DNA of 39,536 nt from Owenweeksia hongkongensis DSM 17368 (GTDB taxonomy: Bacteria; Bacteroidota; Bacteroidia; Flavobacteriales; Schleiferiaceae). Numbering within the stretch: the stretch's first letter is position 1; every line of letters begins with the position of its first letter. Positions 1-39,536 of this stretch are shown here, one piece after another. Below the pieces are notes generated by a model that was given only the letters and a program-made list of their open reading frames with translations, made no database searches and was not told the origin of the DNA. The position numbers were made by a program, and so were the translations under genes. The stretch covers positions 1 to 39,536 of the forward strand of contig CAMDTE010000007.1 in the NCBI GenBank assembly GCA_945907425.1, given 5' to 3'.

Positions 1-409
1 CCGATGATCCCATGGAGCAATACCCAAAAGTATCGGGCGGAGAAACAGAGATTAAAGCCACATCGATAGGCAAGTGACCCCGTCGAAAGAGGAGGGGCAT
101 TTCACTTAAAAACACAGGAATATAGTCTGCATCGCCCATGTCCACCGCAGCTCTCACATTAGGGCCAACAAAACAAGCATTGTGATGAAAGGTTCCAAAC
201 AAAGCCTCTGAAGTGTAGGGAGCCTCTCCCTCGGTATGTACATGAATAATTTCCACGTCTTTCACTTCTCCTAAAAGCTCAGGCAAAACCTCTACCAACG
301 CTTGCGGAGCCATAGCCACACTGTGTATAAATACACGCTGACCGGATTGTATGCTTTGCACAGCTTCTAAAGCAGTGACCGTTTTTGGGGCAGTTTTTCG
401 ACTTCTCAT
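1..409 (-). CDS. Acetyl-CoA hydrolase/transferase family protein, 5' part
   Basis: The reading frame begins at 409 on the minus strand and runs off the left edge, giving 136 codons of the N-terminal domain. The protein begins MRSRKTAPKTVTALEAVQSI and contains VFIHSVAMAPQALVEVLPEL, EIIHVHTEGEAPYTS, a GPNVRAAV segment, and an IDVALISVSPPDTFGYCSMG segment near the break. These match the N-terminal half of the acetyl-CoA hydrolase/4-hydroxybutyrate CoA-transferase family, which moves CoA between acyl groups. The catalytic glutamate lies in the missing C-terminal half, so hydrolase and transferase activity cannot be distinguished. A TTTG followed by four bases precedes the ATG, as at other starts in the window. 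Confidence 0.8.
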   Translation of the reverse strand, partial: MRSRKTAPKTVTALEAVQSIQSGQRVFIHSVAMAPQALVEVLPELLGEVKDVEIIHVHTEGEAPYTSEALFGTFHHNACFVGPNVRAAVDMGDADYIPVFLSEMPLLFRRGHLPIDVALISVSPPDTFGYCSMGSS

Positions 410-474
410 GAGGCAAATTTCCGATATCTCCTGGAAAAAAAATATGACTAATCTCACCGAACGATAAAATGCTC

Positions 475-506
475 AAAAAAAAACCCAAGCCTCATAGCTT
501 GGGTTT
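475..506 (-). terminator. Rho-independent terminator of the tRNA-Met gene
   Basis: A perfect 10-bp stem (481-490 with 497-506, AAACCCAAGC/GCTTGGGTTT) encloses a six-base loop. It is followed on the minus strand by an unbroken T run of nine (A run 475-483 on plus, partly within the stem). It starts 7 bases beyond the 3' end of the tRNA. Confidence 0.85.
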
Positions 507-512
507 GTTTTG

Positions 513-586
513 TAGCGAAAGGGGGGATCGAACCCCCGACCTCAGGGTTATGAATCCTGCGCTCTAACCATCTGAGCTACCTCGCC
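513..586 (-). tRNA. tRNA-Met, anticodon CAT (probably elongator)
   Basis: Read on minus, the sequence folds as a complete cloverleaf. The acceptor strands are GGCGAGG and TTTCGCT with discriminator A. The D-arm contains TAGCTCAGATGGTTAGAGC. The anticodon stem CAGGA/CCCTG has one A-C mismatch and its loop is TTCATAA, giving anticodon CAT. The T-arm is GGGGG-TTCGATC-CCCCC. CCA is not encoded; the next bases are CAA. Position 1 is paired with 72 (G-T), and the anticodon stem lacks the three G-C pairs of initiators, so an elongator tRNA is more likely. A lysidine-modified tRNA-Ile (CAT) is less likely from the overall sequence but not excluded. Confidence 0.93.
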
Positions 587-597
587 AAATCGGGTTG

Positions 598-628
598 CAA
601 AGGTAGGCCGTTTCCTCACACCAACAAA
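598..628 (-). promoter_or_regulatory. Bacteroidota-type promoter for tRNA-Met
   Basis: On minus, TTTG (625-628) is separated by exactly 19 bases from TACCTTTG (598-605). This matches the Bacteroidota primary-sigma consensus, -33 TTTG and -7 TAnnTTTG. The -7 box ends 11 bases before the first tRNA base. It is the best full promoter in the window and a reference for the weaker ones. Confidence 0.75.
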
Positions 629-676
629 TTGCAAACAAGATTTTGCCGTTTTCAATTCTTGATTATATTGCACCCT

Positions 677-1063
677 ATGGCAGAACGTGTTCAAATCGAG
701 TTAGAATTTCCTGTGAAGGCTTCAGCAGCTATGCTTTACAATTTCTTAGCCACTCCGAGTGGATTGGCTGGGTGGTTCTGCGATGACGTAAATTCGAGAG
801 GCGACCGCTTTGTTTTTATATGGGGCGACACGGAAGAGGTAGCTACTCTGGTCCGGAAGCGACAAGATGTTTTTGTACAATACAAATGGGAAGAGGATAA
901 GTCCAACAATAAATTTTCGTTTGAATTTCGAATTTCTGTCGATGATATTACGCTCGACGCCACCTTGATCGTGACAGATTTCGTCGATGCAGACGAAGTG
1001 AACGAAATGAAACTTCTTTGGAACAGCCAAATCCACAATTTACTACACAACATCGGTTCCTGA
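677..1063 (+). CDS. START-like domain protein (AHSA1/SRPBCC fold)
   Basis: A 128-residue protein beginning MAERVQIELEFPVKAS. An initial beta strand precedes a helix (AMLYNFLATPSGLAGWFCDD), followed by alternating strands and a C-terminal helix (MKLLWNSQIHNLLHNIGS), as in the SRPBCC/AHSA1 helix-grip fold. The family is common in Bacteroidota and its ligand is unknown; I do not assign a function. An upstream in-frame ATG at 629 would add 16 residues unlike the family, so the ATG at 677 is preferred. It is the first gene of a plus-strand operon, and its 3' end overlaps the next gene by 46 bp. A partial -7-like element, TATATTG, lies six bases before the start. Confidence 0.8.
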   Translation: MAERVQIELEFPVKASAAMLYNFLATPSGLAGWFCDDVNSRGDRFVFIWGDTEEVATLVRKRQDVFVQYKWEEDKSNNKFSFEFRISVDDITLDATLIVTDFVDADEVNEMKLLWNSQIHNLLHNIGS

Positions 1064-1671
1064 TCGGAGCCTTCGTTGTTTGGGGACTTATTTTCGGCCT
1101 GTTAGCCAACTTTGTTCCTCAAAATGAGCTGCATTTTTGGTGGGATCCTTTACGTTATTCCTACTGGAATGGACTAGGGTACATTCTATCGACTTCTGTA
1201 GAATGGCCCGTTTTTTTTCTTTTTTTAGGACTATTTTTTCAAAAAAAAGTGCGATTAGAAGATATTGTCGGGTTTTTCGCGTCCCTATTGATTGTATGGG
1301 GTGTCATTTTAGTGTTTAAACATTTTCTGTTTCCTGACATGCCGCGACCTTGGCAGTATTTTCCACAGGGATCACTCCCAAAACCCTTTCCTTCTTTTAA
1401 ACCGCTCTATCAACACAGCTTTCCTTCCGGACATACAGCAACTGCTGTGGCTGCAGCACTATGGGGAGCTTATTTCACTCGAAAGTTCTTCGTTCTTTAT
1501 TGGGGCCTGTGGGCATTTGGTGTGGGCGCAAGCCGTGTTTTATTGCATCAACATTGGATGCAGGATGTCTCCGTGGGTGTTTTTATCGGTTGCCTTGCTT
1601 TTGTCCTAGGCCAATGGCTTGCCAAGCGAATGCAGTATATTTGGACCTCTAAATCACAGGATATAAAATGA
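1018..1671 (+). CDS. PAP2-family membrane phosphatase
   Basis: An integral membrane protein of 217 residues with several hydrophobic segments (about 14-31, 64-75, 83-100, 140-153, 157-170 and 183-198). It carries all three motifs of the type 2 phosphatidic acid phosphatase superfamily: K101...R110-P111, P136-S137-G138-H139, and S172-R173-x5-H179-x3-D183. Such enzymes dephosphorylate lipid phosphates such as undecaprenyl pyrophosphate, phosphatidate or phosphorylated lipid A. The substrate cannot be read from sequence. The only plausible start is TTG at 1018, inside the preceding gene; no in-frame ATG precedes the first membrane segment. The stop overlaps the fabG-like start by 4 bp, implying coupled translation. 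Confidence 0.85.
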   Translation: MEQPNPQFTTQHRFLIGAFVVWGLIFGLLANFVPQNELHFWWDPLRYSYWNGLGYILSTSVEWPVFFLFLGLFFQKKVRLEDIVGFFASLLIVWGVILVFKHFLFPDMPRPWQYFPQGSLPKPFPSFKPLYQHSFPSGHTATAVAAALWGAYFTRKFFVLYWGLWAFGVGASRVLLHQHWMQDVSVGVFIGCLAFVLGQWLAKRMQYIWTSKSQDIK

Positions 1672-2414
1672 AATTATTGGAAGGAAAAGTGGCCATCATT
1701 ACAGGTGCGTCCAAAGGAATTGGCAAAGGCATTGCTTTGGCCTTTGCACAACACGGAGCAAACGTGGCTTTTACTTATTTATCTTCGGTAGAACAAGGCT
1801 TGGCCTTAACTGCAGAGTTAGAAGCTTTGGGTATAAAGGCCAAAGGATACCGCTCTGATGCATCTGATGCGCAACAAGCCGAGGAACTAATCAATGCGGT
1901 AGTAGAAGATTTTGGCCGTATTGACTGCGTGGTCAATAATGCGGGAATTACCAAGGACGGACTGCTTATGCGCATGTCAGAAGATGATTTTAACAAGGTG
2001 ATCCGGGTCAATTTGAACAGCGTTTTCAATATGACCAAAAGTGTGCAACGCATCCTGTTGAAACAGAGATCAGGTAGTATTGTCAACATTTCTTCTGTGG
2101 TAGGAGTTAAAGGAAATGCAGGTCAGGCAAATTATGCAGCATCCAAAGCGGGAATAATTGGATTTACAAAATCAGTAGCTCTGGAACTGGGCTCCCGGAA
2201 CATCCGATGCAATGCAGTGGCTCCTGGTTTTATTGAAACAGAAATGACGGCTATTCTGGACGAGAAAACAGTCCAAGGATGGCGTGATGCAATTCCCTTG
2301 CGTCGAGGTGGCCAAGCGGCCGATGTGGCCAATGCTTGTGTGTTTTTGGCTTCCGATATGAGCTCTTATATTAGCGGACAAGTGCTGAACGTAGACGGCG
2401 GTATGTTGACATGA
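1668..2414 (+). CDS. fabG: 3-oxoacyl-[ACP] reductase-like short-chain dehydrogenase
   Basis: A classical SDR of 248 residues. The nucleotide-binding motif TGASKGIG is at 12-19, NNAG at 90-93, and the catalytic residues S143, Y156 and K160 lie in SIVNISSVVGVKGNAGQANY and following residues. The C-terminal segment NVDGGMLT is typical of FabG. FabG reduces 3-oxoacyl-ACP with NADPH in fatty-acid elongation. Bacteroidota often carry more than one FabG-like SDR, so a role outside bulk fatty-acid synthesis is possible. The gene is translationally coupled on both sides by 4-bp overlaps. Confidence 0.85.
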   Translation: MKLLEGKVAIITGASKGIGKGIALAFAQHGANVAFTYLSSVEQGLALTAELEALGIKAKGYRSDASDAQQAEELINAVVEDFGRIDCVVNNAGITKDGLLMRMSEDDFNKVIRVNLNSVFNMTKSVQRILLKQRSGSIVNISSVVGVKGNAGQANYAASKAGIIGFTKSVALELGSRNIRCNAVAPGFIETEMTAILDEKTVQGWRDAIPLRRGGQAADVANACVFLASDMSSYISGQVLNVDGGMLT

Positions 2415-4174
2415 GTACACTGCTCCTAGCGTTGGTCCCCGCTGCGCTACTTGCTGGGTGGGTGTACCGTCGTTGGCCTTATTCACTTCCTAGTAATGGG
2501 TTGCGTTTACTGCGGATGCTTTGGGTTTGGTTGGCTCTACTGTTTTTATTCAACCCTCAGTTTCCCTTCTCTTCAGTAGAAAAGGAACGGCCCCTTGTTC
2601 TGGTAATGGAAGACAGATCGGGATCAACCCGAGGCGTTCATTGGCCGGTCGTAGAACTTCCGTGGGCAGACACCCTGCGCATTTCTTTTGGAACGGGTCA
2701 ATCCACATCGATAGATAGCGCACTCACAAAAGCCAGTCAACGGCTTGCGGGAAAATCACCAGCTGGGATCCTTTGGTTAACAGACGGTGTGTTGACCCAT
2801 GGAATGGATTGGCGCGTACCCACGGAGCGTTATCCCGGAACTCACCAAGCGATTGTCCCTAACGACACCGTCCTAGACTCCGGATGGAAGCTCGTCTCCA
2901 TAGAATGTCCTACCCGGGTGCAAAAAGAAGAAAGCGTAACCTGCGACTTGCTCTGGCAGCACACGGGGAATAGCGTTTCTTCAACGTCTGTTTCGGTACA
3001 ATGGGGGAATCAAGTATTAACCCGATTGACGCTTCCTGCACAAAGGGGGCCGTCTTGGCAGAGCACGCCGTTGGTATGGAAACCAGAAGAAACGGGGAAT
3101 AAGCCGCTGTTTGTGAGGGGCCAAAATGTTCAATCCTTGGTTTCTGTGTTGGATGAAAAACGATTGCTGATTGTTTTTTCTTCCCGTTTAACGGCAGATA
3201 TTTCCTTTTGGGTAGACAACATAGTGGGTTCACGCCGCGTAGAATCTCGATTTCGCAAAGGAAGTGAACCCGAAAAAAGTGATTTTGATGCCGCTATCTG
3301 GCTTGTGCAGGGAGAGCAAGCGGTTTGGGGAGAAGAGCGTTTTCAAGGAGCTATTGTTCGTTTGCCTTCGTCACCGCAAGCACAGGGACCTGTTGGCGTC
3401 TTGTCTATGGAAAGCAGTTGGGGATCCTGGGATTTTCCAACAGTACATCGGTTGCAATCCGTTCGCCTGAAACGATTACCCAAAGAAGAAAGCGTGCTGT
3501 GGAATGATGGGTTCCCTGTGATTGTTTGGCAGCCACATCCGGCAAGAATGCGCGTTGGGCTTGTTGGATTTCAGGAAACCGCTTTGCGCGTAGATTCGGG
3601 CTTGGCTCGGCTTCCGGGCAGTCTCATCGATCGTTTGTGGAGTGCGCGAGCAGATGGATCGTGGGGTATCTACCCACCCAGCCCATCGATTCCGTTTACA
3701 AAGCAATCCTGGCGTGGCGAATGGAACGGATGGGATCCCTCCAGCAGTACCAATGGTCCTACAATCCACATTTCTTCGCGAGGAAATTTCTCTTTCCCTC
3801 TGATCGCTTCTTCTCGTGGAATCTATGGCCTAGGAGCTGCCGTCAAACCTGGATTGTATTCCTACCAAGCCGATGGAGAATGGAATGGAGAGAAAAGACG
3901 CATGACGGGCATTTGGCGTGTATTGGAGGGGAATCCGGAAGCGCAAAAACCCACTTCCTTTTTTTCTTTACGTCGGGCCGGTATTTCCGTTGTTCCCCTA
4001 CATGCTTCCGCGAAAGCATTGGCACAATGGAAGCAGGCGGCATGGGCCCCTGAACAATGGCACGAACAAAAAAAGTCCCGCAGTTGGCGGGACTTTTGGT
4101 GGGCTCTGGTTCTGGCAGGTCTTGTGCTCAGCGTTGAAGCTTTTGCACGAAAACACTGGACCGGCGAACCGTAA
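2411..4174 (+). CDS. VWA-like membrane-anchored protein of unknown function
   Basis: A 587-residue protein with two N-terminal membrane segments (about 3-18 and 32-48), a large soluble region, and a C-terminal membrane helix (about 564-580). This is the layout of BatA-like and other Bacteroidota VWA membrane proteins. Residues 60-72 (RPLVLVMEDRSGS) contain a DxSxS pattern at 68-72, and LWLTDG (121-126) resembles the later MIDAS aspartate loop. The MIDAS-like match suggests a divergent VWA domain, but this is inference from short motifs. No enzymatic function is recognisable. It is the last gene of the START-PAP2-fabG operon, with a 4-bp overlap. Codons near its 3' end also form a terminator hairpin for the convergent gene. 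Confidence 0.6.
   Translation: MSTLLLALVPAALLAGWVYRRWPYSLPSNGLRLLRMLWVWLALLFLFNPQFPFSSVEKERPLVLVMEDRSGSTRGVHWPVVELPWADTLRISFGTGQSTSIDSALTKASQRLAGKSPAGILWLTDGVLTHGMDWRVPTERYPGTHQAIVPNDTVLDSGWKLVSIECPTRVQKEESVTCDLLWQHTGNSVSSTSVSVQWGNQVLTRLTLPAQRGPSWQSTPLVWKPEETGNKPLFVRGQNVQSLVSVLDEKRLLIVFSSRLTADISFWVDNIVGSRRVESRFRKGSEPEKSDFDAAIWLVQGEQAVWGEERFQGAIVRLPSSPQAQGPVGVLSMESSWGSWDFPTVHRLQSVRLKRLPKEESVLWNDGFPVIVWQPHPARMRVGLVGFQETALRVDSGLARLPGSLIDRLWSARADGSWGIYPPSPSIPFTKQSWRGEWNGWDPSSSTNGPTIHISSRGNFSFPLIASSRGIYGLGAAVKPGLYSYQADGEWNGEKRRMTGIWRVLEGNPEAQKPTSFFSLRRAGISVVPLHASAKALAQWKQAAWAPEQWHEQKKSRSWRDFWWALVLAGLVLSVEAFARKHWTGEP
4068..4097 (-). terminator. Intrinsic terminator for the TlpA-like gene, inside the neighbour's coding sequence
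   Basis: A perfect 11-bp inverted repeat (4071-4081 with 4087-4097; core GTCCCGC/GCGGGAC) has a five-base loop. On minus it is followed by seven T's (A run 4068-4074). It lies 78 bp beyond the stop codon of the minus-strand gene at 4175, within codons for KKSRSWRDF of the convergent plus-strand gene. Confidence 0.7.
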
Positions 4175-5272
4175 TTAGCGCAAGTTCTTTGCAAGGAAAG
4201 CCGTAAGATCTTTTACGGATACGTTGCGCAAAACGATGGTCCCTTTGCCGTCCAAAACAATGTTTTGAGGAATAGAACGGATGCTGTACAACTCGGCAGC
4301 GCTATTATTCCATCCACGCAAATCGCTCATGTGTTTCCATGTCAATCCGTCTTCAGCAATAGCACCCTTCCAGGCCTCGGCCGTTTCATCAAAACTTACC
4401 CCGATTACTTCTAGTCCTTTGGAGTTATATTGTTTGTACAAAGCGACCAATTCTGGGTTTTGAGCACGGCAAGGACGACACCAAGAAGCCCAAAAATCCA
4501 CCAAAATGTATTTCCCACGAATAGACGACAACGACACGGGTTGTCCAGCAGGATCTGCCTGTGTCAAATCCGTTAGTTTTTGGCCGATGGCTACCTTTTT
4601 TAATTTTTCAATCCGCTCTTTCAAAGCGATCACATCCGGAGCCCCTTGAAAAGAATCCTCTGAACTTTCCAAAATTTTCTCCAAAGAAGACAATTCTTCG
4701 TCGAACAAATACCGATTGGCGACAAAGGCCCCTAAGGGACCATTGTTGGCAGCAAAACGAGTCATAAAAGCCATATTTCCCTCGTACATTTCCTGAAAAC
4801 GCCCCATCAAGGCTTCTGCTGTGGCCACATCGCCGCTTTGCATAGAGCGACCGTATTCTTGTTCCATTTGACCGGCTTGTTGCTGGAATGTCTCTTGATG
4901 GTCCATGAATGCAGACAGGCTATCGGTCAATGGAGATCCTTTGGCTCTACCGCGGAAAGGCATCGCCGCTGCATCGCCCGTAACTTCTACCGATTCTTTC
5001 CAACCGTAGAGCATAACAGGTGGTTGTAAACCGTCTATCTGGACAAACAGCATTTGTGCCTGGTCTAATTCTGCAGTCAACTCCGCTTTCCCGTCTTTGA
5101 TAAATACGCTATCAAGCGCTATAATTTCTGTTTCTGTTACTCTTACCAAACGAGCATAGACGGAGTCTCCAGCCGTCCAGTTGTCTAAAGAAACAGATAC
5201 ATCCATTGTGTTTTGACAACTAGACAGGGTCAGTACGGCCCCGAGCGTCAGGAAGGTATTTTTAAAATTCAT
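4175..5272 (-). CDS. TlpA-like thioredoxin-fold lipoprotein with DUF4369-type N-terminal domain
   Basis: A 365-residue protein. MNFKNTFLTLGAVLTLSSCQ is a lipoprotein signal ending in a lipobox-like LSSC. It is followed by a beta-rich region (about 20-130) of the DUF4369 type, a helical linker, and a C-terminal TlpA/AhpC-TSA thioredoxin domain (about 225-365) with active site WASWCRPC. It is expected to be a periplasmic thiol-disulfide oxidoreductase tethered to a membrane, acting in cytochrome maturation or disulfide reduction. A longer frame from 5359 would overlap the divergent peptidase gene and bury the signal peptide, so 5272 is chosen. Its stop directly abuts the stop of the convergent VWA-like gene with no spacer. 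Confidence 0.85.
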   Translation of the reverse strand: MNFKNTFLTLGAVLTLSSCQNTMDVSVSLDNWTAGDSVYARLVRVTETEIIALDSVFIKDGKAELTAELDQAQMLFVQIDGLQPPVMLYGWKESVEVTGDAAAMPFRGRAKGSPLTDSLSAFMDHQETFQQQAGQMEQEYGRSMQSGDVATAEALMGRFQEMYEGNMAFMTRFAANNGPLGAFVANRYLFDEELSSLEKILESSEDSFQGAPDVIALKERIEKLKKVAIGQKLTDLTQADPAGQPVSLSSIRGKYILVDFWASWCRPCRAQNPELVALYKQYNSKGLEVIGVSFDETAEAWKGAIAEDGLTWKHMSDLRGWNNSAAELYSIRSIPQNIVLDGKGTIVLRNVSVKDLTAFLAKNLR

Positions 5273-5276
5273 GCGG

Positions 5277-5284
5277 CAAAGATA
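5277..5284 (-). promoter_or_regulatory. -7 element of the TlpA-like gene
   Basis: TATCTTTG on minus is an exact TAnnTTTG match ending four bases before the ATG at 5272, predicting a leaderless transcript. No convincing -33 TTTG is seen at 19 bp. It is divergent from the box at 5293-5300, with 8 bp between them. Confidence 0.55.
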
Positions 5285-5292
5285 CCCAAGCT

Positions 5293-5300
5293 TACCTTTG
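5293..5300 (+). promoter_or_regulatory. -7 element of the S46 peptidase operon
   Basis: TACCTTTG is an exact TAnnTTTG match ending four bases before the ATG at 5305. The expected transcription start would fall at or next to the start codon. No clear -33 element is seen. Confidence 0.55.
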
Positions 5301-5304
5301 GAAA

Positions 5305-7443
5305 ATGAAACAAAAATTACTTTTTGCAAGCCTAATTTCCGTACTGAGTTTTTCGGCAATAGCTGGGGAGGGAATGTGGCTGCCTTTTCTATTGAGTCAG
5401 AACGAAGCGGCCTTACGAAAAAGCGGGTTGCGGTTGACGGCCAAAGATCTGTACGATGCCAATCAGGCCAGCTTAAAGGATGCCGTGGTCCATTTTGGAG
5501 GCTTTTGCACGGGTGAAGTGGTTTCCCATCAAGGACTCATTTTCACTAACCATCATTGCGGGTACGATGCCATACAAGAGCACAGCTCTGTGAACAATGA
5601 CTTATTGACCTATGGATTTTGGGCCAAAAACTTAGCGGAAGAAAAACCCAATCCGGGCTTGTTTGTAGATTTCATTCGGTATATGGAGGATGTGACTCCT
5701 TTGATCCTCCAAAATATCCCGTCTAAACTCACCGATACAGAGAAGGCGTTGGCTATAAAAAGCAACATCCAGTCTTTGATTCAACAAAGAGAAAGCCTTC
5801 GAGATTTGGAATACAGCGTCAAACCCATTTATTATGGAATGCAGTACATTCTGGTTGCTTCGGAAAGGTATTCAGATGTCCGGTTGGTTGGAGCGCCGCC
5901 TAGTTACATTGGAAAATTTGGGTCCGATACGGACAATTGGGTCTGGCCTCGGCATACGGGTGATTTTTCTGTCTTTCGTGTGTATGCCTCACCTCAGGGA
6001 AAGCCTTCCGCATACCACGCAGAGAATGTCCCCTTGCACATTGCTCATCCCTTGAAGATTTCTATTTCTGGTGCCGAAGAAAATGATTTTACCATGGTGT
6101 ACGGTTTCCCAGGAAGGACAGAGGAGTATTTGCCAGCCGCAGGCGTTTCGCAAGCAGTGGATTGGCTCAATCCCTTGCGCATAGGGGTTCGTAAACGATT
6201 GTTGAGCACTTGGGACAGCGCGATGCGTGTCTCTCCAGAAATGAAAATTGCTTATGCCTCCAAATACGCTAGTTCTGCCAATGCCTATAAGAAATGGATA
6301 GGGGTAAACATAGGCATCAAGAGAACCGGAGCCCTTCAGGCCATCGCCAAAGAAGAAGCGGCCGTCGTGCACTTGGGCTATGAATTTGCGCAAAACGTGA
6401 AGAGCATTAACGCGGCCTACGAAGCGGCCAATCCGCTGATGGCTTCTAGAGAATTGTACGCGGAAGTGGTCTTGCGCGGCTGGGAGCTGGCCGGATTGGC
6501 TTCTCAATTGAAGGGGTTGACGGAAGAAAAAGTGGCATCCGCAGAGTTCGCTGCCTTTTTGCAAGATTTTTATAAAAATTACAACCCGACCTTGGACCGT
6601 CGAGCATTGCAAAAAACATTGGCCTACTGGTTAGTGGAAGCTCCTCATGGGTGGCCTTCTTTGCAGGTCCCTCCCTTAGAAAAAACCCAAGCATCTGCTC
6701 TCGCTTGCATGGATGGATTCTTGGCCCACCCTAAGACCTCTCTATCGTTGTACCAAAAAGATCCCTCTGCCTGGTGGAAGGAAGCACAGGCAGACCCTGT
6801 GATGCTTTGGATGACGGAATACCAATCCTGGGCTCAAACTACCTTGTCAACACCGCTAAAACCATTCCTGGAAACGATTTCCAATGGATTACCGCTGTAT
6901 ATGCGAGGTCTGATGCAAGCAGGGGAGGGGAAAGACTTTTATCCCGACGCCAACAGCACGCTTCGGTTGGCTTCCGGAAAGGTACTGGCCTACAGCCCTG
7001 CGGATGGGGTAGAGTATACCACCCATACCACTTTGGATGGAATGATGGCCAAATACATACCTGGAGATTACGAATTCGATATTCATCTTCCGTTGCGAGC
7101 GCTGTATGCACAAAAGGATTTTGGTCCGTATGCCATGCCGAACGGCCAAATGCCCGTCTGTTTCATTGCCAGCAACCATACTTCGGGCGGCAATTCTGGC
7201 AGTCCCGCCTTCAACGCCCGCGGTGAATTGATCGGTATCAACTTTGACCGGGTTTGGGAAGGAACCATGTCGGACTACTATTTTGACGAGCGCATTTGCC
7301 GCAACGTCATGGTGGATATACGCTATGTTTTGTTTATCATAGATAAATTAGGCGGAGCTTCTCATTTGATTCACGAAATGGAGTTGGTTCAAGGCCACTC
7401 TGGGCGTACTTTTGTGGCACCAAAAAAAGCATCCAAAGAATGA
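5305..7443 (+). CDS. S46-family dipeptidyl-peptidase, DPP11-like
   Basis: A secreted serine exopeptidase of 712 residues with a Sec signal peptide ([20 protein letters not shown]). The chymotrypsin-like triad is visible: the His in [11 protein letters not shown] (H83/H84), the Asp in WPRHTGDFS (D220) and Ser631 in [10 protein letters not shown]. Members release dipeptides from peptides in the periplasm and are characteristic of asaccharolytic Bacteroidota. In the Porphyromonas gingivalis enzymes the residue 18 positions after the catalytic Ser sets specificity: Arg (R673) in DPP11, Gly in DPP7. Here it is Arg649 ([10 protein letters not shown]), so cleavage after Asp/Glu is predicted. It heads an operon with sucD (4-bp overlap). 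Confidence 0.9.
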
Positions 7444-8312
7444 GTGTTCTCGTCAACAAAGCATCTAAAATCATCGTTCAAGGTTTTACCGGCAAAGAAG
7501 GATCTTTCCACGCCGAACAAATGATTGCCTACGGGACGCAAGTCGTTGGAGGGGTAACGCCAGGAAAAGGTGGACAAACCCATTTGAATCGTCCTGTTTT
7601 CAACTCGGTAGCCGATGCCGTGAACGCCACCGGCGCTACGGTATCTATATTGTTTGTTCCTCCTGCCTTTGCAGCGGATTCCATCATGGAAGCAGCGGAT
7701 GCTGGTATTGGAGTGATTGTAGCCATAACGGAAGGCATTCCAGTGAAAGACATGATACTTGCCAAGCGGTATGTAAAAGAACGCGGAGTGACGCTTATTG
7801 GACCCAATTGTCCCGGCATCATTACAGCAGGAGAAGCCAAGGTGGGCATCATGCCCGGTTTTGTGTTTCAGCCAGGGCGCATCGGCATTGTTTCTAAATC
7901 CGGAACATTGACCTATGAAGCGGCAGATCAAATCGTTAAAGCAGGTCTTGGTGTCAGCACAGCGATTGGTATCGGCGGCGATCCCATCATCGGAACAACC
8001 ACTCAAGAAGCAGTGGCTCTTTTGATGAACGATCCAGAAACAGACGCTATTGTCATGATTGGAGAAATCGGTGGAAACCTAGAAGCCATCGCAGGGGAGT
8101 GGATCAAAACCCACGGAACCAAACCTGTCGTTGGCTTCATTGCAGGCGAAACAGCGCCAAAAGGCAGAACCATGGGTCACGCAGGCGCCATCGTGGGAGG
8201 AACAGACGATACCGCTCAGGCGAAAAAAGCCATTTTACGGTCTTGCGGAGTGCACGTAGTGGATTCTCCCGCAGAAATAGGAAGCAAAATGGCCGAATTG
8301 ATGGGCCTCTAA
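7440..8312 (+). CDS. sucD: Succinyl-CoA synthetase alpha subunit
   Basis: A 290-residue protein matching SucD throughout. It has an N-terminal CoA-binding Rossmann domain ([20 protein letters not shown]), the [20 protein letters not shown] segment (121-140), and the phosphohistidine motif GHAGAIV with H247, equivalent to E. coli His246. With SucC it interconverts succinyl-CoA and succinate with nucleotide phosphorylation in the TCA cycle. The beta subunit gene lies about 25 kb away on the other strand (33095-34285). The start overlaps the peptidase stop by 4 bp. Confidence 0.95.
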
Positions 8313-8318
8313 ATAGGC

Positions 8319-9179
8319 ATGAAGGATACTGTTCTTTTCAATGGCCATTGGATAGAGGCGGATTCACCTGTTTTCTCATCGCAACACCGCGCAAGTTTAT
8401 ACGGAGATGGGCTTTTTGAAACGCTACGGTCACACAGCACCGATGGAGTTCGCTTTTTTGAATCGCATTATTTTCGATTGATGGCCTCGCTGCGTATTCT
8501 ACGCATGGAAATCCCTTCCGAATGGAGCCCCGAATTCCTTTTGGACCATCTGTTGGACGTGACAAAAAAAAGGGCAGTAAACTCCCGTGATGTTCGGTTG
8601 CGATTGTCTGTCTGGAGGCACGGGTCTACAGGGTATGGATCACACGCAAACGGTGTGGATTGGTGCATCTCTGGCACTCCATTGGATTCAACGGAGTATC
8701 GCGAAACCGCTGACTCCCCTCGGATACTTGTGTTTAAAGATCACGCCAAACCCCCTGGACTGCTATCTACCCTCAAAGGTCCCCATAGTTTTTTATTTGG
8801 CTTGGCTGAGCGGTTTGCAAAAGAAAACCAGGCCACGGAGGCATTGATTCTTACGCCAGACAATCATTTATTGGAAAGCTCTCGGTCCAACCTATTCATT
8901 CTGCAAGACGGCCAGCTGTATACTCCTCCGCTCTCTGCGGGTTGCACCAAAGGTGTTTTGCGGCAAGCTGTTCTCAAAACGGCCAAGGAATTGGGCGTTC
9001 CGGTGATTGAAAAATGCATGTCTCCTTTTGATTTGCAACGAGCCGATGAGGTTTGGCTCAGCAACGCTGTGCACGGGATTCGGCCCGTGAGAGAATACAA
9101 GCAAGCCCATTATTCTTTAGGAAAAGCGAACGAATTTTTATCTTTCATTGAAGAGGAATCTAAAATATTTTCATTGTAA
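8319..9179 (+). CDS. Class IV (fold-type IV) PLP aminotransferase / aminodeoxychorismate lyase-like
   Basis: A 286-residue protein of the D-amino-acid/branched-chain aminotransferase and PabC superfamily. SLYGDGLFETLR (27-38) is the N-terminal motif. K153 in STLKGPHSF is the expected Schiff-base lysine. LLESSRSNLFIL (184-195) binds the cofactor, and GCTKGVLRQAVL (208-219) contacts the PLP phosphate. Its size and motifs fit 4-amino-4-deoxychorismate lyase (folate synthesis), but amino-acid transaminase activity cannot be excluded. The next gene, pdxH, makes the PLP cofactor this enzyme needs, a sensible pairing. It starts six bases after sucD. Confidence 0.75.
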   Translation: MKDTVLFNGHWIEADSPVFSSQHRASLYGDGLFETLRSHSTDGVRFFESHYFRLMASLRILRMEIPSEWSPEFLLDHLLDVTKKRAVNSRDVRLRLSVWRHGSTGYGSHANGVDWCISGTPLDSTEYRETADSPRILVFKDHAKPPGLLSTLKGPHSFLFGLAERFAKENQATEALILTPDNHLLESSRSNLFILQDGQLYTPPLSAGCTKGVLRQAVLKTAKELGVPVIEKCMSPFDLQRADEVWLSNAVHGIRPVREYKQAHYSLGKANEFLSFIEEESKIFSL

Positions 9180-9187
9180 ATTTAGGT

Positions 9188-9826
9188 ATGGAACTACAAA
9201 ACGAGAGAAAAGTATATCAATCCAATGAACTGATGGAGGCTCATGTGGGAAACAATCCTTTTCCACTTTTCACCCAATGGTTTGATGCTTTTCGGGCATT
9301 GCAAACAGACGATGCAACAGCGATGACGTTAGCGACAGCGGGCCAAAAAGGCCCTTCTGCGCGGATTGTTCTGTTAAAAAATTATTCCACGGAGGGTTTT
9401 GAGTTTTTCACGCAATACACCTCTATCAAAGGGCAAGATATCGACAAAGACCCACGGGTTAGTTTGTTGTTTTTTTGGCGAGAACTGGAACGGCAAGTTT
9501 CCATACAAGGCACTGCCGTTCGTTTGACAGACCAAGAGAACGACGAGTATTTCTACACGCGACCTATAGAAAGTCAGGCAGGCGCTATGGCTTCTCATCA
9601 AAGCCACCCGGTGGCATCGCGTGAAGCGTTGTTGGATAGCTACACAACCCTTTTGGAAGGATGCATAGAGCGCGGAAGAGGCATTCGTCCCGCCTCGTGG
9701 GGTGGATACCGCATTGTGCCCACTGCCTTTGAATTTTGGCAAGGACGTCCGGGCCGTTTACACGATCGGCTGTACTACACCTTAAGCGAAGACAACACGT
9801 GGTCTTTTATCCGTTTGGCACCATGA
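9188..9826 (+). CDS. pdxH: Pyridoxamine 5'-phosphate oxidase
   Basis: A 212-residue FMN flavoprotein that oxidises pyridoxine or pyridoxamine 5'-phosphate to PLP. The FMN-contacting segment PSARIVLLKNYSTEGFEFFT, the FFWRELERQVSIQG motif, the SRPIES-type loop (here TRPIESQAGAMASHQSHPV), and the C-terminal PASWGGYRIVPTAFEFWQG signature with RLHDR are all present. Length matches the family. It follows the class IV aminotransferase by eight bases and overlaps the next gene by 4 bp. Confidence 0.95.
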   Translation: MELQNERKVYQSNELMEAHVGNNPFPLFTQWFDAFRALQTDDATAMTLATAGQKGPSARIVLLKNYSTEGFEFFTQYTSIKGQDIDKDPRVSLLFFWRELERQVSIQGTAVRLTDQENDEYFYTRPIESQAGAMASHQSHPVASREALLDSYTTLLEGCIERGRGIRPASWGGYRIVPTAFEFWQGRPGRLHDRLYYTLSEDNTWSFIRLAP

Positions 9827-10848
9827 GCAATGCAACTTTAGAAAATGTGCGGTTCGCTGTAGTGGGTTGTGGACGCATCGGAATGCGTCATGCGGAGACT
9901 ATTCAAGGAACCAAACGAGCGGAATTAGTGGCCACGATTGATTCTGACCCGCAGCACCAAGGCTTTCAAGGAGTTCCTCATTTTATTAGTTTGGAGGAAT
10001 TTTTAGCTACTCGCCCTGCGGTGGATGTGATCAATATTGCCACTCCCAATGGATTCCATGCAAAACAAGCCATTGAGGTGTTGAATGCGGGGTATCACGT
10101 GTTGGTGGAAAAACCCTTGGCTTTGACAAAAGCGGACGCGGAAGATGTATTGCATACTGCCTTGCGCAAAGGGAAGCGTGTTTTTGCCGTGATGCAGAAT
10201 CGTTATTCTCCCCCCAGCGAGTGGTTGAAGGAAATGGTGGACAGCGGCCGTTTGGGGACTATCTACATGGTCCAGCTGAACTGTTTTTGGAATCGCGACG
10301 ATCGTTACTACCACACGGGCGGATGGCACGGAACCAAGGAGATGGATGGAGGTACTCTTTTTACGCAATTCAGCCACTTTGTAGATATTTTGTATTGGGC
10401 TTTCGGCGATTTGACACACATCCAAGCGCAATTGGCCAATTTCAATCACAAACATTCCATTGATTTTGAAGATACGGGATCTGTTTCGTTTCAATTGGTG
10501 CGCGGAGGAATGGGTACATTGAATTATTCTACCTCTGTTTGGGATAAGAATTTGGAGAGTTCCTTGCTAGTGATTGCAGAGAAGGGTAGTTTGAAAATTG
10601 CCGGACAGTACATGAACGAGGTAGAGTATTGCCATGTGGAGAATTATACCATGCCCACTTTGCTTCCGAGCAATCCACCCAACGACTACGGTGGTTACAA
10701 AGGTTCTGCTTTCAATCATCCCTACGTAATTCAAAATGTGATCGATGTCTTGTGTGGTGACGGTAGCATTGGAACCAATGCGTTGGAAGGGTTGAAGGTG
10801 GTGGATATTATTGAACGTATTTACAAGTCTGCCACTCCCAAACTTTAA
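9823..10848 (+). CDS. Gfo/Idh/MocA-family oxidoreductase
   Basis: A 341-residue NAD(P)-dependent dehydrogenase. The N-terminal Rossmann domain has RFAVVGCGRIGMRH, the EKP motif lies in LVEKPLALTKADAEDV, and the C-terminal alpha/beta domain includes a GGWHGTKEMDGGTLFTQFSH segment with the His-containing active-site region. The tryptophan- and glycine-rich segment resembles UDP-N-acetylglucosamine(uronate) 3-dehydrogenases of the WlbA/WbpB type, so a sugar-nucleotide substrate is plausible but unproven. ATG at 9823 gives a 4-bp overlap with pdxH; a longer frame from 9736 would add 29 residues wholly inside pdxH. It is the last gene of the operon before a strong terminator. Confidence 0.8.
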   Translation: MSNATLENVRFAVVGCGRIGMRHAETIQGTKRAELVATIDSDPQHQGFQGVPHFISLEEFLATRPAVDVINIATPNGFHAKQAIEVLNAGYHVLVEKPLALTKADAEDVLHTALRKGKRVFAVMQNRYSPPSEWLKEMVDSGRLGTIYMVQLNCFWNRDDRYYHTGGWHGTKEMDGGTLFTQFSHFVDILYWAFGDLTHIQAQLANFNHKHSIDFEDTGSVSFQLVRGGMGTLNYSTSVWDKNLESSLLVIAEKGSLKIAGQYMNEVEYCHVENYTMPTLLPSNPPNDYGGYKGSAFNHPYVIQNVIDVLCGDGSIGTNALEGLKVVDIIERIYKSATPKL

Positions 10849-10865
10849 TTTGTAAAGTATAGGAC

Positions 10866-10897
10866 AAAAAAAAGGGCCGCGATGCGGCCCTTTGTTG
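10866..10897. terminator. Bidirectional terminator between the oxidoreductase and hup
   Basis: A perfect 10-bp GC-rich stem (10871-10880 with 10884-10893, AAAGGGCCGC/GCGGCCCTTT) has a three-base loop. Minus-strand transcripts from hup meet eight T's after it (A run 10866-10873). Plus-strand transcripts meet TTTGTTGTT. It separates convergent genes. Confidence 0.85.
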
Positions 10898-10913
10898 TTC
10901 TGTAGAGAATGAA

Positions 10914-11183
10914 TTACAGCTTACCGCTCAATTCAGCTCCTGGCTTGAACTTTGCCACGTTTTTGGCAGCAATTTTAATTGTCTTACCAGTTTGTGGGTT
11001 GCGGCCCTCACGTGCAGCACGCTTAGAAACGGAAAAAGTACCGAAGCCTACCAAAGAAACGCGACCGCCATTCGATAGAGTAGTGGTTACATTACCTGTT
11101 ACAGCCTCCAAGGCTTTTTTTGCTTGTGCTTTGGTGACACCCGCTTCTGCAGCGATTGCATCGATTAGTTCTGCTTTGTTCAT
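10914..11183 (-). CDS. hup: HU-family DNA-binding protein
   Basis: An 89-residue histone-like protein beginning MNKAELIDAIAAEAGVTKAQ. The DNA-binding arm signature GFGTFSVSKRAAREGRNPQTG and the closing segment KFKPGAELSGKL are intact, and length is normal. HU dimers bend and compact DNA and assist replication and repair. It has its own promoter and terminator, consistent with high monocistronic expression. Confidence 0.95.
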   Translation of the reverse strand: MNKAELIDAIAAEAGVTKAQAKKALEAVTGNVTTTLSNGGRVSLVGFGTFSVSKRAAREGRNPQTGKTIKIAAKNVAKFKPGAELSGKL

Positions 11184-11225
11184 TTTAGGTGATTTTTATG
11201 GTTAATTAGGTCATTCACACACTCA

Positions 11226-11256
11226 CAAATATAGCCGATTACACCTTTCTGGCAAG
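11226..11256 (-). promoter_or_regulatory. Promoter of hup
   Basis: TATATTTG (11226-11233 on minus) is an exact TAnnTTTG match. CTTG (11253-11256) lies 19 bases upstream, a near match to -33 TTTG. The leader to the hup ATG is about 40 nt, in contrast to the 4-nt spacing at several other genes. Confidence 0.65.
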
Positions 11257-11270
11257 TGTTTACGCATTAA

Positions 11271-12212
11271 TTATGCACTTTCGTTGAAAATACTTTCTGA
11301 ATGCCCCCGAAGAAAATCAGCTACAGGCATCATTTTCTTTCCCGGCCATTGGATTTCTAAGAGCTGCAAAGCACCATCGGGCCCACTGTAAAAAAGTTCG
11401 TCCTGTTTCTTGATAATTTTAGAAATGTTTGATTTTACATTTTTGTTTATCAGGCATTTACCGATTTTAATATCAACTGATGGTTCAATTGATAAATGAA
11501 GCAAAACGCCCGGAAATGGCGTCAATCCGCGGTACAAATTATACCATCTTTCCACTGAGTCAGAGGGGTCTAAATAGGTGTTTTCCCGGTGAAGTTTTGG
11601 CGCATGGGAAGCAAAAATATTTTTTTGAACAACTGGTGATAACGTATTGTTTTTAAGGCCTGTTAGGGTGTTTAGAGCCAACTCAGCTCCTAAAATTTGC
11701 AATTTATCGTGGATTTCACCCATTGTTTCGTCTGGACCGATCAAACATTCCTTCTGCAAAAGGATCTTTCCGGTGTCAATTTGATCGTCCAATAAGAAGG
11801 TAGTCACCCCTGTTTTGCGCTCCCCTCGAATAATAGCCCAGTGGATAGGGGCTGCTCCCCGGTAAGCCGGAAGGAGGGAGGCATGCACGTTGAACGTCCC
11901 CAAAGGAGGAAGGGACCAAACGGAATGTGGTAACATCCGAAAAGCCACAACAACAAAGACCTGCGCGCGAAAAGATTGTAAAGTGTCAATAAATCCTTGG
12001 TCTTTCAAAGACACGGGCTGCAGCAAAGGCAAGTCATGCGCTAGGGCAAACTTTTTGACTTCAGACGATTGAAGTTTTAATCCTCTACCAGAAGGCTTGT
12101 CTGGCGCTGTCACAACGGCAGCTATCTCTATGTTTTGCTCAAACAAGTGCTTCAATGTTGCCACCGCAAACCCAGGAGTGCCAAAAAAAACGATGCGTAA
12201 GTTACTTTCCAT
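11271..12212 (-). CDS. fmt: Methionyl-tRNA formyltransferase
   Basis: A 313-residue enzyme that formylates initiator Met-tRNA using 10-formyltetrahydrofolate. It begins MESNLRIVFFGTPGFAVATL, a typical Fmt start. The catalytic segment NVHASLLPAYRGAAPIHWAI carries the conserved Asn and His, and the Asp lies in TFLLDDQIDTGKIL. A C-terminal domain for tRNA binding follows. A longer frame from 12263 would add 17 residues lying within recQ. The chosen start at 12212 overlaps the recQ 3' end by 11 bp, so the two are probably co-transcribed. Confidence 0.93.
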   Translation of the reverse strand: MESNLRIVFFGTPGFAVATLKHLFEQNIEIAAVVTAPDKPSGRGLKLQSSEVKKFALAHDLPLLQPVSLKDQGFIDTLQSFRAQVFVVVAFRMLPHSVWSLPPLGTFNVHASLLPAYRGAAPIHWAIIRGERKTGVTTFLLDDQIDTGKILLQKECLIGPDETMGEIHDKLQILGAELALNTLTGLKNNTLSPVVQKNIFASHAPKLHRENTYLDPSDSVERWYNLYRGLTPFPGVLLHLSIEPSVDIKIGKCLINKNVKSNISKIIKKQDELFYSGPDGALQLLEIQWPGKKMMPVADFLRGHSESIFNESA

Positions 12213-14094
12213 TTGTTTTGATATAATAAACTCCTGCGGAGGTTCGGAACCACCAATTTTCAAGCATTCCCCGTCGCAAGAGGGTGTCTAGTGCGCCAGC
12301 ATCTGCCCCAGGCCATTCTGTTAATAATTCGGCGCGGCTGACAGGCGACAAGCCAATGCGTCTCTTCAATACGTTGACGGGTACGGATTGCAGATTTTGA
12401 CACACATCGCACGTGCCACAGGTCGATGCACTTTCTTCCCCGAAATAACGCAACAAAGCCTGGAACCTACATCGATCAGCGGTAAAGAATTTTTCCACCT
12501 CGATTCGTTTTTCTTGTTGCCGTTGCAAAAGCCCTTCCAGAGCCGATCTGCTCATGGGCAAGTGGCCTGAGCTCTCTCTATAATGGCTCCAATAGACCGT
12601 ATTCTTGGCAGGAGAAGGGGTGTATGTTAGCATTCCAGCCGCCACCAAGCGAATCAACTTTTTTTCCAAAACAGGGACAGTTTCTTGGCACTCCCTAGAA
12701 ACATCCGCCCAGGAAATAGGGGTGGGTGCCGATTGTATTCCGGGATAGGTTCTCGCTAGATAATACACGAGATTTTCTGCCCAAGGAAGCTCTTCCAAGG
12801 CGGTTACCAAAGCAGAGCCCGTGGACAATAACTGCACGCGAGGAGATCTATCCCAACCTTCCGAAAACACAAGGGCATTGATGCGTTCAAAAAGCGCTGC
12901 CGCCGCATGCACTTTGGCCAACGGCCATTGCAGCGTGTTGCTGAGTTTTTCTGGAGAAAAAGTGTGCGTAACTCCCCCCTGACCCACAGCTACTTGGCCC
13001 TGACTCGCCAAGGCCTGATAGAAATCTTCCGCATTCTTCCACGAGATTTCTTGCAGCGCAGCTCTTCTTCGAAGCCCGGCAATACTTTTTGATGTAAACA
13101 AAGTAATCACTAGAGCAGGCTCTGCATCTCGTCCTCCTCGACCTATCTCTTGATAGTACGCTTCCATACTTTCCGGCAAGTCGATATGGAGCACAAGACG
13201 AACATTCCCTTTATCTATCCCCATACCAAAGGCGGTAGTAGCCACCATCGTCGGAATTTCCTCAGACATCCATTGTTTTTGTCTCCTTTCTCTTTCCTTA
13301 CTCTCTATTCCGGCATGATAGGCTAACGCAGGAATTCCCATGCCTTTTAAATCACGCGCCCAATCCTCCGTTTGACGCCTGCTTCTAGCATATAAAATTT
13401 TAGCCCCCTGTGTTTTTTTGAGCCATTCCGCAGCATCCAGCAAGGGACTTTCCGACATCAAGACCCGCAATTGCAGATTGTCCCTGTAAAAACTCTGCTG
13501 AAAAATAGCTGGATTTTCCAAGTCCAGCTGCTTGCAAATATCTTTCAGAACAAAGGGCGTAGCCGATGCAGTCAGGGCCAAAACAGGAACGTACGGAAAC
13601 TTGTTCCTCAGTAATTTGATTTTTAAAAAGGCAGGGCGGAAATCGTGTCCCCATTGGCTGACACAATGCGCCTCGTCTACGGCAATAAGGCTGATGGGAC
13701 AAAGGGCCAACTTCTCAACGAATGATTCTTGCGCAAGGCGTTCTGGACTAACGTATAAAAACCGAAGAACTCCCTGAGAAGCCTGAGCAAGCGCTGTATT
13801 CAATGCGCCTTTGGATAGTCCAGAAGGCAAGGTAGTGGCACCAATTCCTAAGGATTGCAGTCGCTCCACTTGGTCATTCATCAATGACACCAGGGGCGAC
13901 ACCACAAGGGTTAGTCCCGGAAGAATAAGTCCCGGCACTTGGAAACAAAGGGATTTTCCGCCGCCTGTCGGCAACAAGGCTACCGTGTGACGGCCTTCCA
14001 AAACGGATGTAACAATTTCTTTCTGCATCGGGCGGAAGCTGCTAAACCTCCATACCTCGGAGAGTACTTGATCCAATGCAGACAAGGAACTCAT
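12202..14094 (-). CDS. recQ: RecQ-family ATP-dependent DNA helicase
   Basis: A 630-residue superfamily 2 helicase. Walker A TGGGKS is at 43-48, followed by SPLVSLMNDQ, the DEAH box in LIAVDEAHCVSQWGHDFRP, ALTASAT, and motifs V/VI (TTAFGMGIDKGNVR, YYQEIGRGGRDAEP). A RecQ-type zinc region follows with Cys in RCRFQALLRYFGEE and CGTCDVC. RecQ unwinds DNA 3'-5' at stalled forks and recombination intermediates. The tail after the zinc and winged-helix regions is short, and no HRDC domain is evident. The start overlaps the upstream ATPase stop by 4 bp. Confidence 0.92.
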   Translation of the reverse strand: MSSLSALDQVLSEVWRFSSFRPMQKEIVTSVLEGRHTVALLPTGGGKSLCFQVPGLILPGLTLVVSPLVSLMNDQVERLQSLGIGATTLPSGLSKGALNTALAQASQGVLRFLYVSPERLAQESFVEKLALCPISLIAVDEAHCVSQWGHDFRPAFLKIKLLRNKFPYVPVLALTASATPFVLKDICKQLDLENPAIFQQSFYRDNLQLRVLMSESPLLDAAEWLKKTQGAKILYARSRRQTEDWARDLKGMGIPALAYHAGIESKERERRQKQWMSEEIPTMVATTAFGMGIDKGNVRLVLHIDLPESMEAYYQEIGRGGRDAEPALVITLFTSKSIAGLRRRAALQEISWKNAEDFYQALASQGQVAVGQGGVTHTFSPEKLSNTLQWPLAKVHAAAALFERINALVFSEGWDRSPRVQLLSTGSALVTALEELPWAENLVYYLARTYPGIQSAPTPISWADVSRECQETVPVLEKKLIRLVAAGMLTYTPSPAKNTVYWSHYRESSGHLPMSRSALEGLLQRQQEKRIEVEKFFTADRCRFQALLRYFGEESASTCGTCDVCQNLQSVPVNVLKRRIGLSPVSRAELLTEWPGADAGALDTLLRRGMLENWWFRTSAGVYYIKTNGK

Positions 14095-14660
14095 GAAATA
14101 AAAGAATAGATGGTTTGTTTCACAAAATCAACCCGCTCTTGAACAGTGCCTTTTGGCACAAGCACAACGGTATAGCCGAAATGCCGATACGTGTCCATCA
14201 ATTGTTCATGCACTCCCAAAGTATGTTCAAAAGTTTCCCATCGTTCTGAGTCCACGGTATAAATTTCGCGCCATGGAGGAGTGATAAAAACCAAGTCGTA
14301 CCGCAAATCTTGACACAATTGTGCCCATTTCGGCTTCCAATTTTCTGGCGACCTCCCATAATAGGCGAGTGAGTCCATCACCGTTCTATCAAAAACAACG
14401 GGACCTGACTGGTTAGCCGCTTGGGCATGTTGTTCTGCCCGTTTTTCGATGACCTTTTCCGTAAAAGCATCCAAGTTGTCCCAAGGCACCACATCGGAAC
14501 CTTGAGCCACAGACTCTTGCGTTAACTGCCGGCTGTATTCGTGAAAAACGGCCATACCCTTTTGTTCTAGGGCTTCTATCAAGGAGGTTTTCCCGGTTCC
14601 GGCGGCACCTGAAAGGGCGATGCGGACAATGCGGTTCTCTGTTGTAATCTTTGCAGTCAT
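14091..14660 (-). CDS. AAA_28-type P-loop ATPase/kinase (NadR kinase-like)
   Basis: A 189-residue single-domain P-loop protein. Walker A GAAGTGKT is at 18-25, a VVFDRTVMDSLAYYG segment is the likely DxD/Walker-B-type region, and LVFITPPWREIYTVDSERWE is characteristic of the AAA_28 family related to the nicotinamide-riboside kinase domain of NadR. A nucleoside or small-molecule kinase role is possible; pnuC in the same window gives only distant support. Its ATG (14660-14658) overlaps the divergent ATG at 14659 in the palindromic tetramer CATG. No other in-frame start precedes the P-loop. Confidence 0.75.
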   Translation of the reverse strand: MTAKITTENRIVRIALSGAAGTGKTSLIEALEQKGMAVFHEYSRQLTQESVAQGSDVVPWDNLDAFTEKVIEKRAEQHAQAANQSGPVVFDRTVMDSLAYYGRSPENWKPKWAQLCQDLRYDLVFITPPWREIYTVDSERWETFEHTLGVHEQLMDTYRHFGYTVVLVPKGTVQERVDFVKQTIYSFIS

Positions 14661-14931
14661 GAATCAAAAAGAAGAGGCCTTTCGGCTACAATTAGAGCAA
14701 AGCTACACTTGGCCCAGCATTTACATGTTTAAATTTATTTGCCCGGCAGACAATGAGACCATTGCGCGGGTGGAGAGCTTGTTCGATGCGGAGTCGTCCA
14801 GGGTGACATTGCGGTCCTCTCGCTCAGGGAATTTCACGAGCATAACAGCCACAGAGCTCATGATTTCAGCAGAATCCGTTTTGGAACGCTACAGAAAAGC
14901 CGCAGAGATACAAGGTTTACTTTCTCTTTGA
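14659..14931 (+). CDS. DUF493 (YbeD-like) protein
   Basis: A 90-residue protein beginning MNQKEEAFRLQLEQSYTWPS. The order is a beta strand (YMFKFICPA), a helix (NETIARVESLF), basic strand RVTLRSSRSGNFTSITAT, then a helix (SAESVLERYRKAAEI), matching the ferredoxin-like YbeD/DUF493 fold. It is a small cytoplasmic regulator-like family of unclear role. ATG at 14659 is favoured over 14620, whose 13 extra residues would lie inside the divergent ATPase gene and are unlike the family. The 3' end overlaps clpC by 15 bp. Confidence 0.75.
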   Translation: MNQKEEAFRLQLEQSYTWPSIYMFKFICPADNETIARVESLFDAESSRVTLRSSRSGNFTSITATELMISAESVLERYRKAAEIQGLLSL

Positions 14932-17457
14932 CGAGACGAATTGAAGTTCCTCTTTTCCTTCCTCAGGCGCATCCATTTTCAACGTGTCGCCGGCTTTGAA
15001 TAGGCCGTTGACAATAGCTTCCGCCACGGGATCCTCAATGTATTTTTGAATGGCCCGCGCGAGAGGTCTTGCGCCAAATTTTGGATCAAATCCCTTGTCC
15101 GCGACGTAAGCAATGGCCTCTGAGGTTAGCTGCAACTCGTATCCCATGCTGGACATTCGGGCCAATAAATGGTGTATTTCCAAGTCGATGATTTTCGCAA
15201 TGGACTCTTTATCCAAGGGATGAAAAATGACCACATCGTCGATTCGATTTAAAAACTCGGGAGCAAAGGCCTTTTTTAACGCACTATCTATTACGCCTCG
15301 GGTCAATTCTTCTGCTTTTTCTTGACGAGTCAAGGTCCCAAAACCCACGCCTGCACCAAAATCCACCAATTGTCGAGAACCAATATTGGAGGTCATGATG
15401 AGGATCGTGTTTTTAAAACTCACTTTTCGACCCAAGGAATCAGTCAAATGACCCTCGTCCAATGTCTGCAACAACAAATTAAAAACGTCGGGATGCGCTT
15501 TTTCTATCTCATCCAAAAGAACGACCGCATAGGGTTTGCGCCGAACTCTTTCTGTTAGTTGCCCCCCTTCTTCGTATCCAACATATCCAGGAGGCGCTCC
15601 TACCAGGCGAGAAATAGAAAATTTCTCCATGTATTCACTCATGTCGATTCGGATCAAAGCATCGGATGAATCAAACAACTGATGCGCCAATTCTTTGGCC
15701 AATTGCGTTTTCCCAACACCCGTTGGACCTAAAAAAATAAACGAGCCGATGGGTTTGTTTGGATCTTTCAATCCAGCCCTGTTTCTTTGGATAGCGCGGA
15801 CCACCTTTTGAACTGCCTCCTCTTGACCGATGACACGGCCGTTCAACTCCGCTGCCATGTTGGACAATTTTTCCATTTCTTGTTGCGCAACGCGCTGCAC
15901 CGGAATACCTGTCATCATCGCTACCACGTCCGCCACGTTTTCTTCCGTCACGGGCGTTCGATTCAGTTTTACTTCTTCTTCCCAATGCGCTTGGGCTATG
16001 GACAAATCCGATTCCAGGGTTTTTTCCACATCGCGCAATCGAGCAGCCTCTTCATAGCGTTGCTTTCGCACTACTTCTACTTTTTCCAAACGAATCTCCT
16101 CCAGTTTTAATTCCAGCGTAGCCATGGCAGGAGGAATGTGAATATTATTGATGTGAACTCGCGCACCCGCTTCGTCCATAGCATCAATCGCCTTGTCTGG
16201 TAAATGACGATCACTCAAATACCGTGAAGTCAGGCGCACGCATGCCTCCAAAGCCTCATCGGTATAAATCACATTGTGATGGTCTTCGTACTTGTCTTTG
16301 ATGTTTTGCAAAATCTGAAGGGTTTCTTCAGAGGAAGGAGGGTCAACCATGACTTTTTGAAATCTCCTTTCCAATGCGCCATCTTTCTCTATATATTGTC
16401 TGTATTCATCCAAGGTTGTGGCGCCAATGCATTGAATTTCTCCTCTTGCCAATGCGGGTTTGAACATGTTGGAGGCATCCAATGAACCCGATGCCCCTCC
16501 AGCGCCAACAATAGTATGCAATTCATCAATGAATAAAATGATATCGTCGTTTTTTTCGAGCTCGTTCATGAGCGCCTTCATGCGTTCTTCAAACTGACCA
16601 CGGTATTTTGTGCCCGCAACCATACTCGCGAGGTCTAGATTCACCACGCGTTTCCCAAACAACACACGGCTCACTTTTTTCTTTACGATGCGTATCGCCA
16701 ATCCTTCGGCAATGGCAGATTTTCCCACACCGGGTTCTCCTATAAGCAAGGGATTGTTTTTTTTGCGTCGAGAAAGAATTTGACTAACTCGCTCTATTTC
16801 CTTTTCCCGGCCAACAACAGGGTCCAATTTTCCTTCTTCTGCCAACTGTGTCAAGTCGCGACCGAAGTTGTCTAATACGGGAGTTTTGGATTTACCTTGT
16901 TCCGCACGTGATTTCAACGCTCCGTAGGGATTATGACTTTTTCCATCAGGCACCGGTGAGTCGTCCTCGTTGTCGTCACCAAAAGAGGATTCATTCTTTG
17001 GCCCTTCCGGGCGCGTTTCGTTCATAAATCGACTTTGGTATTCTGCTTTCACCACTTCGTAATCCACTCCTAATTTCTTGAGGGTGCCTGTGACCGGATC
17101 ATTGTCGTTTCGCAGTACGCACAACAAGAGATGCGCGGTGCGGATGACCGGACTACTGTGGAGTTTTGCTTCCAAAAAAGTAGTTTTCAAAGCCTTTTCC
17201 GCCTGACGAGTCAGAGGAATGTTTTTTCGTAAAGGATTGAATGAGTCCCCCGTGGAAGCCGGGGACTCTATTTTTTGACGCAATAACCCCAAATCAACAC
17301 CCAACGACAGAAGAATTTCAATAGCAGAACCTTCGCCCTCGCGAATCAATCCCAGAATCAAATGTTCTGTCCCAATATTATCGTGGCCTAGCCGCAGCGC
17401 TTCTTCTTTGCTGTAGCCGATAACGTCTTTGACGCGGTTAGAAAAATTCTCGTCCAT
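14917..17457 (-). CDS. clpC: ATP-dependent Clp protease ATP-binding subunit ClpC
   Basis: An 846-residue Hsp100 unfoldase. An N-terminal Clp-N double repeat (about 4-145) and an acidic linker (about 150-180) precede AAA domain 1 with Walker A GEPGVGKS at 240-247. The middle region carries a UVR-like coiled segment ([20 protein letters not shown]). AAA domain 2 has GPTGVGKT, and a ClpP-docking loop with VGFG lies in [11 protein letters not shown]. It feeds unfolded substrates to ClpP in protein quality control. A short AAGGA precedes ATTATG, one of the few Shine-Dalgarno-like sites here. Confidence 0.95.
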
Positions 17458-17657
17458 AATGTCCTTGTTACCAAAGCTGTGCCACTTTGTGCACTACTGC
17501 CGAAATGTCCGATTTGTGCTCGATATCCACGCTGTAATCTATATCATCTTTTCAACACTGAATTGTGCAAAAAAGCACTCTAATGCAGCCATCGCAATGC
17601 CCGAATACCGGTCACTAAAACGTAAATTTGAGGTTTAACGAGAACATAGAGAATACC
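17458..17657. other. Divergent clpC-gyrA intergenic region
   Basis: These 200 bp separate the clpC and gyrA starts. They contain a gyrA -7 element near the right end and several scattered TGTGC words (around 17483, 17493, 17515 and 17563) without a clear symmetric arrangement. I see no RNA gene or credible small ORF. No TAnnTTTG match was found for clpC, so its promoter may use a weaker element or another sigma factor. Confidence 0.5.
17623..17630 (+). promoter_or_regulatory. -7 element of gyrA
   Basis: TAAATTTG matches TAnnTTTG and ends 27 bases before the gyrA ATG at 17658. No clear TTTG stands 19 bases upstream. Confidence 0.45.
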
Positions 17658-20174
17658 ATGGACGGAGAAAAGATCATTCAGATCAATATTGAAGAAGAAA
17701 TGAAGGCATCGTACATCGACTATTCGATGTCAGTTATTGTCTCCCGCGCGTTGCCAGATGTCAGAGATGGCCTAAAACCAGTACATCGACGCGTTTTGTT
17801 TGGCATGCATGAAATGGGAAATCTCAGTACCCGCGCTTATAAAAAATCAGCGCGTGTAGTGGGTGATGTTCTGGGTAAATACCACCCCCATGGAGATTCT
17901 TCCGTCTACGACACCATGGTACGAATGGCGCAAGAGTGGTCATTGCGTTACACAATGATTGATGGACAAGGAAACTTTGGATCCGTCGACGGTGATTCAC
18001 CAGCTGCCATGCGGTACACCGAGGTTCGTTTGCGTAAACTAGCAGAAGAACTATTGAGTGATATCGACAAAGGAACGGTTGATTATCAATTGAACTTTGA
18101 CGACTCCTTGGAGGAGCCAAAAGTGCTCCCGACGCGCGTTCCCAATCTATTGGTTAACGGTGCTTCCGGAATTGCCGTAGGTATGGCTACCAATATGCCT
18201 CCTCACAATTTGACCGAGGTAATCAACGCCACAACAGCGTACATCGATGACAATGACATCACTATTGATGGGTTGATGCAATTCGTTTCGGCACCAGATT
18301 TTCCAACAGGAGGAACTATTTATGGTTACGAAGGAGTTCGAGATGCATTCCATACGGGCCGAGGCCGCGTCGTCCTTCGCGCTAAGTCCAATTTTGAAGA
18401 AGTTCACGGAAGAGACTGCATTATTGTCACAGAGATTCCCTACCAAGTCAATAAGGCAGAAATGATTAAAAAAACAGCGGACCTCGTCAATGAGAAGAAG
18501 CTGGAGGGTATTTCTGACATTCGCGATGAATCGGATAGAAGCGGGATGCGAATTGTGTATGTACTTAAACGTGACGCAGTTCCGAACGTTGTTTTGAATA
18601 AGTTGTATAAGTATACCCAGCTGCAATCTAGTTTTAGCGTCAACAACATTGCTCTGGTCCACGGCCGCCCAGAAATGCTGAACTTAAAACAAATGATTGG
18701 TCATTTTGTTGCCCATCGACACGAAGTAGTTGTGCGTCGGACAAAATTTGAATTGACCCAGGCAGAAAAGAGGGCGCACATACTGGAGGGGTTGTTGATT
18801 GCCATTGACCATTTAGACGCAGTGATCAAATTAATTCGGGCGAGCGCAACCGTAGATAACGCCCGGGATGGATTGATGAAGGAGTTTGGATTGTCAGAAA
18901 TTCAAGCGAAAGCCATTCTTGAATTGCGACTACAAAAGTTAACCGGATTAGAGCGCGATAAAATCAAGGAAGAATACAATGAGCTGATGACGCTCATTCA
19001 ATACCTGAACCGGATCTTAAACGAAGAGCCCCTTCGCTACGAAATCATCAAAAACGAATTGATTGAAATTCGAGACAAATACGGCGATGATCGCCGAACC
19101 AACATCGAATACGCGGGCGGAGATGTGAGTATTGAAGACATGATCGCGGACGAGGAAGTAGTCATCACTGTTTCTAATAAAGGTTATGTAAAACGCACTG
19201 CGCTAACGGAATACCGTACGCAAGGACGTGGAGGCGTGGGTTCACGAGGGGCCACAACACGGGACGAAGACTTTATTGAACATGTTTTTGTTGCAACGAA
19301 TCACAATTATCTCCTTTTCTTCACCGAACAGGGACGTGTGTTTTGGCTCCGCGTATACGAAATTCCGGAAGGGAATCGAACAAGCAAAGGAAAAGCCATT
19401 GTTAATTTGATAAATATTCCACAAGACGATAAAGTGCGTGCTTTTATCAATGTGTTGAATTTGAAAGATACAGAGTACATCAATAGTCATTTTATTGTTT
19501 TGTGCACTCTGCGTGGCATCATAAAAAAGACCACTTTAGAGGCTTACAGTAGACCGCGCACTAACGGAATTAATGCGATTTCTGTTCGGGAAGGGGATAC
19601 TTTGCTCGAGGCTCGCTTAACCAGCGGAAACGATGAAATCCTTATGGCTGTGCGCTCTGGCAAAGCCATTCGCTTCAACGAATCCAAGGTGCGTCCTATG
19701 GGCAGAAATGCTTCGGGTGTGCGGGCTATGTCGTTAGATACCGAAAAAGATGAAGTGGTCGGCATGGTTTGTCTGGCCAACCCAGAAGAAACTATTTTGG
19801 TCGTATCCGAGAATGGGTACGGTAAGCGAACCGACTTGGAGGATTATCGCGTGACCAATCGCGGTGGAAAAGGCGTGAAAACGCTCAATATTACGGATAA
19901 GACAGGTCCTTTGGTGGCCATTAAGTCTGTGACCGATGAGGACGATTTGATGATTACCAACAAAAGCGGCGTAATGATTCGTTTGAGCATGGACCAATTA
20001 AGGGTTATGGGTAGAGCGACTCAGGGCGTTCGACTAATCAACCTCAAGGGAAATGATGCCATCGCATCCGTAGCCAAGGTCCCACGGACAGAGCCGGAAG
20101 AAGTGGCAGAGCAGGAGGGAAGTGAACCCACCACGGACAACCCCTCTAACTCTACAGAATTAAACAATAATTAA
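17658..20174 (+). CDS. gyrA: DNA gyrase subunit A
   Basis: An 838-residue type IIA topoisomerase subunit. It begins [20 protein letters not shown]. The quinolone region [17 protein letters not shown] (76-92) has Ser81 and Asp85 at the positions of E. coli S83 and D87, the sensitive state. The catalytic tyrosine is Y120 in [10 protein letters not shown]. The C-terminal beta-pinwheel carries TQGRGGVG in place of the canonical QRRGGRG GyrA-box. The tail is acidic and Ser/Asn-rich. An in-frame TTG at 17628 overlaps the -7 element and is not credible, so ATG at 17658 is used. Confidence 0.96.
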
Positions 20175-20197
20175 TTGGGGTTTTCCCTATTCCTACC

Positions 20198-20205
20198 GAC
20201 ATTTG
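20198..20205 (+). promoter_or_regulatory. Near-consensus -7 element of the TPR gene
   Basis: GACATTTG differs from TAnnTTTG only in the first base and ends exactly four bases before the ATG at 20210. ATTG (20174-20177) lies 20 bases upstream as a possible -33 element. The intergenic region is short, so read-through from gyrA is also possible. Confidence 0.35.
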
Positions 20206-20209
20206 CACC

Positions 20210-21526
20210 ATGAAAAAAGGAATTGTTCTTGCGATGATGGCTTTTGTAAGTCTATCTGTCGCTGCCCAAGAAGGACCAAAAATCGCTAGTGCGAAAATCG
20301 CCATGGATCGAGGAGATTTAGTGGAAGCTAAAAAGTACACCGATCAAGCGGATTCTATCATCAAAGCCAAATCGGGCGCGGTAGACCCTAAACTGGTGGC
20401 TAAGCATTTACTTTATAGGGGCGACGTATATAACAAATTGTACAATTCCTCTAAAAAATTCAGTGACTTGGAGTTTGCTTTCCAGGCGTATGCGGACCTA
20501 ATCGAGTTGGAAAAATCCAAACCGAAGTATTCCAAAATTGCCATAACAGAATCCATGCCGGGTGTTGCAGCCTCTTTTATTACGGAAGCGCAAACTGCTT
20601 ACGATGCCAAGGATTCTAAATTGGCGTTGCATCTGTACCAAAGTGCAGTAGATGTACGAGCGCACCTAGGAGAAGTGGACACATTGACCCTCTCTTTTTT
20701 AGCGGCACTACAAAACGAAGCAAAAAACTTTGCGGAAGCAGAGAAGTACTACAAGAAGATCATTGACTTAGATTACAAGGGGATTACATGGACAGGGAAA
20801 TTGGCAGAGAATGATCGGGTAGCAACATTCCCAGACAAAATAACCTTGGATTATTATGTGGGGTTAGGTAAGGCGTCAGAACCCACGCGTACCCCGAGTA
20901 TTGATCACGAATATTATTTGCAGTTGTTGAACATGTATTTGGTAGCGGCGGCTACGGACAAAGACCCAAAAACAAGCGCTTGGTATACACAATTTGACAT
21001 CGAGGTAAAGAAGGCACAAGCGAAGTATCCCACGATGGATGATTTTGTTAAAATGGAGCTGCAGTCGTATATCGCTCGGGAAAAATTTGAGGAAGCTTTG
21101 TCGAATTTATTGGCATCAGTGGCTGTGAATCCAAGCAATTCCCTGTTTTTGTACAACATTGGTTTCATCTACCACCAAAAGAAAAATGATTTAGCAAAGG
21201 GTGCGGAGTATTATGACAGAGCCATTGAAGCGGATCCTAACAATACTGACGCGTTGTACATGCGGGGATTCATGTTTATTGACGCCTCCAATAAATTCAT
21301 TGAGAAAATGAACGCACTGAGTAGGTCAGCAGCGGATCAAAAGAAATACAATGAATTAGAGAAAGAAAAAACAAACGAACTCAAAAAGGCTGTACCGTTT
21401 TTTGAAAAGGCATACCAACTGAATCCCAAAGACCGCGCAACATTAGAAGCCCTGCGTGAAGTCTATTACAAAACGGGGCGGTCAGAGGACGCAGCACGTA
21501 TTGCCAACGAGCTGAAGTATTTGTAA
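20210..21526 (+). CDS. Secreted tetratricopeptide-repeat protein
   Basis: A 438-residue protein with a Sec signal peptide (MKKGIVLAMMAFVSLSVAAQ) and helical repeats. TPR-like units include AEKYYKKIIDLDYKGI, SLFLYNIGFIYHQKKNDLAK with AEYYDRAIEADPNNTDALYM, and VPFFEKAYQLNPKDRATLEA. No catalytic domain is visible. It is probably a periplasmic or outer-membrane-associated scaffold. A specific partner cannot be named. It is followed by its own terminator. Confidence 0.8.
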   Translation: MKKGIVLAMMAFVSLSVAAQEGPKIASAKIAMDRGDLVEAKKYTDQADSIIKAKSGAVDPKLVAKHLLYRGDVYNKLYNSSKKFSDLEFAFQAYADLIELEKSKPKYSKIAITESMPGVAASFITEAQTAYDAKDSKLALHLYQSAVDVRAHLGEVDTLTLSFLAALQNEAKNFAEAEKYYKKIIDLDYKGITWTGKLAENDRVATFPDKITLDYYVGLGKASEPTRTPSIDHEYYLQLLNMYLVAAATDKDPKTSAWYTQFDIEVKKAQAKYPTMDDFVKMELQSYIAREKFEEALSNLLASVAVNPSNSLFLYNIGFIYHQKKNDLAKGAEYYDRAIEADPNNTDALYMRGFMFIDASNKFIEKMNALSRSAADQKKYNELEKEKTNELKKAVPFFEKAYQLNPKDRATLEALREVYYKTGRSEDAARIANELKYL

Positions 21527-21545
21527 ATAAAGAGTATATAGGGCA

Positions 21546-21573
21546 GGACCGACAAGTTGTCGGTCTTGTTTTT
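21546..21573 (+). terminator. Terminator of the TPR gene
   Basis: A seven-base stem GACCGAC/GTCGGTC with loop AAGTT is followed by TTGTTTTT. It lies 20 bases after the TPR stop. It has no T run on the other strand, so it does not serve the convergent polymerase gene. Confidence 0.8.
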
Positions 21574-21630
21574 AAAATTCCTATTTAACATAATATTAAT
21601 TATGTCCGAAATATAATCAATCTTTTAGGG

Positions 21631-24630
21631 CTATCCAAGAGGGACGGATTCTGGTTGAATCGGTGACTGCGTTCTTGACCCTTTGGGTTGGTCATCGTAT
21701 CTCGGATCGGAAAGCATGGGTAATTTTTGAAGAGACAATACATCCAAGCAGGTATAGCCCCATTCTTCGGAAACGCGTCCAGTGACCGCATATATCCCAT
21801 GACCTCTGAACGGATACTTTTGAACGACCGGCGGAAAATGAACGGTATCAAAGACCTCTCCGTTTGGGTCTAGAAAAGTCCCAAATTTCATATGCGCTCC
21901 CTGCGCTGTTTTTGTGTCCTTAACGGAGACCGTGTGACCTACACTACGGACTACTTTTCCAATCCAACGAGGCCATTCGCGGGGTGAAACGGTGGATTCG
22001 ATACGCTCTGATAGCAAGGAAAACGGGCTGCACAAGGGAAAACCAAACAATTCCCACTGGTCAAATGCCTCTTCCTCGGGCAAGAGAATCTGCTCGGGTA
22101 ATGCAAATGGTTTTGTTTCTTCTATGAACAAAACGGCGAATTCTGACGGTGGCGATCTATGCCCCAAGCGGCGATGCATTTCCCATAACAAGGTTCGTTT
22201 GGGGATGTTTGTGAACCGGAGAGCATTGGCACGTACCAAAAGAAGCGTGTCCTCTAAACCCAAAGGATTACCCGGAATGTGCAACCTCCGAATAAAATCA
22301 TCCAGACCAAGAAAAGGTCCGTAAACACTGCGTTCCTTTGTTATTCGCCGGCCGAGAGATTCCGAAAGGCCCACTATCATAAAAAAACCCAAAAAAAGGT
22401 GTCTTTCACGAACCTTTACCCAATAACTTCCCTGTTGGACACAAGGAGATTCAATAATGGCACCACAGCGCCTGGCTTCTTGCACGTAGGTTTCTTTTCT
22501 ATAAAATCCGCCCCCATTGTTGATTGTAGCGGCCATGTACTCTATTGGATAATAGGCTTTTAGATACAGACTCTGAAAGCTTTCCACCGCATAGGATGCG
22601 CTGTGACCTTTTGCGAAAGCGTAACCTGCAAAGCTTTCCATCTGACGCCAAATCTCCGCTACTTCCTCTTCGGGGTAATTACGGACTTTTCCATTGTCAA
22701 AAAATCGATCTTTTACTTCTTGAAATTCTTCCCTCGATCTAAATTTTCCGGACATGCTTCTGCGCAATACATCCGCTTCCGCCAAAGTCAACCCTCCGTA
22801 CAGGTGTGCTACGCGAATGACATCTTCCTGATACACCATTACGCCGTAGGTATCGGGCATAATGGCCAATAACACGGGATGAGCCTTGTTTCTTCTCTCT
22901 GGGTTTCTATGGCGGTGTATGTACTCTCTCATCATACCGCTTTGTGCCACACCGGGCCGAATGATGCTACTGGCGGCCACTAAATCCAAGTAACTGTTTG
23001 TCTGCAATTTTTGCATGAGCATGCGCATAGCGGGCGATTCAACATAAAAACAACCCATAGCTCCGCCTGTAGACAGCAACTGCAGAACTTTTGGATCTAC
23101 TTTGAATGAGCGGACATCCTGAATATCCAGCGCCTTTTTATGGGGATGATTTTCTTGAATCATCTCTACAGCTTCTTGAATTTTAGACAGTCCTCGTTGC
23201 CCCAAGATGTCAAATTTGGCCAAACCAACATCTTCCGCCGCCAACATATCAAAATGGACTGTCGGATATCCCTTGGGCGGCATAAATGTTGTACTGAATT
23301 GATGGAGCGTGTTTTGGGCAATTAATATTCCGCTCGAATGCAAAGTCATGTGGCTGGGCAATCCGTGCAAACGGTATCCATACCGCAACACGGCCCGCCC
23401 CCAATCGTCTTGTGGTTTTTCTCCTTGTGCCAAACGATCCAGTTCCGTTTTGGGTAATCCCAACGTTTTTCCCAGTTCCCGAACCACTGCCCGGTATTGA
23501 AATGTGCTGTAAGCGCCTAGTAAAGCGGTATTGGGGAAGCGTGAGAAAATATACTTTGTAACCTGAGGTCTGTCTTTCCAGGAAAAATCGATGTCAAAAT
23601 CAGGCGGTGTTTTCCTAAAGACGTGAATGAATCTTTCAAAATACAAGTCTAATTCAAGGGGATCAACATTCGTAATCTTCAGTAAATACGAAACAATGCT
23701 ATTGGCTCCACTACCCCTGCCTACATGAAAATACCCTTGCCCTTCGGAAAAACGAACAATGTCCCAGTTGATTAAAAAATAGGAAACAAAACCCATCGTC
23801 TCTATAACACTCAACTCATGGTCTATGCGTTCCATAGCCGCTTTGTTCGCTTTCGGGTAGCGATAGGCCAACCCGCTTATGCACAAGCCCCTCAAAAGAG
23901 CCTTGTCTTTTGCTAGCGACCCTGTAAAGCTTTGCTGATTGGCAGAAACTGCCTCTTCATCAAAAGGCATATAGAATTGGGCTTGATTCAGTACGCTATC
24001 GGTCGCAGCCATCAACGCATGTGCACCATCGTATGCCAACACCCATTCCTGTCGAGTCAGAACCAATTCCCTCGGGTCACAACATTGGTTCAGATCAAGC
24101 TTGGCAATCAACGTATTGAGCCCCATTGCGCGCAATAATTTGTGTGCCGTCCAATCCTTCGCCTCTGGCAATGTGTATGCAGACCAAGCAATGGCTTTTC
24201 TTTTTTGCTGCGCAGTACTTTGCCGCCACTTCCAAATTTCCCATGGCGCCACGCCAAAATACTCGTTTTCGCGGGGTTGAAGGATGCTCTTTGCGCACTC
24301 CAAAGGATATATCACCACAGTCCCTTCAAAAAATGGAATACGACCCTCGGAGCCATTCCTTGCGCTTACCCATGCGTTCATTGCCGCATAGCCGTCGACA
24401 TTCAATGCTAGAATTACCGCCATTCGAGCGTTTCGGTGGCGCACATCCACGCCAGGAACAAAAGGAATTCCTGTCTTTTGAGCCAATCGAGCAATGGGCA
24501 AAATCCCAGCTGATGAATTGATATCGGCCACTACCAGGACACGCTGTTCGCCCTCTTGCGCGTGACGAACAACCTCTTCGGCGCGCAGAAGTCCATACTT
24601 GAAACTATATGCGCTGTGATAATAAGCCAT
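21631..24630 (-). CDS. DnaE-type error-prone DNA polymerase III alpha subunit (DnaE2/ImuC-like)
   Basis: A 999-residue C-family polymerase, shorter than replicative DnaE and near DnaE2/ImuC length. Catalytic aspartates are intact: D346 and D348 in PPDFDIDF and D474 in LAKFDILG. A helix-hairpin-helix region and a C-terminal OB-like domain (KTAQGAHMKFGTFLDPNGEV) follow. The N-terminal PHP domain is degenerate: the usual HxHxxYS start is reduced to YYHSAYS, and TDHG is VADINSS, so metal-dependent proofreading is unlikely. It abuts SRAP exactly (TAA then ATG), behind dinB and an S24 regulator. The setting implies translesion synthesis, not bulk replication. The main dnaE should lie elsewhere. Confidence 0.85.
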   Translation of the reverse strand: MAYYHSAYSFKYGLLRAEEVVRHAQEGEQRVLVVADINSSAGILPIARLAQKTGIPFVPGVDVRHRNARMAVILALNVDGYAAMNAWVSARNGSEGRIPFFEGTVVIYPLECAKSILQPRENEYFGVAPWEIWKWRQSTAQQKRKAIAWSAYTLPEAKDWTAHKLLRAMGLNTLIAKLDLNQCCDPRELVLTRQEWVLAYDGAHALMAATDSVLNQAQFYMPFDEEAVSANQQSFTGSLAKDKALLRGLCISGLAYRYPKANKAAMERIDHELSVIETMGFVSYFLINWDIVRFSEGQGYFHVGRGSGANSIVSYLLKITNVDPLELDLYFERFIHVFRKTPPDFDIDFSWKDRPQVTKYIFSRFPNTALLGAYSTFQYRAVVRELGKTLGLPKTELDRLAQGEKPQDDWGRAVLRYGYRLHGLPSHMTLHSSGILIAQNTLHQFSTTFMPPKGYPTVHFDMLAAEDVGLAKFDILGQRGLSKIQEAVEMIQENHPHKKALDIQDVRSFKVDPKVLQLLSTGGAMGCFYVESPAMRMLMQKLQTNSYLDLVAASSIIRPGVAQSGMMREYIHRHRNPERRNKAHPVLLAIMPDTYGVMVYQEDVIRVAHLYGGLTLAEADVLRRSMSGKFRSREEFQEVKDRFFDNGKVRNYPEEEVAEIWRQMESFAGYAFAKGHSASYAVESFQSLYLKAYYPIEYMAATINNGGGFYRKETYVQEARRCGAIIESPCVQQGSYWVKVRERHLFLGFFMIVGLSESLGRRITKERSVYGPFLGLDDFIRRLHIPGNPLGLEDTLLLVRANALRFTNIPKRTLLWEMHRRLGHRSPPSEFAVLFIEETKPFALPEQILLPEEEAFDQWELFGFPLCSPFSLLSERIESTVSPREWPRWIGKVVRSVGHTVSVKDTKTAQGAHMKFGTFLDPNGEVFDTVHFPPVVQKYPFRGHGIYAVTGRVSEEWGYTCLDVLSLQKLPMLSDPRYDDQPKGSRTQSPIQPESVPLG

Positions 24631-25371
24631 TTAGCGCTCTCTTCTGCCCATACCCCGGAGAGAAAGACCTGATTTGCTGATGTATTCTGACTCAGGAAAC
24701 AATCGATCCCCTGTGGGATTCAACAGAGAAAGATCCTTTAGAGCTGCATTTTTTACTTGCGAAGAAACAGGATAGGCATTCATTCGCTCATCGCGACAGG
24801 GTCGCAATAAAGACATGGCCTCTGTCAATGGGGTGTGAGAAGACAACCAAACACTTTCTTGTTCGCGTTCCAAAATCACGGGAGAGCGAGGATGTCCTAT
24901 AGTTTGAAGCGCACGATTGGGCGAAGTGGTGAGGATAGCAAACGATCGCACAGGCTCTCCTGTTTCCGAATGAACCCACTCATCCCATATTCCCGCAAAG
25001 GAAAAAGGTCTTTCTTTATTAACTAAATACATCAAATAAGGTTTATTTAATTTCTGATTTTCAGAACCTTCATAAAATGCATCAGCTAAAATTATACATC
25101 GTTTTCTTCGAATGGAAACACGAAACGATGGCTTGTCTAACACGGTTTCTGCGCGTGCATTGATGTACAATTGCTTGCTTGTCGCCCAGGCGGGGGTCAA
25201 TCCGAAGCGCTGCAACACAATCAACCCCGGATCCTCATGGGTTATAACGGGGACTAAGTCTCCCGGTGCTACGTTTGGATTCATTTTAAGTCTTTCGGGC
25301 TGTTCCACGCTCGCACAAAAGCGTTTCTCTAACACTTCAATGCTGCTGACTTGAACATAGCGACCGCACAT
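24631..25371 (-). CDS. SRAP-family protein (YedK/HMCES-like, SOS response-associated)
   Basis: A 246-residue protein beginning MCGRY, so Cys2 becomes the N-terminal nucleophile after Met removal. Other family residues are present: NVAPGD (33-38), NARAE (71-75), Glu101 in ADAFYEGSE and His160 in IGHPRSPVIL. Family members form a thiazolidine crosslink to abasic sites in single-stranded DNA and shield them. Two common motifs deviate: the Trp after FYE is Gly, and H(D/N)RMP reads HPRSP. It lies between the Y-family and C-family polymerases, immediately upstream of dnaE, behind a 93-bp AT-rich gap holding a candidate operator. Confidence 0.9.
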   Translation of the reverse strand: MCGRYVQVSSIEVLEKRFCASVEQPERLKMNPNVAPGDLVPVITHEDPGLIVLQRFGLTPAWATSKQLYINARAETVLDKPSFRVSIRRKRCIILADAFYEGSENQKLNKPYLMYLVNKERPFSFAGIWDEWVHSETGEPVRSFAILTTSPNRALQTIGHPRSPVILEREQESVWLSSHTPLTEAMSLLRPCRDERMNAYPVSSQVKNAALKDLSLLNPTGDRLFPESEYISKSGLSLRGMGRRER

Positions 25372-25444
25372 ATATTTAAACTTTATGTAAATATTTATAA
25401 AATACTGGTTATTAATACTATATATTTCGTTATAAATTTTATCT

Positions 25445-25463
25445 ATGCTATTGTTTTGAGCAT
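25445..25463. promoter_or_regulatory. Candidate operator for the SRAP-dnaE transcription unit
   Basis: An inverted repeat ATGCT-N9-AGCAT sits just past the dinB stop, in the 93-bp AT-rich gap before SRAP. The same 5-9-5 arrangement occurs at 27485-27503 before the S24 regulator. Flanking words also recur: the 13-mer GCTATTGTTTTGA (25447-25459 and 27471-27483) and the 12-mer AGCATTTTATTG (25459-25470 and 27516-27527). Sharing these words between two promoter regions of one cassette supports binding by one regulator. Confidence 0.65.
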
Positions 25464-25464
25464 T

Positions 25465-26676
25465 TTATTGCCGTCTGTTAGCAAAAAGAACAGGGGATTC
25501 ACTCCATAATGAGTGGCCACGGCCGATAGATTTTTCTTCTATCCCCGAAGCGCGAACAATGCATCGGTCACCGTATTTCTTGCGCATAGCATCTAGCGCT
25601 TGGTACAGCGGATACACCTCGTCCGTCTCTTCAAACAATTGAAATTGAAGCCCCCCTCCTACGACCCCTCCCATACGCACTCCCAAAAGACGAATGAGAA
25701 GTCGACGATCGTACAATGACGCAAACATTTCTTTCGCCAACGGAAGAAGTACATGATCGGCACTCGTATAAGGAATTCTCTTTTGAAGCGTTTTGGTTTC
25801 AAAATCCGCATACCGGATTTTCACGGTGATTTCACTCGTTAGTTTATCCGCTTTCCGCAACTGAAAACACAAATTTTCAGTCATGGCTGTCAATAGTCCA
25901 TTCAAGCGCTGAACATCGGCTGTATCGCGTTCAAACGTTCGTTCTACTGATATTGATTTTCGCTCTTGTGTAGGAATAACTGGCGAGGGATCCACCCCTT
26001 GCGCCTTTTCCCATAGCGTTTTTCCCGGCTTCCCAAAAACATTCTGCAGCAAAGCCACAGGCATCTCTTGCAGCATTCCTATCGTTTGCACACCCAGGTT
26101 GCGGAGCGTTTGGTATGTCTTCTCCCCTACCATTGGTATTTTTCGAACCGACAAAGGAGCTAAAAATGGACGCTCTTGACCCTGGTCGATGAGCAGTTGG
26201 TTGTTGGGTTTTGCTACGCCTGTCGCTACTTTGGATACTGTTTTGTTTACAGAAAGCCCGAAAGAAATGGGCAATCCCGTCTCTTCTGTGATGCGTCTTC
26301 GCAACTCCGTCGCTATTTTGTACGAACCAAAAAACCGATCCATTCCTGTTAAATCGGCATAAAATTCATCTACAGATGCCTTTTCGACAACAGGAAGGGT
26401 TTCTTTGATGATTTCCGTAACCGCAGAAGAGTGGGCAGAATAGGTGGATGTATTTCCCCGAATAACTATTGCCTCTGGACACAACTCCTTGGCCATGCGC
26501 ATAGGCATTGCGGAATGTATCCCAAAGAACCGCGCTTCATAACTACATGCCGCCACAACTCCCCTATCTCCAGATCCTCCAATTAGCAATGGCTTTCCTT
26601 GGAGCCGACTGTCCAGAAGCCGTTCCACGGACACAAAAAATGTATCCAAATCCATGTGCAGCACGGCGCGATCCAT
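25465..26676 (-). CDS. dinB: Y-family DNA polymerase IV (DinB-like)
   Basis: A 403-residue translesion polymerase. Catalytic acids D9 (LHMDLDTFF), D103 and E104 (ASVDEFYADL) coincide with E. coli Pol IV numbering, and SYEAR of the fingers is intact. The little-finger domain ends in a region with QFQLF, a plausible sliding-clamp motif, followed by LDAMRKKYG typical of DinB. The catalytic residues distinguish it from ImuB, which has lost them. It starts one base after the TGA of the S24 regulator, implying translational coupling. The partner genes suggest it works with the DnaE-type polymerase. Confidence 0.9.
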   Translation of the reverse strand: MDRAVLHMDLDTFFVSVERLLDSRLQGKPLLIGGSGDRGVVAACSYEARFFGIHSAMPMRMAKELCPEAIVIRGNTSTYSAHSSAVTEIIKETLPVVEKASVDEFYADLTGMDRFFGSYKIATELRRRITEETGLPISFGLSVNKTVSKVATGVAKPNNQLLIDQGQERPFLAPLSVRKIPMVGEKTYQTLRNLGVQTIGMLQEMPVALLQNVFGKPGKTLWEKAQGVDPSPVIPTQERKSISVERTFERDTADVQRLNGLLTAMTENLCFQLRKADKLTSEITVKIRYADFETKTLQKRIPYTSADHVLLPLAKEMFASLYDRRLLIRLLGVRMGGVVGGGLQFQLFEETDEVYPLYQALDAMRKKYGDRCIVRASGIEEKSIGRGHSLWSESPVLFANRRQ

Positions 26677-26677
26677 T

Positions 26678-27469
26678 TCACTCGGAATGCCGTGTCCACC
26701 ACCGACGAAGGTCCTCTACCTCTTTCTGCAGGGAATCTAATTTTTGGGCAATGTTTGATCCTGCTTGCCCCGGGGCCTCTAGGTCGAACCGAAAAACACC
26801 TTCTGCTTTCCATACTTCTAGCACCTCTTCCGGAGAAATCACGAAGGGCGCATACAGAGAATTATCTGAAACCAGCTCGAAAAGCCCTTCGTATAGCCGA
26901 TTGATTACACGTTTGAAGACGATCCCATCGTTTTGAGTCAGCAACACACAAGGCGTGCCCGATGAAATTCCATACCAATCTTGCACATACCTTCCAATCA
27001 CATACGACCCGGAAGGAATCGGAAGCATACTGTCTCCTTGAATTTGGAACACGCGACGCGTCCCGTCGCCCTTTAATTCTGGGAACGGCAACGACAAGGC
27101 CGGTAACGTTTCCATAAAGTCAATGTCTCCGTACCCTCCCAAATAGCCAGCAGAAGCTTTAACGGGTACAATGGTCGCCTGTTCTTCGTCGTTTTTTGAA
27201 ACAGCTACCGTCACAATGCGCAACGATGCACCCGAAAGACGCTCTTTTTGCGCAGCATTAGAAGTGGCCATACCCTCTGTTCCGTTCAGTAGAACGTCTA
27301 TAGAAACGCCAAAAACCTTTGCCAGATGACGCAACGTATCCAACTTGGGTTCAGCCCTCCCTTCTTCGTACGCCCCAATCAAAGAGCGCTTTACACCGAT
27401 TCGTTCGGCCAGCTGTACCTGTGTCCACCCGTGCTCTTTCCTAAGTGTTTTGAGAATAGTATCCAACAT
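26678..27469 (-). CDS. HTH-XRE/S24 LexA-UmuD-like self-cleaving regulator
   Basis: A 263-residue repressor-like protein. An N-terminal helix-turn-helix (about 2-60; TQVQLAERIGVKRSLIGAYE) is followed by a linker and an S24 peptidase domain. Ser147 in QIQGDSMLP and Lys186 in GIVFKRV form the expected Ser-Lys dyad. Ala107-Gly108 in KASAGYLGGYGD is a candidate autocleavage site of LexA type. The C-terminus (SNIAQKLDSLQKEVEDL) may form a short coiled coil. RecA-stimulated self-cleavage would inactivate it after DNA damage. It heads the dinB operon behind a symmetric site, so autoregulation is likely. A role as a generic phage repressor is less likely because no phage genes are present. Confidence 0.85.
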   Translation of the reverse strand: MLDTILKTLRKEHGWTQVQLAERIGVKRSLIGAYEEGRAEPKLDTLRHLAKVFGVSIDVLLNGTEGMATSNAAQKERLSGASLRIVTVAVSKNDEEQATIVPVKASAGYLGGYGDIDFMETLPALSLPFPELKGDGTRRVFQIQGDSMLPIPSGSYVIGRYVQDWYGISSGTPCVLLTQNDGIVFKRVINRLYEGLFELVSDNSLYAPFVISPEEVLEVWKAEGVFRFDLEAPGQAGSNIAQKLDSLQKEVEDLRRWWTRHSE

Positions 27470-27484
27470 AGCTATTGTTTTGAA

Positions 27485-27503
27485 ATGCTAAATTAAATAG
27501 CAT
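27485..27503. promoter_or_regulatory. Candidate autoregulatory operator of the S24 regulator
   Basis: ATGCT-N9-AGCAT, extendable to AATGCTA-N7-TAGCATT (27484-27504), lies 15-35 bp upstream of the regulator ATG at 27469. An additional half-site TAGCATT is at 27515-27521, 17 bp further upstream, and a related TAGCTATT is at 27469-27476 by the start. The region is AT-rich, as expected of a promoter-operator. Confidence 0.7.
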
Positions 27504-27535
27504 TCCAATACGAATAGCATTTTATTGTACTTTTT

Positions 27536-28777
27536 TTATTCGATGGGCCGATTGGCCATTGAATGACCGGCAATCCAGCCCCCTGTCCAGGCTGCTTGAA
27601 AATTGAACCCACCCGTTACCGCATCGATATTCAACACTTCGCCCGCTAAGTAGAGATTTTTTGTGCGTCGACTTTCAAATGTTCGAAAATCTACGTTCGA
27701 CAATTCCACCCCGCCCGCAGTAACAAACTCCTCTTTGAACGTGCTTTTTCCGGAAACAGAAAAAACAGCTTGGGTTAATTGCTCCGCGAGCCTGCGTACG
27801 TGCGGCTTGCTTAAATCAGACCAGGTGGCAGAATCGGGAATTTTCGCAGCAAGACACAATGCCTTTAAAAAACGAAGAGGAATTCCGGAAATAGGGCTTG
27901 TTACCACCCTTCTTCGTTGGAAGTCTGTTTGTTTTCTTAGTGCATTCAGACGATCTGTCACTTCTTCCAACGATTCCTCCGGAAAAAAATTGACTTCAAT
28001 GGAAAAACGATAGCCCCTTTCCGCCATCCATCGGGCAGCAAAAGCAGAAAGTCGAAGAACGGCTGGACCGCTCAAACCCCAATGTGTAATCAATAAAGGA
28101 CCTTCCGACTCCCATCCTGCCTGCGGAATGGAGATATTTACGCGCTCAAAGGAAATTCCTTCCAAGCCGGACAATCGAGAATCTTTGATTTGAAAGGTGA
28201 ACAAAGAGGCCACAGGCGAAACGATTGAATGACCCAAACGTTTCAGCGTGTCCCACATTTTTTTTGAACTGCCCGAGGCGATCAATACAGCATCGACTTC
28301 TTCTGATTCTCCGTTTTCGTAATGCAAAACCCATCGATCTCCAGGCAGCGTATCCAAAGAATCAACACCCGTAGACAAGCGTATTTCAACTCCTGCCCTG
28401 CGAGCAAATGTTTCTAAACATTCAATGATCGTTTGTGATGAATTACTGGTTGGAAACACCCGATTGTCTGCTTCAATTTTCAGCTCGACTCCTCGATCGG
28501 TAAACCACTCCATCGTATCCCCTGTCATGAACCGATGAAAGGGTCCGAGCAGCTCCCCTCCTCCCCTGGGATAGAATTCGATCAGTTCGTTCGGCGTAAA
28601 GCAAGCATGCGTCACATTGCATCGTCCTCCACCAGAAACTCTTACTTTTCCTAGTGTTGTTTGGCCTTTTTCTAGAACGACCACGTGACAGTCCGGATTG
28701 GCCTCAGCACAGGCGATGGCTGCAAAATACCCAGCCGCGCCTCCACCAACGATTCGAATTTCACGGCTCAACTGCAT
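27536..28777 (-). CDS. HI0933-like (YhiN/BaiN) flavoprotein
   Basis: A 413-residue FAD protein. The N-terminal dinucleotide-binding motif is IRIVGGGAAGYFAAIAC (7-23), followed by GKVRVSGGGRCNVTH. The C-terminal signature includes TAGGVELSNVDFRTFESR and LYLAGEVLNIDAVTGGFNFQ, which reach the FAD again. The family consists of predicted NAD(P)/FAD oxidoreductases, and the physiological substrate is generally unknown. Length is normal. It has its own near-consensus -7 element and ends 66 bp before the S24 regulator on the same strand, so some read-through is possible. Confidence 0.85.
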   Translation of the reverse strand: MQLSREIRIVGGGAAGYFAAIACAEANPDCHVVVLEKGQTTLGKVRVSGGGRCNVTHACFTPNELIEFYPRGGGELLGPFHRFMTGDTMEWFTDRGVELKIEADNRVFPTSNSSQTIIECLETFARRAGVEIRLSTGVDSLDTLPGDRWVLHYENGESEEVDAVLIASGSSKKMWDTLKRLGHSIVSPVASLFTFQIKDSRLSGLEGISFERVNISIPQAGWESEGPLLITHWGLSGPAVLRLSAFAARWMAERGYRFSIEVNFFPEESLEEVTDRLNALRKQTDFQRRRVVTSPISGIPLRFLKALCLAAKIPDSATWSDLSKPHVRRLAEQLTQAVFSVSGKSTFKEEFVTAGGVELSNVDFRTFESRRTKNLYLAGEVLNIDAVTGGFNFQAAWTGGWIAGHSMANRPIE

Positions 28778-28781
28778 AAAA

Positions 28782-28789
28782 CGAAGATA
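28782..28789 (-). promoter_or_regulatory. Near-consensus -7 element of the flavoprotein gene
   Basis: TATCTTCG on minus has one mismatch to TAnnTTTG and ends four bases before the ATG at 28777, repeating the 4-nt spacing seen elsewhere. It begins directly after the terminator of the upstream gene. Confidence 0.35.
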
Positions 28790-28791
28790 AG

Positions 28792-28819
28792 AAAAACGGG
28801 CGCCACTGAGGGCGCCCGT
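28792..28819 (-). terminator. Terminator of the zinc-ribbon gene
   Basis: A perfect 9-bp stem ACGGGCGCC/GGCGCCCGT (28796-28804 with 28811-28819) with loop ACTGAG is followed by T's on minus (A run 28792-28796). It lies nine bases beyond the stop of the gene at 28828. Confidence 0.8.
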
Positions 28820-28827
28820 TGCTCACT

Positions 28828-29193
28828 TTACTCTCTTGGTTTGTTGGAATCATAGTCTCGACGAAAATGGACCACATTATCCACATCTAATGTGTAGATA
28901 AAATCATACAAACCATACAAGATGTCGCCGCCATCCTTCACTTCCATAGAAGTGACATACTGCTTAGCAAATCCGTACCGAATCAACTCTTCTGAGGGTA
29001 TAGAGGATTCTCCATGCAATGTCAATTCATTGAGAATGGTCCAATTACCCCGCAAGTGGTGGTTGATTCTTCGGGAAGCGCTCGTCAATCCAGAATTACG
29101 TGTGTTGTGAAATACATTGCGACAACCATCGTCACAAAACTTTTTGTCGATACGGCCAAACAATAGTCTTTGGCACTGTAAACATCTACTCAT
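28828..29193 (-). CDS. Small N-terminal zinc-ribbon protein of unknown function
   Basis: A 121-residue protein beginning MSRCLQCQRLLFGRIDKKFC. Four cysteines (C4, C7, C20, C24) form a CxxC...CxxxC knuckle followed by RNVFHN, similar to zinc ribbons of DUF2116 type. The remainder is polar, with a helical middle and the segment FIYTLDVDNVVHFRRDYDS at the end. I do not recognise a function. It is monocistronic, bounded by a terminator and a 241-bp upstream region containing a long palindrome, and is divergent from ssb. Confidence 0.65.
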   Translation of the reverse strand: MSRCLQCQRLLFGRIDKKFCDDGCRNVFHNTRNSGLTSASRRINHHLRGNWTILNELTLHGESSIPSEELIRYGFAKQYVTSMEVKDGGDILYGLYDFIYTLDVDNVVHFRRDYDSNKPRE

Positions 29194-29290
29194 GCTAAAT
29201 TATTTTAATGGTTAATACATAATAAATTTCCTCGGTTGTGCGCAACACTAACACTGCGAATCAATGGCAGATTTTTCAATCAAACAAATA

Positions 29291-29324
29291 ATTAACCGAT
29301 ATTAAATGTTTAACATCGGATAAT
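29291..29324. promoter_or_regulatory. 34-bp imperfect palindrome between the zinc-ribbon gene and ssb
   Basis: Centred at 29307/29308, 14 of 17 base pairs are symmetric. The inner arms are CCGATaTTAAA and TTTAAcATCGG (296-306 and 309-319); the outer TTA/TAA bases also pair. It lacks a T run and lies 98 bp from one start and 111 bp from the other, so an operator for one or both divergent genes is more likely than a terminator. The rest of the 29194-29434 gap shows no gene. Confidence 0.5.
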
Positions 29325-29434
29325 CAGAAGGGACTCTGAAGAAAGAAGGGGCGATAAACAGGTAGATACGCTTACTACCGAATGGCGGAAAAAGAAGCGC
29401 TCATCTTTGCTCCGAACCTTTAAAATCAACAAAA

Positions 29435-29791
29435 ATGAGCAATGTGAAAAACAGTGTCGTCCTCATTGGACACATGGGAGCAGACCCCGAAACAAAAAAT
29501 TTTGAGTCCGGCAATTTAGTGGCCCGATTTAAGATCGCTACCAACGAAAAAATGAAGAATTCCAGCGGAGAAAGTCGAGTGGAGACACAATGGCACCAAA
29601 TAATTACCTGGAATAAGAATGCAGAGTTTGTAGAAAAGTATCTAAAAAAGGGTGACTTAGTGGCCGTCCAGGGCAAACTAGTGCATCGGTCCTATGAAGA
29701 CGACAAAGAGATCAAACACTATATTTCTGAAGTGATTGCCAACGATATCCAAACTTTGGCTCGGAAATCAAACGCTCCCGAACACACCTAG
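29435..29791 (+). CDS. ssb: Single-stranded DNA-binding protein, short form
   Basis: A 118-residue OB-fold protein. NSVVLIGHMGADPETKNF, NLVARFKIATNE, WHQIITWNKNAEFVEKYLKK and DLVAVQGKLVHRSYED follow the SSB core in order. The acidic Gly/Pro-rich C-terminal tail with DDDIPF that recruits partner proteins is absent; the protein ends KSNAPEHT. It is therefore probably an accessory SSB, with the main one elsewhere. The last 24 bp overlap the 3' end of the convergent carboxypeptidase gene, and a perfect hairpin starts 11 bases after its stop. Confidence 0.88.
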   Translation: MSNVKNSVVLIGHMGADPETKNFESGNLVARFKIATNEKMKNSSGESRVETQWHQIITWNKNAEFVEKYLKKGDLVAVQGKLVHRSYEDDKEIKHYISEVIANDIQTLARKSNAPEHT

Positions 29792-30826
29792 GGCGCTCCA
29801 TTGGGTAACCTTCTGGCCCACGGCCAGAAGGTTACCCTTCAAAATTTCTTCGCAGTAAATCGTTGTGATCGCGGGGCAATCCGCCACATCCCCGACCTCC
29901 ATGATTTCATAATAAATGCCTTCCGTATTTTCAAACAAACTCAAGGCAACGCCCGTTCCTGATTTTTCCGACAACAACAATAGGTCCACAAGACCCGTTT
30001 CCGCCGGCTCTAAGTCCGTATACCGACGAAGGTATTCCTCCGCGGGAATCTCTGAAAATTGAACAAGTAATGCATGCAAAACCGTAGAAAGCACACGGGC
30101 TTGGTACGTGCGATTGTAATCTGTGGAAAACGCCCCTGTTTCTATCAAAACAATAGGAGCGTATTTTTCTTGAATCAATTCGCCAAAAGCGGAAGGGTAA
30201 AATTCATCAGAAAAACTAGTACATCCGGCGGGGTGAATAGCGCTGATTTTATCGACCAAGAAACCAGACCAAATTTTTGAAATCTCACGAAAAGAATTGT
30301 CCAGATCTGTCGGATGATTTCGCGGTGAAAGAATGGAAAAAGTAGCTGGAATGGACGTGTTTTTGTGCCTAAAAGTGACCCGTTGGTCGTGGAGATTCAA
30401 ACACAAATCCGGCTTGATTCGTTCCAAGAGTTTGATTAATATTTGAGCTTCTGGCGTGGCGCATTCTCGGGCATCTCTATTAATATCCAACCCTGAGGCA
30501 TTCTCTCGTGTAAAACGATCCGCACCGTCTGGATTTAAAAGGGGGATAAAATAAAAGGTGCATTTCTCCTGTGCTTCTTTCGGAAGCTCTTCTTGGAATA
30601 ATGCCAGAAGGGCGTTCGTCGCTGTCGGCTCGTTGCCATGCATCTGCGCCCATCCCAAGAGAATACGCGGACCGTGACCGGCACGGTACAAATAAATAGG
30701 CTTATTCTCCGAGCTTCGACCCGCTTCTGTTCTATCCCATGGCCCAATGGAAGTCAACATCCATTCGGCCCACTCACCGAATGGTTTGAACCGAGGGACA
30801 AAATTTAACAAGGAGTTACTATTCAT
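29768..30826 (-). CDS. M14-family zinc carboxypeptidase-like protein
   Basis: A 352-residue metallopeptidase. Zinc ligands fit H63 and E66 (QMHGNEPTAT) and H146 (LCLNLHDQ), with E229 (VLIETGAF) as the catalytic glutamate. NPDGADRF and GLDINRDARE complete the substrate-binding side. No signal peptide is visible from ATG at 30826, so a cytoplasmic location is expected. A longer frame from 30871 would run into the divergent gene's start and is rejected. Substrate is unknown; the family includes peptide and cell-wall peptide hydrolases. Codons near the C-terminus (GNLLAVGQKVT) form a perfect 16-bp inverted repeat. Confidence 0.8.
   Translation of the reverse strand: MNSNSLLNFVPRFKPFGEWAEWMLTSIGPWDRTEAGRSSENKPIYLYRAGHGPRILLGWAQMHGNEPTATNALLALFQEELPKEAQEKCTFYFIPLLNPDGADRFTRENASGLDINRDARECATPEAQILIKLLERIKPDLCLNLHDQRVTFRHKNTSIPATFSILSPRNHPTDLDNSFREISKIWSGFLVDKISAIHPAGCTSFSDEFYPSAFGELIQEKYAPIVLIETGAFSTDYNRTYQARVLSTVLHALLVQFSEIPAEEYLRRYTDLEPAETGLVDLLLLSEKSGTGVALSLFENTEGIYYEIMEVGDVADCPAITTIYCEEILKGNLLAVGQKVTQWSALGVFGSV
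29803..29837 (+). terminator. Perfect 16-bp hairpin after ssb, inside the M14 coding sequence
   Basis: GGGTAACCTTCTGGCC (29803-29818) pairs fully with 29822-29837 across a three-base loop. It begins 11 bases past the ssb stop and is followed by TTCAAAATTTCTTC, a weak U-rich tail. The same bases encode the penultimate part of the convergent M14 protein. A termination or mRNA 3'-end stabilising role for ssb is likely. Confidence 0.6.
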
Positions 30827-30832
30827 TCTGTG

Positions 30833-30840
30833 CAAACTTA
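30833..30840 (-). promoter_or_regulatory. -7 element of the M14 gene
   Basis: TAAGTTTG on minus matches TAnnTTTG exactly and ends six bases before the ATG at 30826. A partial divergent element, TAAATTG (30854-30860), ends five bases before the ATG of the plus-strand gene at 30866. Both promoters therefore fit in a 39-bp spacer. Confidence 0.5.
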
Positions 30841-30865
30841 AAGGCTTGGAAGGTAAATTGCGCCC

Positions 30866-31819
30866 ATGCAACAGAAAATACTTTTCCTTCTTGGGTTACT
30901 TTTCTCGCTGAACGCTCCAGCGCAAACACCTTTTCGCTTTGCGGTGGGAAGTTGCGCTAATTACGCAGGAGAAGAAGGGGATTCTATTTTCCGAAGCATC
31001 GCAGCGGACCATCCTTCCTTTTTCTTTTGGCTAGGAGACAATGTGTATTACAATAAAATCGATTACGCATCGCCTGTGGGCATGCGCAAAGCGCTCCAAA
31101 AGCGATTCAATCATCCGTACGTACGACAGTTCCTCTCTGACATTCCGCAACGCGCTATCTGGGACGATCATGACTATGGACCCAATGACGCAGACAGCCA
31201 ATTTGTTCACGCACAGGCTAGTCGAAAAATATTTGCCCAATTTTGGAAAGCGACTCCTACCCAAGTGGGGAAATACAATGACATCCGCTGGGTGGAATCG
31301 CAAGAGGGTTTGGTTTTTATCGGCCTGGACGATCGATCCCACAGAGGGCCAGTGGGCAGCCACATGCTAGGCGTTTCTCAATTGCACTGGTTGAAAAGTG
31401 AATTGGTCAAAGCGGCAGATCAAGGAAAGACTCATGTGTTTATAGCCGTGGGATCGCAGGTGCTCAACACAGCGGAAGTATTTGAAAACATGTCTCGGTT
31501 CAACGACCGATCCGATTTCCTAGCCATACTCGATGTTTTTCCAGGGAGAGTTATTTTATTGACAGGAGATCGTCACCACGGAGAAATCAATCTACTGGAG
31601 CGACCCCATCGTGCGTTTCCCATCGTTGAAATCACCAGCTCGGCTTTGACATCCAAATTGTACTCGCCCAGCCCAAAGGAGTTAGAAGCCAATCAAACGC
31701 TCCTAAAAGTAGTGGGTGGGCATCAATACACATTGATTGAGGTCTTGCCTCAGGATGGGAAAGTGCAGGTTACCTTTAAAGGACGTAAAGGGGAGATTTT
31801 GCATCAAGACGTTTTTTAA
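30866..31819 (+). CDS. PhoD-like alkaline phosphatase D-family protein
   Basis: A 317-residue secreted metallophosphoesterase with a signal peptide (MQQKILFLLGLLFSLNAPAQ). Metal-binding motifs follow the PhoD order: FAVGSC, FFFWLGDNVYYNK, AIWDDHDYGPND and the late GDRHHGEINLLE with adjacent histidines. PhoD-type enzymes cleave phosphomono- or diesters in the periplasm, usually with iron and calcium. At 317 residues it is shorter than Bacillus PhoD but typical of Bacteroidota relatives. No Pho box is evident. Confidence 0.83.
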   Translation: MQQKILFLLGLLFSLNAPAQTPFRFAVGSCANYAGEEGDSIFRSIAADHPSFFFWLGDNVYYNKIDYASPVGMRKALQKRFNHPYVRQFLSDIPQRAIWDDHDYGPNDADSQFVHAQASRKIFAQFWKATPTQVGKYNDIRWVESQEGLVFIGLDDRSHRGPVGSHMLGVSQLHWLKSELVKAADQGKTHVFIAVGSQVLNTAEVFENMSRFNDRSDFLAILDVFPGRVILLTGDRHHGEINLLERPHRAFPIVEITSSALTSKLYSPSPKELEANQTLLKVVGGHQYTLIEVLPQDGKVQVTFKGRKGEILHQDVF

Positions 31820-31883
31820 AAGGAGGAGCAATCCGTCTTCTGGTCACGCACGCATTGTAAACCACACCCTAATAAATCACCGC

Positions 31884-32561
31884 ATGGGACATCACTCGTT
31901 AACCTTAGGCTCGTTGCATTGCATATACAGAGCGCCACTAGAAAAAGTGGAGGGTCCCGCTCCCTGCTTAATCCTACTGCACGGGTACGGAAGCCACGAA
32001 CAAGATTTGTATAGTTTCGAGCGACTCCTACCTAAAAATGCATGGGTCTTTTCTTTGCGCGCTCCCTTGGACTTAGCGCAAGGTGGGCATGCCTGGTTTT
32101 CCATCGATTTTGAAAAACCGCGGGAAGATTGGAGCCGTGTGGACGAAGCAAAAAAGAGTTTACAGCACTTGCACGATGCCCTCCTCTTTCTCCTACGCGA
32201 TTGGGAATCCCCTTTGCAGCCACCTGTTTTGCTTGGATTTTCACAAGGCGCTATACTTTCCTGTGCTTTTGCCCTTCAGTATCCGGAATGGATTTCTGGT
32301 GCCGCTTTGTTTTCCGGTTATTATTTAGAAGAATTGACGCCCGAGCCTCACCCTGAAGCGAAAAATTGTCCGTTGTGGGCCTCTCATGGAGCGCAAGATG
32401 TGGTCATTCCTCTTTCGTGGCCAGAAAAAACCTATGAGGATTTGAAAAGTAAAGAAGTTCCTGTTGATTTCCACATATACCCGAGCATGGGACACGGTAT
32501 CGATCCGGAAGCCTTTGCCTCATTTAGCCTCTGGATGCATCGAATTCTCGCTTCCACCTAA
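31884..32561 (+). CDS. Alpha/beta-hydrolase carboxylesterase (phospholipase/carboxylesterase family)
   Basis: A 225-residue serine hydrolase. An oxyanion-hole segment LILLHGYGSHEQD (29-41) precedes the nucleophile Ser120 in LLGFSQGAIL, Asp172 in SHGAQDVVIP and His204 in SMGHGID. This is the complete triad of the YpfH/acyl-protein thioesterase-like family acting on small esters. No signal peptide. The preferred start is ATG at 31884 because 49 upstream in-frame codons include the end of the PhoD-like gene. Its last 38 bp are antisense to the pnuC 3' end. Confidence 0.85.
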   Translation: MGHHSLTLGSLHCIYRAPLEKVEGPAPCLILLHGYGSHEQDLYSFERLLPKNAWVFSLRAPLDLAQGGHAWFSIDFEKPREDWSRVDEAKKSLQHLHDALLFLLRDWESPLQPPVLLGFSQGAILSCAFALQYPEWISGAALFSGYYLEELTPEPHPEAKNCPLWASHGAQDVVIPLSWPEKTYEDLKSKEVPVDFHIYPSMGHGIDPEAFASFSLWMHRILAST

Positions 32562-33087
32562 GCATGCCGTAAACGCTCAATCCGGTCAGGATACAGTAAA
32601 GCACCAGCATATACTGAAGCCCTTGCGTATACGCTGTGAAACACCCCAAGGCGTTCAGAGGAATCCAAAACAGCCAGGCATGCCAGACACGCTTCGCCTC
32701 CATGTAGGTAGCCATCAATCCACCCGAAAATAACAATGCGTCCCACAAAGGGAGTGCACCCTCTGTGTATTCCGTTAGAATCCAATAAACAAGCGCACCA
32801 AACGACAGGAGCAGCCCTAAGGCTATCCAAATTTTGTATAATGGCCAAGCGATAATTTTTAACGGGCTGGACCCCGTTCTTTTTTGCCATTGATACCATC
32901 CGTACACGCCCAGTAAAACATACAAAATCTGCAGTGCTCCTTCTGCATACAAGGACACATGCACATACGAAAACGCCGCAAGGGCGCTTCCTAAAATACC
33001 CGCGGGCCACGCCCAAATCCTTTGTTTTGCTGTGCCGATAACAAAGAGCAGTGTCAGCAGGGAAGCCAGTAGCTCCAAAGCGTTCAT
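32524..33087 (-). CDS. pnuC: PnuC-family nicotinamide riboside/mononucleotide transporter
   Basis: A 187-residue polytopic membrane protein with about seven hydrophobic segments. It begins MNALELLASLLTLLFVIGTA, then QRIWAWPAGILGSALAAF and LYAEGALQILYVLLGVYGWY, a Trp-rich region typical of PnuC and its ligand site. It imports nicotinamide riboside for NAD synthesis by facilitated diffusion. It is seven bases downstream of sucC with a strong AAGGAGG overlapping the sucC stop, so the pair is coupled. The 3' end overlaps the convergent esterase gene. Confidence 0.85.
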   Translation of the reverse strand: MNALELLASLLTLLFVIGTAKQRIWAWPAGILGSALAAFSYVHVSLYAEGALQILYVLLGVYGWYQWQKRTGSSPLKIIAWPLYKIWIALGLLLSFGALVYWILTEYTEGALPLWDALLFSGGLMATYMEAKRVWHAWLFWIPLNALGCFTAYTQGLQYMLVLYCILTGLSVYGMLRWKREFDASRG

Positions 33088-33094
33088 GTCCTCC

Positions 33095-34285
33095 TTATTT
33101 GACCAAGGCCTGCACCAAATCCGCCGCCTCTTTCAATTGAATAGCCGAGTACACCTTCAAACCACTTTCGTCGATCAATTGTTTCGCCTCCACCGCATTG
33201 GTGCCTTGCAATCGAATGATAATAGGCACATTGATTTCACCAATGGAACGGTACGCATCGACAATCCCTTGCGCTACACGATCACAGCGAACAATTCCGC
33301 CAAAAATATTGACCAAAATGGCTTTGACATGCGAATCGCGCAAGATGATTCGGAAGGCTTTCTCTACTCGCGCTGCATCGGCGGTTCCCCCTACATCCAA
33401 AAAGTTGGCCGGACTGCTTCCCGCCATTTTGATAATGTCCATGGTTGCCATCGCTAAACCCGCACCGTTGACCATACAACCCACGTTTCCGTCCAATTTA
33501 ACGAAGTTTAACCCCGCCTCGCCGGCTTCTACTTCTGTGGGATCTTCTTCACGCAAATCACGCAAAGCAGCCAACTCGGGCTGGCGAAACAGTCCATTGT
33601 CATCTAACGCTACCTTGGCATCTACCGCGATGATTTTATCATCACTGGTCTTTAACACGGGGTTGATCTCAAACAATGACGCGTCAATGCTCGTGTACGC
33701 AGTATATAGGTTCTGGATAAAGGACACCATTTCTTTGAAAGCAGTACCTTCTAATCCGAGAGCAAAGGCAATCTTTCGCGCTTGAAAAGGAAGCAACCCT
33801 GTTGCGGGATCAATGAGTTCGTTGTGAATCAAATGAGGGGTATGTTCTGCCACCTCTTCGATATCCATTCCTCCTTCTGTACTGTAAACGATCGTATTTT
33901 GGCCTTTTTGGCGATCGAGCAATACGCTGATATAAAATTCTTCGATCTTGGAAGGGCCGGGAGAATACACATCTTCTGCAATCAAGACCATGCTCACTTT
34001 CTTACCCTCTGCAGAAGTTTGCGGTGTGATCAATTGCATGCCAATGATATCCGATGAGAGGGCTTTTACCTCCTCTAGATTCTTCGCTAATTTCACGCCT
34101 CCTCCTTTTCCTCGGCCGCCAGCGTGCACTTGTGCCTTGACAACAAACCAACCCGTTCCCGTCTCCTCCGCTAATTTTTTGGCTGCTTCCACAGCTGCAT
34201 CAGGGGTTTCGGCAACAATTCCGCGTTGCGTTTTTACGCCAAAACGACTCAAAATTTCTTTTCCTTGGTATTCGTGGAGGTTCAT
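33095..34285 (-). CDS. sucC: Succinyl-CoA synthetase beta subunit
   Basis: A 396-residue ATP-grasp protein beginning MNLHEYQGKEILSRFGVKTQ. The nucleotide site includes WFVVKAQVHAGGRGKGGGVK. The central SLFEINPVLKTSDDKIIAVD and the C-terminal CoA-ligase region (GGTADAARVEKAFRIIL, VNIFGGIVRCDRVAQGI) are intact. It pairs with SucD at 7440-8312. The two genes are about 25 kb apart and on opposite strands here, whereas many other phyla have sucCD as an operon. It has its own promoter and is followed by pnuC. Confidence 0.95.
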   Translation of the reverse strand: MNLHEYQGKEILSRFGVKTQRGIVAETPDAAVEAAKKLAEETGTGWFVVKAQVHAGGRGKGGGVKLAKNLEEVKALSSDIIGMQLITPQTSAEGKKVSMVLIAEDVYSPGPSKIEEFYISVLLDRQKGQNTIVYSTEGGMDIEEVAEHTPHLIHNELIDPATGLLPFQARKIAFALGLEGTAFKEMVSFIQNLYTAYTSIDASLFEINPVLKTSDDKIIAVDAKVALDDNGLFRQPELAALRDLREEDPTEVEAGEAGLNFVKLDGNVGCMVNGAGLAMATMDIIKMAGSSPANFLDVGGTADAARVEKAFRIILRDSHVKAILVNIFGGIVRCDRVAQGIVDAYRSIGEINVPIIIRLQGTNAVEAKQLIDESGLKVYSAIQLKEAADLVQALVK

Positions 34286-34307
34286 ATTTTCGATTTTTTT
34301 CGAGCGA

Positions 34308-34315
34308 CAAAGGTA
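34308..34315 (-). promoter_or_regulatory. -7 element of sucC
   Basis: TACCTTTG on minus, 22 bases before the sucC ATG at 34285. It forms one arm of the palindrome CAAAGGTA-CTC-TACCTTTG (34308-34326), the other arm being the lolD-like gene's -7 element. Confidence 0.55.
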
Positions 34316-34318
34316 CTC

Positions 34319-34326
34319 TACCTTTG
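34319..34326 (+). promoter_or_regulatory. -7 element of the lolD-like gene
   Basis: TACCTTTG on plus ends exactly four bases before the ATG at 34331. It is separated by three bases from the divergent sucC box. No clear -33 TTTG is seen. Confidence 0.55.
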
Positions 34327-34330
34327 GTAT

Positions 34331-35002
34331 ATGGGAATGCCATTGATTACTGCCGTTGGATTAAAAAAACAATTTGATGATGTCGTCGTTTTGCACGGTC
34401 TTGATTTAGAGGTTGCTCCCAATGAAATGGTGGCAATTGTTGGCCCTTCTGGCTCTGGAAAAACAACGCTACTGCAATTGTTGGGGTGTTTAGACACCCC
34501 AGACGAGGGAGTTTTGACCTTTCTTCATCACCCCTACCCCACGAAAGAAAAAGAAAGAGTTGCCTTTCGTCGACATTCTGTAGGATTTGTTTTTCAATTC
34601 CACCATCTCTTGTCTGATTTTTCCGCCCTAGAAAATGTGGCTATGCCCGCTTGGATTGCCGGCGAGGACAAAGAGGGAGCCTTAGACAAAGCAAAAAAAT
34701 TGCTGTCTCATTTTGATTTAGGAAATCGACTGCACCACATACCTGCCAAGCTTTCTGGAGGAGAACAACAACGCGTGGCTGTAGCGCGAGCACTCATCAA
34801 TCGACCTCAATTGCTTTTAGCCGATGAGCCCTCCGGAAACCTGGATTCTGCCAACGCGGCCCACTTGCATGAGCTTTTGATGGCGGTGAAAAAAGAATAC
34901 GGCACCGCCGTGGTTGCTGTTACGCACAGCGAAGCACTGGCCGCTTCTGCGGATCGTGTTTTGCATTTGCACCAAGGACAATGGAAGCGCTCGAACCCCT
35001 AG
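34331..35002 (+). CDS. lolD: LolD-like ABC transporter ATPase
   Basis: A 223-residue ABC ATPase. Walker A GPSGSGKT is at 38-45, the signature is LSGGEQQRVAVARAL, Walker B is LLLADEPSGNLD, and a switch His is present in VVAVTHSEAL. The order and the GNLD after Walker B fit the LolD/MacB subfamily, in which LolD powers release of lipoproteins from the inner membrane. No LolC/E permease is next to it in the window, so LolD is favoured by sequence only. ATG at 34331 is chosen; a longer frame from 34226 reads across the sucC promoter. Confidence 0.8.
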   Translation: MGMPLITAVGLKKQFDDVVVLHGLDLEVAPNEMVAIVGPSGSGKTTLLQLLGCLDTPDEGVLTFLHHPYPTKEKERVAFRRHSVGFVFQFHHLLSDFSALENVAMPAWIAGEDKEGALDKAKKLLSHFDLGNRLHHIPAKLSGGEQQRVAVARALINRPQLLLADEPSGNLDSANAAHLHELLMAVKKEYGTAVVAVTHSEALAASADRVLHLHQGQWKRSNP

Positions 35003-35052
35003 GCTTCTCCAATGCCCGAGCAGGAATGGAAGGGAAAGGTTACTTTTAAGAC

Positions 35053-36342
35053 ATGGAAGCATCGCAACGCATCCCGTTAGCGGAAAGAATGCGCCCCACT
35101 ACCCTTTCCAACGTAGTGGGCCAAGACCATTTAGTGGGCCCAAAAGGAGCACTGACCGCGGCCTTAGCATCCAAAAAGCTTCCTTCCCTGTTGTTCTGGG
35201 GGCCTCCCGGCGTGGGAAAGACTACTTTGTCTTTTTTATTGGCCCAAGCCATCGAAGCGCCCTTCACTGCTTTGAGCGCTATTTCTTCTGGTGTGAAAGA
35301 GGTGCGCGATGTTTTGCAGACGGCGGAAAGAAAATCCCTATTTTCTCAAGGAAATGGGCATGTTCTGTTCATTGATGAGATCCATCGATTTTCTAAAACA
35401 CAGCAAGATGCGCTTTTGGGAGCGGTAGAAAAAGGAATAGTCACCCTCATTGGGGCAACCACGGAAAATCCGAGTTTTGAGGTGATTCCTGCTCTTTTGT
35501 CTCGATGTCAACTGTATGTTTTGAAGGCATTGACCCTCGACGATCTCCATCGGATGGGTGAATTCGCCATGAGCCATGATGCCTATCTCCAATCATTTGC
35601 TGTGAAAATTTCGGAGTGGGATGTTTTAACCCACTACAGTGGTGGAGACGGAAGAAAAATGCTCAATCAATTGGAATGGGTGGTTGAACAAGCCGGAGCA
35701 TCTCGGCTTTCTGAAGTCACCAATGCTTTTGCCGAGGAGAGTCTCTCGTTGTTTGTTCAGAAATACGACAAAGGGGGTGATCAACACTACGATATGGCTT
35801 CGGCCCTGATCAAAAGCATTCGAGGCAGCGACCCAGACGCTGCTTTGTATTGGGCGGCGCGCATGTTGTCTGGAGGAGAACCGCCTGAATTCATTGCGCG
35901 CCGCCTCCTTATTTCTGCATCGGAAGACGTAGGGAACGCAAATCCCAACGCTTTGATTTTAGCCAATACCTGCTTTGAAAGTGTAGCCAAGATTGGAATG
36001 CCCGAAGCGCGAATTATTTTGGGGCAAACGATTGTCTATCTGGCCTGTTCTCCCAAGAGCAACGCTTCCTATCTCGCTATGGATGCGGCCATTCAAACCG
36101 CCGAGAAATCAGGGCCACTGCCCGTCCCTTTGCATTTGCGAAACGCGCCCACCCAAACCATGAAAAACCTAGATTTTGGAAAAGGATACCGTTATCCACA
36201 CGACTTTCCAGGAAATTTTATTGAACAAAATTATTTTCCAGAAGCCCTAGAAAATTTTGTGTTTTACCATCCAGGAAACAACGACAGAGAACAATCTTGG
36301 CTTAAAACCCTCCAAAACGAGTGGCCCCATAAAAACCGCTAG
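35053..36342 (+). CDS. rarA: Replication-associated recombination protein RarA (MgsA)
   Basis: A 429-residue AAA+ ATPase. It begins with RIPLAERMRPTTLSNVVGQD, typical of RarA/WHIP. Walker A GPPGVGKT is at 50-57, Walker B is VLFIDEIHRFSKTQQDALL, and the sensor segment is IGATTENPSFEV. The C-terminal helical tetramerisation part includes KSIRGSDPDAALYWAARML and FGKGYRYPHDFP. RarA acts at stalled replication forks and gaps. A TACTTTTA four bases before the ATG resembles the leaderless promoters here. The stop codon overlaps that of the convergent gene in CTAG. Confidence 0.95.
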   Translation: MEASQRIPLAERMRPTTLSNVVGQDHLVGPKGALTAALASKKLPSLLFWGPPGVGKTTLSFLLAQAIEAPFTALSAISSGVKEVRDVLQTAERKSLFSQGNGHVLFIDEIHRFSKTQQDALLGAVEKGIVTLIGATTENPSFEVIPALLSRCQLYVLKALTLDDLHRMGEFAMSHDAYLQSFAVKISEWDVLTHYSGGDGRKMLNQLEWVVEQAGASRLSEVTNAFAEESLSLFVQKYDKGGDQHYDMASALIKSIRGSDPDAALYWAARMLSGGEPPEFIARRLLISASEDVGNANPNALILANTCFESVAKIGMPEARIILGQTIVYLACSPKSNASYLAMDAAIQTAEKSGPLPVPLHLRNAPTQTMKNLDFGKGYRYPHDFPGNFIEQNYFPEALENFVFYHPGNNDREQSWLKTLQNEWPHKNR

Positions 36343-38216
36343 GGAGTGATCCGAATACGCATCTCTGTGCGTCGGTTTCCAGCCCTTCCCTCGGGTGTAC
36401 TGTTCGACCCTCGCGGTCTCTCCTGTCCAAATCCTTGCGCCAACAATCGCTCTTTAGAAATTCCAAAGGAGATCAAAACAGCGACCACAGAAGAGGCTCT
36501 TCTTTGACTCAATTCTTTATTATACAGGACATTGCCCACATTGTCGGTATGTCCTTCAATGGTCAAAAAAACCGTCGGATTGGCATTCAACCACAGCGCC
36601 ACCGCCCGTAGCTCACCCCTACTCTCGGCTTCGATTCGAACAGAATCCGTTTCAAAGAACACATTGTTCAAAACCAATCGTTGGTCATTTTCCAAGCGCT
36701 TCAATCGATAGGTCTTGCGCAGAGGCAGTGCTTGCGACTCCTCGGCAACAGAAAACCGATCGCTCGACAGGGCATACCCCGCCGCCGCTACTTGTAAACT
36801 ATACGTTTTCTGTGCGGGGAGAGCGGTAGACAATGAAATCCCTTTGGTTTCTAAGCCCTGGAAAAAGTCATCGCTTTCTATTTTCCAATGAGCCGACACG
36901 GGTTTATGAGTGGCGGAATCCAAGGCGATCGCTTCCATCCAAGCCACAGGCTGCGCTTGTACGGCGGCGGGCAATCCAAAGGCCATCAGGCGAACATTCT
37001 TATTTCCCCTTCCAATATAGCCCGTGACCCCATCGGGAGCTACCGCTAAGCCAAAGTCATCTTCGTGGGAGTTTATGGGATAGCCCAAGTTTACGGGACT
37101 GGACCATGTCCCGTTTTCCAATCGGCGAGAAACAAAAATATCCCTTCGTCCCATACCCACATGCCCATCCGAAGAGAAGTAGAGGGTATTTCCATCGGCA
37201 TGCAAAAAAGGAGAAATTTCTGCACCCGGCGAATTGACCAAGCCTGGCAAGGGAATGGCTCGGGTCCAATGCCCCTTGGAAGTCAAACGACTAATGAAAA
37301 TAGAGGAGTTGTTTTTGCTTTTTGTGGCTGCTCGAACAAAAAGGAGCGTTTTTCCGTCCGCGGAAAGGGTCGGCTGCGTTTCCCATTGGGGCGTATTGAT
37401 GCTGTCGCCTAAAGAGATGGGGGAAGACCACGAGCCGTCCGATAAAAGATGAGAGGCATACAAATCGCACGAACCCATTCCTTCCGGTCGATCACAGCCA
37501 GAGAAAATCAAAAAAGCGACGTCACCACGAACGGCAACAGCGCCTTCATTGGAGGGAGAATTCAATCGTCCGGGAAGCAATACAGGACTACCCCAAGCCT
37601 CTGCGGAAACTCTCCTTACCGTATAAATATTTTCATCAAAGGGTGATCCCGACGGGTTTCTTCCTGTAAAAAGCAAAACCGAATCATCCGGAGAGGGGAA
37701 GGGGAAATAATTCATTTCGAAGACATTCACGCCATCGCCCAAATCTTTCACATGAATAGAGGAAGGGTTTTTCATCGCTTCCATTCCAAAATGAGCACTG
37801 CGCAATAAATGTTTCGCTTCTTGGGTATAGCGAGAATCTGACCCTGGTGTTGTCGCTATGTATTGACTCAAAGAGGTGTCGGCTACAGCATACCATCCTT
37901 TCTCCATGGCCAATTGACCCCGTCGAAGCCAAGCGACAGGCCCCGCTCCTCTTTGGAATGCATCCCGATAGGCTGCTAAGGCTTCACGCGCTCGGTCTGA
38001 CTGCATAAAAATATCTGCCTTTAACAAAGCAGCTTTTCCATACTTCGGCTCTCGCTGCAGGGCCGTCTCTACGAAGTTTAAGGCCCTTTCCCAGTCGGAT
38101 CGTTGGGCTGATTGAACAGCCGATTCGTACGCCAATACTGCTTTTTTTGACTGACCCATGACCGCAGGAGACGACCAAATGAGCACTGTAAAAAGAACGA
38201 AGAATTGACGCCACAT
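36339..38216 (-). CDS. PorE-like TPR / PD40 beta-propeller / OmpA C-terminal protein
   Basis: A 625-residue envelope protein with a signal-like N-terminus (WRQFFVLFTVLIWSSPAVMG). It has four parts in order: TPR-like helices (about 24-115), a PD40/WD40-like propeller (about 150-420, repeats such as ISPFLHADGNTLYFSSDGHV and QPTLSADGKTLLFVRA), a beta-rich carboxypeptidase-regulatory-like segment (about 430-500), and an OmpA peptidoglycan-binding domain (about 508-625, TIEGHTDNVGNVLYNKELSQ). This is the domain order of PorE, a type IX secretion component. Unlike PorE no lipobox Cys is seen. Bacteroidota contain paralogues with this layout, so T9SS membership is inferred. Confidence 0.75.
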   Translation of the reverse strand: MWRQFFVLFTVLIWSSPAVMGQSKKAVLAYESAVQSAQRSDWERALNFVETALQREPKYGKAALLKADIFMQSDRAREALAAYRDAFQRGAGPVAWLRRGQLAMEKGWYAVADTSLSQYIATTPGSDSRYTQEAKHLLRSAHFGMEAMKNPSSIHVKDLGDGVNVFEMNYFPFPSPDDSVLLFTGRNPSGSPFDENIYTVRRVSAEAWGSPVLLPGRLNSPSNEGAVAVRGDVAFLIFSGCDRPEGMGSCDLYASHLLSDGSWSSPISLGDSINTPQWETQPTLSADGKTLLFVRAATKSKNNSSIFISRLTSKGHWTRAIPLPGLVNSPGAEISPFLHADGNTLYFSSDGHVGMGRRDIFVSRRLENGTWSSPVNLGYPINSHEDDFGLAVAPDGVTGYIGRGNKNVRLMAFGLPAAVQAQPVAWMEAIALDSATHKPVSAHWKIESDDFFQGLETKGISLSTALPAQKTYSLQVAAAGYALSSDRFSVAEESQALPLRKTYRLKRLENDQRLVLNNVFFETDSVRIEAESRGELRAVALWLNANPTVFLTIEGHTDNVGNVLYNKELSQRRASSVVAVLISFGISKERLLAQGFGQERPRGSNSTPEGRAGNRRTEMRIRITP

Positions 38217-38270
38217 AAGGCTGCAAGTTAGTAGCAACTTTTGTAGTTTTACAGCTTGAAAGCACAATCG

Positions 38271-38705
38271 ATGAAAGACGAGGCTTATCTGCGGGTCAGC
38301 CAAGTATTTACTGACTTCCTAGAGGCCCATGGGCAACGGAAAACGCCGGAACGATACGCCATACTCAAAGAAATTTATGCTAGCGAAGAGCATTTTGGAG
38401 TAGAGTCGTTGTACCTCTCCATGAAAGTGAAAAACTACAGAGTAAGTCGTGCCACGCTGTACAATACCATGGAATTGTTGTTGCACTGTGGTTTGGTTAG
38501 AAAGCACCAAATGGGGCAGGGACAAGCACTCTACGAGAAAAGCTATTTTAATCGCCAGCACGATCACGTCATCATTGCAGATACGGGGGAAATCAAAGAA
38601 TTTTGCGACCCACGCATTCAGCAAATCAAAGAAACAATTGAAGAAGTATTTGGAGTGGAGGTCACGGGACATTCATTGTATATCTACGCTAAAAATAAAA
38701 AATAA
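38271..38705 (+). CDS. fur: Fur-family transcriptional regulator
   Basis: A 144-residue regulator. The winged helix (about 1-85) has [15 protein letters not shown] and [20 protein letters not shown]. The dimerisation domain has [20 protein letters not shown], keeping the regulatory-metal histidines. Both cysteines of the usual first CxxC pair (HDHxxCxxCG) are replaced by Ile and Thr, so the structural zinc site is altered. ATG at 38271 is preferred to a TTG at 38256. It is divergent from the PorE-like gene and 10 bases upstream of purA, a pairing common in Bacteroidota. Confidence 0.88.
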
Positions 38706-38715
38706 CCACCTAACT

Positions 38716-39536
38716 ATGGCCGTTGATGTTCTCTTAGGTCTCCAATGGGGAGACGAAGGAAAAGGAAAAATTGTAGACGTATTAACCCAGCGATACCAAG
38801 TGGTCGCTCGATTCCAAGGAGGTCCAAACGCGGGCCACACCTTGGAGTTCAATGGCCACAAACATGTACTGCACACCATTCCATCGGGCATTTTCCATGA
38901 AGGTGTTTTGAATGTCATCGGCAACGGGGTGGTCATTGATCCGGTTATTTTTGAAAAAGAATTGGTCAAATTGGCAGGCGTAGATGCATTGGCCTTTCAT
39001 CGGATGGTGATTTCTAGAAAAGCCCATTTGATTCTTCCTACCCATCGCCTGTTGGATGCCGCATCAGAAGCCGCCAAGGGCGAAAAAAAGATCGGATCCA
39101 CCCTCAAAGGCATCGGCCCCACCTACATGGACAAAACAGGTCGGAATGGTCTTCGCATCGGAGACTTGGAACTACCCGATTTTCAGCAACGATACAAGGC
39201 GTTGAAGGAAAAGCACTTGCATCTTTTAGGAGATTTTACTTTTCCATTCGACCTAGAGGAAGCAGAAGCGCAATGGATACAGTCATTGAAGGCATTGCGG
39301 ACTATTCCTTTTGTGGATTCCGATGTATTGCTCAAAGAAGCGATGGACAAAGGCCAAGAAATTTTAGCCGAGGGCGCACAAGGCACTCTGTTGGACATCG
39401 ATTTTGGAACCTATCCTTTTGTCACCTCTAGCACAACGACTTGTGCGGGCGCCTGCACTGGTTTGGGCGTGGCGCCCAACCGCATCGGTGAAGTGTTGGG
39501 TATCTTCAAAGCGTATGTAACTCGGGTGGGATCAGG
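38716..39536 (+). CDS. purA: Adenylosuccinate synthetase, 5' part
   Basis: The frame is open from ATG at 38716 to the right edge, 273 codons of an expected 420-430. It begins MAVDVLLGLQWGDEGKGKIV with the GDEGKGK P-loop. ARFQGGPNAGHT, the IPSG region, GSTLKGIGPTYMDK, LAEGAQGTLLDIDFGTYPFV and TSSTTTCAGACTGLGVAP follow as in the family. PurA condenses IMP and aspartate with GTP in AMP synthesis. It follows fur by 10 bases and is probably co-transcribed. Confidence 0.96.
   Translation, partial: MAVDVLLGLQWGDEGKGKIVDVLTQRYQVVARFQGGPNAGHTLEFNGHKHVLHTIPSGIFHEGVLNVIGNGVVIDPVIFEKELVKLAGVDALAFHRMVISRKAHLILPTHRLLDAASEAAKGEKKIGSTLKGIGPTYMDKTGRNGLRIGDLELPDFQQRYKALKEKHLHLLGDFTFPFDLEEAEAQWIQSLKALRTIPFVDSDVLLKEAMDKGQEILAEGAQGTLLDIDFGTYPFVTSSTTTCAGACTGLGVAPNRIGEVLGIFKAYVTRVGS

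Follow-up and report, generated by a model that had tools for sequence, protein, structure and literature searches.

The ssb/M14 junction and its hairpin

The window, i.e. the whole stretch of 39,536 nucleotides analysed here, belongs to a genome (G000) with a 1.55-Mb assembly in 124 contigs. It contains an ssb-type gene and an M14-type carboxypeptidase gene that converge and overlap tail to tail, and a hairpin that starts 11 bases past the ssb stop codon and lies entirely within the M14 gene:

29435..29791, + strand: ssb-type gene of 118 aa (Pfam SSB, E 2.8e-32), a short paralogue that lacks the acidic C-terminal tip
29768..30826, - strand: carboxypeptidase gene of M14 type and 352 aa (Pfam Peptidase_M14, E 1.7e-7), running towards ssb
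29768..29791: tail-to-tail overlap of the ssb and M14 coding regions, 24 bp
29803..29818, + strand (ssb sense): 5' arm of the hairpin, 16 nt
29819..29821, + strand: loop of the hairpin, 3 nt, read on the opposite strand as the Val codon GTG of M14
29822..29837, + strand (ssb sense): 3' arm of the hairpin, 16 nt
29838..29852, + strand: 15-base tail past the stem, TTCAAAATTTCTTCG; weak

The two arms (29803-29818 and 29822-29837) were 100% complementary with 16/16 pairs, and the hairpin, GGGTAACCTTCTGGCC, was centred about 30 bases past the ssb stop. On the M14 strand this DNA encodes ...K-GNLLAVGQKVT-Q..., and there the arms are aligned to the codons, with GGT/ACC, AAC/GTT, CTT/AAG, CTG/CAG and GCC/GGC paired across the one-codon loop GTG. 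The RNA fold of the hairpin reached -32.5 kcal/mol (z -5.6) and was equalled by 0/200 shuffles; no other perfect inverted repeat with a short loop in the whole window is as long. The preliminary description of this DNA had reported a perfect 16-bp stem with a 3-base loop, 11 bases past the ssb stop and coding GNLLAVGQKVT, all of which was confirmed.

The hairpin sequence was found as a single copy in the genome when searched at up to 2 mismatches, and a repeated or mobile element was rejected for this reason. A known RNA family was rejected as well, as no match came near the gathering score. The genome carries two SSB genes: the window copy (29435-29791) ends in SNAPEHT and has no acidic tip, and the second (L183:14936-15349) ends in NNDEYADDL. 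A search for viral relatives of the M14 protein in viral_contigs found none.

The junction in related genomes

The hairpin at the 3' end of ssb recurs in relatives. M14 loci were gathered from 60 relatives, 88 family-search genomes and 80 GTDB loci; the relatives with M14 loci are Flavobacteriales, several of them labelled Cryomorphaceae. The 170 records comprised 119 without an ssb match, 9 duplicates, 1 non-adjacent pair and 41 distinct convergent ssb/M14 junctions. When a spacer of 29-120 bp separated the genes, a hairpin stood just past the ssb stop in 20/20 junctions (z -2.0 to -6.7), and when the genes overlapped by 4-24 bp it was found inside the M14 coding sequence in 6/6 (the window, L005, L011, L219, L205 and L109; z -3.6 to -6.6); these counts are not independent, since the loci are related and most spacer loci come from one genus, and the z-scores, calculated from 25-60 shuffles, fluctuate by some tenths between runs (for L040, -1.5 and -2.0). 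Among the short overlaps, that of L109, from the cultured relative Phaeocystidibacter luteus, measures 4 bp. At overlaps of 43-55 bp a hairpin was detected in just 2/14 junctions (L201 and L202). Its absence from the other 12 means that ssb can manage without one and that some other way of ending the ssb RNA must operate at these long overlaps. The long-overlap junctions where it was missing are L042, L108, L210, L213, L214, L216, L240, L059, L200, L061, L064 and L198. No hairpin was detected in L227 either, where the apparent gap between ssb and M14 is 204 bp.

The hairpin sequences of the six short-overlap junctions differ among genera. Even L005, which is from the same genus as the window, carries an entirely different 12-bp stem with a 3-nt loop at the matching place, CCAGCGGTCTCC. 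It shares no obvious sequence with the window hairpin; its loop is again one M14 codon (Ile) and its centre again lies about 30 bases past the ssb stop. In the third genome of the genus, G002 (L004, C53), the M14 frame reaches the end of the sequence without a stop and the junction is unreadable. The G002 contig breaks off within the part that encodes the M14 C-terminus and does not reach the expected site of the hairpin; a strong hairpin there may have interrupted the assembly.

Wobble pairs and paired changes

Pairing was kept under sequence change, with G.U over A.C on the ssb strand. Our stem search tolerated G.U and A.C mismatches equally. Read on the ssb strand, the stems contained 14 G.U mismatches (11 from loci with a spacer and 3 from those with a short overlap) and 0 A.C. 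By our estimate the 14 represent perhaps nine or ten independent changes, as many of the loci are sister species. An A.C on one strand is a G.U on the other, and the presence of every G.U on the ssb strand thus argues that the structure is kept in ssb-sense RNA. The ssb transcript is, judged from these sequences, the likely target of the hairpin. Being perfect, the stem in the window carries no information on the wobble bias.

The fold was more stable in ssb-sense RNA at 4/6 short-overlap loci and in M14-sense RNA at 1/6. In one genus (g9; L011, L219 and L109) the hairpin within the coding sequence has a consensus of 14 pairs. At two standard pairs both bases have changed with pairing kept, and 4/14 pairs are each broken in one of the three sequences. 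The ssb-sense folds of this genus (-19.1/-22.4/-22.5) were better than the M14-sense folds (-12.7/-17.6/-14.5) in 3/3. Independent divergence of the arms, which the preliminary description had named as evidence against its proposal, was not seen in the short-overlap loci.

Other convergent ends and other M14 ends

Control ends came from four genomes, sampled over 674 kb (G000), 404 kb (G001), 136 kb (G013) and 200 kb (G010), a tight convergent end being an overlap of up to 29 bp or a gap of up to 15 bp. A z-score of -3 or lower was found at 13/140 tight convergent ends, divided into 3/3 ssb ends (G000, G001 and G010) vs 10/137 others. Of the M14 3' ends in loci that lack ssb, 5/93 had z -3 or lower and none fell below -4.2. 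In G000, a perfect stem of at least 9 bp within the next 90 bases was present at 2/85 tight convergent ends. Because the controls rarely carried a hairpin, we concluded that the ssb hairpin is a property of the ssb/M14 junction and not of convergent genes generally. A general rule of hairpins at tight convergent ends was rejected for G000, where the downstream fold reached -15 kcal/mol at 11/85 ends vs 13/85 for the control stretch.

Two further sites of the genome were observed at convergent gene ends. In the window, an 11-bp stem with a loop of 5 (4071-4097) is located inside the 3' end of a + strand ORF (2411-4174) and past the stop of the abutting convergent - strand gene (4175-5359). On the - strand a T-tract follows, ACTTTTTTTG, which makes this a terminator-like site for the - strand gene inside its partner's coding sequence. 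At L183:3766-3794 a 13-bp perfect hairpin is written in the final codons of an ArsC-family gene. It lies directly downstream of the stop codon of an abutting convergent fumarase-type gene, in the same layout as at ssb/M14.

Long perfect hairpins within coding sequences

Perfect stems of at least 14 bp within coding sequences occurred 6 times in the sampled 674 kb of G000 vs 0 times in synonymous shuffles; when the synonymous codons of 530 called genes were shuffled in 3 rounds, not even a stem of 12 bp or more arose. Four of the six are mid-gene, in genes confirmed by Pfam. Genes were called by codon score, and some 'within-CDS' hairpins of G001 and G013 are probably at misplaced starts or in false ORFs; only Pfam-checked genes were relied on for the mid-gene hairpins, each of which is perfect, 14-17 bp long and short-looped:

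L046:1575-1605: mid-gene hairpin, abhydrolase; T6 follows on the antisense strand
L179:11833-11866: mid-gene hairpin, M23 peptidase
L057:19449-19482: mid-gene hairpin, SAM methyltransferase
L194:15082-15119: mid-gene hairpin, GT2 gene

The two that were traced, in the abhydrolase and M23 peptidase genes, were absent at the same place in the same-genus orthologues. The abhydrolase orthologue of G002 does contain a perfect 14-bp hairpin, but a different one and at another position (L250:1544-1574). The mid-gene hairpins probably arose by template-switch mutation. As they occur in the same genome, perfection alone is no proof of function. The preliminary description had called the ssb/M14 repeat very unlikely by chance. 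It is indeed far beyond chance, the probability of this stem given the peptide, with codons drawn at genome usage, being about 2.7e-6; the six long stems of the 674 kb, four of them mid-gene, keep this from being proof of selection.

The same stems speak for a purely mutational product, in which a template switch at a quasi-palindrome perfected the arms and a functionless hairpin came to lie near ssb by accident. Their excess over the shuffles and the absence of the two traced ones from orthologues agree with it. So does the literature: PMC4060949 reports that a slight surplus of short inverted repeats within coding sequences was ascribed to sequence-directed mutagenesis, and PMC8794818 describes template switching as able to create and maintain stems. 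We consider an accident of this kind unlikely, as a hairpin occupies this junction in 26/26 loci with a spacer of 29-120 bp or an overlap of 4-24 bp, and a process at the DNA level would not favour wobbles that are all G.U in the ssb sense. Template switching may have made the ssb arms perfect; it does not explain the family-wide junction hairpin or the ssb-sense wobble preference. The nearest relatives examined are about 40% identical in protein, too distant for a nucleotide reconstruction of the ancestral repeat.

The coding palindromes of Nematomorpha mitochondria, as PMC6649704 presents them, are likewise perfect inverted repeats inside conserved coding sequence, and so are quasi-palindrome or template-switch products. 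The ssb/M14 repeat is much shorter than either kind, and it differs from both in being tied to a gene end and in showing RNA-strand-specific wobbles in relatives. A more speculative idea, which we hold to be possible though rather doubtful, is that template switching keeps creating long perfect hairpins in coding sequences of this genus and that those at tail-to-tail ends are recruited as 3'-end signals. If this were true, a shrinking genome could delete its spacers and rebuild gene ends in the codons of the neighbour.

Tail of the hairpin and class of terminator

Past the ssb stop the hairpin is stable, G+C-rich and 16 bp long. Intrinsic terminators, including bidirectional ones between convergent genes, likewise have a G+C-rich stem (16 pairs here) with a short loop just past the stop codon. 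Unlike them, the ssb/M14 hairpin falls short of the TransTermHP rule for a U-tract, which asks for 3 T or more in 6 bases, with 2 T in the first 6 bases after the stem, and its entire stem is located within the partner's coding sequence. Scored by a published formula, the tail reached -3.08 and passes the lenient cut-off of -2.5, yet 11.2% of random genome 15-mers score -3.0 or lower, and the comparison of tails within G000 is blurred, as the stem search counts A/T tracts as part of the stem. Several spacer hairpins of the relatives likewise have weak tails. As a proper U-tract is absent, we prefer the term 3'-end hairpin over that of a proven intrinsic terminator.

A T-tail on both strands, as expected of a bidirectional terminator, was not found; the M14-side tail is AATGGAGCGCC. 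That the hairpin should be a canonical bidirectional intrinsic terminator of both ssb and M14 is therefore very unlikely, in spite of its convergent position and near-symmetric perfect stem and of the similar look of other convergent hairpins of the genome, where at least 3 T are found at the stem 3' end in 11/14 intergenic hairpins. The T-tail is weak on the ssb side and lacking on the M14 side, and the wobble bias concerns ssb alone. Moreover, an M14 transcript terminated at the hairpin, which precedes the M14 stop, would leave M14 truncated.

The preliminary description had also suggested that the hairpin slows ribosomes in the M14 mRNA, which found no support in the folds of the short-overlap loci. 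An element of the M14 mRNA, slowing ribosomes near the M14 end or affecting stability there, is highly improbable: the M14 RNA does contain the hairpin as well (-42.2 kcal/mol for the 93-nt end), but it is rare in M14 genes without a convergent ssb, and most short-overlap loci fold better in the ssb sense. Least credible of all is a site acting as DNA (a protein-binding palindrome, or a recombination or mobile-element site), for which the perfect palindrome would speak, but the sequence is single-copy at up to 2 mismatches, sequences differ among genera and G.U wobbles occur.

Discussion

Taken from sequence comparison, the hairpin in our view probably acts as RNA in the ssb transcript, fixing the 3' end of the ssb mRNA from within M14 codons. 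The nascent, untranslated RNA just past the ssb stop would fold into a very stable hairpin, which would fix the 3' end either by helping RNA polymerase to terminate or by blocking 3'-exonucleases after later termination, whether through Rho or through colliding polymerases. Both routes would agree with the observations: intrinsic termination of low strength, or an RNA that ends farther downstream and is then trimmed as far as the hairpin. We infer that the spacer was lost in this lineage and that the hairpin is for this reason written in M14 codons, where synonymous sites and some residues would be held so that pairing persists. In the M14 mRNA, translating ribosomes probably keep the hairpin from forming.

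The proposal of the preliminary description that M14 codon choice is constrained to provide a 3' end for ssb was in its main part supported: the hairpin is kept across the family, moves into the M14 coding sequence at slight overlap, keeps its pairing while its sequence differs among genera, and has ssb-sense wobbles. A canonical terminator was not borne out, given 2 T in the first six bases past the stem, nor is such a hairpin a general rule in this genome, with perfect stems of at least 9 bp at just 2/85 tight convergent ends.

Exonuclease trimming halts at hairpins. Rho-terminated 3' ends are described in PMC7815308 as processed by 3'-to-5' exonucleases. A 3'-terminal hairpin left by Rho termination and trimming would need to be stable and would not need a U-tract, an analogy that would fit ssb/M14. 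In the same E. coli Term-seq study, 99 RNA 3' ends fall into two classes at once, primary (downstream of a gene) and antisense (opposite a different gene). The geometry is common to both systems, the 3' end of a gene being located opposite or within 50 bp of its neighbour; the E. coli ends were mapped as RNA, whereas the ssb/M14 case is known from sequence and comparison. PMC5381666 describes terminators as evolving by sequence turnover with the hairpin conserved, as at the ssb/M14 junction, and convergent genes without site-specific termination are known according to PMC3027695.

RNA 3' ends antisense to a neighbour are thus a known kind, of which ssb/M14 is a well-documented new example; we found no report of this junction in the open-licence literature. 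Its special value is that one junction can be compared in three states, with a spacer hairpin, with a coding hairpin and with no hairpin; it is a clear case of one gene's codons probably carrying the RNA end of another gene on the opposite strand. The code of the M14 gene probably doubles as the place where the ssb message ends. The junction could be used to test how transcript ends persist in compact genomes that lose their spacers, and whether template switching is a source of such hairpins.
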